A stretch of DNA of 64,000 nt from Pleurotus djamor. Lineage: Eukaryota > Basidiomycota > Agaricomycetes > Agaricales > Pleurotaceae. Location of the stretch: NCBI GenBank assembly GCA_029747585.1, contig JAPEVF010000133.1, positions 1 to 64,000 of the forward strand. The letters are read 5' to 3'. The notes beneath the pieces were generated by a model that was given only the letters and a program-made list of their open reading frames with translations, had not been told where the DNA came from and made no database searches. This document shows, piece after piece, positions 1 to 64,000 of this stretch; position 1 is the first letter of the stretch, and the number at the start of each line of letters is the position of its first letter. Position numbers and translations under genes: made by a program.

Positions 1-250
1 TCGATTGGAAGCTAGATACTTCTACTCGATGAAGTACATCCGGAGTTGCGAAGCGACTACAAACGAATCGTACTTTATTCATTTTACTTATCCGATCATG
101 GCGTATGAGACCGCGGATTCAAGGACTCGGACTTTGCTTTCAGAAGGTCGGAGATATGAAGGGTTTGTGGTCTAAGGTTGACCGTATTCGAAACCAACTC
201 GACCTACTTATGTACTAAGTAGAACTATGGCTATGGGCTCTCTGAAGTTC

Positions 251-3200
251 CTAATTAGAGAGAAATTTGATCTTCTTCCAGTGTTCAACCCAACGACGGA
301 CGTCTTCTTGACTCAGAGGAGGGACACCACTTTCCAAGCGTCCAGACGCGGCATCAATAAAGGCCTCATAGGAAGCTTGGTGGGCTTTGAAGAATTCGAG
401 CAATACGGAAGCACCTAAATCAGCCGACGGGGACTTCTCTAGACGTTCCACCCAAGTTTCGAAGGGTACCAGCGATATCCCTTTCCCGAGCTCAGATAGT
501 AAAAAGTTGTTGAGAGTCTCCCACGTAATCGGAGACTGATGTTGAACAAGTAAGCAGCGCGTCTCCTTGGTCCACAGGCGAAAGGCAGAGTCGATGATTG
601 TACTTGCGACAGAATCCAAGGGTATCCACGCGATTCGCTAGAGAAATGGAAGAGGTTTTAATAACAGCCCTAACGGACGAGTAAGGCCAAAGCGATAGAG
701 TCAGACTTACCGTGTCCTCGAACGTTGGAAGGGCCCCAATCGCACAAGATGCTTGTATAAGAGCAGGGAACCACTCCTTGTGATTCCATACCCCATTCGC
801 CCCACCGCATATTTGCCCAATCCGAAGGATGGATAACCTCTCGGGGTCAGGAAGGAAAGCTTCCAAGACACGTTCGGCCACCCATTTAGATTCAGCGTAG
901 CCAAATCGAGTGGTACTGGAGGAGGGAGTTGATTGGGTTTGGTCTACCCGAGAAGCAGCGATGGAGCTTATGAATAGGACTCGAGGACGTAGTGACGCCT
1001 TTGTGGCAGCAAATTCGGCAAGGGACTGCACCGCAGTAATGGAAGGGATGAACGAATTTAGGACCATGTTGAAATTAACCAGCCAGGCTGAGCGGGAAGC
1101 ATGAGCGGCCAGGTAGAGGATGCGTAGAAAAAACAGGGACACCTACCATTGTGGATGATCAAGGTGACGTTGCGCCGTATCTAGAGTTCATATGGACACA
1201 TCAAAAAAAATGATAGCGCTAAAATAGCCGCCGAACGTACCTGCTCAAATGTCTGTTGTTCGATGCCCCAGTTTGGTGCGTTCATATCACCCACTAAATG
1301 TTCCACCTTCTGGTCGTTCTGAATGGGCACGAACCCATAGGTTTCGAAGGTTCGGGATTGGCGCTCAACCAGAGCGTCGGGATTGCCACGGTTCAGGGTG
1401 AAAATCTTCTCGACGTTGGGAAGAGACATGAGTTGAGACAACATTGCCGACCCAAGGGACCCAGTAGTACCCGTAATAAGTACAGTCTCAGGATGAGGTG
1501 CCACTACAAGCTCATGAGGAACAGCTAGATTAATACTTGGATCAGGAAGCAGGGACTGAAGCAAGCTTTGGGGCGTAATATCGCCCTCTGCTTTCTCCAG
1601 AGCCTGTAGCTGGCACAAGGCTCGAATCATCGATGCGGGCGTTGGGTGATGGTATGGAAATGAGTTGGGTATCGGCGGCGCAGAGGTCGATGTCAGCTTT
1701 GCGGATTTCGCAACGGCAGCGGAAAGACGTTTCACAATGTGTTGGGCCTGAAGGCTATCGCACCCGATGTGGAATATATCATCTTGGAGGCCAAGGTCGT
1801 GAGCAATGTTAAGGTTGGACTTGAGGACACTGAGGACGAAGCTTTCGCAGACCTTCTCCGACCAAGGCAGAGGGGATGTCAATGTTTGCTCGGCCGACGT
1901 ATCAGCCTGGCCGAATTCTTGGTATGCACGTTCAATGTCGGCTTCGTATGATGCAAGAACATCGCTCCGTCGAGGAGCACCTTTCAACGTAATGGGAAAC
2001 GGTCTCCCAGCATCCGCGATGATGATCATCTATATTGCTGTGGTAAGTAAGAATATCGATTTGAGGCAAAAGCCCACCTCTTTGTAAAGATGCGAGTGAG
2101 TTGGAGCGAATTCGTTCAACGCCTTCAATAAGGGCCTAGTTTTGACGCGTCTGAGTGCAAGGAAGAAAACAGCAGTAGTGATAGAACATACTCCAGCGAC
2201 AGCCGAAAGGCTTCGAGCCTAGATTCATCTTTATGGTCGAAGTGAGCTTGAGGGGTCAATTGGAGGATGACCCCATTATGAGGTCGTTCACGCCCGAACA
2301 TGATCGCATGCTGGATTCGTGGGTCTTTCAAAAGCATCGCCTCTACATGCGCGAAAGGAGGGATTAGATTACGTGCAGCAGGACAAAAACGGGACGTCGG
2401 GACGTACCCAAGGGTCCAGGATTCGTCTGTTAAGAAGTACCGAGCTCGTCAGTCATCCCCAAAGTGTAAATGATATGGCCACCATACTTTCTCTCCATTC
2501 GACAGGATGATCTGGTCGTCCGAGCGTCCAACGATGCGCCACAAGTCCGGGTTATCAGGATGTCTCCGCAAAAGATCGTGGAGATTCAAGGCGTTCATTC
2601 CCGAGATCTTCGTGTTGTAGACCGCGGGCGTTTTGTCTAGGGTGAGGGGTTTCCTAAATAGACTTTCAGAGGACGGATGTGTTACCTGGCATGGAACACC
2701 CACTAGAAGATAAACCTCGAACAAACCAGTATCCTCTTGTTGGATAAGTTTGACATCGGCTAAGGATGACAAGGGGAAGTAAATCCAATCCTTCGTTCCC
2801 GCTGTTGGAGACACCGCAGATGAAATGGTCCCGATTTCAGTTCTGGAAATATGTCAATGAAAAGCAACTGCACGAAGAGCGTTCCGTACGCGCCGTAGGC
2901 CACCGTAAGCTGAACGCCCTCAGCGATCAACGCCTCCCCAACTGCCTCAGAGAGCGGACCTCCAGCGATGATCTAAGCCCCACAATCCGCGATCCGTGAG
3001 GAAGAAGTCGAATCTAATAGCGCGTAATCAGCTTACCAGAACCTTCAGTTGTGCAAGCACGCGCACGGCGCCAGGGTCGTTAGCCCATTGCTAGAACCAA
3101 AGTTAGGAAAAATTGGTACAGGGAGGCCAATTATCACCTCAACCAAGCTTGGTACAGTAAGCATTGTAGTACATTTATCGTTGACGACCGCTTCAATCAC

Positions 3201-4266
3201 TTTGTCCGGGAAGGGAACTTGTGGAGGAGACATGGGAGGGAATGTAGCCAACGTGACCGGAGTGGTGAGCTAGGGGAGAGTTAGCAACGAAGACGACTGG
3301 ACGGAACCAAAAAGTACGCACAGCGCGAGATAGGTGGCTAATACCCAGGAGATCTGATCATGACGTTCTGGGTGAGCGAATAGGCGACGAACCAACAGCT
3401 TCACTCACGAAACATAGGAGCCCAGTGGATGGCATCGATATGGCCCGGCTCACCGTATGCGCCGTTGTCTGAGCCGCGAAATTAGCGACGTCTACATGGC
3501 AAACAAGGGGGGAAAACTGACACTGAACTCGCGCATGAGCGAGGACGCCAGAGTGTGTGATCGCGATGGGCTTGGGGTAGGTGGTAGTACCTTGGAGAAT
3601 GAATGAACTTCGAACACTCGCTAAAGCGAATCAAGGGACCCACCAGACGAATGCAGAATCAAACATATTGAATGGAGGTCGGGTTCTGGCGTTACTGGAA
3701 GTCGAAGAAGACTAGTATCCGATTTATACAGGTCCTCGAAAGTGGGCAAGCTCAGAACCTTTACAGGGTTCGCTAGCGTTGCGATTGACGTCATTGCCTT
3801 GTCTAGGGTGGGCTGGTCTGAGCTACAATAGATATAACTGACGCGTCTGATGCTGAGCAAGTGGTTGATGGCCTCGACAGAGTTCCTTGGAGAGATGAGA
3901 AATGGGATTACTCGAGCTTGAATGAGCCCGAGCATGACTGTTGCGCTGGTAATTGAATCTTGAAAAGTGGTCTCGCTTCAGTACTTTCGACGAGGTTGGT
4001 AGCGGCTTACCTGCGACGGCGAGAACCCCTACCGTCAAAGGCTGCTTTGTTTTCAACGTCTCTGGTACCTCCAACGCGACATTTTGAGCTACAAGCCGTA
4101 TCGCCTTCCATACACGGCTAAACGTGAGGTTATGTTGGGTATCATTCAGTGAATATGTAAACAGAGGATGGTCGGGCGAGTTCGCCGCATGGAATTCGTA
4201 GAGTCCAGTTATTGTGAGACTAGATGTGTTGAGCGGCGGTGGCCTACAGAACATTGACGTTGTCAT
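251..4266 (-). CDS. NRPS-like adenylate-forming reductase (A-T-R)
   Basis: Multi-exon gene (about ten exons) that should activate a carboxylic acid as its adenylate, load it on a carrier domain and release it reductively as an aldehyde or alcohol. Start: MTTSMFCRPPPL at 4266; stop TAG at 251-253. Spliced motifs in order: adenylation P-loop HSSGTTTYPKP (split by an intron near 3590-3645), AGGPLSEAV and YGATEIG, WRIVGRSDDQIILSNGEK, then TNPGPLEAMLL, and PFPITLKGAPRR at the end of the A domain (near 1980). The carrier site is IGCDSLQAQ (near 1750). The reductase begins VLITGTTGSLGSA (near 1480), with YAESKWVAE near 890. No condensation or thioesterase domain is seen. Basidiomycete A-T-R enzymes include aryl-acid reductases (family knowledge); the substrate here is unknown. 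It is divergent from the P450 gene. Confidence 0.9.
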
Positions 4267-5049
4267 ATCGGAAGTGGCCTATTCTTTGGGAATTCTTCAA
4301 GTCTCAAGATCTCAAGGCTTGCTCAAGGTCGCATAGAAGGAACCGTAGGGCCCTTCAAGCCGAGTCTCAAGCTCAAGGTTCAAGGCGGGAGACGGGCAGA
4401 TACCCATAACCGTATGTAGATTGATGTTATGTGGGAAATGGGTTATCCGAATATGTAGAAGAATCTAAGAAGATTGCATGGTCGAAGCACCACAACTTGA
4501 ACAGTGTGACGCGTGAGGTGTGACGTGACACGTTGAACGTGTGACCGCCTGCAAGTTAATCTTCTCTTTATCCACGCTGGACGTTTCAACTTCGTGTTCC
4601 ATGCCGGACAATGTGCTATCCGATCTCAACTTGTCTCCCATTAGGACAAGATTTACCAAGGCCGCTCCCACTGCCCGACACGCATTTTTCCTCAGTAATT
4701 CGCTCAGAGACAATGCTGGTTTACTTGCGGAAGAAGGATTTATCACTCAGAATAGACCTGGGGTAGGCTGTTCTGTGATCCTGGAAGCTTCTCCGGAGAT
4801 CATTTCTCCTACACTTCTCAAAGCTCCTTGCTCATCGCACTAGCATTGTATTGCATCCGAAGTTCTAAAGTCAAACTCGGACTGAGTTGGTGGACTGTAC
4901 CCACCTTATTGAATGGCTTCTTGCCTTAACCGTCTCGTAAAAATATGATGCTGGACTTCTACGTGGAATTCGATGGACTGCTTGAACAGGCGAATACTCA
5001 GAAATGTAGGTGCATTCGCCGCTCAAATTGAGTCGAGGTTCTGAGCTCT
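4267..5049. promoter_or_regulatory. Divergent intergenic region, reductase / P450
   Basis: This 783-bp interval separates two divergently transcribed genes and probably holds both promoters. TCAAG occurs eight times, starting at 4297, 4304, 4312, 4323, 4355, 4367, 4373 and 4380, as two groups of four just upstream of the reductase start. A GTGAC-rich block follows at 4504-4545, including the palindrome-like GTGTGACGTGACAC at 4518-4531. Short open frames here are not convincing genes. Confidence 0.5.
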
Positions 5050-7290
5050 ATGTTTCTTCCTTCGGTCCCCCTCGACATGCTAGGAGTTATCGTCTTTACT
5101 ACTGGCCTCATCTTCGCTATCGCGTTCTTGGGTAGGCACCTGCGGAGAAAATATGCTGTGAGTCTGAATATGATCTACGGACATCGTACTTCTCGCCGAT
5201 CATGTCCACAAACCATAGCTAGAACACATCCCGACAATGGGACCATCCGGAATCTGGTCGTATCTTACTTCTTACCGGTTTGAAACTCAAGAAGGGTATG
5301 GCATGCTCCAGGAAGCCTACTCGCAGGTTCTATCGCTCCACTGATAGAACCGATGTTGTACTCATCATCATTAAATCCATAGCACCGAAACTATATGTTT
5401 AAATTGCCTCGACCAGACAAGTGGATGGTCGTCGTCTGCTCACCCCGACTCGTGAGTGATCTATGGAGAGCGAGTGACGACGATATCTCCTTCACGGAGG
5501 CGATTGACGATGTAAGCCGTCTCCTCATGATCACCTTGAAGTCGACATTGACCCCATCATCGGCGCAGCAACTCCAAATTCGGCATACGATGGGACCGAC
5601 CATCATGGCAAACAGCTTTCACGTCAAGGTCCTCCTTACGACAATGGCAAGAAACCTGAGCGTTCGCTTCTCCGATTTGCACGAAGAAGTATCTACAACG
5701 GTTGAAAGGGCAGTAGGGGACGCACTTGGTGAGCTCTCACCTTTGCCCGATACACTTCATATCCATATCTAATCGCTGGTTCGGACGGTCCCAGATTGGA
5801 AATCCGTCCCTGCTCATCAGACAGTACTCGGCATCGTTTCCAGAGTGAGCGGGAGAATACTCGTCGGAGACCCCCTCTGTAGGAACGCTCACCAGAGTCC
5901 TCGTATCCATCTCACCTTATACCTCAAGGTTGGAACGAAGACTACATGTCGCTCAACATCGAGTTTGCACGGAACGTGGTGGTAGCTGCCAGCATCATCA
6001 ACCGGCTTCCTTCCTTCCTACAACGGTGAGTATCTGTCCTTCTTAATCTGCTCTAAAGAGATTAATCCTCCATACATATTAGTTTCGTCGGACAGCGCGT
6101 CTCGCCCCTACCTTCAGCCTATGCAAAAGCGCAGAAACACCTAACTCCGCTTATCGTTCAACGCATTCGTGAAGACGAAGAACTAGGCAAAGATCGGTTC
6201 GGTAGACCCGTTCGTCACCTCCTTCTTTTGTTTTCCTTCGATTCTGATTTGATTGCCTCACCAGAATGACATGATCTCTTGGTTGTTGGACGGGATTGAA
6301 GAGCCCTATCAGTTAGATCCAGAATACCTAACCCTCCGTATACTCATGATCAACTTCGCTTCGATTCATACGACATCGCAGGTACCATCAGCATCTCTAC
6401 GCGTACCCTAAGCGAGAAGCTCACTAACCGAACGTTTTGATGTAGAACCTCACGCAGGCTTTATTCAACATAGCCGCTTATCCTCAGCACATGCAGAAGT
6501 TGCGTGATGAAGTCCAGCACACCGTGCGCACCTTTGGCTGGACCAAAGAAGCGATCGACAAGATGGTTCATGTGGACAGTTTTCTTCGGGAAACACTTCG
6601 CTTGAATAGCAGTTTAGCCCGTAAGCGCGCTTTCTATTACATGCCCATGCTGACAAAACGTCCTGACACACGCACTTTGATATCTAGTCACCATGGTTCG
6701 AAAGGTTATCAACCCCGAAGGCTTCCGTTTCTCTGATGGAACTGTGTTGCCGTATGGCACGCTCGCCGTTGTTCCCGTGAAGCAGATACATCGCGACGAA
6801 GGTTAGCCGGCTCGCCCCTCGCATCTCAATCATTCGTTTTCTTCATCCTAAACGACACCTTGTCCAACAGAGTACGGCGGTTATGCGGACGCTGCAACTT
6901 TTGACGGTTTCCGCTTTGTATCATCCGACTCCAAGAATAAACACCTCGATACCCCTCCCAATCTCCAATTAGCCGTTCCATCACAGGAGTTCCTAACTTG
7001 GGGTCATGGAAGACACGCATGTCCCGGGAGGTACGTTCTATCCCCTCCCTTCTCTTCCCCTTCTGCCTCTCTCCTGTTCCTGAACGCCTAACCTGATGCA
7101 TGGTGCGCTATGATTATCGCTTAGGTTCTTCGCCGCGTTACAGATGAAGACAATCCTTGCGTACATCCTACTGAACTTTGATGTCAAGCTTCAAGATGCT
7201 TCTCGCCCAGTTGATGAATGCCGCGGATGGAGATGTCACGTCAATCCCAGCGCAACCTTATCATTCAAACGTGTGGCAGCAGAAGAGTAG
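5050..7290 (+). CDS. Cytochrome P450 monooxygenase
   Basis: Heme-thiolate monooxygenase, probably anchored in the ER. The start MFLPSVPLDMLG is followed by one hydrophobic N-terminal helix. After the first intron comes the proline-rich hinge IPTMGPSG. The I-helix region reads NFASIHTTSQ, interrupted by an intron near 6380-6445. The K-helix ExxR lies in SFLRETLRLNS (near 6580-6610), then DGFRFVSD, and the heme-binding loop WGHGRHACPG (near 6994-7030) with the ligand Cys; a further intron splits the codons just after it. The protein ends KRVAAEE at the TAG at 7288-7290. All landmark P450 motifs are present, so I judge it complete and functional, with about nine or ten exons. Its place beside the reductase and oxidases suggests it tailors the same product (inference). 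Confidence 0.9.
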
Positions 7291-8015
7291 TCATGGGAGC
7301 AGTCGATACTCTATGTTCACACTTCGAATTACCATGATCTTTCATATCAGTGATCACATCACGCTTTTTTCGATCGCCTTGGACCCCGCTCTGGCAAACG
7401 AGATATCGTAACCTGTTAGAATGTACCTGGTACATCCACGGCCGTATACCTTGTGCAGCTAAGGTCACCTCTACCGTTCCTGAGTTTTCGCTAGTCGCGC
7501 GGTGCCGAATTGTAGATGATAAATTGTGTGAAGGCCACACCCAAGATTTTGGAGCCTCCGGAGCAAGTCCCAGTAGGGTTAAGCAACAGTATCGCACTTG
7601 ATGCGGGGTTTACAGTTTTCCATCAGTTCCACCTTGATCGCATCGGGACTCATGACGAACTCGGAGGTATGAATTTTTCCCCGAAACTGTGAGCCTCGTG
7701 CTGCTGATCTTCCAAGAGACACGCACATGAGAACACTCCGGACGTTCAAGCGTATAGTTGAGTAATCGGTGGTTGGACTTGCGACAGTGAAAGGTTGAGG
7801 TTGAATTGCGCCCGCTTACGGTCATCAGAGTCCAAGATCCACATCCGCTTTGTTGCTTGGGAGCTACATACATTAACCATCGTAAATAGCACAGGACACA
7901 TGTACACTAGAACCAAGAAGCCCTTAGGAATCCAAATAAATTATCTATCCAGCTTTGACAAGTTCCGTCAAACGATCGCGGTGGCTTTATCCGAAGAACG
8001 AGTGAATTCATCCTC
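7291..8015. other. Intergenic, convergent genes
   Basis: This 725-bp space lies between the 3' ends of the P450 and DUF6534 genes. Open frames on both strands are short, lack recognisable motifs and do not join across plausible introns. I see no gene here. Confidence 0.5.
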
Positions 8016-9716
8016 CTAGCGAGTGGATATCAGCTGTTGAACATCCAAGATAGTAGTAGAACCTACAGAAGAACTAACCTGAGTAGCGCCATACTTCATA
8101 TCGGCGTATGTTCCTGGACTATAGACGATAGCTTGCTCTGTGGTAGTCATAATTCCGTGGGGATTCGATCGAGTGGAGTCAACGCCGAGAGCTGCGGTCC
8201 GACGACTTCGAATGTTGCCCAAAGAGAAGCTGTTACTGTTTTCCGATGTTGAAGTCCCTGAGGTTGAACGACGAGAGTTAAGTGAGGCGAGCATGACGTT
8301 CGAGTACCTGTGTTCAAGTCAGTCAGGGGAATAAGGAGATACAGGGGAGAGGGGTGGTCGTACAATTTGCCCAGGAGTAACGCGCTAAGTAGATAGTGTT
8401 AGAAAGTGTGTAGGAGAGGGCAAAGTCTTAAGAATACTTACGGAACGTTGTGAAGATTGTTGCTTTTGAAGTGTAAGAAGAGAATCAGTTCCACAAGCGC
8501 GGCGGCTGCCGTGATGGCACCCGTTTGCACAGTGAGGTACATTATTCGTTGAACATGGGAGCCTGTTTCCTTTGATATTGTGCTACGAACGGCGAAAGCC
8601 AGCTGCATTGATGACAATTTAGCCTTTCCGATTGAAGCACTACAGGATGAACTTACAATTGTGTACATGGTGATTGCGATGATGAAATCATCCACAAAGC
8701 TTCCAACCAGCCAAATCTACGAAGTTACAATGGGGTTTGAATGAGAGTTGACTGAGGCGGGTGTGAAGCGACTTACGGTGAAGTATGAAAATAACTCGGA
8801 GGGACTAGCGAGGTTTCCAGAAATGGCAACCTAAGTGGGAGGATTGATATCAGTCAGTCCGATTGGGCCGATGCGAAGAGGAGGGAGTTACCTTCACGGA
8901 GCCGACGATAGCGGCGATCGCTTGCATGAGGGCGACCTGGGATGGAGTAACTGAGTCAGGGATCGACATGAGGTTTAGAGGGCTCCCTACCAGGCAGATC
9001 AACGCAACAATCCCTCGGGTAATCCAGTTGCTCTTCAAGCGCAAGATCCTCCTAGAAAACGTACTCATTGGAAAGAGTTCGACAGTGCGCGGACGCGAAG
9101 ATTATTCTTACCACGCAAAGAAGAATTGAACGATGCCGGATACTTTGTAAAATGTCAGTCGCTTCAAGAGGAATGGAATGTAGGACTCACTAAGGCCACT
9201 CATAATGGGCAAAGTAGCAGCCGACCAAGGAGGAGAAAAAACGGCTTCCGGGTGTCCCCAGCTTTCCACCAGCAGCGCCCAGCATAGATGTGTAGTAAAG
9301 ACAGTTTGAAGCGCATCGAGGATCATGACGACTACGACTGTTGGAAGACCGTTCAGCTTACTGTACGAAGGAATGCAAAATGCGATCGTACCCATGAGTT
9401 TGATGATGATGTTGTCATTGTACCCGTCCTTAAAGTAGTTGTCTAGAGTCGGTGGTCATTGCTACGATTCACGATCGCTGGTCTGAGCACAAAACTTACA
9501 GAACTGGATCACCAAAATTCCCAAAAGGAACCAATTGAGAATGATTCCGATGAACTAGTGAAACGGGGTCGGTCATTGTTGGTCCACGCCACCAAATCAT
9601 TCACATACCAAAGGGCCAATCCTTCATAGCAACAGAGTATTAGCCGATATCCGTTGTGGCAGCAGATACAACGACACTCACAGAACGTTGAAGTCAAACC
9701 CGGCGAAAACCGCCAT
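8016..9716 (-). CDS. DUF6534 multi-pass membrane protein
   Basis: Seven-helix-type membrane protein of the DUF6534 family, common and expanded in Agaricomycetes; its function is unknown. The start MAVFAGFDFNVL at 9714-9716 splices to IGPLFIGIILNWFLLGILVI, the usual opening of this family. Later exons give LDALQTVFTTHLCWALLVE, an FFAWRIF-type segment, DDFIIAITMYTI, then VQTGAITAAAALVELILFL, the family's characteristic late helix. It continues through small exons (ALLLGKLY, SNVMLASLNSRR) into a Ser-rich hydrophilic tail, stop CTA (minus TAG) at 8016-8018. About ten short exons. It is divergent from the first GMC gene and may be a transporter or sensor of the cluster; this is a guess from position only. 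Confidence 0.82.
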
Positions 9717-10432
9717 TTTCAGTCCTTGGGAGAGAGCACGCGAAGGACACGCAGAGAGTGGTGTAGCCTTTTCGGTGGACGACTACTTATACGGTCTCCG
9801 CGTGCCCCGTGCGCTGAGAAAGCTGTGATCCATCACTGCATCATGGATCAAAATCCCACTCATCGGACCCAAAATTTGCAAGCCTTTCGATACAATGATC
9901 CATGGACGATCTGCCGACTCTGGAGATGAGAACCAGCCCATCAGTCAGTACACTTTTTTCGTGTTCTGTAGAAATCATCCACATCAGACGGCTTCCTATA
10001 TTATTGTTGGTGAGAAAGGACGAACTTTGGATGAACGTTGACACGGTGTTCCATGTGGAGAGGCGTCCTGAGAACGCATCAGCATCTATATCAAAAGCTA
10101 AACTTAGCGGTAGCAAAAGGAGATTGGACAATCTGAATCCGTTCCTTGGCTCCAGCAGCCGACGCTTAGCACGTTTGTCGGCAGGGTTGTGTACCTTGGT
10201 TAGATCAGGAGACGCACGCGAGCTTGCCAGGAATTGCCACTCGTATTCACCCACAACTCCATTGCCGTGGGTGACATGAGCGTGATGGGGCGTAGTAACG
10301 CACGCCAAACCAAGTTCGGGGACCGATACCCCTTATACAGATCACTCTAGCCCACGGCCCTGGAAGCTTACTCACGTATAAGTTCGGGGAGGGTTAAGAG
10401 AAGGAAGAACCATTGTTCGTTCATCTCTTACG
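9717..10432. promoter_or_regulatory. Divergent intergenic region, DUF6534 / GMC oxidoreductase
   Basis: This 716-bp interval lies between two divergently transcribed starts and presumably carries both promoters. Overlapping open frames on both strands (9841-10308 minus, 9902-10279 plus) show no family motif and I do not call them. No clear repeat or operator was found. Confidence 0.4.
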
Positions 10433-13400
10433 ATGTATCCTGTAGCAGTCGCTTGTCTCCTTTCCGCACTAGGGTTCATCAAGGCTGGATCAGCCCAAGG
10501 TTAGTTTGAATAGAACGCTATATCGAAATGGGGCTGCCAGATTTCTCACAAGTGACTTCTTTTTTCGTACAGTCCTCATATCAGATCCAAACGAATTCGT
10601 CAAGGACACCTATGACTTTATCATAATAGGTATGGACCAGCCCATTTGGCAGGAATAAGTCAACTCACCATATTCACAGGCGGTGGAACCGCTGGTTTGA
10701 CACTTGCGACAAGGTCGAGCCCGATTTTAGCATTTAACTTTGAAGGGTGCTGATGCGTCGTTGACATGCTAGACTTGCTGAATCGCATGACGTTGGGGTG
10801 ATTGAAGCGGGTACCTTCCATCCAGATGAACCATTGATTGACGTTCCGCGTAAGGTTTCATCCCTTTAAGTGACACATCCACACACCTAACATCCAAGAG
10901 TAGTATTCGTCGGAGGGACATTGGGAAACACGACCTTTGATTGGGGATTCCTTACGACGCCGCAGCCTAAGCTTAACAACCGACCGATCCCAGCAAACAG
11001 GTAAGACTTGCTTTCGTTGTATTCCGAATGGTGATCCTGATGTGTTCGATCGTAGGGGAAAAGTCCTCGGAGGCTCGAGCGCGCTGAACTTCTTGATATA
11101 CGGCCGTGGCTCGAAACCCGAGTACGATACATGGGAGGAACTGGGGAACACGGGCTGGAACTGGGACAATTTCTTGCCATACTTCAAGAAATCGGCGACG
11201 CAAAGGGACGGCGACTCTGGCATATTCCCTGGGACATCAGAAGCACCTGGGACCTTCACGAAATTCCAAGGCAAAGCTGGGCCTCTGCAAATCAGTTACA
11301 ACACCGAGAATGATTTCCTTAGCGGTCTCTTCGCTCCATTTGCGCAGGCAATGCAGAACCTTGGTTCGAAGGCGAACGCCAATCCCGTACGTGGACTTGC
11401 TCTATCAATTTTGGGAGCTGAAATTGACGTTATTGAACTTGAAAGGATTCTGGTAACGCCACAGGGGTGTTTCAAACGTCCCGTTCCGTTGACACAGCCA
11501 CGGGGAAGCGCGCCTACGCGGTTTCTTACATCAACGCCACCACTCACAGCGGCACCCTGAAGATCTTGACCGGTGCTGAAGTAAGTTTCGAACTTTAGTT
11601 TTTTACGATGCACAGTGGCATAAGATTTATGCTCCCTCCAGGTTTCTCGGATCAACTTTGCCAAGTCAGGAAAGGTTCAACAAGCTTTAGGCTGCACCTT
11701 CCAAGCCAATGGCGCGTCGTTCACCGTAAAACCAACCCGAGAACTCATCCTATCCGCTGGTGAGTCAGCTTATGATACCATGTAACCATAGAGCATCCCT
11801 TCTGAGCGTTTCTTCTTCTTAGGTGCTTTCAAAACACCTCAACTATTGGAACTTTCGGGGATAGGCAATTCGGCGCTCTTGAAATCGCTCAAGATCCCCG
11901 TCCTCGTGGATCTCCCTTCGGTGGGCGAGAATCTCCAGGTTCGTAGACTCGGACTGTCCCAGCGCGGCTCTGCTGATTCGGACCGACGCCTAGGATCACT
12001 TGCTCGTCAACTCGGATTTCCTCCTCAAGCAGCAGTCGGATCACGTTGCAACCTATGGTCTGTTCTTTTCTTGGATATATCGTGTCCGCCGCCCTCTGAA
12101 TTACGACGTGTCCAGATCAATTCCGCAATGACCCATCGAAAATGCAAGAGGCCCAACAACAATAGTAAGCACACGCCCCTCTCCTCATGATCGTGTCCTC
12201 TGTGTTGACTTAGTCGATTGATTTAGCGCACAAACGCATGACGGATACTTTTCGGCGTCCAATGCCATCGTCTCCTTCGAACCCCTCCAAACTCTCTTGG
12301 ACAAGAAAACCGCTTCTTCCATCGTCAAAGCCCTGGACAAAGAAATCGCGGCGAAGTCAAAGTCCCTGACATATTTCCAGAAGGTTCAATATGGGATCCA
12401 GAGACGGTTGATCGATGAGGGCCAGGTCGGACAGATGGAAATAGTTCTTTTCCCTGGTATGTTTGCCTTTTCATCCTATCGGGCGAGCGTTGATTAAAAT
12501 CTTTATACTTGTGTTTACAGGTAACGGTGTGACTATTCCACCACTCGCTAACCGAAGTTACATGTCGGTATCTTCCTTCCACTCCGTAAGCAAGATTCTT
12601 GTCTCCTTTGGTGGCCTGATCCGACTGAAACCTTGGTTCGCAGCGCCCCTTGAGCCGTGGTTCGTCGGTAAGAAATAGAACGATGCTGATGATGGAGGCC
12701 TCTTTGCTGATAACACGTTTAGCATATCAACACGACCAATTTCAAAGACGCACCCATCATCAACCCGAATTACTTCGACTTCGACTTTGGTAAGTAACCT
12801 TCGTGACGAACTCGAGATGTATATAACTGAATTACCGTACCTGCCCGTTATAGATTCCAGAGTTCTAGAAGAAGCGACGAAGGCAGCACGGCGGCTCGCT
12901 CAAACATCACCGCTTGCCGAGTTGATTGAAGGTCCATCAACACCCTCAAGTAAAGTTCAGTCCGCAGCCGATTTCAAAACGTGGGTGTACCCCTCCGTCA
13001 TTGTGATCAGTGATGCTGACTTACGTTCTCTCCATAGGTTTGTAAGCCAAACTGCGACGGTGAGTTTGCCCACTTGTTATATGATAATGCAGGCATTTAC
13101 AGTTGACTAGACATCTTTCCACGGAATTGGTACTGCGGCGATGGCTCCCCTTGAGTGTGGAGGCGTTGTTGATGCAAACTTGCGTGTATATGGAACCTCT
13201 AATCTGAGAATCGTTGATGCCAGGTGGGAACCGATTGTGCTCGCCGTGTGGTTTGTGATGACTAACCCCTTGGGTTACAGTGTTTTCCCGATGCTGTTCG
13301 CGGCGCATACCCAATCTACGGTGTACGCTCTAGCTGAACGGGTGAGTAATATCTGGCCTTGCTCACATCAACTGTAACTCATTTGTTGTTTCAAGGCGGC

Positions 13401-13434
13401 CGATCTGATAAAAGGCTCGACTTCCCTTGCTTGA
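10433..13434 (+). CDS. Secreted GMC oxidoreductase (aryl-alcohol-oxidase type)
   Basis: FAD-dependent glucose-methanol-choline family oxidase or dehydrogenase. The start [15 protein letters not shown] is a typical signal peptide ending near AGSAQ. After two introns the FAD-binding motif reads [20 protein letters not shown] signature 1 is [19 protein letters not shown] (near 11059-11115). Signature 2 is [19 protein letters not shown] (near 11755-11875). The catalytic His pair appears as FHGIGTAAM (near 13120) and [13 protein letters not shown] (near 13300-13335). It ends KGSTSLA with TGA at 13432-13434. More than a dozen exons. The most likely substrates are extracellular alcohols such as aryl alcohols; peroxide would be the co-product (family knowledge). 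It could instead be a dehydrogenase. It is followed in tandem by a second GMC gene. Confidence 0.9.
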
Positions 13435-14037
13435 CGAGGCTGAAACGCGTTCATGACGGTGCTGCTACGAGTACATTACAAACACACTCTTTTTAAAATC
13501 TTTGATACCCTACTTTATCCAAGACTAATAACTTTCGGTCACCTAATTTTCATTCATCGTCGCTCGTTGCAAGATTGATCAATATATTTGCTTAGACCGT
13601 GAGAATTATGATTTCCACGGTCAACTCGTCACAACGAACTCGTACCCCACCCCAATTTCAAACCCACCACCTTGGCGCACTCATCTCAGAGTGGGTCACT
13701 TTGTGTGTTCACTACCTCGCGAATTTCTCATTTCCTATCAGACTTAGTGGAGCTCCGGCTTATCAGAACATCCCACTGACCATAGGGCATTGGACGTTTG
13801 AGTCCCCTTGTGGTACTTGGAAGCGAATATGGCTTGTGGACCCGGGAATGAAAATCGCACACCACCTTTTTTTAGGCTATCGTATCAGACATATTGATGG
13901 AACGGACCCATTTGCTGTTTAATGCTTCTGCCGATTCATCACATCAACTTCTCGGCCATGGCCAGAACGGCTTAACGGGACTGAAAAGGCTGAGAACAGG
14001 TATCTAACGTTGCTTTCGCGTGAACTGGACTTCAAAG
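13435..14037. other. Intergenic between tandem GMC genes
   Basis: This 603-bp spacer should contain the 3' end of the first oxidoreductase and the promoter of the second. A 107-codon open frame at 13599-13922 has no supporting motif. No repeat is evident. Confidence 0.4.
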
Positions 14038-16550
14038 ATGGCTTCACAGACTTTTGACTATGTGGTATGTACCTGAACCGTCTCGCAAATCGTTCTCCGA
14101 GTCTGACACCATGATCTCCATCCGACTAGATTGTTGGTGGAGGCCTCTGCGGTTTAGTTGTTGCTACCAGGCTGTCTGAGGACCCAAATGTCTCTGTTTG
14201 CGTCATCGAAGCGGGGGGTGATTACTCGGGCGACGAGGACACGACAGTCCCAGGTGAGGATCTGTATGTCTGAGTTCACCCACCATGAGCGCTGACAGCA
14301 AGTTCATAGGATTGCTCGTTAACAACCTCTTTAAGCCGGAAAAGGACTGGATGTTCATGACTGTCCCACAAGAACACTGTGGAGGTCGACCGATTTACTC
14401 AGCTCGGTATGTTGCGACTGTGCGCGAGTAGCGATAGGCCTACTCATTTCCTCCAGCGGAAAAGGTCTTGGAGGCTCTTCGGCCGTAAGCATTTTTAGAA
14501 TTTTGTACCATAATTCCTTACGACGCTAACTCAACTGCCCTCAGATCAATTTCATGCAATTGGGTAGATCAACAAGCAAGGAATATGATGGTGCGTATGG
14601 ATTTCTCTTCGTTCCGAACATCCAGCTTATGTTGGGGCGAATTCGTAATAGACTTCGAGAAGCTAGGCTGCAAGGGATGGAATTGGGACTCTTTCCTCCA
14701 TTATCTACGCAAGGTGTGAATCCAATCGCGTCTTTCTCGGGGTTGTGTCCTCATTAACTTCATTATAGTCCGAAACTTTTACATACACCCCCGAAGAAGC
14801 CAAGGCACTTCGAATGACGATCGATCCCTCTGTCCATGGGACTTCGGGTCCGCTTCAGAAGACCTTGCCTACTCAAGTCAACCCCGCAAACCACCCATGG
14901 ATGGACGCTGCCATCGCTAATGGCGTCCCTCTCAACCCGGATAGCGTACGTAGCCCATGGCATACCCCCTTCGTAGCAGCCGCTAATTTATCCTCCAGAG
15001 CTCCGGTGACAACGTTGGCGTGTGGACCAACACATTTGCGATAGATCCTCAAGTCACTCGCAGCAGCTCTGTCTCGGTGAGGACACCCAACTTCTCGCAC
15101 GACAGACATCGCTCATTCCCGGAAACCACTCCGTCAGTGCTATTACAATCCGGTCAAGGCTGAACGCAAGAACTTGACGGTGGTCTTGAACGCTTTGGCA
15201 ACTCGTGTCCTTTTTGCAAACGGGACCACCTCTGTCAAAGCGACCGGTGTAGAAATTCTTCGTGGTGACCAAACCCAAGTGATCAATGCGGCGAAAGAAG
15301 TCATCCTGGCTGCTGGGACATACCAGACTCCCCAACTTCTCGAACTCTCTGGTAAGTGGCCGCTTTCAAGCGTACCAATGGGATCATCCTTGAACTTGAG
15401 TAGGCGTCGGAGATCCGGATTTCTTGAAAGCACACGATATCCCCGTTGTCGTCAAGTCAGTCGGTGTTGGGCGGAACTTGCAAGATCATTATAATTGCTC
15501 CTACGTGACCGAGCTAGTTCCTGGTGTCCCGTCCTTTGAGATCCTGTCCAACCCACCCCGTCTAGCCGCCGAATTGGAACTCTAGTAAGTGATGTTGCTT
15601 ATCCCCCACATTGGCGTAATCTTAACTTCTTTCCAGTAAGGAGGCCAAGAAAGGGATGTTGTCCACTGTAACGACGTCTTTTGCTTTCCTACCTGGACAT
15701 TTATTGAGCGACAAGCACACCGAGCTCAAAGCCCGCATCAACAATCTCAACATCGATCATCTACCTGAAACCACACCCGGTATGCGCAAGACGTTCGAAC
15801 TCCAAAAGGACTGGGCTGTGAACAATGATAAGGTTTCATGGATCGAGTAAGTATCTTCCCCTTGATATCCGAAACATACTCACGTCTTACATGGCGGCGT
15901 AGGATGGCCCAAGTTGACCGATTCTTCCCGACGACCGTACCTACACCTGAACCAGGCAAAACCTATTGCTCAATGTCCATCATCCTCCTACACCCCCTCA
16001 CTCGGGGTACGGTCCACATTGCCTCCAAAGATCCTAAGCAAGCGCCTGTCATCGACCCGCGTTGGCTGGAGAATGATGTCGACGTGGATATCATCGTGGA
16101 AGCGCTTCTATTTGCTCGGAAGCTCATCAAGACGGAACCGCTGAAAGGGTTCATTGCTAAGGAAATTGCTCCGGGAGAGCAAGTTAGTGACAGGGATGGA
16201 TTGAGGGCATTTGTGAGGGCCACCGTCGGGAGCACGTTCCACCCACTTGGTACGGCTGCTATGCTCCCGAAGGAAGACGGCGGTGTCGTCGGTCCTGACT
16301 TGATCGTCTATGGGACGGAGAACCTCCGCATCGTACGTATGGTTGGTGTATTTCTTGCGAGTTTTTGGCTAATCTTTTTGCTTATAGGTCGATGCGTCCG
16401 TGCTTCCTATCCAGATGTCTTCCCACATACAGGCCACGGTCTATGCTCTCGCTGAGAAGGTAAAGTCGACCCGCTGAGTCTCGTTTGCCGGGACACCGCT
16501 CATTCGCCACTATACTACAGGCTGCAGACATCATCAAAGGAAGCATTTAA
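14038..16550 (+). CDS. GMC oxidoreductase without signal peptide
   Basis: Second FAD-dependent GMC family enzyme. The start MASQTFDYV runs straight into the dinucleotide-binding motif IVGGGLCGLVVATRLS, so there is no signal peptide and it is probably cytosolic, unlike its upstream neighbour. Signature 1 is GKGLGGSSAINFMQLGRS (near 14458-14570). Signature 2 is [19 protein letters not shown] (split by an intron near 15352-15402). The catalytic His pair lies in TFHPLGTAAM (near 16235) and SSHIQATVYALAEKAADI (near 16420-16525). Stop TAA at 16548-16550. It is a diverged paralog of the tandem neighbour rather than a recent copy. It may oxidise an alcohol made by the cluster inside the cell (inference). 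Confidence 0.9.
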
Positions 16551-16977
16551 ATTATGCATGAACAAATCTGGGTTGTATTTTTCCGAAAGCACCTTGAATT
16601 TGTACTTAATAGAACTGTACCGCTCCAGTATATGACGACCCAACATCGGTTATGCTTGATGTTCAAACAATGGCCCGAACACCCTTTGTAGCTCGAGTGC
16701 GCAAGTCCATGCATAGAACCAAGGCGCGGTTTCATCGAATCCAAGACTTGAGCTTTCTGACAGTGGACACACGCGTGCCTTGTTAACTTGGTCCTCATGC
16801 AGTCTCATGGTCCACGGCGGAGGCATATAGCTTCAAGTACTGTCGAGCGCGACGGCCTATGAATTGTATTTCAATGCTGTTTGGTTTCGCATGACGCAGA
16901 ATTGACGGGGACATGATTTACACAAAGCATCATTCGATTTGAGGACAGAGTTCATAGTAGGATTGGAGTACGGGTGT
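16551..16977. other. Intergenic, nothing recognised
   Basis: AT-richer DNA after the second GMC gene. I see no credible coding frame, repeat or RNA gene. Confidence 0.4.
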
Positions 16978-18130
16978 CTCGACGAACGAGAAGGGGACGG
17001 NAAAAAATTAGGTCACAACGTGGTTTGTGAAAGGGTTACACCAGCGCGAAAATCATCAAACTCCATCAATCCCTGTCAAGTCCCTCCACCATGAAAGGAG
17101 TTCTACACGTCTGCGACAACGGGTTATCCTGGAACGGAGGAGCGCTACGTCGATGCGAGGAGGCGTGAGGCAAACGAAGGGCACGTAGCCCGAGGTGAGG
17201 AGATACAATCAAAAGCAATCGACCAACAGGTCGATCACCTCTGATCTACCTCCACCACCACGAAGCCAGTCCTACCAAGCTCGCTACCCTATCGCCGTGG
17301 AGTGCTTCTGCGAGGTCCCCATTCGTCGGCGTTAATCATTAAAGGTATTTATCTCGGGCGATGTTTGTCGTCGTGGATAGCGGTACGCGTATACGTCGAG
17401 CGCATGTGGCGTCCAAGTATGTAAGTATGACCCCCCCGATGACGTTGCTTCGTCATATATAGCGGCATGCTTTGGCCTGGCGGTGTTCAGGCGCCACTGA
17501 CCGTCCTCGCAAGCCACATGCATCATGGGTCGTGCGTGGTACCGATGCGTGCAAGCATCGTTGGCCAGTGATAGGGGGGGCGTGCTCGACGACGATGTGT
17601 CAGTATGCACCGGGATGGCTTATCCCGCATACGGCTGGTGGGCGGTGTTTCCAGCCATAAAGACCATGACAGGCCTTGGCCGCGATTATCGTGCGTCGGC
17701 CGGTAAGTAGTTTGAGTCCATCCTTTGGAATTGGCTGTGGTTCAGTAAAACTTTCATCAGCAGTACCTGAGGATAGAGCGCAGGGTGACACAAAGGAAAC
17801 CCTCCCGTTGAGCGTATTCTGTTTGGATGCTTTGGTCGCCAGCAGGCTGTGGATTGGAACGTGAAGAATCCCAGCGCATCAAGCAAGCTCACGAAGAGCC
17901 TGCCCGGACACCAAAGAGAAGGTGTCACGCCATGGTGAACAAAGACGAGATGAAAGGGAAAGAGAAGGAATCCATGCAAAGACGCACCAATGAAACCCTT
18001 CCGCCACGATGTAAAAGCCACTAGACGGTGACGACAATGCCCTCGACGGCAGCCAGGGAGCCGCCGTGTCTTTGGGTTGAGTATTGAAGTCGAGTGGCAA
18101 TCATGATGATCTGGAGGAAAGAGTTGAGGT
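16978..18130. repeat. Direct repeat copy A (about 1.2 kb)
   Basis: Collinear, diverged match to 21975-23120 in the same orientation. Paired landmarks include GACGAACGAGAAGGGGACGG (16981) against GGCGAACGAGAGGGGATGG (21980), TATCCCGCATACGGCT (17621 and 22596), and a late block at 17760-18130 against 22735-23120. On the minus strand both copies read FPFHLVFVHHG, FVSLLDA and ALSSGTAD, so they may descend from a coding element, but no intact gene remains. An N sits at 17001 beside an A run. The element family was not recognised. Confidence 0.75.
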
Positions 18131-18521
18131 GGCGTAAATCTAGACTTTATATGGAAACTACCGAGCATGTGATCCCCCTTTTTCGAACGCAGACTCATGT
18201 TCAACTCATGTTTCAATGTATAGGGAAGTTTATCCTTTGATGCAGAGTTGAGGAACGCATCCTCGGTTGATCGAGAAAGGTGGATATCGTAGTTGATGAC
18301 GGCTTCCCAGCGCGAACTTCGGAGAGGGAACCGACCGGAATGTTCTTTCTACATTGGAAACAGCGACGGTAATCAACATGGTAAAGGTCGTGAGCTACCA
18401 AGGGATCGGGTACGTTACTGGTTAATCCCATGTTGAAGAAAAAGGAGATGACTTTGAATAAACGCGCGGCAGCACCGTTAGAGAAGACGGAGATACATAC
18501 CACTGAGTTCCCATTGTCACC
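18131..18521. other. Spacer between repeat A and avidin gene 1
   Basis: The 3' flank of the first avidin gene. A 96-codon minus-strand open frame (18213-18503) has no motif support. Nothing else was recognised. Confidence 0.35.
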
Positions 18522-19001
18522 TTAGAGTTTCATCGCACGACTCATAAGGTGGGCTCGTTCAATCATTTGCTGGGTTGGTGGGGCCTTGGTAAACTCGTCA
18601 TGACCCAGATTGGTCGACTGCCACAAATCCTTGGGCTGAGTGCTGCTCGACAACAACCACTGTGTGAGAATGACAGGCTCAGGCGAAGCAAAGAACTGCC
18701 CACTCCATGTAGCAACGGAGTGGATGCCTTTCTCTTCAACCTCGTAGGACACTGCCCATCCAATGGCGACGCCTTGTCCAGAGGGGGCCTTGAGATTGTA
18801 GCGTCCAGAAAGTGGATATGCTTTAGGAACACCACCAACAGCTGAGAAGTAGCTCCCGGTCAGTGATCCATCGGCGTTCGCGGTAAGATCCATGCGAGAA
18901 CCGAGTTCGTTGTACCAGGTGCCGGAGATAAGAGCTATCATCAAGCGTGTTAGTTGAGCCATCAAGCAGGACGATGATCTGTTTGACCAACCGCTCGACA
19001 T
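18522..19001 (-). CDS. Avidin-family biotin-binding protein 1
   Basis: Small beta-barrel avidin, expected to bind biotin very tightly as a tetramer (family knowledge). Splicing a 10-nt first exon (18992-19001) to 18934 removes a 57-nt intron and gives MSSALISGTWYNELGS, 140 residues in all, close to the length of the mushroom avidins called tamavidins. Typical positions are kept: GTWYNELGS, a Tyr in TGSYFS, PLSGRYNL, GWAVSYE, ATWSGQFF, LTQWLL and the terminal WQSTNLGHDEF with its Asp. No signal peptide after splicing, so cytosolic. A TATA-like TTATAAG lies about 45 bp upstream (19043-19049). Stop TAA at 18522-18524. A second avidin gene lies 1.3 kb upstream on the same strand. Confidence 0.93.
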   Translation of the reverse strand: MSSGWSNRSSSCLMAQLTRLMIALISGTWYNELGSRMDLTANADGSLTGSYFSAVGGVPKAYPLSGRYNLKAPSGQGVAIGWAVSYEVEEKGIHSVATWSGQFFASPEPVILTQWLLSSSTQPKDLWQSTNLGHDEFTKAPPTQQMIERAHLMSRAMKL

Positions 19002-20326
19002 AGTGGGGGATTTTTCTGTACTTCAAGTCCGCAGAACGGGAGCTTATAACCAAACAGTTGAGTCGCCGTGACCTGTTGAAATCTTCCCCGAATGTACATT
19101 ATTGTCCAATGCATGTCGGACAGGAATGCCTACCGATATAACTTCCATTCCCTGATCTCCAAGGACGCCCGTAAACCACCAATCCTGGTGAGGACGTAAG
19201 ATGGCCGGTATGCCGAGTAGTCGTATTCATTGACGATGTCGACATGGAGCGTTTGTGATAAGAGACTGGTATTCAATGAATCGCAAGGTCCCATTGACAA
19301 GTCAGGTGGCCCAATGAATACTGCTAACCGGTTCCCGATCAATGGCTACTTTCGGCATGTGTTCATTTGTTGAACCCGGCGAAGTGTTGTTCCGAATACT
19401 AATGACTTTGCAGAGAGCTCTGCCGTCAGCCATCCTTCTCGACTCTTGGTTTGTTGAAGAGGCCATGGGTAGAGTTAAGACCGTTCATACGCCGCCAATA
19501 CTCGGGTCGGAGACGACCAACGAACGGGATGATGGAACCTTGGGCCATGCTTTGAACAAAGGCAAGATTTCAATTGAATGGGAAATGTATTGGAGATGCT
19601 TCGACCAATTCCCGCCAGGTCCTGAAGAGAGAATCAGAAGACGAGTACCCGAGTAGTAATGAAGGCCTTCTCACCGAAGAGTCTGGAATTTTCAGTCAAG
19701 TGTCCCAAAAGTGTCCAACTATTAGTTTGCACCGAAGGACTACTCAAAGAAATGGGGTGATGATGAGTCCACGTTCGTCGGCATATCATGAGCATTGAGG
19801 AGATGTGGCCTACGGAAGCACATCTGACCAACATCTGACTTCCTGTCCTATCGATTCCTTGAACTTCAGCCTGATTATCTGATTCGGGGTGACTCTTGCA
19901 TTGTATCCCTGTCTAGTTGGAGCGACACAGATGTGCTTATCGGGAATTGTGTTTGGCGAGGAAATGTTCCACGACGTAAACCACACACCGCGCGGCGGTT
20001 GCAAAAGAAGTAAAAATAGAGCTCCGCTCCCATGTCACGGTGGTGGATTTCCTCCCGATTTAGGGGCGCGAACAGGGACCGCCCTCCATCATCCAGGGTG
20101 CTCCAGTCGTGTTACCGGGGGTAAAACTTGAAGGTAGGTATATCTCACGCAAAATGAGGTTTATTTCAGAGGATACACAATACTACAGACAGACAAGCCG
20201 GGATAATTGTGTAAGATACAAATCTTGGGATTGAGCGACCGAACGACCGAACCTGACAGCAGCGTGAAGCAAGATTTAGCTGATATCATAGATGATCAAA
20301 GACTACGACGAACTCAAGAGGAGCCC
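19002..20326. other. Intergenic between avidin genes
   Basis: This 1.3-kb interval contains the promoter of avidin 1 (TATA-like sequence at 19043-19049) and the 3' flank of avidin 2. Open frames of up to 104 codons occur, but none shows a known motif or sensible splicing. Nothing else was recognised. Confidence 0.4.
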
Positions 20327-20859
20327 TTAGGCGCGGGACTTGGCCAAATCAAGTCCACAATCCAAGCCACGACGTAGAAGTTTGGCTCGGGCAATCTGCT
20401 CTGGACTAGGCTTCGTCCTCCCAAACTCATCATGCCCTACAATGGAGGATTCCCATAGATCTTCACGTTCGGTGCTTCGCGAAAGGATCCACTGGGTGAG
20501 AATTGCTTCCGAGGATGCGACCGATCCAGAGGCAGGAAAGTACTGTCCGCTCCATGCCGTAGCAGAATGAACGTTTGAGCCGGGGTTCTCCCAGGACACC
20601 ACCCATCCGAGGGCAATACCTTGTCCTGAAGGGGGCGAGAGGTTGTAGCGCCCAGAGAGGGGGAAAGTGGGAGGAACCTCGCCGACGTTGGAATGGTAAG
20701 TCCCAGTTAGGGATCCATCGTCGTGGACCTCCAACACCATCGTCGAGCCGAGCTCGTTGTACCAGGTCCCGGCGAGGGGAGATTTCACTGTGTGCATGGA
20801 TGTGAGTAGATGTCAATGGCTTTGTCGTGGGTAGAAATTGACCAACCTTGGGTACTCAT
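20327..20859 (-). CDS. Avidin-family biotin-binding protein 2
   Basis: Second avidin. Exon 1 is 13 nt (20847-20859); a 59-nt intron with donor GTTGGT joins it to 20787, giving MSTQVKSPLAGTWYNELGS and a 157-residue protein. The biotin-pocket framework is present: GTWYNELGS, Tyr in TGTYHS, PLSGRYNL, GWVVSWE, TAWSGQYF, LTQWIL and LWESSIVGHDEF. Compared with avidin 1 it has a short insertion before ILTQW (GSVASSE) and a longer C-terminus ending in LDLAKSRA. The first intron has the same position, phase and donor as in avidin 1, so the two are tandem paralogs. No signal peptide. TATA-like TTATATTC about 55 bp upstream (20911-20920). Such proteins can starve feeders of biotin (family knowledge). 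Confidence 0.93.
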
Positions 20860-21974
20860 TGCTGTAGGAAACTATTGAGGAGAACTTGGGGGAGAGAAGC
20901 CTGGATGTGGATGAATATAAGTAAGTACCTTAATGAGCAGAAGCGCCGTATTAGGTGCTTCCATTCGAGACGGAACCTTCTGCCTCAGCTGACCGGGCAG
21001 TGTGACTGTTGCGGAAGGGGTAGACGGAGATTCACGAAGTCAATAGAAACAGAAAGAAAGCTGTGAGGCACCGAAATATTGATCGGCTGTGGCATCAGAT
21101 GTTCACGTTATGGTTCTGTGGATTCAGTAGAACTTCTAAGATTGATTGGCCGTCTAGTGTGTCCTCGCAATGTAATTGAAAACAAACTGGTCCTCATCGA
21201 AGGTAGAGATTCGGGGGAATATGGGAGAACCGAGAGTCCAGAACTTTTAGAACATATTGGATTATCAACAAGCCAAAGGGCGGTAGCGAGAATGTCAGCG
21301 AACTGTGGCAATCACCGCATAGGAAGTAGTCGTAATTGCGTCTACCCATCGGTCAAGGTAATTGAAAAAGAATCTATGCCTTACGATAAGGAGTGCCTGA
21401 GTGCCTCCTTTTGAAGCGATATTAGACAAAAAAAACTCGAGGACGCTTTGAGGACTCGTGTAGCGTGGATGGAAATGTGCCAAATCAGCCCCAACATGAG
21501 GCAAAACACAAGGTAGATAGTTGGACCTTGTTAAGCCCGAAGGTCTGAGACTGAGCTATGCCAAAGGAATGCTTGGTGGAGTAGTGTAAGAGCGCAAATA
21601 GTGCTAGCGTTTGGCGCACCTGCGTAGCAGTAGCCCAAGATAGAGACAGACCCTCGATGTGTATTATAGAGGACGGAATTCATTGATGGTCCAGTAGAAC
21701 GGTGGCACTCTGGTACTGAGAGACGAAGCAGGCCGGGCTACCCGCTATGACCCCGAAGACATGAAGTTGGATAGAAGGGCATGCTGCCGGTCTCTCCGCC
21801 AATGAAAAGGGGAAGGGCGCTACGGACCTATCAGAAACCTTCGAATCTTGTATCGACAAAAACACAGCACAACTCACGCACCAACAATTCAAGAAGTAAA
21901 TCCATGGGAAACAACCCCTTACGAGTTTCATTGTGGTACAGAAGATACATCATTCGCAAGGATAATAAGTGAGG
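20860..21974. other. Intergenic upstream of avidin 2
   Basis: About 1.1 kb with the promoter of avidin 2 at its left end. The remaining open frames are short and unsupported. No repeat or RNA gene was recognised. Confidence 0.35.
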
Positions 21975-23120
21975 TAGATCTCGGCGAACGAGAGGGGATG
22001 GAAAAAATTATACCACATCGTGGGTCGTGAAAGGGTAACATCGACACGAAAATCAACAACTCGAGTCTCCTCCACCATGTTGAACGCTTCTCCCAGCGGG
22101 TTGTCCAGAAACGGAGGAGCACTTCTTCGAGTCAAGGAGGAGTGAGGTGAAGGGCGGAGTACATGCAGAGATGGGCGGGGCATGCAGACCATGATGGAGG
22201 GGTACGAACATCATTGATGACCAACCGGAGAGTCGGCCATCTCTGAGCTACCTCTCCATCGTCACCCAAAACCAGTCCATCCAAGCTCGTTATCCTATTG
22301 TTGTGAGTGTTTCGCATATTTGGCGTTGATCGTAGAGGACTGTCATCCTCGATGGCGGCTGCGTCGTGCGTCATGTGTGGTGGTGGTTATGTGCGTATAC
22401 GCTGATCGCGTGTGAGCATCCTAAGTATGAANCCCCCCCAAGGTGTTCTTTCGTCACCAAAGCTGCGTGCTTTCTTTCGCCCAACCGTGACCATGGGTCA
22501 TCGAAGGATTTCTCGTAAGTTTGAGCAGTATCCTCAGTCAGTGATGATGGGAGGCGTGCTAATTCGACGGCGCGTCGCTAGTCACCAGGATCGTATCCCG
22601 CATACGGCTCGTGTTTGTACGCTAACATCGTTGCCATCCACAAAGAAAAAGACCGTTCGTAGGGTCTCGCCGCGATCGTCATGTTTTGGCCATTAAAGTA
22701 GGATCCAGTGTCCAGATACCGGTACTCGAGTTTCAACAAACTGGCATCATCAGCAGTACCGGAGGATAGAGCGCCGGGTTCCGTGAAGGTAACCCTCCCG
22801 TCAAGCAGCATGCGATGCGCGTTGCTTTGGTCGCCTTCTTGGGCTGTTATATGGAGCGAATGAAGCCCTACCGCATCAAGCAAGCTCACAAAGAGCTTGC
22901 TCTGACACCACCGAAGTAAAGTGCCGCGCCATGGTGAACAAAGACGAGATGAAAAGGAAAACAAGAAACCCAATGAAAAATGCACCCAATGAAACCCTTA
23001 TACCACGATGTGAGAACCGCTAGAGACTGAAGACAGTTCCCTCGACAGAGGCCAAGCAGCCACCGCGTCTTAGGGTAGGACGTCGAAGTCGAGTGGCGAT
23101 CGTGATGGTGTGGAGGAAAG
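21975..23120. repeat. Direct repeat copy B (about 1.2 kb)
   Basis: Partner of the repeat at 16978-18130, same orientation and order, with many substitutions and small indels. A minus-strand frame running from about 23100 to 22680 (FPFHLVFVHHG, SLLDAVG, GRVTFTEPGALSSGTADD) is better preserved here than in copy A, where it is frameshifted. It could be an exon of a decayed element protein. An N at 22432 touches a run of eight C. Together the two copies bracket the avidin pair. Confidence 0.75.
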
Positions 23121-23978
23121 AGATGAGGCCATGAGGCCTGAGGTGGCGCCGATTGAAATTTATGCAGAAAATACTGTGCACGTGGCACAATCAGGGGTGC
23201 AGGAGAAGCTCAGGAGGTCTGATTGTCGAATGGTTCAAATAACGAAGGAGGGGCCCTATGAATACGGCAGTACCTGATACTGTGAATCCGCGATAATAGA
23301 CAATTAACCATTGGTGACGGTCAATACAAGAGATGTGCAGCTACTTGACGTACATTTGGGTGCGATGAGAAGGGAGTTGACCAAGTGATATTGCTCTACT
23401 AGTTACGATGGACGCCATCCACATATAAAGTCCTTCCAGGCTTGCAATTCCCGTGGAGAGAGACTATTGAATAGTCTCTCTCTTTCTTGTCTCGTCCAAT
23501 GATCATGAATCCATTGGTGATCAGTGTCGAGTCTTGTGATGGATCCCTCTCAAATTTCCCCGAGTTGCTGCACTCTGAAACTTGTATTCTGTGATTTCTT
23601 CCATTCCAAGGTCCGTTTCTCAAGGTACGCACAGCAGAACCCAAGCAACAACATCTGCGTCAAGAATTCAGATGGCCATTGCCGAAGTGAGGGGCTAGGA
23701 GAAGATAGGAGAAAACCTTATTTTCTTGGGTTCGACAAAACCTTATGGGTAGTTTTATAAACAAAACCACACAGTATCAGGAATAGGAGATACTTACCGT
23801 CTCTCAGACCACTACCACCGCCATTATCGTTGATCAAACACTCTCTGCAAGATATCTCTAGTTAAAGGCCTCATTAGCTTTGCGAAGTTGAACATAGATA
23901 CGCTGCACGCAAAGGTCAAATATGACTGGTTATGTTGCTCCCTCAGCCTGGCCGTGGAGCGTTGAGCACTCATACAGT
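23121..23978. other. Intergenic, nothing recognised
   Basis: Spacer before the Mug135-like gene. A 5' exon of that gene may lie at its right end, near 23900-23966, but I could not settle it. Other open frames lack support. Confidence 0.3.
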
Positions 23979-24578
23979 GTATTCCATCAGACGTAGATCA
24001 TTCCGCTATTGGCGAAGCCCTCGGTGATCCACAATCACCCTTGAGCAGAGCCATCGATTCGATGCAAGCAATGATTGAGGAAAAAATGCGCGAGCTGGAA
24101 AAGGAGTCAAGAAGACATTCGCGGCTGACGGCTATTGTAAGTCCTTCTTTGACCAGAATTTCTTTCGTTTATTACTTATATACTCGTCCTAATTCTCATC
24201 TGTCCCGTCACTTACGCCGCGAATTCGGCAACACGAACTGTAGTTATGGAACAAGAATGCCCTTATGACGGATTCCGCCTCATTTGAAGTAGTCCCATTT
24301 CCAAACGAGACGTTTGATGATCCCACTAGGCTACCTGTAAGTCAATAGCGGATTCAGTTGAGTGTTCAAATGCCCCAAAACTCCATGTATAGCACGATCT
24401 ACCGGCCTTAAACTCGCGACTGGCCGTCAAAGCGTTGACCCAGGCTCAACTGGCGGCGTACATCCGTGGATACATGAATGACCAGCATTATATCATCCCC
24501 GAAGACGTTAATAAAGGTCGGCAACTGGTTTTCAAGGCGATTGGGGCTCGACGTGGTTTTGATGAGGATGTCGAATGA
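23979..24578 (+). CDS. Mug135-like C-terminal domain protein (5' end unresolved)
   Basis: Three exons can be joined. The first (23979-24136) encodes DVDHSAIGEALG and a coiled, charged stretch MQAMIEEKMRELEKESRR. The second (from about 24241 to 24335) encodes LWNKNALMTDSASFEVVPFP, and the last (from about 24392) encodes HDLPALNSRLAVKALTQAQL and ends GFDEDVE at TGA 24576-24578. The order 'kNA...F.VVPFPnGt...P...LP.L.s..a.kaLt.aQL.aY..gY' is what I know as the Mug135-like C-terminal domain, frequent in basidiomycetes and without a known function. An in-frame stop at 23964 means a further 5' exon holds the start. Probably a small cytosolic or nuclear protein. Confidence 0.6.
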
Positions 24579-25547
24579 TGACAGAATTGGCGTTATCTTA
24601 TCTTCGTAGACACCGGGCGCTCTTGGGCGTTTAGTCCTGTAGGTCTGCTTCCCTCAAAACTTCATCAAAACACAAATTGCGCTCAAGCCCAGCTCCATCT
24701 TTACCGACTCAGTCGATACCACACAAAGTCCTGAGTATGAGTGACAAAACAATAATTATCCCAGTGTTTTGCCTTGTTTTTCCCGGTTTACTTCCGTCCA
24801 ACTTGCGTCCAGAGCACATTTAGAGCGGCGGGTTGGGTCACTTGGCAGCGGGACCGTGAATAAGGTGGGTTACGATCAAGTCATATTGTCATACTGGAAG
24901 CTTGATGATCATGCTCAAGCTTGTTATGCAGACCGGTATCCAAGGCCCGAGAGTTGCTCAGAAATCAATTGAACATGGTTTCGTATCATGTTTTGGAGAC
25001 CTCCTAGCGATGGCCAACGTCCCGCTCTGCTTGATGGTATCAGATCATCGGTGTGTGGATCATCAACTGTGGCTGAGATGCGTCGTCTGAATCCCGCTTT
25101 AAGACCAACCCTGTGCTACCTGTGGCGACCTCGAAGCAAGGACCTCATCAAACTGCGGTAAATGCGGTAAATCTAGCCTGATGTAAGTCCATCATCACCA
25201 ATCTCCGTAGTGAGTGCTGATGACACTTCATTTACAACCCACCCCGCTCTATGACACCTGTCGTCGTTGAACTTGAAAGTTTGGTAATAGCGTTGCCTGC
25301 GCGTCGTCGCGTCCATCTTCACCTCCATAAACACTTCCCCCATCTGGGAACATGCTGAACTGCTACCTGTCTCATCAGGAAAGCTTGCTTCACGAAACAC
25401 CGGCATCATTCATCTCTTTAGTTGGTCTAGTGTAAACAGCAAAAATATAACAAACCCTCTTCGTGGCGAATTGCGGCTAGCCTTTCTCACTCTACCATCC
25501 GAGCTCTCCCCCTTTTATCACTCTCATTCAATAAGGAGGCCCTCAAA
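24579..25547. other. Intergenic, nothing recognised
   Basis: Nearly 1 kb between two plus-strand genes. Only short unsupported open frames are present; the promoter of the DUF6533 gene should be at its right end. Confidence 0.35.
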
Positions 25548-27220
25548 ATGGAGCACCCATCCGCCGCTTTTGCTAAACTCCAATTAAGCACGGTGCGCGT
25601 ATGCCATCTCTGTGTCTCCATGCAAATTTCCTGATTCCCCGTTTGATTCGCTCCAGTATTTTCATGGTGCGCTAGTCTACTTTATCCTCCTGACGCCGAT
25701 GAAACTTACTCTCCCATTGCTCTCAGTCTCTGCAATCGCCCTTTTTGTGAGCAATCCTGTTCTCCTTAGCTCGAACCCGAGGTCTTAACAGGGATTACGC
25801 GAAAAGGTTTACGACTACTTCCTCACCCTTGACGACGAATTCACCTATGTGTGGCGTCGGCCCATCCGCGTAGGGCGTGTATTATATATCCTCAATCGGT
25901 ATCCCACATTCGTTGGATTGCTTTTCAGTCTTCGGAGTATGTCTCTTTGTTTGGAAAGTGAATTCCTTCCCGTTTACTCACGTATATCTGGCCTCTAGTT
26001 CGGATGTTGATAGGTCCTGCCAAGCGTCAGTGTGAACTTTTTGTCAACGGCACCACGGGTACGCTTCTTGGCCTTGAGCGTTCTTTTCTGTTCCCTGTAG
26101 CCGGCAACTCAATACGTACATGTGTTCAATCCAACAGGATTGTTTTTCTTTGGATATATTGTCGCAGAGCGTAGGTCCCCCTCTTCAGTGCAGTAGCCAT
26201 GGACATCCTCACCTCTTATTGACGCAGTTCTTATGCTGCTTCGCGTCTGGGCGCTTTGGGGACGCATGCAGCTTATGACAACTCTGCTCGCTGTTCTCTC
26301 AGTAGTACGGCTCATTATTTCAGCCGTGATCTACGTTGAGGTCGGTGACCCACTCAGTCAAGGTTAGTCTGTCCCAGGTCTGATGGGAGTAATCGCGTGC
26401 TAATGAACACAATGTGGCTTGCAAACCTAGCCGGAGCATCAAAAAACCCTCTTGTCCCAGGGTGTCCGCTCACCTCCGAACCAAAAATGGAGTTGATCCA
26501 GTATGCGATGGTCTGCGCGTATGAAACATGCAACAACGCAAAAAACTCACTCGTTCAGCTGACGGTGATGTCTTACTGTTGTTTCTCTTATGTTCTTAGT
26601 GATCTTATTTTTGATTTTGGCAAGATGCATTGGTCATACACAGCGAAGCCGCTCAGCTCTGTTTACGTCGTTTCTGCAAAATGGTACGGTGGTACTCGAA
26701 CTTTATGTGTCACAATCCAGAGTGCTAAAATCTCCGGCGGTGCATTTTAGGTGTATTCTACTTCCTGGCCGTCCTCGGTCAGTCGCGAGACTTCGCTTAT
26801 TATGGAAGTACTCTGCTGAAGTTGTGTTCATGCGACAGTTGTTTCAACCACGAATGTGGTCATGATATTGACCAAATTCGTTCGTGCCCATCTTCTAGAT
26901 TTCTTTCTATCGAGGTTTGTACTTACGGAGCCTTATCATCACAGGATGATGGCTTGGATATGATCACGTCGTAGGTCTTCGTCCTTTCCTTCAAACAGAT
27001 GAGTTCTGACATCACATATCTTAGACTACAGAGAGCATTGCAAGCGATCATCGTCGGGCGGATATTCCTCCAGCTTCGTAAAAGAAACAACGCCTCTGGG
27101 AGACCTTCATCTTGCGCACAACCGCAACACATGTCTCCCACAGCTGTAACAACCATTCGCTTTAGGCATTCTTCACACACGCCTGAGTACGTAGGCACTG
27201 TCGCTACTACTCTGTCCTGA
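25548..27220 (+). CDS. DUF6533 multi-pass membrane protein
   Basis: Membrane protein of the DUF6533 family, expanded in Agaricomycetes and of unknown function. The start MEHPSAAFAKLQLS is at 25548. The diagnostic N-terminal block is VYDYFLTLDDEFTYVWRRP followed by LYILNRYPTFVGLLFSL (near 25805-25935). The next exons add QYVHVFNPTGLFFFGYIVAE and MLLRVWALWGRMQLMTTLLA, a helix normal for this family, and RLIISAVIYVEV. Later hydrophobic exons include FLVILFLILARCIGHTQ and MILTKFVRAHLLDFFLSR. The last exon reads LQRALQAIIVGRIFLQLRKR, resembling the usual cytosolic tail, and stops at TGA 27218-27220. Around ten exons. Exon joins in the middle (26360-26760) are unsure. Confidence 0.75.
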
Positions 27221-27389
27221 CTCTTAGAGTCAATAATCAATGACCCCAAGAGCCATTAGCCAAAACCGCGTGTCCATTTTCAGGCAAAACCAGCGGCGGT
27301 TCTACCAAGGACCGGAGAGAAAGTCATGCATCTAACTACACTGCCTACGGGGCATCGATACGTCTAGAATGGGAGAACTTAGGAACACA

Positions 27390-27620
27390 TGCACATCCCT
27401 TCACCGGTACGAAGTCGCCATTGCCCTTGATTCGGCGTAGATAATTCGAGATTGCTAAGTTGCTTCCATAACCCTGGCTTGACCTTCGTCTATTAATGAA
27501 TGGAGGGATTCGACGTGACCATCACCCCGAGGACTTGATATGCCGCTTCAAATCCGTGCGCGTCGTGAATTTTGAATTGCGTGAGGGGGCGAAGGGTCTG
27601 GTATCATGATGCATAATGGG
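27390..27620 (-). pseudogene. Relic of a C2H2 zinc-finger gene
   Basis: The minus strand reads FTTRTDLKRHIKSSG and, after a frameshift, LAISNYLRRIKGNGDFVPVK. These match TTYSDLKRHIRG and EAIANYLRQIMENGDLVPVK of the zinc-finger gene at 48588-49713, in the same order and spacing. The first Cys pair of the finger is not recognisable and the frame is broken, so I call it a decayed partial copy. Confidence 0.6.
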
Positions 27621-27809
27621 CGATGCTCCCAATCTGCGTTTAGTCTACCTGTCCTCACAGCTTCAACATCGCCCACCACAGCGAACACATTCTCCAGCCC
27701 TCCAGCGTCACTATCGTCGAGGTATACAGGTGTGCATGCGCAATGGGATCACCACACTAGAGTATACTGCCACGAAACTCAGCAGAATGAATACTCCAGA
27801 GCAACGAAG

Positions 27810-28003
27810 ACCTGACGGCGCCCGAAGTGACGATGCATCTCCAACGTTGAACTAGCATTACGTAGGATCATCCGCCCCTCGCCCGCCAAAAGAGGCGGAG
27901 GTCGAAAACCTGACCACGCCCGAACCATGCATCTCCTACGTTGAACTAGTACTACGTGGGATTGTCTGCCCCCTCGCCCGCCAATAGAGAGGAAAGTCAA
28001 AAT
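27810..28003. repeat. Degenerate tandem repeat, two units of about 97 bp
   Basis: Both units contain ACCTGAC, ATGCATCTCC, ACGTTGAACTAG and CCTCGCCCGCCAA in the same order (27810-27907, then 27908-28003). They differ by substitutions and a small gap. Confidence 0.7.
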
Positions 28004-30933
28004 CCATTCGTCCAGAGATTGGGTGGGGGGCGATAAGGGACAACACTGGAAGTTTGAAAGCGGAACTTTCAAAGTGTCGAAGGCGAGCGAAGCCTCTTCA
28101 GGTGGGAGGAGAAAGGATGATCGAGCGCTCGAGGTCATAGTAGGGGAGAGAGCAAAAAGGGAGTTGGTTTCGATGGCAGCTCGATGTTCATCATTGAACG
28201 TTGAACGGCCAGCTTGACTCTGATAGGATGATAACCCAACGCCGACATCGCTACACTGCATTCAACATTCAACATTCAACATTGGCGTCGAGCCATTCAG
28301 CGATAGCGAGACCAACACGCAGTACAGCATGAAAAAGGTCTGGAAATCTGAGAAAAAGATTCAAGAGATCAAGAAGGGCGAGTCGAGAGCCATGATGATA
28401 ACGTACTTCAGGCCGTATTTTTACCAGGGAACCCACCCCATGCCTGCGGCCCAATCTACGGCGATTTCAAGGTTCCTGGCAGAAAGCAAGGACAATGCAC
28501 GGAGCCATTCTTCAGAGAATGTCCTTGCAACAAGCGAGATTGGCTCTGCTATGACAGGCGAACGGAGAAAGCCATCGAACGGGATGATCATTGACATTGA
28601 GCAAACGCGCAACGTCTACAGCGTCTGTGATCAAATCACTGATCGGTTTCAACATCGACGCGAGGGGTCGCGGAGGATATACGAGCATAGACTCCAGAGA
28701 GTGTATGCGTGCTGGAGAATGCGTCGCTTGAAAGTTTGTGTTCCGAGTCTTCGTTGGCCACCATCCAACATGCGCCGACATTATCAGCACCCACGACCGC
28801 ATGCGACAACTCTTCCTCTAGAGTATCCTGTTTCCTCTCCACCACACCCACAGCCGTCTATCTCATAAGTCCTACATCCACGCCATCCTAGCTTGTCCTC
28901 TCCCTCTTTTTCTGCATCTTCGGGCTGAAGAAGTCCTCTGACCTCTGTAGTGCAGTGGGGTTTTCACGCTACGCCGTACGAATGGCGATTTCGAAGGGCT
29001 GGCCGATGGTCATGGCAAGGAGCAAGGTGACAAGAGACATGGGAAAGCAGGGGGAAAGGAGGCGCCATGGATATCATGAAAGCATGTTGCGTCCATGGCG
29101 TTCAATGGTTCATTATTGACTTCGATAGGCAAAACACTCAGAAGACTTGATCGCGTGTGTAAGAGTCGATGTGCTGGGCTGAGAGCCACAGACGGAGAGG
29201 ACCCTGGGGGTTAAAGGTCTTGGTGATGCTCGAAGCCTAAAGAGGGGGGGTGCATGGCCTCATCGTGGACGTCTCGGACGTGCAGGGCAGACTACGGCGG
29301 GGAGTAACCTCACCATCGCCCCAAGCCATTGAGTACGTGTCCTCGTTTCCTTCCTCCTCTCGAACACTTCACCAGCGCTTCCTGCTGAGCAAGCCCACCT
29401 GCGTATTCCCAGTTCCCGTTGCTGTCCCAACGCCATCTCTACTCTTGATGTGGGTAAGCCCTTCTGGTCGCTGCCTTGTGTAGGGTGTAGGGGTATAGGG
29501 CTACGTTTTCATGGTACTCGAAGGAGCAGTTGGAAGTGGGAGGGTTCAATATTGGGGCTTGTTCGAAAAGGTGTGCGAATATTGTATGGTGCAACGCGGA
29601 TTGGTGAATGACGTTTGGTTTGGTTGGCCGGTTCTCACTAGGGAAGAGTCGAGACGGGGAAGATGGAGGAGGCTGAGGCGGGCCATGCACGCGAGAAAGC
29701 GTCGAATTCGTGATTTGTGCGAATGACGAATACTTGGGGCAGCGAAATTGTGTCATGATGATCCAGAGCGGGTAGGTCTGAATCTGAAGTTCTTTTTGCC
29801 CGCGGCTCCCATGGTTCGGCCACGGATATACCAGATTTAATGCCAGTGCTTGCTTGAGCAACGCTTGTTGGTGCTCGGCGCTCACAAGACGGTCGATACT
29901 ACGATTCCGAACTAAAGACATAAGAGACATGAAGCAAAGAGAGACGCAAATGCAAACGAAGCTGACCTTAGTACATCCTACATCGTCATAATTAGCCAGA
30001 ACTTTCAACTTCCCTTCGTCCCCAAAGTCGAAAGACTTGGACGCATTGTCGGAGGTGATTCTGATTTTCATGTCTTGATCTAACAGTCTAACAGGAGAGC
30101 AAAGAGATAAGAGCAAAGGAAACGGATATAGACAGACGGAGAGCCCGTCAAAACGAGAATGGGACTGACCTGAATCAGTAAACCAGCGTCCTTGACACTA
30201 TCTATCTCAGCCCATCTGCGCGCCTGACATTTTCTCCGAGAACCTAAGTGCCATAGCCACAGCCAATGGTGATTGCGTCGTCCCGCCGTCCCGTAGGTAC
30301 GCATAGCAGCGATAGAGGTCGCCTACAGGCCAAAGAAACTGGAAGCTGAAAGCCTGATGAAGCGGCGAAGCCGTGAAGCGTGGGGAGCTCGGATATTGTT
30401 TGCGCTAGAACTTCTTAGTAGAACGTGAAGTCTAAGCTGTTCATGTGCACTATTGATGTAGTAGAGCGCGTTAAACAAAAACGATGCAATTTGAAGGAAG
30501 AAATGCGAGAGACGACGAACAAGAAGTGGTTCGATCCGAGGAAAAGAGAGCTTTCGGCGCTCCGCGGGCTTTCAGGATTACCGGAGCAACACGATCACCT
30601 GACCTGTCAAAGTGTGGTGGCGTATCGTCGGCGGGAGATACGCGGTTGGTTTCAGTGCTTTTGTGGACAGTTTTGCGTGGTGATCGATGAGTCAGCAGGC
30701 TTAGCTTTTGTCCGTCGTCTCCACCGACCCGAGTTCATTGTCTGTCATGACAACCACCGTGTTGGGCTTTTGTCCCACTGACTCGAGTTCATCGTGTGGC
30801 ACAGTGACCACCATGGCTATTGCTCGCCACCCAATTCTATATAAATCTCGTCTACTTCCTCTGCCTGGATCCCTCGTTCAACTCCAACGGTCATCACCTT
30901 CATCATTGCCAACTCCTCACCTTTACCATCACC
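28004..30933. other. Gene-poor region, no gene supported
   Basis: Nearly 3 kb without a gene I can defend. A short CATTCAA triple repeat sits at 28259-28279. On the minus strand at 29950-30300, two stretches with intron-like edges (EIDSVKDAGLLIQ and MKIRITSDNASKSFDFGDEG) might be exons of an unknown gene, but the phases do not join cleanly. Just before 30830, CCCGAGTTCATTGT (30728) is echoed by CTCGAGTTCATCGT (30782). Confidence 0.4.
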
Positions 30934-31807
30934 ATGGTCAACGTCACTGGAAGTAACGGTCAAGACCCCGGAAATGGTATGACACCACTTGCTGCTCACG
31001 CTGCACACTCTCACCACCCTTTCTTTCAGTTCCTCCTGATGACATTCTTCGTGATACACTCCATGGCTATGCCAGAGAGAACTTGACACTGGAGATTCGT
31101 CTTGAGCGTCTTATCTCTGACCTTGGTTATTATATTAAGTGAGTACTCTTCCAAGCTGCTCATCCTTTCTCGATACTGATGTACATGATTTTATTAGGCG
31201 AACCAAGCTTAGTCAACTCAACAAGAAATTCGGTGTTCCTAGTGTTCGGAAGCCCCCCAACCGACCCATGGCAACGACCCTGATTCTTGCCAAAATGGCC
31301 GAGGATCCCCAGCAACTCAACGGACCCAACGCAGTGAAGACGTTCCTATCCCTCGACGGTGTTGCCATCCCTCGGTGAGTTCAGGCTGACGAAATATGTG
31401 CTTCGTAAGTGTTCCTCATATGCCAATTAATAGGAGCACGGTGCGCGAAGTCATGCATGACAACGCTCCCGAGGGTGCCGCGCTTCGCCAACCTGGCGGT
31501 CGTAACAAGATTCAGCGCAAAAACCTTGTTTCGTATGGTGTCTTCCAAGAAGTGAATATGGATGGCCACGAGAAGCTCGGGCGCGCTGCCCTTCGCATGG
31601 GGCCAGTTGGAATTGACATCTATGGATGCAGGGACAAATGCACCGGCCTTATTGCGCGATTGGTTGTAGTTCCGAATGCCAGGAAAGCGACTACGATTGG
31701 TCACTTTTACTTGGACTTCATAGAAGAGTACGGTGGTATGTATCTGATGCAACCTAGTCTTGTCTCTCTCCGTCCTAAAAATTTGTACATGTTTGTTGCG
31801 AGGTAGT
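30934..31807 (+). pseudogene. Integrase-type transposase, 3'-truncated
   Basis: The start MVNVTGSNGQDPG at 30934 splices through three short introns to ISDLGYYIKRTKLSQLNKKF, a repeated-helix DNA-binding type N-terminus. It continues with LDGVAIPRSTVREVMHDN, KIQRKNLVSYGVFQEVNMDG and IDIYGCRDKCTGLIARLVVV. This order matches the integrase-core (DDE) proteins common in basidiomycete genomes. VNMDGHEKL would carry the first catalytic Asp. The frame ends just after FYLDFIEEYGG, at about 31740-31807, where an N and then a 12-G run begin. The second Asp (usually TDxGSE) and the Glu are therefore absent. Either the gene is truncated or the assembly is wrong here. Confidence 0.7.
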
Positions 31808-32431
31808 NGATTTCGAGTAACTGGGGGGGGGGGGTAAAATCCAATTTTATGGCGGATGAAACAGCGGCTGGGCAGTATCAGAGACGGGATGTGTGCCATT
31901 GAACAGCAGGGTAGAGCATAGCTCCAAGGTCGGAGCCGCGCGTCTATCCCACTGCTTCCTAATGAGCACAAGACCGTGGAACGACGACGATGGAGAGGAG
32001 AGGGAGAGAGCCAAGCGAAACAAATCAACAACGGAAGCAAATTGTTTATTTGTACATGATGATGCTATGCGGAGCCCGAATCACATGGTATAGGGGGGAA
32101 GAACGCTGATGTGTGAAGGAGTCAGAGATTGATGGCGTCGAACTATTACAGGTGCATAGGGCGCAGGAAAATGCAAACTAGATACAATGAGATGGCATCA
32201 CGAGCTAGGCCACCAAACATCAAGAGATACAAAGTAGATGCAACCATGGTAATCAAAATAAATCGGTGGCGTTAGCACCCGTACGCGCCTCAAACTAGAA
32301 CGGTAGAAAAATGAGTGGGGGCACGTCGGGGAAAAAGATACAGACCTGGCATATATCAAGAAGAAATCGCAAATTGACTGATTGGGCTTTCGTACGCTTG
32401 ACCCCAGAAACGTCAAGGAAGACTGATGAGT
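31808..32431. other. Spacer with N and poly-G
   Basis: It begins with an N (31808) and a G12 run (from about 31822), a likely misassembly or collapsed join. No coding frame continues the transposase. The rest shows nothing recognisable. Confidence 0.5.
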
Positions 32432-33363
32432 TCAGAAGTTGCCGGTGAGTATCATAAAAATGCGCAAGAGTTCCGGACGCGCTGCCGAGGTGGGGTAACA
32501 GATTGTTGTGCCATCGTAGGCTAAGATCCGCTCTATAGAGGGTTGGTCATCTACAAGGACGCAGAGGAGTGATACGAACATACCCAATAAGTTCCATCTC
32601 TTTTGTCCCCGGAGCCCAAGCAACATTCCAGAAGGCGGCAAATTCTTTGGTGATATCTGTGATGGATTGACTGGTCAGATGGACGGCGCTGCCAAAGGAG
32701 GAACAGCGCACCAGATAGGAACGTACGCGCCGGGAAGGGTCGCGAGATATTTCCAAGACGCATACTCTGTTTCCCACCAACGTAAAATGACGCGTTGACC
32801 AAGATGGTCCGTTCCCTGTCGCATTTGTTTAACCAAGCTAGGCCGATAGGTGCTTATACTTAGCACTCACTTCTTCGGGCTCAAGTTGAGTGGGTAGGTG
32901 GTCGACAACTTCTGGGAAGAATGCATTCGAGCGCTGTACGCGTCAGCTCGGGATAACTTTGCTGTAGTGACAATCTGTTGGAGAACGTGGGGATCTTGCT
33001 GGACTGAATATTGGTGAGAACCTATGTGTATGCATGAGATGCGGTGGCTTACGTTTCAACGAACAATCCTCGCACTTGGATTCATCAATAAGGTGTGGAC
33101 TGACGTTACCACAGTACAGGCAATATGGTAGACGCTGCGGACAAGTGTCAGATACGATACCTGGAAGACTGAGGTAGTAGACTCACCGCTCGCCGGGCCC
33201 GCTCCTCAGGATCGTGAGCCACTGAGTACAGCATCTGACATCGTTGACAAAGGCCTGGGCTAGCCTTGAACTCGTATTCAGTCGCGCAGCCCTCGCCGAT
33301 TCGGGTACCTATACACCACTGAGGCGGCGCAGGTGATTTGAGAAGACAGTAGTGAGGAGACAT
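32432..33363 (-). CDS. Hypothetical protein with three CxxC-type Cys clusters
   Basis: Start MSPHYCLLKSPAPPQWC at 33363. The first exon ends ERARRA; a roughly 50-nt intron joins RLPYCLYCGNVSPHLIDES. The Cys pattern is WCIGTRIGEGC, GLCQRCQM, YCLYCGN and CEDCS, like a double zinc ribbon. Downstream frames give QQIVTTAKLSRADAYSARM, then RVCVLEISRDPSRRVRSYLV and finally QPSIERILAYDGTTICYPT ending ILTGNF at 32432. The joins after about 32880 do not keep phase in my reading, so the 3' half could be wrong or mutated. I do not recognise the family. It lies head to head with the truncated FunK1 gene. Confidence 0.45.
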
Positions 33364-33680
33364 GAGAGGACATGTCGCAGTGGCGACGAATAAATACAAA
33401 GGCGGAGTGGCATTGGCGTTGGTCACAAAAACAAAACGCGTCACGCGTGACTTGTCTCAGAATTCAACCGCGTATCATCCGCCGACCTTAGTGGCGGACT
33501 TCAAATCGGTCCAGACATTCAGTGCACTACGACCACAAGCCACATCGGTGAGTTTTATCAGCTCCCACCCTACCTGAAATTGAAGTCATCAGCGCTAAAC
33601 AAGTCCCAGTTGAGTTCTCTACCCCACTAAATCGCCTAGAGCCCTTGCCGTTGGTTTCCTTCAGTCGTAACTCGTGATTC

Positions 33681-35336
33681 GTGAACATTCAAGAAATGGA
33701 GTGCAAGCCTAAAGAAATTGTGCCCGTGCTGAAGGACTTGTCAACAGCTTCCGAGTTTTACCTCGCTACGCCACCTTATGTTGATGTTCACGCAAAGTCA
33801 CGCATCGTGCTCGGAACATCCAGCGACCCTTTGTACAAATGCCCTACCGTGGTTACCTTGTTTGAGGTCATGTACGACGTCTTGGAAGGTTAGCCCACCC
33901 TGCTTCCCGTTCCCTTCCATTCCCTTTGTTCTTTTGTTTCTCCCTCACTCACCGACGCTGACTCTACCTCCTCTAAACTAGCTCATCGTTTCCTTGTTGA
34001 CAAGAGCCAGCAAGCTCGGACACTTCATCGGGATATCCGCACCGGGTATACCTTGATCGACTCAAACCCCAATCACACTCACAAAAGGCAGCCTTACGAG
34101 ATTATTGGTGACGATCGTCCGAAATATATCAATCAAGTTCTTGCCAAGTACGTGTCTGTCTTCGAGCAGAATATACATCTCGTGCTATGAGATCTCCACT
34201 GATTCCTGGCCTTCAGAAATGGAATGAATCCCCCCGAGAACAACACCCTCGCACTTATCATCGATCTTGACATTGCCAACAATGACTCGGCACAAATCTA
34301 CGAACGAACGGTACGCCCCCATCTTGCCTTGACATCTTAACATGACGAGCACCCACTAACTCACGGTCCGTTTGCTCATCCTTTCTCACAGGAAACACCT
34401 ATATACGCCGCCCGCTCACTCACCCTCCGCCGCATCCTCTTCGAAAACACGCACCCCACGTGCATGCCCAACCTCCCAGATAACCTTCGGGCCCTTTACC
34501 TCTCCGCCTACCAAACTCAACTCCTCAACGATCCCTTGCGTACCTTAAACGACATTCCAGGCACTATGCAGCGTCACGGAACGGTCTTCGATCATGAGAA
34601 ATATGAAGCGTACTGCGCAGACGAAAATGAGTGTTCACGCGTACGTGTAGCGTCAGAGGACTTTGAAAACATTAAACACCATCCTCGATATGCCGCCGAA
34701 TCAGTTTTCTGGTGTTTTCTCGTGGCGCTCCTCCAAGCGGTTCCTCAGCATAAGGATGCGGCGGGGAAGGAGGATGTGAATTATGGTCGGTTCGAGAAGA
34801 TCTGGAAATTGCTTGATACGCACCAAGCCACCACCAATGATGATGACGACGACGACATGCTGCTCGATCCCACACTCCCGATATTCACCCCCCTTCCCTG
34901 GGCTAAAATCCTCCATCACGACCTATCGTTCGTCGTCCCTGTCGTTAAAGAGTTAACCGCACAGGTGCGACCGGAATATGCGTTGCTCACTCCAGAACCG
35001 AGTGTATGTCATTTACATGAGGCGATGCAGAGGATTTTGGTTAAGTATGTGTGGATGTTCCGGGAGGAAGGACAGGATGTGAGTTTGGGTGGTAGCTGGA
35101 GGTCATGGCGGGAGGATGGTGACGATGGATCGGGGTGCGAGCCAAACAAGAGAAAGAAAGCGAGCGGCCGTAACGATGGATCGGGGTGCGAGCCAAACAA
35201 GAGAAAGAAAGCGAGCGGCCGTAACGAATACGGCTCCTCCAACCGGCCCACCCGTCGAGGCACGATCTCTGACTACAGCAAATTCTATACGGGAGAAGCG
35301 ACCCGCGGAGGATATGGATACACCCGACATGTCTAA
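33681..35336 (+). pseudogene. FunK1-type protein kinase, N-terminally truncated
   Basis: Only the C-terminal half of a fungal-type (FunK1) kinase is present. The first exon holds TPPYVDVHAKSRIVLG and ends VMYDVLE, aligning with about residue 400 of the complete copy on the opposite strand and sharing its intron position. No N-lobe precedes it. The catalytic loop is LHRDIRTGYTL: HRD is kept but the Asn expected five residues after the Asp is lost. The metal-binding motif is IIDLDIAN. A long C-lobe follows (CMPNLPDNLRALYLSAYQ, ESVFWCFLVALLQAVPQ, LHEAMQRILVKYVWMF). The tail has two copies of a KRKK nuclear-localisation-like segment. It may be expressed as a pseudokinase or be a decaying fragment. 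Confidence 0.7.
35124..35225. repeat. Perfect 51-bp tandem duplication in FunK1 tail
   Basis: Two identical 51-bp units (35124-35174 and 35175-35225) encode 17 residues each, including PNKRKKASGRN. The length keeps the frame. Complete identity suggests a recent slippage or duplication. Confidence 0.95.
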
Positions 35337-36931
35337 CGAGAAAAGTAAGTACATCCTTCGTTGAACTTGATCAGNTTTTTTTTTATGTTGATCTAGTGCT
35401 CCAACAGGACACTGCATTTAACCACCTTTTATCTGTAGTACGGCGTAACTTGAAAACTTTGCGTCGTTTGCGTCATTGTCTCCCAATCCCATCATCCCTC
35501 GTCACCTACAGGTTCCTTCAAGTCCGATCTGAGGGGTACACAGTTACAACGGATGGGTGGCCGCACAGTGCAGAGCGGTGGCAAGCGTAAGAGGACGGAA
35601 ACCACGCCGATACGGGTGGTTACTACCTGCTTGGGACGTAACCTGCGGAAGTGGGAAGTTAGCGTTTTGGTTTTAAACGTTCGTATAAGTAGATCTCAAG
35701 ATCTTGAGATCCATCTCCATGATCGATGATCGAAGCCTCGATCAAATTCAAAAGTTGAGCCATTCCGTTCCGGGCGGAAGGGAGCATGCAATGACCAGTT
35801 CCGGGATTCTGTGCGGGACAGACGCGAAGGCGAAGAGGTATGAGGAGAGGAACTTAAGGATACCACCAGCACCTTGATCATCCCAAATATACGCGCTTTC
35901 AGTATTCAGGGATAGGCGCAAAACGGAGGCCAGGACGAGGGCGATGAAACCGAGTAGAGTGCGTCGAGGCCGTGAGGATACTGTGTGTGAGCAGGGAAGA
36001 GAAACATATGAGGTTGAACAAGCATAAGCAGGTTGATCAATCGAGAGTAGTAACATTCAGAAGGACTATTCGAACTTCGAAATACAAATACTCTATACCC
36101 AGATAGACAACTGTGAATAAACGAAAACTTGAAGAAGGATAGTGAGCAGCCTGAATTGCAAAAGGTATGCGCCTTCGACAGAATCTACCGAGTCCAAGGA
36201 CTAGCTATAATATACCCACCTCGTAGCTAGTAGGATTATACGGGATAGAGGCGATCGAGGTCAGGTAAGGCTAGCGGCGTCAAGGAATCGGGAAACATGC
36301 AACATTAGAGGGGATGTACACAACGGGTGTGCGTATGCAGAGGGTCGGGTTGATAACTAGAATGCCCAATGGGTAAGGAAGAAGCGAAGAGCGCAAGATT
36401 AGCGGTAAGCAGACGAAGGAGGGTAAGAATAAGGAGGGAAGAGGTGGAGGAGGGAGACAAGGGAAAGGATTTAGTCGATGCCGTGAGAATGTTTTCAGGG
36501 AGGGAAGAGGTAGGGAGGGAGGAACGTATGAATAAACCTGAGCACTAGAACGGGCAAGAGGAAACGTTTGAATCTTCCAACGATGAAGGATACCAAACAT
36601 TCAGTCGGAGTGGGTGACTGGTGCAAGGTAGGTACTAAGTGAACGGGAGAGTTAGATGATTCATAGGGTGAGAGTCTTTCTACTCACGGTCAAGCAAAGG
36701 GGAACCTGTAATGGCAGCGACGTCTTCATTTTATGAACCACAACCAAATATAGGCAAAAAGAAGGTTACAACCAGAAACTTTGGGCAGCCCAGCGCTCAC
36801 GATGAAAGTAGAGCCACCATGACTATGAAGCGAGTTTTTAAAGTGCTATTCGAGAGAAAGGTATACATGGGGACGAAATTGAGTAGGGCGAGAAAAGAGT
36901 GCATCCACGGCAGAGATATATATCAGAGAAA
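35337..36931. other. Intergenic between tail-to-tail FunK1 genes
   Basis: This 1.6-kb interval contains an N at 35375 before a T9 run and a possible extra 3' exon of the truncated kinase near 35404-35590. It also contains a short dispersed repeat (35860-35975, listed separately) and purine-rich DNA around 36360-36540. No gene is supported. Confidence 0.4.
35860..35975. repeat. Dispersed repeat, copy 1
   Basis: Strong match to 40563-40690: both contain ATCATCCCAAATATACGCGC, CAGTATTCAGGGA, ACGGAGGCCA and CCGAGTAGAG in order. The second copy carries about 30 extra bases in the middle. Confidence 0.85.
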
Positions 36932-39484
36932 CTAATTTCCCTTGCGCAGCTTACGCGTACCTAGAGAATGTCGTATGTGAGATAACGGCATTTGTAATGG
37001 ATGAGAGAGCACTTACGCTTCGCTTTCTTCGAGGGTTTAGGGTTCCCAATGATGACCGGATCGGTGTCCAGGTTGATAGCATGAGGTGCCTCTGCGCCCT
37101 CGTCCAAGCTGGCCGATTCAGCATTGCGTTTGCTGCCCGTGGGGACGCTGATACTCGGAAGCTGCCCATCGAGCATAATATTAGGCTTCGGCTTTTTCGA
37201 GGAATCGGTAATGACGTTGCGAGACATGGTTGTGTGAAACTTGACATCCTGGTCCTTCCACAGAACGATGTATTTGAGTAGGAGACGTTGCATCGCTTCG
37301 TGGAGATTGAACTGCTCAGGTTCGGGTTCCAGTAGCGCGTATTCAGGTCGAACTTGTTTGACTAAGTCATCGAGAAGGTCCGCGACAAATGAAAGGTCTG
37401 TGTGTAAAGCCTTCTTCCAATCTTGGTGTTTTAGCAGAAGACCACATCTGGTATCTGACTCAGAGTCCTCGGGGATGCTGTGGTCAAGGAAGCATTTCCA
37501 GATTGCGTTAAACTTGGCATTATTGACGTCGTCTTCGGGGCCTTTGGCAGTGGTAGGAAGTGCGCGCAAAAGGAACGAAAGGATACACCAGAATACGGAC
37601 TCTGCATCATGGCGAGGCTGATGCTCGAAGTCACGTCTCAAGGTAGACGGATTATTGTCGTAGGCACGGCAGCGTTTCATGTTGACGTTTCCACGATGAG
37701 TTGTGTCATCGTCCTGGAAGGCGCGTAGGGCTTCGTTCGCGGGGGAGTAGGCTGCATTGTAGAGCTCGGCGACATCTTCGGGAAGTTGGGGCATCTCCGC
37801 GAACAAGATATTACAATGGAGGAGCTCGCCTGCGGCCACCGAGCGTGCGATGTATTTCGGCGTACCCTATATCTTTGTGAGTCATCCGGAGAAAACAAAG
37901 AGGGAAAGCACACGGACTGTACGAGCATGTAACGGGTTATGCTTATCTCTCCTTCCGCGATTACACTTGCAGGCGTTGTCCAGGTCAATTATCAAGGCTT
38001 CAGATCCCGCATCTCTTTCGCTGCGGGCCGAACGCCAGGTCAGGAATACGCAAGCAGAAAAAGATAGAAACTCACCCCGAAAGCACCTCGTTGATGAAAC
38101 GCGGGCGATCAATTTGGTCGTACAGCGCCTTTTTAGGATACCCCTCAACGTGCACCGGGTTGATCATGATGTTGGCAAGGCTCAGGTCGCGGTGCAAGAC
38201 GTTCCTTCGAACAGCATGACGATGAGCTACAAGTTAAAGGAAAATCAGGAAAAGAAAGGCAGGAAGTTGCTTGGGCGGCGTACCTTCAAGTACATCGTAC
38301 ATAACCTTGAGAAACTTGATGAGGTTCTCGCATTTTGCGACCAGATCCCCAGTCGTAGCAAGTACGATGCGAGTCTTCGTCCGACTAACCCCACCAACCT
38401 GCACTTGGATCACCTTCTTACGGGTCTTGACCTGATTGCACGAGATCATCGCGGCGAAACCGGGCGCATGCCCGGGTTGGTGGAGGGTCTCGTATAGCTC
38501 ACCCTCTGAGAAAGTAGAGTGGTCGCTGCGGTATTGATCCTTGATGATGTGGAAATTGGGGGACTTGGCGATCCATGTCATCCGATGCCACGGTTCGCCG
38601 ACGAGGACAACCTTGCAATTATAGTAGGTGGTGTCCTCGGTCTTGATGTCCCATTCGGGAGGGTCACGAAGCGACAATCCTTCGGAGAGCGTAATTGTGT
38701 CGTCGTAAAAGAGATGGCGGTCCGTCTTCTTCGGGTTATGAAGCGTGTAAGCAAACTCGAGGAGCGGTATGAGGTTGACCCAGCCAAAGTCTTCAGAGCA
38801 AGCAACTCCCGAAGGGCTTGACCAATGAAGCGTATAACCACCCGGCCAAACAGAGAATCCGAGAAGCGATACACGATGGGGAAGAGCTTGACCAGCGAGC
38901 CCAAGGTACGTCATGCACTGTTTGGGGCCGTCGTCCTTGTTATCGTTCCTCTTGAGCTCCCCTGGGCTCACAATGTGATGATAGGCAGGGGCTAGCTTCT
39001 CGAGCGCAAGCTGATCGGCGATGGATTTGGGAAGGATCGCAAAGTCCGAGCGAGATGTGAAGCGTAGGTGAGGATGATGGCGCAGCGTACGTTCATGAAC
39101 ATCGACACAAACGAGTTCCTCCTCCTCACTGTCAGGGAATGCCTCTGGGACCATGGTGAGAATCGGTGGCATAACACATGTAGAGTACACGACAATGGAC
39201 TTACCATGTACTTCGTGAAGAACTGCGTTCAAGGCATTGACGCAGAGATCATACGGTGATGTGTCCGGCGAGCTGATGAACGCACTGATGGCGGCAAGGA
39301 TTTGGACGTTTTGCGCCAAAGCTGCCAGCTTCTTCTTGCCAGTTCTAGTCGGTTTGTTGAGGCGAGTATCCCTGAAGTTCGCGTTGGGTTCAAGGCCTTG
39401 CGCAGGTGGTTCCATTTCGCGACGACAAGTTGCTGGAGCTTTCTGTGGTTTGACGGGGGTGGACTCGACTTTAGTGTCTGCCAT
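36932..39484 (-). CDS. FunK1-type fungal protein kinase
   Basis: Complete-looking FunK1 kinase, a fungal-specific eukaryotic-like Ser/Thr kinase family expanded in Agaricomycetes. Start MADTKVESTPVKPQK at 39484. The N-terminal region includes the hallmark HIIKDQYRSD then FSEGELYETLHQPGHAPG. Exon 1 ends VMYDVLE (about 38284), and exon 2 begins AHRHAVRRNVLHRDLSLANI with intact HRD and the catalytic Asn. The next exon carries IIDLDNAC, the DFG equivalent. The C-lobe includes GTPKYIARSV, HDAESVFWCILSFLLRALP and LHEAMQRLLLKYIVLW. A basic tail (NPKPSKKAKR, then TRKLRKGN) ends at TAG 36932-36934 after a small terminal exon. Introns interrupt at about 38229-38283 and 37870-37972. The substrate is unknown. 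It lies tail to tail with a truncated paralog. Confidence 0.85.
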
Positions 39485-40562
39485 GATGGTACGAGGAGAA
39501 GGTGCGATGTTAGTATGGCCACAATCATTACTTGCAATTTATAGGCTGACCTGTAATTCCAAAACGGGACGACAATGGATGCTGCGATCGTTGCAGCAGG
39601 AGACCGATGTGGCAAGAGGAAAAGGTTGGGCCATCGGAATTCAAAGTCCGCTACCGCCTTGTTCAAACAGTCAGGTGATCGCGCCATCCTCAGGAGCTCC
39701 CCCCTGGCTTCGTCCCTACTCTCATCATCTTCTCCCAGCCTCGAGCTTCACATTCGTATAGCTCACTTGTATACGCAGAGAGGAGTAAAGCCTCTATAAG
39801 CCCGAAGGTACGACTGACTGTGGCCTTTCTGCGCACCAAATGGGTCATGGTCCACTGTCCCAACCCGCGACCCTTTTTCCACCGCTCCCTTTTTTGGCCA
39901 CCACACAAAGGAGAGTCCACCATTGCCACGTTCCGTCCCCAGATCATCTCCATAATGGGACGTTGACTCTGACTCTTGCGCACCGCATCTCCGATCTCAG
40001 ATTTTTCGCCAAGCGACACCGTTGCCCAGCGAGAAAGCGTCAGTAAAAAACTTGAACGACAACGACGTCCGACTCTCCAGCTCGTTAAATGTTAAATGAG
40101 CTTGGCCTCTGATCCGCTTCCGTCCTCACTTGAGTGCTCTGTACTATATTAACCGAGTCACACTCAGATGTGGATAAGTATCCTCCGTCCTGACCAGCCT
40201 CAAGCTACCAGCTCTTCTCACTCCAGTCTGGCCCACTTTACATAGTGGTCATAGTTATCACAGGTGGAAAAAGAAACACCGATGATCATGACTGAACGGC
40301 CACAGAAAGAGAGGCTTCCATTGATAACCTGGTGGAATCAGATCAGTCACGGTGGTATCTAGGCGCAATGTACGTCGCCAATGTTCTAGCTCTGCACGAA
40401 AACCATAAGTACATCAACCGAGTCATAGTACCCAAGCATCGTAGCGTACTGAGATCTCTCATGGACACGGGAAGTAGTCAATTTGAGGGCTTCCATCGCA
40501 AGATTGAGAAAACGAGCTACATTACATATGTGCGAACGGCGCGGGTTCTGCAATTAGCTGTA

Positions 40563-40690
40563 AGGATACCGCCAGCACCTCGATCATCCCAAATATACGC
40601 GCTTCCAGTATTCAGGGACGCAAAAAGACGAGGAAGGAGGTACATATACGGAGGCCAAGGAAGGCAAGGGCGATGCAACCGAGTAGAGCG
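40563..40690. repeat. Dispersed repeat, copy 2
   Basis: Partner of 35860-35975 in the same orientation, with an insertion of about 30 bp (from about 40622). It is followed by a short CAAGAG run (near 40715-40735). Confidence 0.85.
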
Positions 40691-41075
40691 CGTTACTCAG
40701 ATGCAGCCAGCCTCGCAAGAGCAAGAGCAAGAGCGTTAAATAAGTAGGCGAGTAAGTATCATTCACCTCTGGGTGTCTGTATGCTATTTCATTTAATTAA
40801 CACCAATCATTCATTTCTATCCTCCGTACTCTCTAATGTCAGGATGTGGGTGGCAGATTCCAAGTATGTGCATGGTGAAGCAAGAAAGCTCAAGTTGTAC
40901 ATAGGAGCAATTTCAGTTTACGAAGACGGAGACGGAGAGGTAGAAGTAGATACGACAGATGCGGAAGAGACGTGAGGGGGGAGTCGACTAGGCAGCAGGA
41001 TATCACTGGTACCCTACAGAAAAGGAAAAGTTGAAGTTGATCCATGTATGTGCCTCGATACGGCGGTGCTCGAGT

Positions 41076-41450
41076 AGAAGACACAAGGGGAAGAAAGAAC
41101 AGATATTCAGAGGTGACCGGTGTCGGGTGAGGAGCCGATGATGGGGACGTCATATTGAAGAGTATAAGCACCAGATTTATGGTAGGTAGACGAAAAGAGA
41201 GAAGGGGGAAGAAGACGCGAGAGGAATATGAGGGAGGGATGGAGGAAGAGAGGGGGTTCGGAATTCACATAGAGTATCGGAAGACACAAAAGGAAGAATA
41301 AACTCAGAGGCGATTGGGGCCGGTGATGGTGACGGTGAGGAGAGTCGATAGTGACATTCAAGAGCATGAACGAGAGATTTGTGGGAGGCAGAGGAAGAGC
41401 GGAGAAGACGGATGCAGGAGGGAGAAAGTAATTATGAGCAGGCCGAGTCA
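41076..41450. repeat. Degenerate tandem repeat, two units of about 190 bp
   Basis: Both units contain, in order, AGACACAA, GAAGAA, CAGAGG, CCGGTG, a tract like GTATAAGCACCAGATTTATG or GCATGAACGAGAGATTTGTG, then GAAGACG and GGAGGGA. Divergence is high. Confidence 0.5.
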
Positions 41451-42807
41451 CGGATCATCGATCAAGCTTCAAGCAAGAGGGAGCGTTCGAACTCCATATA
41501 TCAGAGGATAACCAATAGATATTAGATACCCAGATTCTGAGCCTGAGTCAATCCAGACGCTGCATATCCGCGGCCTACTCAAGCTCCGCGGCATCATGGT
41601 TCAGGCAAATGGCAAAACGTGCTAAGAGGCTCGAAGGAAAAGGGAGGGGAAGAGCGCGGCGTGCGTGTACAGGGGAGGAGTCACAGAGGGAGGTGCATAA
41701 GTGAAGGTAGGAAACTGAAGCTGAAGCTGAAGGCAGGAAGGGAGAAGACGAAGTAGAATGAGAATGAGGATGAGAAGGGAGGAGAGGGGAGAGGGTGAGA
41801 GCAAAGGCAAGGAGGGTAGAAGAGAGACCACCGGAACGTCCGAATTTCATACACAGTGTAAGGAACGCTTGCAGCTAGATCGAAGAGGCTAAAACTGAGA
41901 CGGCGCCGGTGACATAAGAGTGGAAGCGAGGGGAGGGTGGGTAACAAGCTTAGTTCGACGGCGCGGCGGTGTCCACGTTGTACACTGTAAACTGTGCACA
42001 CGGATGGATCTTAGAGGACACATAGCGAGGGGGTAGGATTAGGGACGGAGGAAAAGAACATCAAGGACGAGGGAGCGTCCGAATTACTAAAGGTGCAGTC
42101 AGAGTGGAAAGAGCGAAAGATGTAAGGCGCAAAATTTGAAAGCACATTCCTTGGGACGGACGAATGGAACAGGTCGGGCAGGTCCATCGATTCATATTGA
42201 ATATTGAATATTCAACGTCAACGCCAGTACGAGTCATGACGTGGGTGCCAGGTGGAGAATTTGCTGCAGCCAACCGAGACAGAGCATGAGCATGTGGAGA
42301 CGAAGGGATAGGATCAAGTACGAGCGACGGAAGCGAGAGGAAAGGAAGATCCGGGATAAAAGGGAAAAGACAACCAATGAACGTCAAGATGAGTGATGGA
42401 GAGGGAGCGGACGAGTTCGACACTGACATGGACAGCGTAGGCACGCAGTTTCATTCATCAGATTCACACAGGAGCCAAGAGGAAGCGCTCGAACAGACGC
42501 CCGAATCCATCCTCTTCGTCTACCCCCAAAACCACCTACAAATACAATGCTCTGCAAGTTCGACAAGTTCAATGCCAGTGTGTATCGATATCTCTGCAGC
42601 AGCTGAACATACTCCAAGACGTCCAGAATTCCGTCTACTAGTAGGACCACTCGCCCGCTTTTTCTATTCTCAAGGCCGGCCTAAACTTACACAAAGGACT
42701 GAGAGTCCCATATCTCTCGATGAAAGGCGAAGGAGGGCTGTTCCCTCTCATGATATGTGCAACCACTCGAGTATGGTGCTACAGTTTAAGTAATGCATAC
42801 GGTCGAT

Positions 42808-44260
42808 GATACTAGGTGGGTTCCTCTTGCGCTCGCGTCCATCTTCTCGTCAGACCATCTCACCATCGACGCATCGTCAACCAGTCTTTCCAGCCTCTGA
42901 GGATCCCAGACCTTCATGGACGTCCATGGAGGACCATTCAATACCCCGAGAGTCAGGCTTTTCTCGGATGCCTGACGCGCCTACCCCGCGCTTGCTTTCT
43001 TTATCTTCAAAACCTCACGAACCCAAGACTCAGACTCAGGACGAAGGTTGGAAGAAGATATGGAGATATATGCGTTCAGATTACCATGGTACTAGGTGAG
43101 TTCCGCTTGCACTCGCGTCCATCTTTTCGTCATGTCCCATCTCAGTCTGTCCTTTGTAGACTTTCCCTTTCCCCTATGGGAACCGCATCGTCCTCTCCTA
43201 CCTCTCCGTCTTCCGAGGGCCAGTCACTCGCGCAAGCACACGACGCTAGAAGTTCGCTCCAAACCTAGAGTCCAACGCCCCCTTTTGAATCTTCGTTAGA
43301 ACCAACGCGTCTTCGACCCATTTCCCGAGTCCTATCTCCAACTTCGGCTCCCCGCGCAGAACAACTATGGACCGAGCGTCTTTTCCGGCCTCCTCTCAAA
43401 GCTGTCCCATACCTACTTCATTTCCTCGTCCACCTCTATTGGTCCTTCGGAAATACCGTTCATGCATCATGGATACCTCCTCCGACGTCCAGCCAACCAA
43501 AAACGAACCCGGCCTCATTATAAACAATGACGCGTTCGCCATACACCCTCCTGAGTCCCGACTCTAACCTCTAATACTCAGAGGACCCGTTCATATCACA
43601 TGGGACAGAGTCAGCTTGGACACGAGGTTCGAGACGGTTCGCTGGTGTGGGGGGAAACCGAGAACTTCCGTTTGGATGAATAAAGGGAACGGGAGGTTTG
43701 AAGTGCTGGCGGGGATTGGAGATTGGGCTTGGTGTGGACGGCATCAGAAACGGGAACGGAAACTTGGAAGGCGGAAGGTGGTGGAAACGTCAAGAGGTGG
43801 TAGAGGTAGGAGGGGGATGAAGAGGATGACACAGAGGCGACGACAGTGGGAGAGGGGGAGAGAGTTGGAGAGTCGATTGGTACGAGTTCGGCTCGTGGAC
43901 TTGCGTATCTGTGGTTGGATCGACTTGCAAGGCATGTGGTGTCATGGGGAGCTGTCGGATGCTCTGAGATTTCGAAGGGGGATAGTACATGGACGCGTCG
44001 CCGAGTACATCTGGATTCCGCTTTGGTGGTTGGAAAGGCAGGGCGGAGGAACGAGGCCTTATGAAGGAGCAGTCGAGGACCACCGGTTTGGTGACGTTGC
44101 GCAAAGGGTTTTCGGTGTCAAGCCTGCAAGGACCAGAGAAGCTCTCGAAAATCCTGCAATGGGACATGATCGGTGCGAAAGCAAGCGACGAGTGCCCTCG
44201 TAACGGTCGTTTCGTTGCCGACGCAATTCCGGTGAATGTTCGTCGTAGATCCAATCAATT
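42808..44260 (+). repeat. Repeat family R, copy I
   Basis: Composite repeat related to 60845-61600 (inverted) and 62692-63930 (direct). It starts with ACTAGGTGGGTTCCTCTTGC then CTCGCGTCCATCTTCTCGTC; a second such start module is at 43086. Matches with copy III include CGAGACGGTTCGCTGGTGTG (43628) and TCCGCTTTGGTGGTTGGAAAG (44016). Overlapping frames on both strands are Pro/Ser- or Arg/Gly-rich and do not agree between copies, so I do not call a gene. Confidence 0.75.
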
Positions 44261-47200
44261 GAAAACACGACATCGATATCACTTACATGGAAGTTCCACA
44301 TCATCGATTCAGGCGGATGAGAGTAGTTGCTTCGCGGTTAATGGCGTCACCCACTGAGTGGTGTCCTCTGGATTCTCGAACGTAGGAAGACCAGTGGGGT
44401 GATGAAGAATGGGCCTTCAAAAGGTCACAAGCGCGTAGTCCGTACCACCGGGAATCGCTCCGCTCTTCGTCCTGGAATCTTGGGGCTCAGGGTGCAAGTC
44501 CACGGTTGGCTTGTTGGTAGATTGAGCGGTACCTATGGCCTAAGTATTGTTGTAGTCCACGAAGAGGCATGTCGTAGGCATAACATCGACAGCAAAGTTG
44601 TGCAGTCGCCACGAGATGTAGGTCAATTGCTGTAGCTTCCTGATGCTTTCCGCGCGAGCTGTTCTACGTCAACGACTCTATACAAGGTCAGCATTTCTAG
44701 TAAATGAAGATCAAGAACCGGACCAAATGCTCAAGGATACCAGAGGACGAGCATCTCCTTTTGGCCTTTCACTCACTGGTAGGTACGATGGGAGTTATTG
44801 ACCAAAGAAGACAGTAGCTCCTGGACCCAGTGCAGAGACCAGCGTAATTACGTTGTATGGGGGAGATCTTCAAAGGGGCTAGGTGGACAGACTCTTCCCT
44901 TTATACGCCAGCTTGTAGAGTATTGAATACGCGACGCTTTATTTACTTCACGCGTTAAATATTATAGCCGGGCTAAAATAAGCAAAAGCCAGCAATATCT
45001 AGAGGCCAGTCGGCAGAAGAGATTTGAGATACGAGTTGAGTCGAAGCAGGCATGAATGGGAGGTTCTTCAAGGTTGGCCAAACTGAAGTTTTTGGGAAAG
45101 CTGTGGACCAGCCGACGCGGACCCAAGCGCTCATGCACATGACCGATTCTGTGGACGTTTGGACCTTCCCACACCCTAGTCCTAGTCTCTCAGATCTCTT
45201 CGGTCGATTCAATCCTCCTCCTCCTCTCCCTCAGTCTCATCCCAAGCATTACACAAATCCGAAGAGGCCTGATATTCCACTTAGACTCCACTTCCAACCT
45301 TCATGGTCTCACATTTGCTGTGATTCCTGAACTTGAGTCCTCCTCGCTGCCTTGTGGCAAGAAAACAAACAACAGCAAGCTTGGGGCGGTTGAAGGGGCA
45401 CATGTACTTGTAAGTCCTCCTCCCTCCCAGTTCTCTGCAGCTTCGCTCATGTGCATGAACTCCTTAGTATACAGTGTACACCAACGAATTACGCACCTAT
45501 CAAGACGTCTAGAGTAAGCCTACGCATTAGTCAACCTAACCACCTGGTGCAAGATGCTGAGAACGGCGGAGTAAGGCTAGACGAAGGAATGGAGAAATGA
45601 CCGTCAAGTGCTTCTCGTTGGGAGTCATTGGGACGAATGTTGTCTAAAAGCTCAGAGGTCTAAAAGCTGGGAGTCTGGGCTCTGGTTTCAGCCATTATCT
45701 GTGGTGACGCTAGTTTCGGCACTGCTACAGTGCTAGCCACGTTGAGTTTTCCGCACTTGTGTCTATATTTTCGTCAAATTTATGCTCTGTGTCATTTTCA
45801 CAGAATTAAGAGTGATCAAGAGTGGTGGCGACTCACTCTTGCCTACATCCAGGCATCGGGTACGAGAAACCCAAACCAAACCACTCTTTTATCTCTCAGA
45901 GTTTCCTCAGAATGCCTCATTCGCCCCGCTCCGTTCTCGAACTCGGGTCTCCGACGCCAATTGTACCCCCCTGATCACGTCTCAATCAAGTGCTTACCTT
46001 AGATATCCTCGCTATCAACCACCAATTGCGATATCCATGCCTTGCTCAGACTGGGCGCCATCGACTCACATCTGTACTGGGACTCGGAGCTCGAAGACGT
46101 AGCGGGAAGTTGCGAACGTAGAAGTGAAGGGGGTAACAAAAGCCTAGGTGTCGGTTTTGGGGCTGGTGGGAGGGGGTCAACGTAAACCTGAGCATCGACT
46201 ATGGCCTCGACTTGAATGCTCTGGTCCTGAAGAAGTTGTCGTCGACGTTCTCACCCAACCCTTGGATATCTGGATGCCACGCGGTGACCGCCGAACCCCG
46301 CGCCCTCGCAATGGCAAGATATCTTTTTGGACAACAAAGGAGGTATCATAATAATGTCGCACTTGGAGCTTGGGTATGGAATGCGGGAGTTTGAATGCGA
46401 TTAGAGCTGCGTGATGGGGACAATGCCGTCACTGCGAGCGGCGTGTATTGGCTTCAATGGGGATGTTCGCCTCAGCTTTCGACGGTTCTCGCCTTTCCCG
46501 CTACTACCGCAAGCTGTTGACTGGCTCCAACTCAGATCAAGGTATTTTCTATTTTTTCCGTACCCGCGAAACGGGTTGCTTACCGTTTCCCTCTTCTAGT
46601 CATCGCCATCTTCCGTCTGAACCTCGTGGACGTTGAGCTGCTCTACCCCACGCGGTGATGGCGCTGATGCTGATGATGCCGCATTGGTTGATGGAGGGAA
46701 TGGGAAGGGAGGGAGGGATATGCGACGGATTGCAGGAAGCCCACAGCAGACAGGGTGAAGAAGCTTGATTAGGCGATGATCGATGAAGCTTTGGAACCAA
46801 GTTCGAGAACTCCCCTCTCTCCGACTCAAGGACTCATGCACATACATATGCAAGGAATTCGCCATTGAAACCAACTCGCTCCCCCTGGGGTCCTCTCTTC
46901 ACGACTATGGAGTAATGCTCAGAACCTCGTTCTATGATGACAAGCCTTACCTATCACACTTCAAACTCTCAAACTTTCAACGCCTATCCTATTCGGGTCT
47001 CTGATTTCCTGATCATTGGTTCTTCCCATCGGGACGTGATCCTATGCTATGCTGTCTTCCGGGCACCACCGCGCTTATAGGGTATCCCTGATAGAATGAT
47101 CCCCAGGTTGTCTCTATCAATCGGGCTCAAGCTTTGATTATCTGGGGCTTGATCTTAATGCACCTGTATTCCTACGAGTTCGCACACATGCCAGGCTGTC

Positions 47201-48587
47201 GTTGACGAAAGCTCTGGGGTTATCGAGGTTTCTGGTCTCGCTATTGGGAATCTGAACTCCGACGCTTGAGACGTCGAAGCTTCTGCATGAATACGGATGA
47301 TTGAAGCAACAGAGCTGGGGTGGAGTTGCGGAGGCAGAGCGCACACGAGCCTCAGTCGTGTTCAACACTACTCCGGACTCCGTACTTGCTCAATTGATGC
47401 CTTTCCGATGCAGCTACTCGTTGCCGATCCTGTCCCCCACACCCACAGCTTCGTCAAAGCGCTGCGTCGCTGAATGTGTCGAGCCTGTATCGGAAAGGAC
47501 GACTAGACGGTAGTTGTCTAACATGTCTGATTGACCATTTGGATTGCAGTGGAATGGAGTGATTGCGCAATGTTGGGCTGCACACCAGCCAGGATTGGCG
47601 AGCAATGAACATCAGAGTGGTCAAGGTTCCTAGAGTTAGGCTGAAGCTACGTAGCGTGATGATGCCTGGAAGGAGTTTCAATCCACCTATACCCGTATAA
47701 CCGCAATGCAGCGACGAAGACAATGTGCATAAACGCGCAATCATTTGACAGCTGGGGCTATGTACAGCAAGTTCCCTCGACTCTGTCTGATCCTCAATGC
47801 CTCAGGCTTCATGCATGTCCAACTCGCACCGTATCGCTCCTCCGCATCCATGGGAAATCTCAACCAAGTCCAGCAAGAATGGGCTGTGTTCATCCACGCT
47901 ACTGAGAAAGACTGAGAAACATATCTCCATATTTCTTCGTCTTGATGTGAAATCCTTGTCCGCAGTCGAGTACCACAGATCCCAAAATGTACAGTGTGCT
48001 GTCAATATATGGAGATACTGCTCCCGAAGTATTGGGGTCCTGACTCTTGGGCAGCTTCTTGGGCCTTCGCAGTCCCTCCTTGATTGTACCGTTACCCTGT
48101 GGATGCCCCAAAGTCCAGTCCAGCTCTCAAAGCATGAATCTTAGGTTGTATTCGAGGAAGGCGGCGAAACCCACAACGTTATTGGCGGTGTCGAGTGTCC
48201 CAATATCAACATGGTCCACCGGACAGATAACTTAGTACGCCGTTGATCGACATACTTACGGTCCAGGACATGACATGTATACGACTAGGTTGCAGACTGA
48301 GAGAGTTTGGTTGGAAGCCGTAGGGGAGTTCCGATAGTTTGATTTCACGTGCAGTCACCCGGTGTCTTGAGAAGGACGCCAGCTTGGCTGGCTCCATCGG
48401 GATCAGGCCACGGGTCATACATCATGGGTCATCAGCCAGACTCGGAAAGCTCTCAACCCACTTCTATTAGTTGAGAAAAACCAAGGTTTATCGTACGTTA
48501 ATCATCCTAGGATCCTGGATGCATAACGGTAGACTAGTGGAGTAAGAGATGTATGCGAGCGGACGGAAAGGTACGAATGCTCTGCGA
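44261..48587. other. Gene-poor region with degenerate sequence
   Basis: About 4.3 kb with no gene I can support. Related short phrases recur: GACTATGGCCTCGACTTGAA (near 46197) and GATTATCTGGGGCTTGATCTTAA (near 47137) both translate as D-Y-x-L-D-L-N-like strings, suggesting diverged copies of one old sequence about 0.95 kb apart. Many short Pro/Ser-rich open frames occur on both strands. Confidence 0.35.
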
Positions 48588-49713
48588 TTATTTTCTAGGA
48601 AGTAAATCACCTGAACGTATCAATAGATCATGATGCACATCCTTCACGGGAACCAAGTCACCGTTCTCCATAATTTGGCGCAAGTAATTTGCAATCGCTT
48701 CCTTAGCTTTGATTCGGTCTTCGCTGGATAGGAGATGAGAGGCATTGTGGTGACCTCCGCCTCGAGCGCCGCGGATGTGGCGCTTCAGATCAGAGTACGT
48801 TGTGACCCTGACATTGCACGAGCAGATAAACGATCTGACATCATAATGGGCTGAAACATGGCCTTCGCACATTTCAGCACGCAATATTGTAATGGCTGAA
48901 AGAGCGGAGACCCATGACGTACGTTTCCCATTCATCAAGCTTGTAAATCGGCCGTTACATTTTGGAAAAATGCAAGCAAATGTCGGTGGATGGCGACGGC
49001 GACTTTCGGAGCTCGCCTTGATTTGGGAGCTCCCAACCAGACGTGTTTGGCTGTTCTTTTCTCTGTCAAGTGACGCTGTTCCATTGAGACAAGGCCTTGC
49101 TTCATCCTGCATGGTGGGAACAGGCAAGGTCACCCTTGCAAGGACGAGATCTCTATCCTTCAATGTTGTCTCATCCACAGAAGCCGGAGAAGTCGAGGAT
49201 AGCAAAGGAAAGCAACCCTGATACTCCATCTCCAGAGACGAACCAGTAGCTATCGTCCACGGAGAATCAATGTGGCTTCCAACGTACTGACGCTGCGACT
49301 GACCGTTAACAAGACCAATTCCATTAGGCTCAGAGAGCATGCCATCTCCGGCGTGGTCCTAAATATCCCCGACATAAGCACAAACTGTCGGAGGCTGAGG
49401 GGATCTCGGTGACACTAACTTGAGTGATATAACTGAGAGGATCAACGTTGCTGAATGAATTGGTTGCTGGGGAAGTAGTATGATGAGCCTATGAAGAGGG
49501 AATAATTAACAGAAGAAAAGGCATACAGGTAGCTTGGTTGTGGCATGATTGATCGTGATCAAATGGCCAGGCGTTCAACACGTTATCGCCAGGAACAGCG
49601 AACAGCCAGGGGTTCCATTCAAGAACGGGGTCGGCGGACACTTGATGCGAATTCCAAAATGAGAAAAAACCCATCCCAGCGTCATTAATTGGATCGGTGC
49701 CAACGAGTGGAGT
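48588..49713 (-). CDS. C2H2 zinc-finger protein (5' end unresolved)
   Basis: Four exons join in phase: 49713-49527, 49466-49420, 49358-48923 and 48850-48588, encoding 310 residues after an acceptor at 49714. Introns are 60, 61 and 72 nt. The protein begins TPLVGTDPINDAGMGFF, then STNSFSNVDPLSYITQ and DHAGDGMLSEPNGIGL. The finger region is FACIFPKCNGRFTSL, joined by splicing to GKPHYDVRSFICSCNVRVTT and SDLKRHIRG, giving two Cys pairs and His residues of C2H2 type. It ends IRSGDLLPRK. Likely a DNA-binding nuclear protein. At least one 5' exon is missing; 49769-50092 is open but does not join in phase. A transposon end lies 0.5 kb upstream. A decayed paralog is at 27390-27620. Confidence 0.7.
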
Positions 49714-50185
49714 CTACATAGAATTTATGGCTTCGGAATGTGAAGCTAGAAAAACAAGGGACCGGGACTCACTCGTCAATGCCGGCGTCGGAGGAAGATC
49801 GTGGATAGTCCGTAGCCGGAAGCCCTCCATCGTCGTCGCTAGCTGGGTTGTCAATGGAACCTTGATAGATGGTGGTCAACCAACACGGTATAGTATCAGA
49901 CTCGGTTATGCTGACCATCGGTGTGCTGGGACATTGTCGTTGTTTGATCAAGATGGATGTTGTAGGAGAGGTGTTATTCAATGGTGGAAGAGTCATCCAT
50001 GCTGTCGAATTTATACTCCCAAAGACTTGTACTGAAAACCTGGTTGTCCACAGACTCGGAGGGGGTTTCCGCAGGAGTGTAGATGGAGGCATGATGCCAA
50101 ACTGCTCGCGCTAAAGCTGGTGAATAATCGTAAAGATACCGCCGAATGGATGTCAGTGGAGACTCCGAGTTGTCCGTAAGAAGAG

Positions 50186-50265
50186 CCAGGGGGCATCTAC
50201 CCGAACAATCCGAATATTCAACCCCCCCAAGGGTCCAAGCCGTGGGAACGACGATTATGGCGTTA
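50186..50265 (+). repeat. Left terminal inverted repeat of transposon
   Basis: About 80 bp. It is nearly identical to the reverse complement of 54819-54898, including ATTCAACCCCCCC followed by AAGGGTCCAAGCCGTGGGAA. Weaker similarity continues inward to about 50305. Confidence 0.92.
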
Positions 50266-50321
50266 TCTCGTAGTTATCATGGCTGATTAAAACTCCGCGA
50301 GCACGTCTCTACTACGCACAG

Positions 50322-53300
50322 TCAACGTCTTGCTACCTTACGCGCCCCTTCTGTGTTAGCTACAGATGAAAGAACCCTCCCGCGTTTATCGATTTTCTTC
50401 GCCCTGAGAGTCTCCTCCATCATAGCCACATCATCACTGTTTGGAATCTGATGTGTGTCTCGGAATCTTTGTGTATCTTGCTCGACAATACCTATCGCCG
50501 CCTCCTCCTTCCGTGACACAAACATATCGACGAGTAGCTCTTGAGGAATAGAAGGTAGAAGATTTTCTGTGGTGGAATGGTATGCGGTCAGGTGAAGTAT
50601 TGCATTATACTTCCAGATTGTCTTTGGTTGTCCTGTTGGTGATGCGGGGCAAGATGGACAATGTATCGGTACATTTGTGGACGGGGAAGCGCCTGTGGAC
50701 TTCGTAGCTGCGGCGTAGTTCATACGCTCGTAGTGGTAGGGACAACTGGACTGTGTTGAACACGATTTTCCCTTCTTGACGAGCTGAGTGTAGCAACCAC
50801 CATCTCTTCCGCACCAGCCACAGGGATCTGTGCCAATCTATGTGTGTCGCGTATCAGCGCCGTCTCGCTCTGAGGGGCAAATACTCCTACCACATCTGAG
50901 ATGTCCGTTCCTCGGAAATGGCGCAGAATGTGATGGCCGACATGATTTCGCATGTCCTTCAACTTCAATTCCTTCCCACATAGCATGCATCGGACAGCTT
51001 CCTCGGGGGCGAGCTTTCGGGTGACAAGAATAGGCGGAGGGCTCTCAATGCGGAGAGCAAGGTCACCTGGCTCCATTAGTGAGTTAAGTATTTCGTCATT
51101 CTCTGGAGTCTGGTCTGACTAACCGTTCATATCTTTATAGGGCAGGGACTGAGTCTGCAAGTAAGGAACTTGCTGGATCCTCGCAGCGGCGTCATCTGTT
51201 TCGTCTCTGAACCTTCCCCAGGCCTGATCCCTGACTCTCAGTAGTGAATCGGATCGAATTCCCCAGACCCTTTTGGTTTCGCGCGCGTTTTGCTCATCTG
51301 AATTTATTTCTTGGGTTTCTATTATCACCGGGTCGATTGGATGTGCCAGGAATCCAGGGATAACAACGGTATAGTCTCCTTTACCTGAAGACTCGTTGCT
51401 GGGATGAATGTACCGGCTCGTCCATGCCCATATGGCTTCGGCACCCATTTCGTCAGTAAGGACTTGTTCTTTCTGGGTTAAATCCAAGATCTGAGCCGTG
51501 ATTGAGAACTTTGGGGAGATTTCGACACATAGATCATCGGTTCGAGCTTCAGATAGCTGTGTACTATTGTTTAGCAAGTTGAAATGGAGGACCTCCGTCA
51601 CGATAATGCAGATGCCAGTTGGTACTCGCGCCAGGCATGCAACAAGATCGCCGGCTTTGAGGAGGTCTCCGTCGCTATCAGACAATGAGGGCGCTGGATT
51701 TGCTCGCCTCAAGGCCTCTTGGATAGAGACACCCCGCGCACGTTGGGTCCGAATGGTAACTTTGCGCGCCCCTGAGGAGGTCAGGAGGGCGGCAACCAGC
51801 GAAGACTTGTAGTAAGTCTTCCCCTCGTACTCCACAAGTGCCGATTCTCCGGCGTCCTCGGCGTCAAGAAAGTCTTCAATTTCCATGCCGTCAGGAATGT
51901 CGTCGCAGTCAAGTTCGCTACTTGAGAGTGTGTCAATATGCTCCCCCAAAGCCACCCCTGAATCATCAGGGTTTCTCCCACCAGTGGTCGCCGCCGTCGT
52001 CATTGTAGGAAGCTCCAACTCTCCATCACCGGGTTCCCATCGAGTCCCTACGTACTCCCCTTTCGGCCGAAGTAAGTCTATATTCTTTTCTTCGAATAGC
52101 TTCAAAAAGTCAACATGCTCCCTAAAAGGCATTTGCGCGGCCAAAAGGTTTCGGGCCTTGTCTCGCCCGGCCGTCCACTCCTGACGGAGATTGACTGATG
52201 TGACACATACATCACCTTTCCATGATTTTGGGTTTAGATGATCGATTCCCAGTGCACCTGCAACGTTCAATCGTCGATGTCCCCGGTCCAGGTCAGGGTG
52301 CCGCGCAAAGATTGCGTTGATTTCAGCACTGACACTGAGCTTTTGAGACAGCTGCAGGATATCAACGTTTCGGCTATGATCCTGGGTGCGTACATCAGAG
52401 AAAAGCATCTCGAGGCGATCCGTTCCCTCCAGAAGGAGATAGTAGTCAATTTTGACACCGAGCATTTGAAGTCGCGCGATCGTGAAGATGACATTCTTTA
52501 CAATGGCTTGAGAGTCCGCATAGAGAGCCCCATTCATGAACGAGGTTCCGTGATAAACAAACATCGCAAATAGAAGGTGTGTGTATGTAGAGAGGGACCG
52601 GACCTGGGCTGAAAGAGACAGAGAAACGTTGATGAAGGGATCAACAAAGAAACCAAAGATTTGTGCGACAAAGACGATCACGTTACGGTGATGATGTTGG
52701 CTTGGATTAAGCAAGACTGGAAGCTTCCCCTCGAGTTTCAGTAAATGCTGAATGAGGCTGACCGCTTTTGGAACATTCTGTTTATCAGCGGGATTGAGCA
52801 AGTCTTCGGCTTGCGCATATGTCATGATGTAACCTAGCGCCTGCTTCACAAGAACCGGGGTAATGATAGTATCGTCAACTTGAATTCCACTCGAGCCTCG
52901 AAGTAATGTAGCGAATCGTTTCATGACATGCTTGGGATCACACGATGCAAGAATCCCACCCTTGCTCGTATACAGGTTTAATCCGGGTAAGGGGTAAAGC
53001 AGTTGCCCGAGTTCTGAGGGTTTGGGAAGCAGTGTTGACATGCAAAGATGAAAACGAGCTGAGCGAAACGTTGATTCACCATCACTGGAAATTGTCCAAA
53101 CATCACCGTGCAATGCACGTCCGGATGCATGACCATTATAAGTGTCAATGAATCGAGTTATCCAAACAGCGAGCTCCTCCCCTTTTTCGGCCTTACAAGA
53201 GGGCGAAAGGAGAAGGGGAATGGGTGAGTAATGATCGGAACTGGCGGCGGAGGCCATCGCGAGAACCGTTCCATCCTTCCCGTGATGGCAGGTCCCGTCA

Positions 53301-54691
53301 GTGTAAAGAGCTTGTGAAATGTGTTGGATGGATTGGGCATTTGTAACTTCTGTTTGAATCGTATGCGAGTGCTCACGGCAGAGTCCAACAATATGGTTTC
53401 TCTGGGAGTCATAGCGACAGACTTCTTCAAGCGCGATTCCATCCATCATCAAAACCACCCCTACCCCTGTGATCCCCTGAACCGGCCGTGCGCTCGCACT
53501 TAAAAGTGATGAGATGTTCAAGCTAATCTCCTCCACCGAAGGCGACCCAACCGATGCTATTAAACGAGGTATTTTGCGCTTCAACAGGGTCGTCGCTGAT
53601 GGGAAGCCTTCAGAGTGCGACAAGGCGAACAAGAGGCGCGGGCCACCAAGAGCTTTACATAGGAATGCAATGTCCAACTCGCGTGCAGTCCAGTTTCCTG
53701 ACGGTGAGTACGTGCCGTCGATGGCCCTTTGGAGACGGCTAATGATCTCTGTAATACCGCGGTTGTTACGAAGACCAACAACGAGAAGACGACGTAGTGA
53801 TGGGATGTTGTGTTGAGATAGAAAAACAAGAAGCCGTTGATGATCATCAATGGACCTGACGAGGTGGATATTGTGCCTTTTAGTCGAGGCGAGCTGGTTC
53901 TCTAGCGCTCTTGCCTCCTCGTTCCGACGCGCAAGTAAGAGCATCAACTGACGAGACGTAAGGAATGCATATGGTGTATGCTCGGATGCATATGTGGCGC
54001 GCTTCACAAACTGGATAAAGGGTGCAGAATTTGGGACTGCGAGGCAAAGGTCACAAGCTCGCGCTTTCATTTGCCATCGAACCGCGGCATCGAATTTACC
54101 AGTGCAGGCTGTTGATCTAAGTCGAAGATGGCGAGAATTTTCTATTCCAGTGATGTCCCAGGCAAGACGATGTGACGCGTGTATCTGATATGGATAGGTA
54201 TCCCACACAGAGCCTGGAGTCCACTCCACGATGACACCGAGACATTCGGGTTTTAACGATGACGTTGACATTGAAAGATCTTGGAACGACATCGCCATTT
54301 CGCTAGAAGCATCTTCCCATGAGCTTGTATAGCCATCGGACATCACACCATCAGAAACGGCAGGTGGGGACATCTGTGAGAACTAAGTACTAAAGGATCA
54401 GCGCGTGCCGGCAGAAGAAGTCGTTATGGCACAACTCACCGAATGTGGAACAACACGAGACTGACATTCCTCTTGCTTCCTTCTCTCCGCCTCCATCTCT
54501 CTGCAGCGCCTGGACTTGAAGTGCTTGTCGTAATTGGACATGGCCCCATTCTTTGAGATTTGGATCCATTGATTACATCGGAAGCAGACAACTTGAGGAG
54601 AGTTCACTTCAGAGTCTTTGTAAGTTTTCAGTCCAATGACTTTTCCATTTGGAAGACGATATTGAGTGTGAGGAAGAGTTTCGAGAGGCAT
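50322..54691 (-). CDS. DDE-type transposase with zinc-finger ends
   Basis: Four exons (54691-54440, 54373-51124, 51066-50891, 50837-50322) join in phase to give 1397 residues. The N-terminus has a BED-like finger, VVCFRCNQWIQ then YDKHFKSRRC. The core has LMMDGIALEEV (about residue 400), WTISSDGESTFR (about 515), CDPKHVMKRF and EGTDRLEMLFSDVR (about 755), resembling the D, D, helper-His and E order of P-element/THAP9 transposases (inference). The C-terminus has CMLCGKELKLKDMRNHVGHH, a Cys-rich block DPCGWCGRDGGC and a last finger CPSCPAS..HLTAYH. The third intron (51067-51123, 57 nt, GTTAGT...CTAAT...CAG) contains an in-frame TAG; if not spliced, the product stops at residue 1168. No other break is seen. 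Confidence 0.82.
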
Positions 54692-54818
54692 CGAATTACA
54701 GGAAAATCAACGACGGTGAGTAAAAGGTATAGATTGGCTATCAGATCCATCCCCCTATCGCAGGAGTGGCCCCTCAACAGCTCCTAGCATCGCGCGGAGA
54801 TTCAAATATCAGCAAGAT

Positions 54819-54898
54819 AGCGCGGTAATCGTCGTTCCCACGGCTTGGACCCTTNGGGGGGGTTGAATATTCGGATTGTTCGGGTAGATGCCCCCTGG
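54819..54898 (-). repeat. Right terminal inverted repeat of transposon
   Basis: Inverted partner of 50186-50265. The only ambiguity is an N at 54855 beside the G7 run that corresponds to the C7 run of the left end. Confidence 0.92.
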
Positions 54899-55545
54899 AT
54901 CGAGCGATCGAGCTCCCAACTCAATCTTGACACTAGTGATCGCCTCTGGCGCTTAATGTACCTTGCTTGCCGCTCGCGCTGTTCAGCTGGAGTGATGATG
55001 GATGATGCCTCTTTGCATTGCCATCCATTACACAGGCCCCCATACTCGTACCACAATGCTCCAGGTAAGTATGGTTGAGCAAGTTGAAACCTGCAGACGA
55101 CGCTCACACAAATGAGTAAGCATGATTACGTTTCAATCGGCAACAGCCGGTAAGTAGTTCTTCGACCCAAATTAGGAAGGTTTTGGCCGCGAAAGACCTT
55201 GCAAGCAAGGTAATTTTTCTAGGCGACGATCTCTACTTATGGTATTAATGGTGGAATAAGTAGGCCGATGATTTCCACTTATGGACTTAGGGTATGGTGA
55301 TTGAACCTGTACCTTATTAGACTGTGGATCCGTATCGGCAGTCCTTATATGACAAGAGAGAAAAGAAGAGTCAAGACGTTCAAGCGTGTATCTACGAATT
55401 CGGGCTCAGTACTCACTGGTCATGCTGAGTAAGCTAGTGAAATATGAAATCAAGGGAGAGTTGGAGCGGATTGTTGGAAGAATCGGGTCTTCAAATTTCC
55501 ACCTCATTGCCCCTCATCTCGTTTGAGTATGTGTATTTTATGACG
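54899..55545. other. Flank between two elements
   Basis: On the minus strand 55065-54899 is open (YEYGGLCNGWQCKEASS, then TPAEQRERQARYIKRQRRSL) up to the transposon edge. It may be an exon cut off from the zinc-finger gene by the insertion, but this is unproven. The rest shows nothing recognisable; a tRNA-like string near 55300 was rejected. Confidence 0.35.
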
Positions 55546-56468
55546 GTTTTTATCGGTCAAAAGTCCAAAACGTCGAAATGAAGGAGTGATTCACGGTGAT
55601 TCCCGATGACTCATCGTGAATCACCATGAAACATCGTGATCACTAGTGAATATTAGTGAAGTTCATGAACTACAGTGACGCTTGAGCTCGTCATTGATGA
55701 TCACGACCTCCTCAAATCATTGGAAAAGATTCCTAGATAGGCAATGAAAAGGACAAAGATTTTATTAGCACTGTAAAATACGAAAAAAAACAATCGAAAA
55801 TAAATTTGCAAAATTTGAAATACGAACAAAATACGAATCTACTTATACTTTCATCGTTTCCTCGCCGTTTCTTTCCTCCTTCATCTCCTCACCATCATGG
55901 AGCTTCTGCCTACGCTTCCTCCGTGCAATCACGGTTGCGACGCCTGTCGCCGATGCGCTGGTTTCAAAGACCATATCTACAAGGTCTGTCCCTAACCTCT
56001 CCCCTATTTGACCCTCTTTGACATGTCTTCTAGGAGCCCACATAGACGCACCAACGTTGCACCATTTGCTCCCACACATATCTTCAACACAAGGTCACGG
56101 AAGAGTTTTATAACGCGTCCCGAGTCCCTCGCGGCTGTACTCCCTCACGAGGATGTGCAGCTTTCTATTCGGTAAGAATCTGTTACTTGTCTATCACTTC
56201 GCCCCTAGTAAAGTACACCACTTGCGTAAATAAGATGGCCTTTTTTTTAAAAAAAAAGGTACAGTTACTTTGGGACCAAAAAGTATGAGGGGCGCTGGTG
56301 AACGTCATGAAGATCACGAAGGTTCACGATGATTCATCGTGAACCACGACAGATCACGAGCGTTCACGAGAGTTCACTGACTTTCATTGGTGATCACGGT
56401 GAATCATCGTGATCATGCGTGATTCACGATGAAAGCGGTAGCTCTCACTACTTTTGACCGATAAAAAC
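55546..56468. mobile_element. 923-bp element with 19-bp inverted ends and TCACGATG arrays
   Basis: Perfect 19-bp inverted ends: GTTTTTATCGGTCAAAAGT (55546-55564) and its reverse complement (56450-56468). Next to each end lies an array of imperfect palindromes built from TCACGATG/CATCGTGA (about 55585-55660 and 56305-56440). The AT-rich middle holds a short plus-strand frame at 55897 (MELLPTLPPCNHGCDACRRC) with a possible intron and a second open stretch to about 56170. No transposase is present, so if mobile it is non-autonomous. No target duplication was found. Confidence 0.75.
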
Positions 56469-59400
56469 ACTCATAGTATTTGCTTCCGTCCTTGTACGAT
56501 TTGGTCTGAGAATTAGGTGTATCCTCCACCGTCACATATCCCGTTCGGTGATCTGTTTAATATACAGCCCAAAAGCACATCAAGTTATACTGGTTAGGTT
56601 GCTCGTTCCGAACAGCTTACAGGCCATGTGTGGGCACCCCAAAATGATGTCGTTTCAGTTGTCTGGCCAACTTTGGACAGTTGCACGTTAAGTGACAGCA
56701 GAGTATTGCAGAAGAGGTATCGTAGAAGAGGTATTGCAGAACACAGTCCCTTTGCTGAAGCGACGTAAGGGTTTAAGTTTAGTGATGCTTTGCCGAGATT
56801 CTTGATTAACGTATTGTGAAGAGTCGATAATTTCTAGAGCAGTCCGAAGCTCGAGAAAGCTGTCGTCACTGGGCTGCGATGCTTTTGCGTCTTTCCAGAG
56901 TCGATGCCCGATCTACGCATGTGGTGCGGGTTTCGCCCACGCTGTGCTTGAGTATACGCCTCCTACCTCCTATCTCACGCCACAGAAACCTGATACGTCG
57001 TCTCCCCGAGCCCTGATTCCAAGAGGCATATGTAACTCATGTTTTCAATGCTGCTGTGGTTCTTGACTCTTGAGCTTGAGCCCAAGTCTTTCCCCGTACC
57101 CCGTAGAGATTTGGAAACTTGGGACGATTGAAGGGTCGGTAGATCAATTTCTCCGGGAACTGATAATAATATACTCGATAGTTGTTGGAGTTCTTGATGA
57201 TGCGAATCAAGATTGGTAAGAGAAGTAGTCGGTGTTTATATATCACTGAAATCGAGTCAGCTACGATAACGATGATACAGCCAAATGGTGGAAAGTACCA
57301 AATAACGCGAAGGATAAGAAGGGACCACAAAAGCTTTTCGGTTTCCGATCCTGCTCAGATCAAACTAATCAAACGGCTGAAGAATTAGGAGACAGAATGC
57401 GGACGTACCTTGACACTTGTCAAATCTTCCGCGATGGCCTCCGCGCCGACGCCGTACGACCTCCTGAGTGGGACACTTGTCAGGTACGGATCAAACATGA
57501 AGGCAAATTTGAAACACGCACCTAGACTAGGATAACATACCCAAAGGCAGAGAAAGCCAAACGTTTCCAGCTTTCTAGTCCACCCACAATCATTAGGAAC
57601 GACGTCGAAGCGGTATTGAATAAGCATCCGACAATAGGATTGGGGGTGATAATGAGCCGCGTGTGCTTCGCGTGTACGGAGAAACTTCATTATCCTCAGC
57701 GTCGAAACCAACCCGAGCGAGTCTTTGAAGCGTACTACTAGCTGGTGTGCAATAGCGCATGACTGAAGGCGCGAGCAGACCTGGTTCAACGAAACATGAA
57801 AATTCAAGCTCGAACCGAATAGACGGCGTGGGGAAGAGACGACCGCAATGACGAGGATCCTATCTCACGCGAGACCAAACAGCATCGCGAGGGATTGTAC
57901 TCCTCTAAGGGTCGACACAAGCCATTCGTCGGGGATTCTGATGGAGGCTGACAGGGTGATTGGCGGAGGTTCGAAAGGCCTCGTATGAGAGGTGGAAGGG
58001 AAGGAGGCAGACATGCAGCCTTCAGCGCTAACGGTATTGGAGCAGGGCTAGGGCATCAATAGATCAAAGGCGAATATGGGAGGGCGTATTCAGTCGGTAT
58101 TTTCATCATCCGTCCGAGGAGCCATACCCACACCCTACACAATCCTCCTTTCCGTAATACCATCGTCAACACGCTGGGTTGGATCATCGCACGCAGAAAG
58201 ATAGATGGGACGTTAGATGGGGGGGCAGGTAAGAAACGATTTTGAGGTGCGGAAGAAACAATAACGAGGTACCTTATGGGGGATGGGGAACATCGTTGCG
58301 TATGGGTAAAGAGATCACTCTCTTCGCATTCCTGTAGAGGAACGAAGTAGCGAATAAAACGGGCAGGCATGCGCCATTGACCTCTAAGGGACGCCGAAGA
58401 CCACATCTCAGTCTGCCTTCCTCCCCCCAAAGCCACCGAACGCATCCAATCCAACCCACGCTATAGAGTATGCTGCACACCTCTGTGTTCGACAACCTCT
58501 GTCTAACCGTCCTGGTCCAGATCCAAAGGGGGATACTAGTCGCGTTTTTCTCTTCCTTTGTTTCTTCTTCTTCCAACCTCTTCGCTTCTTCACCTCTATC
58601 ACCCCTCATACCTCTCATACCTCACCGACCTCCAATCACCTTGCCGCGACAGCAGATATCTATCTGCACGTCCCGGGCCCACATGCGCCACCCCGATGCC
58701 CGAACACTGCGGGTCTTAGAGGATCGTCTCCAGCTGTTATTTTGAAGGGAGAACGAGAACCGGCCCCGTCCAAGGGGGGAGTCAGAGAATTAGGGTACGG
58801 CAACGGCGGGTTGAGGCGAGCAGCGACCTGGAGCGTTTCGATTTGCGAGGAGAGTTCTTGTTCATTGAATGAACGTGCGGTGGAGTCGGGTAGTGGTAGT
58901 GTCAGGAACGGGTCGCTGGGAGTGCTGGTGCTTTATGTGGACTCAGGACTGGGAGCGTCTTGTGCAATATGGTATGGTCACGTGGGCTGAGCTACAGTTC
59001 GACGCCGACATGAATTGAGATGGTATCATAATGCTTCGTCGGTCCCGCCCCGACTTCCAGCGCTCTTCCAAGTCCTTGAGCAATCCATTGAGCATGCACA
59101 AACCACCCTCGTAGAACTCGGCACGGAGTAACGGTCGACTCTTCTCCCTCCCTCTTCTTCGATCGCCTGCTCTTCATGCGCACCACACCTCCAGCAACCT
59201 TCCATGCCGTGCCATCACCTCCTCCGAATACCACGCCATCTTGATTCTTTCTGGTATGTTCGACCCAAGTAAACGTTCTCTGTATCATCGCCAGCTGAGA
59301 ATATGGATGCCCTCCGGCAACGTTATTCATGATCGGGTGCAACAGGCAAAGAGGGTGTGTGTATGTCGCACCAGGGCTTTTGAGATGAGAGGTGTGTGGT

Positions 59401-60844
59401 GTGTGTGGTGGTTGATGATTGCTCTGAATTGCACGACGGGTAAGTTGGGTCTTCTATCCTGCAACTTCCACCACAAGAAGTCAACACTCTCTACAGCGTC
59501 TCCGAGCCAGCTGTTGCGGTATCATGGTATCACGATCGCTTCGACGAGGACGTAAGTAAGGTGAGGTGAGGCAATTTGAGCTGAGGGAGTCAGGCCCGGT
59601 ATTAGATGGTTACGAGTTTTGTGGATGGACTGGTTGGGTGACTGGTCAGCAAGGGGAGGTGAAGAATTGACAGTACTGGAGGCTCAGTTTGGGAGGCGAA
59701 CGACGAGGAGGGAAGAGATCCGGGACTGAGGAAGAGGAAATGCGGAGCACGACTGGGAGAGCACGATCCGCGACAATTTGTCGGTCGGTGGACCGATTGG
59801 TTGCTTGAAGCAGTAAAGCCATAATAAGGAATAAGGCAAGGGCGACGCGCCTTCATTCAGTTGCAGGAGTCTACAAAAGACAAGGGTTGTGGAGAGATGA
59901 GCCTAAGGAAAAGCAGGCTGCAAGCACAAGCGAAACTCACATAGAAAAGGAACGGCCGCGCATACATTTATGTAACATACCCAACATATGATAGACCACT
60001 AGAACTTCCTGCCTTCCTTCGACCTTCGTCGTAACGGTAGGAACTGGAGCGTAGGGCGGAGGTGGAGGATAGCACGCATGACAACGGCTGGAACAGGAGG
60101 GGATGGAGCCTGGTGGTTGTGGCCTTGATGACCTTGATGTTATTCCCGGCGTGGACGAACCCAGAAACATGGTGGGATGGGGGTTTGAAGAAGGAACAAG
60201 TCGATGGCGTGGCGGACGAGGCCACAGCAATACCTATCGCCCAGCTCGATGGCCGAGTGGAATCGTGAATTTGGGAACACGTTCAACATCGACACTGTAG
60301 CTATATGGGCATCGACAAGGGTGTGTGGCGTCCCGGCCAGTGGTGACGATGTCCCCAGCCTTCGGTGTATGTCGAGGTTGTCCATCTGTTCCAGGTTCGC
60401 CGTGTTCAACGACACGTACATAGTATGTTACATACTATCATTTGCGCGAATTGAGGGTCTAGTGCCGTCAACGTCCATCTCCAACCGACTCTCGGAGTTT
60501 TGTTCATCGACTGTCCCATGTTCCACCACCTTCAACCATCCCCCCCCAAAATACGCCCACAATACTAACGCTTCCACCCCACTGGGTACTCCATGCCAAC
60601 GCCACGACGATTATCCTGGCCCACTCTCGCGTTTTATGTGACATGGACATCGAAGCTCGAAAGGCCCTCCCGTGAGCCCCATAAGCAAGTCCACGTAGCC
60701 GGAGCTTTCAGTCGATTCTTCAGCTATCTTCCACCCTCTTCCGTTCTACCACGTCTTCACTTCGACCTCCACAATCTATCCATCCGCATCGAAGTGACTC
60801 CTCGAGTTTCCGTAGTAGTTTCGCTATCTGAGGATGGCTGGCAT
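56469..60844. other. Gene-poor region
   Basis: About 4.4 kb without a defensible gene. A minus-strand pair of frames at 57037-57807 (MKFLRTREAHAAHYH..., then LLPILIRIIKNSNNYRVYYY) has hydrophobic segments and a GTACGT donor, and could be a decayed membrane-protein gene; I cannot place it. Elsewhere the open frames are low-complexity, Ser/Pro-rich and present on both strands. Confidence 0.35.
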
Positions 60845-61600
60845 GATGACGCGGTGTGTAGCGTTGGCGGTTTGATGTAAGAAGGTTTCGGCTTGGGTTG
60901 GGGCTGAAGGGCGTAAATATGGCTATGGGGTATGACAAGGTGAAGTTGGTTCGGTGGTTGGTAAGGAAAGGGCAGTGATTCCGGAGGGTCAATGTACGAT
61001 CGGAGAAGGGACAGAACTAAGACAGGCACAAGCGTGAAAGTGTTACATGGAGGTCAGAGAGGACTTGGTTTGCGAGGGGAATCCAAGTCGGACTCGGAGA
61101 AGGGAGGGAATGTGGGTCGACGACGCGTTGGATCGAGAGGGAGCGAGCTTCAAGCCGTAGCACGGGATTTGGAGAGGTGGGAGAGGATGATGTAGTTCGT
61201 GAAGGACAGATCTAAGAATGAGATGAGACATGACAAAAAGACGGATGCGAGCGCGCGCAGAACTACTCACCTATCACCACACTCTAAGCGCATACTTATA
61301 TCACTACATCTGATTCTTCAAACCCTCAGCTTCTTCATTCATCTTAGGATCGTGAGGCTTTGAAAATAAAGAAAGCAAGCCAAAAGCAAGCGCAGGGTAG
61401 GCGCATCAGGCATCCGAGTCGGCCAGACATTCGGCCTCCATGGACTGGGGGTCTGAGACTTTGGGAGGTTAGAAAGACGGGTTGACGATGCGTCGATGAG
61501 GCCGCAAGTGTTGTCGAGGTGTTGGGGCTAAATGAAGGCGGACATGAGATGGTCTGACGAAAAGATGGACGCGAGCTCACCTAGTACCATGGGATATCCC
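60845..61600 (-). repeat. Repeat family R, copy II (inverted)
   Basis: Inverted relative to copies I and III. The stretch 60845-60970 (GTTGGCGGTTTGATGT...TTCGGTGGTTGGT) is the reverse complement of a diverged 63110-63280. The start modules with CTCGCATCC or CTCGCGTCC appear reversed at about 61190-61275 and 61530-61590; the latter extends into CATCGACGCATCGTCAACC, shared with copy I (42867). Confidence 0.7.
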
Positions 61601-62691
61601 AGTATGTTGATACGGTATGATTGGGGTTCATGTAACGGACAGGATGCAGCTTTTCTTTGAAAGGCGTGAAAGCGCGTGGATTCCCGCAGAGATGACCCAG
61701 ATTGGCCCAGATGTCCAGCCAGTATGTTGATACAGGTTCAGAGGCTCGGAGAATTGGGCGGAGGATCTGCTGGACAGAATTTCGAGCTCGTCTGTGTTTC
61801 TGTCAAAAAGAAAGAGTCTCTAGCGCGGTGGTTCTTGTGAGCATCCGGGTTGAAGCTGACACTATCCAAGGCGGATGTGAGTACGAGGTTGTATTGATTG
61901 AAAACTGAGAGACCAAGTTGGAGCGAATCATAGCTCCTCGGTTATCACCGGTTACTCACTTACCGGTAAACCGGTAACCTCCAACGCTCGTTTTCCTTTG
62001 ACGCCTCCAACCGCTTTTTTTCCAAATGTCAGGGTTCTCAAAATCTCAAGACAAAAGGAAGCTGGACGTTCTAAGGAGACATGTATTCAAAGTATAAATG
62101 TCCTCGCCGCCAATGCTAGGCGAGTTTCTATCGGGGTTTTATTCTTTTTTACTCAAATTTGTCTTTTGCAGAGCGCTTGACGGAGGACGCCATGCGCCAT
62201 GTTCCAATCAGACTCGAAGACCAGTAGAATTGCCAAACAGCAAGCATCTGGTTATATCGCCGACCGTACTCCCCTCCATCTCGCAATCATGCTACGGCCA
62301 ACATAGCACCAACGACGGAGGGACAGCATCGCCATTTGTTCAGCCTCTTCTAGCAACCTACGCACCTCAAAGCTGCCTTCCCCAGGCCTTCCTCCCTCAG
62401 ACCGTCATACATCGTGATACTGTCGGCTCATCTGGCGGAAATACACCAGAGATGGCTGCCATGGGCGGAAGAGTCGATTTATGGGACTAAAGGCGGGAAA
62501 AGCAAGGATATAAGAGAGTCGACTGGTACGGCTAGGACTCACTGGTATTCAACGGGACTCTCTCAAGGATGGCGCTACGACTCATGTGCTTGGGAGGCTG
62601 GAGGATCACAACTGTCGATGAAGACTACAGCCTCGACTGGGAGTTTGAAGCTCTAATGCTGGCGGTATAGGTATGCGCTTAGAGTGTGGTG
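61601..62691. other. Spacer between inverted repeat copies
   Basis: About 1.1 kb between copies II and III. A short palindrome-like tract, ACCGGTTACTCACTTACCGGTAAACCGGTAACC, begins at 61947. No gene is supported. Confidence 0.4.
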
Positions 62692-63930
62692 ATAGGTGAG
62701 TAGTTCTGCGCGCGGTCGCATCCATCTTCTCGTCTCAGTCTGTCCTTTGTAGACATTCCCGTTCCTAAATGAACCACACCATCGTCCCACCTCCTCGATG
62801 TCCCCAGTCGCGCGAACAGCATCATGCTACGGCTTGAGATTCGCTTCAAACCTCCAGCTCCAGATTCCAATACCCCCGCTCCCCTCTCGAGCACTTGAGT
62901 TTTCCTTTGAATCCAACGCGTCGTCGAATCATTTCCCCAAGCCCTACTGTCACCTCGGTTCCCTACGCAAATGATCCGCCAACATAACACCTTTTCCGAC
63001 ATCCACCGGATACCCTTACGATTACGCTTCGCCTCCGTCGAAGGTCAAAGCAGCCTCAGGCTTGCTTCATTTCCTCGACCTCTGTTGGTCCATTGGATCT
63101 TCCATCAGTGGAACCCCACCAACGTCCAACCAACCAATCGAACCTGACCTCATCCTACATGCATCATACACCCTTCGGACGCCATTCCCAAACCCAAACC
63201 CCCAAAGCTTCTCACATCAAAACATCAAACCGCCGACGCCACATAAAGCATCGTCGTGCCCATTCTCAGTTAGCCCCCATACTCTACTGCGACTCAGAGG
63301 ATCCGTTTCATACCACACGGGATCGAGTCTGCTTGGACGCGCGAGGTTCGAGATGGTTCGCTGGTATGGGACTGGAAAACGAGGTCGTTTGGGTGAATGA
63401 ACGAATTTGGAGCAGGGAGCAGGAGGTATGAGGTGCCGGTGGCGATTGGAGACTGGAGATTAGGCTTGGTGTGAACGGAAACGAAAACGGAAACGGGATC
63501 GGGAACTTGGACGGCGGTGGTGGTGGAAAGGTCAAGAGGTGGGGTAGGAGGGATGAAGAGGATGGAAGAGAGACGAAGAGAGTGGGAGGCAAAGAGTCGA
63601 GTGGAAGGGTCACGTGTTCCAGCTTGGGTGTCCGTGTTACACATACCACGAGAATGAGCCCGCGTAATCGTCGAGAGAAGTGAGGTGCTAGCAGCTCATG
63701 TTGCCGATGATGGAGGCTAGTGGAAACCATCGAAGTGTGCAAGATGGACCTTAGCGGGAGTGGAAGTGTTAGCATCGAGTGGATGCGCGACGCTGGGTTT
63801 GGGTTTGAGGAATTGGCGAGGAACAGGAATACGAGATGGCTTGGGGAATGTCAGTTCGCACCAGTGGGTTTCCGCTTTGGTGGTTGGGAGGCGGAGGAAC
63901 AAGGCATTGGGCCTTAGCTTGGGCATTAGT
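62692..63930 (+). repeat. Repeat family R, copy III
   Basis: Direct copy of 43086-44060 with moderate divergence. Shared landmarks in order are TAGGTGAGT at the start, TCTCAGTCTGTCCTTTGTAGAC, CGAGATGGTTCGCTGGTATGG (63348), GTCAAGAGGTGG and TTCCGCTTTGGTGGTTGG (63869). It may run on past the window end. Confidence 0.75.
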
Positions 63931-64000
63931 CGACGGATGGTTGAACACGTCCATTCGTCCCTTCCTTACTTCGAGTCCTTCTCATCCCACCCCAAGGAAA

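Follow-up and report, generated by a model that had tools for sequence, protein, structure and literature searches.

Two avidin genes lie in tandem on the minus strand of the window, the whole 64,000-nucleotide stretch of Pleurotus djamor DNA that was analysed. Both are intact and intron-bearing: gene A at 18522-19001 and gene B at 20327-20859. The Pfam profile PF01382 matched A with 83.8 bits (E = 1.6e-23, positions 2-116 of 116) and B with 88.7 bits (E = 4.4e-25, positions 2-115 of 116), both far above its curated cut-off of 24. A runs from 19001 to 18522, the last base of its stop codon, and B from 20859, the first base of its ATG, to 20327; after splicing the proteins are 140 and 157 amino acids long. 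The sequence-only reading had proposed such a tandem of fungal avidin genes reading cleanly after splicing, and both points hold at these coordinates. It had also seen a loop insertion and a longer tail in the second gene, which the alignment bears out: B carries five additional residues between strands 6 and 7, and its tail extends nine residues past the end of A.

Searched in all six frames with PF01382, the whole assembly returned five places, namely A, B, two on contig C1273 and one on contig C510. The two C1273 genes follow one another in the order of A and B, with almost identical spacing, and both are intact. When 18 kb of C1273 were compared with the window, four pieces matching at 87-91% covered most of 12.5-23.2 kb, and the interval separating A from B was 92% identical (1175/1274 aligned bases), so that C1273 is probably the other haplotype rather than a duplicate. 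Between A and its C1273 copy there are 8 synonymous changes and 3 non-synonymous ones, and for B 17 and 2, which by simple counting, and with counts this small, gives per-site ratios of 0.11 and 0.04. Two of these genes have deposited proteins from P. djamor, ONZ45_g4689 (P0001) for A's other copy on C1273 and ONZ45_g7600 (P0002) for the C510 paralogue, both labelled hypothetical protein with no function given.

A and B have one short intron each, just past the start codon and with similar donor sites. In A, exon 1 (18992-19001) encodes MSS plus one base, the intron (18935-18991; 57 nt, phase 1) has a CTAAC branch-like site and a TAG end, and exon 2 (18522-18934) runs through the stop codon and holds the PF01382 match. 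This splicing is supported by ONZ45_g4689, which skips the intron and has the same start, MSSALISGTW, although that protein may itself be a computer prediction. In the gene model of B, exon 1 (20847-20859) encodes MSTQ plus one base, followed by a predicted intron at 20788-20846 (59 nt, phase 1, A-like donor) and by exon 2 (20327-20787), which includes the stop codon and the profile match. The intron site is also present in the C1273 copy of B, and the C510 gene has a 53-nt intron at the position matching the introns of A and B. In the database, B is entered as P0005 (156 aa), which starts within the predicted intron; the start of B is less certain than that of A, and if this entry is right, only the first few residues of B would change. 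The A intron is a multiple of three and free of stop codons, both in the window and in the C1273 copy, so its retention would yield an in-frame, longer N-terminus, while retention of the 59-nt B intron would break the spliced frame.

A direct repeat, roughly 1.2 kb in length, brackets the pair; its units at 16958-18197 and 21926-23205 are 71-77% alike in their alignable parts and have no Pfam match, and the first unit is apparently non-coding and has no known link to avidin function. Its 376-base core occurs at only four places in the assembly, two in the window and two on C1273, and no frame of this core is open in all four sequences. The repeat is thus neither dispersed nor evidently coding, and we discarded a transposon as its explanation. 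Just downstream of A, at about 18195 of the window, C1273 has about 4 kb of extra DNA (96289-100264) with a DUF6533 match, part of which is 69% similar to window positions 25548-27292, also DUF6533-bearing. On the plus strand, near the avidin pair, there are probably two GMC oxidoreductase genes (PF00732, PF05199; about 10670-11380 and 14130-16340), whose matches are scattered over several frames in a way that suggests interrupting introns. A Mug135_C domain match lies on the plus strand at about 24390-24548.

Structure prediction and a phylogeny with bacterial and fungal avidins had been suggested as checks. The AF2 models, monomers and ligand-free, predict that both A (pLDDT 89.8) and B (pLDDT 89.3) fold as eight-stranded avidin barrels; the top PDB match of each is tamavidin 2 of Pleurotus cornucopiae (2zsc; rmsd 0.9 and 1.3, respectively), with streptavidins also among the best structural matches of both models. 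The main tree had 133 rows and was built with columns 79 and 90 excluded (the program warned that 140 columns are few for this number of rows). It started from a pool of 165, made up of proteins of 121-219 aa and 23 of the 39 loci of a locus scan. Thinning at 80% identity, with six Streptomyces rows kept regardless, reduced this pool to 119, to which 14 rows from fungi were added; the tree excludes P0001, P0005, P0079 and P0080 as well as the first domain of both P0081 and P0082. Tamavidin 2 is represented in the trees by an engineered variant (P0004).

Five Pleurotus rows, including A, B and tamavidins 1 and 2, form a clade with support of 100/98 in the 133-row tree and 99/98 in a 40-row tree. 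Within it, B and tamavidin 1 are sisters (100/93 and 99/89), tamavidin 2 stands next to them (98/82 and 96/82), and A pairs with the C510 copy (99/79 and 96/80). The two trees agree except that the pair of Pterulicium avidins, at 98/82 in the larger one, is weak in the smaller (80/34). Grouping A with tamavidin 2 was not rejected (p-AU 0.17), and grouping the C510 copy with tamavidin 1 was nearly so (p-AU 0.056). If the tree is right, the placement of A with C510 and of B with tamavidin 1 means that the A/B pair predates the divergence of P. djamor and P. cornucopiae, and it speaks against a single recent tandem duplication giving A and B. A single origin of the fungal rows is absent from the tree, yet it was not rejected when tested (p-AU 0.17 with all 14 rows and 0.22 without Cylindrobasidium). 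Since many rows are unnamed metagenomic sequences, we make no claim of gene transfer; our search of the open-access literature found no publication on a P. djamor avidin or on horizontal transfer of fungal avidins, and the accessible part of PMC8033661 places tamavidins with streptavidins.

A and B are therefore proteins of a known kind, the tamavidin type, from the genus of the best-known fungal avidins. Other fungal avidins were found in Pterulicium, Gymnopilus and Cylindrobasidium and, among the best 120 of 475 matches, in Hypholoma, two species of Mycena and Favolaschia. Avidins had been called sporadic in fungi; given the host's genus and these other fungi, the occurrence of A and B is less surprising than that description implied. 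For comparison, 10 of the 392 searched genomes of the genus of Streptomyces virginiae have an avidin. Tamavidin 1 of P. cornucopiae, which like A and B has no leader peptide, is 70% identical to B over 92% of B, but B differs from it in the five-residue loop, in the longer tail and at pocket positions 79 and 90. Tamavidin 2, 63% identical to A as judged from the engineered variant, agrees with B at these two positions; its pocket is unlike that of A.

Pocket residues are given in streptavidin numbering, mapped onto our alignment. Asn23, Ser27, Tyr43, Ser45, Val47, Gly48, Trp75, Ser88, Trp92, Trp108, Leu110, Trp120 and Asp128 are kept in both proteins, and with them all of the biotin hydrogen-bond residues (Asn23, Ser27, Tyr43, Ser45 and Asp128). 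The aromatic box Trp79/Trp92/Trp108/Trp120 is complete in B; A has three of the four. The pocket framework that the sequence-only reading had seen in both genes is accordingly whole in B, whereas in A Trp79 is replaced by Tyr and Thr90 by Ala, as also in its C1273 copy; that reading had singled out the second gene as the deviating one, but the altered pocket belongs to the first. At positions 79 and 90, B has Trp/Thr, as in tamavidin 2, A has Tyr/Ala, and the C510 paralogue has Phe/Ser, as in tamavidin 1. Position 49 is Glu in B and Gly in A.

The Tyr79/Ala90 pair is shared by A, and not by B, with streptavidin C1 of Streptomyces cinnamonensis (PDB 7cpz, 7cq0; Ala90 read from the alignment), a bacterial protein with 49-52% identity to A. 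In PMC7924230, one and the same assay gives Kd values of about 3 pM for streptavidin C1 and about 6 pM for streptavidin, and the Tyr of streptavidin C1 is already remarked as unusual, with Phe in tamavidin. By analogy with this picomolar binder, which has the same pair, A should bind biotin; the two replacements could lower affinity in the background of A even though streptavidin C1 tolerates them. The activity of tamavidin 1 with Phe/Ser shows that members of the tamavidin clade can function with a pocket that is not Trp/Thr. Streptavidin C1 differs in having its own C-terminal self-binding peptide (PMC7924230, in part); A ends directly after its C-terminal helix, and such a peptide is absent from its alignment and AF2 model.

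Our main reading builds on what the analysis showed: both genes are intact and present in two copies that differ by few amino acids, and their family, pocket residues, predicted fold and place in the tamavidin clade are as described above. From this we infer, with good confidence, that A and B are functional, leaderless, cytosolic avidins of the tamavidin type that would trap biotin as an anti-feeding defence. By inspection, the GTWYN of the first barrel strand starts at residue 8 of A and 11 of B, too close to the N-terminus to accommodate a leader, so both proteins would lack a signal peptide and stay in the cytosol. There the barrels would presumably assemble as tetramers and bind biotin near-irreversibly, and a nematode, insect or amoeba feeding on the tissue would be starved of biotin by the avidin set free. 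A and B would represent two versions of one pocket element: in B, the indole NH of Trp79 could hold the Thr90 hydroxyl that would face the sulphur of biotin, and the Tyr79-Ala90 of A would be the replacement known from streptavidin C1. The available passages of PMC6238071 call tamavidin 1 cytoplasmic and report that it strongly reduced two fungus-feeding nematodes, with recovery below 4% of control when it was expressed in another fungus; biotin sequestration is the cause in the authors' view, and in a table there, one row for tamavidin 1 reads non-toxic under one of its two assay columns. The parts of PMC8033661 consulted describe known eukaryotic avidins as secreted, at odds with a cytosolic site.

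Avidin-type biotin binding is nearly irreversible, and on general grounds it is ill-suited to storing or buffering the fungus's own biotin. Cytosolic avidins would nevertheless encounter the cell's own biotin, but with tamavidin 1 toxic to nematodes (PMC6238071, in part) we regard a storage role in place of defence as unlikely. It is similarly improbable that A, as a copy under drift, has given up tight biotin binding and leaves the work to B. A, unlike B, has lost Trp79 and Thr90, yet its differences from the C1273 copy are mostly synonymous, its Tyr/Ala pair recurs in streptavidin C1 and altogether in 19 of the 160 avidins aligned (a count that covers A and its copy), and tamavidin 1 is active with both positions altered; we likewise do not favour A as a pseudogene. 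Bacterial contamination of the assembly could be suspected from the nearest named bacterial relatives, the streptavidins, at about 50% identity. The avidin genes have introns, however, a second copy exists with conserved surroundings, and the same contig holds the apparently intron-split GMC oxidoreductase matches; on the introns and the second copy we rejected contamination, which has next to no chance of being the source. The two genes enlarge a small fungal set and would offer two natural variants for biotin technology.

The sole unexpected part of our findings is the coupling of positions 79 and 90. We counted the pairs in an alignment of 160 proteins, namely the A and B models and 158 fetched sequences, among which P0001 and P0005 are near-copies of A and B: Trp/Thr occurred 120 times, Tyr/Ala 19, Phe/Ser 7, Phe/Thr 5 and Phe/Ala 5, and the rare pairs were Trp/Ala (2), Arg/Thr (1) and Trp/Ser (1). 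Every Tyr79 row (19 of 19) thus has Ala90. The 133 tree rows gave 101 Trp/Thr, 13 Tyr/Ala, 7 Phe/Ser, 5 Phe/Thr and 3 Phe/Ala, with 2 Trp/Ala, 1 Arg/Thr and 1 Trp/Ser. By background-corrected mutual information, the pair 79/90 ranks 9th of 9453. On the tree, nine independent row pairs differ at position 79 (Trp or not); on average, position 90 (Thr or not) differs the same way in 6.5 of them, the opposite way in 0 and not at all in 2.5. The sign test gave a median p of 0.016 (range 0.016-0.063), and position 90 came first among 123 columns in co-change with 79 (runner-up 3.0), these tests being post hoc because the pair had been spotted before testing.

A hydrogen bond would explain this co-change: in the accessible passages of PMC5398887, Trp70 of chicken avidin is hydrogen-bonded to Thr77, the bond is absent in bradavidin, which has Phe there, and the equivalent Thr touches the sulphur of biotin. 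Partial views of two further papers give exceptions, as bradavidin has Phe yet retains Thr (PMC3344845) and Ser replaces Thr77 in zebavidin (PMC3811995). We found no statement of a 79/90 coupling, or of avidin covariation, in the portions of the open-access avidin literature that were searched. The Tyr79-Ala90 pair might instead reflect mere shared ancestry, inherited once by the lineage of A and the other Tyr/Ala avidins. A clade of A and the Tyr/Ala Pterulicium avidin was indeed not rejected (p-AU 0.14, or 0.13 with the C510 copy added), and the Streptomyces cases form one clade. A single clade of the four named fungal Tyr/Ala rows was, however, rejected (p-AU 1e-49), as was one of B, tamavidins 1 and 2 and the Trp/Thr copy of Pterulicium (p = 0.0004), both tests being weaker for groups named after the tree was seen. 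Together with the co-change on independent branches, this leaves common descent a poor candidate for the whole pattern. For protein engineers, the coupling suggests a rule whereby changing Trp79 or Thr90 alone may cost more than changing both; for annotators, Tyr or Phe at 79 is by itself no sign of a dead avidin.

Tentatively, and with considerable doubt about the reading as a whole, positions 79 and 90 may form one evolutionary switch with the settings Trp-Thr, Phe-Ser and Tyr-Ala, driven by the Trp-Thr hydrogen bond beside the sulphur of biotin, and genomes with two avidins may tend to hold different settings. Its first half, the switch itself, is well supported, with Phe as the loosest partner. 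The second is suggestive only, with few independent cases (Pleurotus, Pterulicium and one Streptomyces clade). P. djamor has Tyr/Ala, Trp/Thr and Phe/Ser, P. cornucopiae has Phe/Ser and Trp/Thr, and Pterulicium gracile has Tyr/Ala and Trp/Thr; six Streptomyces of the locus scan have one Tyr/Ala and one Trp/Thr avidin each, as does Streptomyces sp. NPDC007172. Both copies of Streptomyces humicola (L041, L044), in contrast, are Trp/Thr, and the two-domain metagenomic protein P0079 has Tyr/Ala in both halves, which weakens paired pocket types as a general rule. The mixed Streptomyces being one clade, there are about three independent mixed cases against one uniform. The four loci of Streptomyces SID8352, all Trp/Thr, were excluded from this count because they are located at contig ends, and as separate genes they would count against the tendency. 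If the tendency is real, the two settings perhaps serve different biotin forms, off-rates or mixed tetramers. Two-domain avidins were seen in Favolaschia (P0081 and P0082, with a diverged first domain) and among metagenomic proteins (P0079 and P0080, 337-339 aa).
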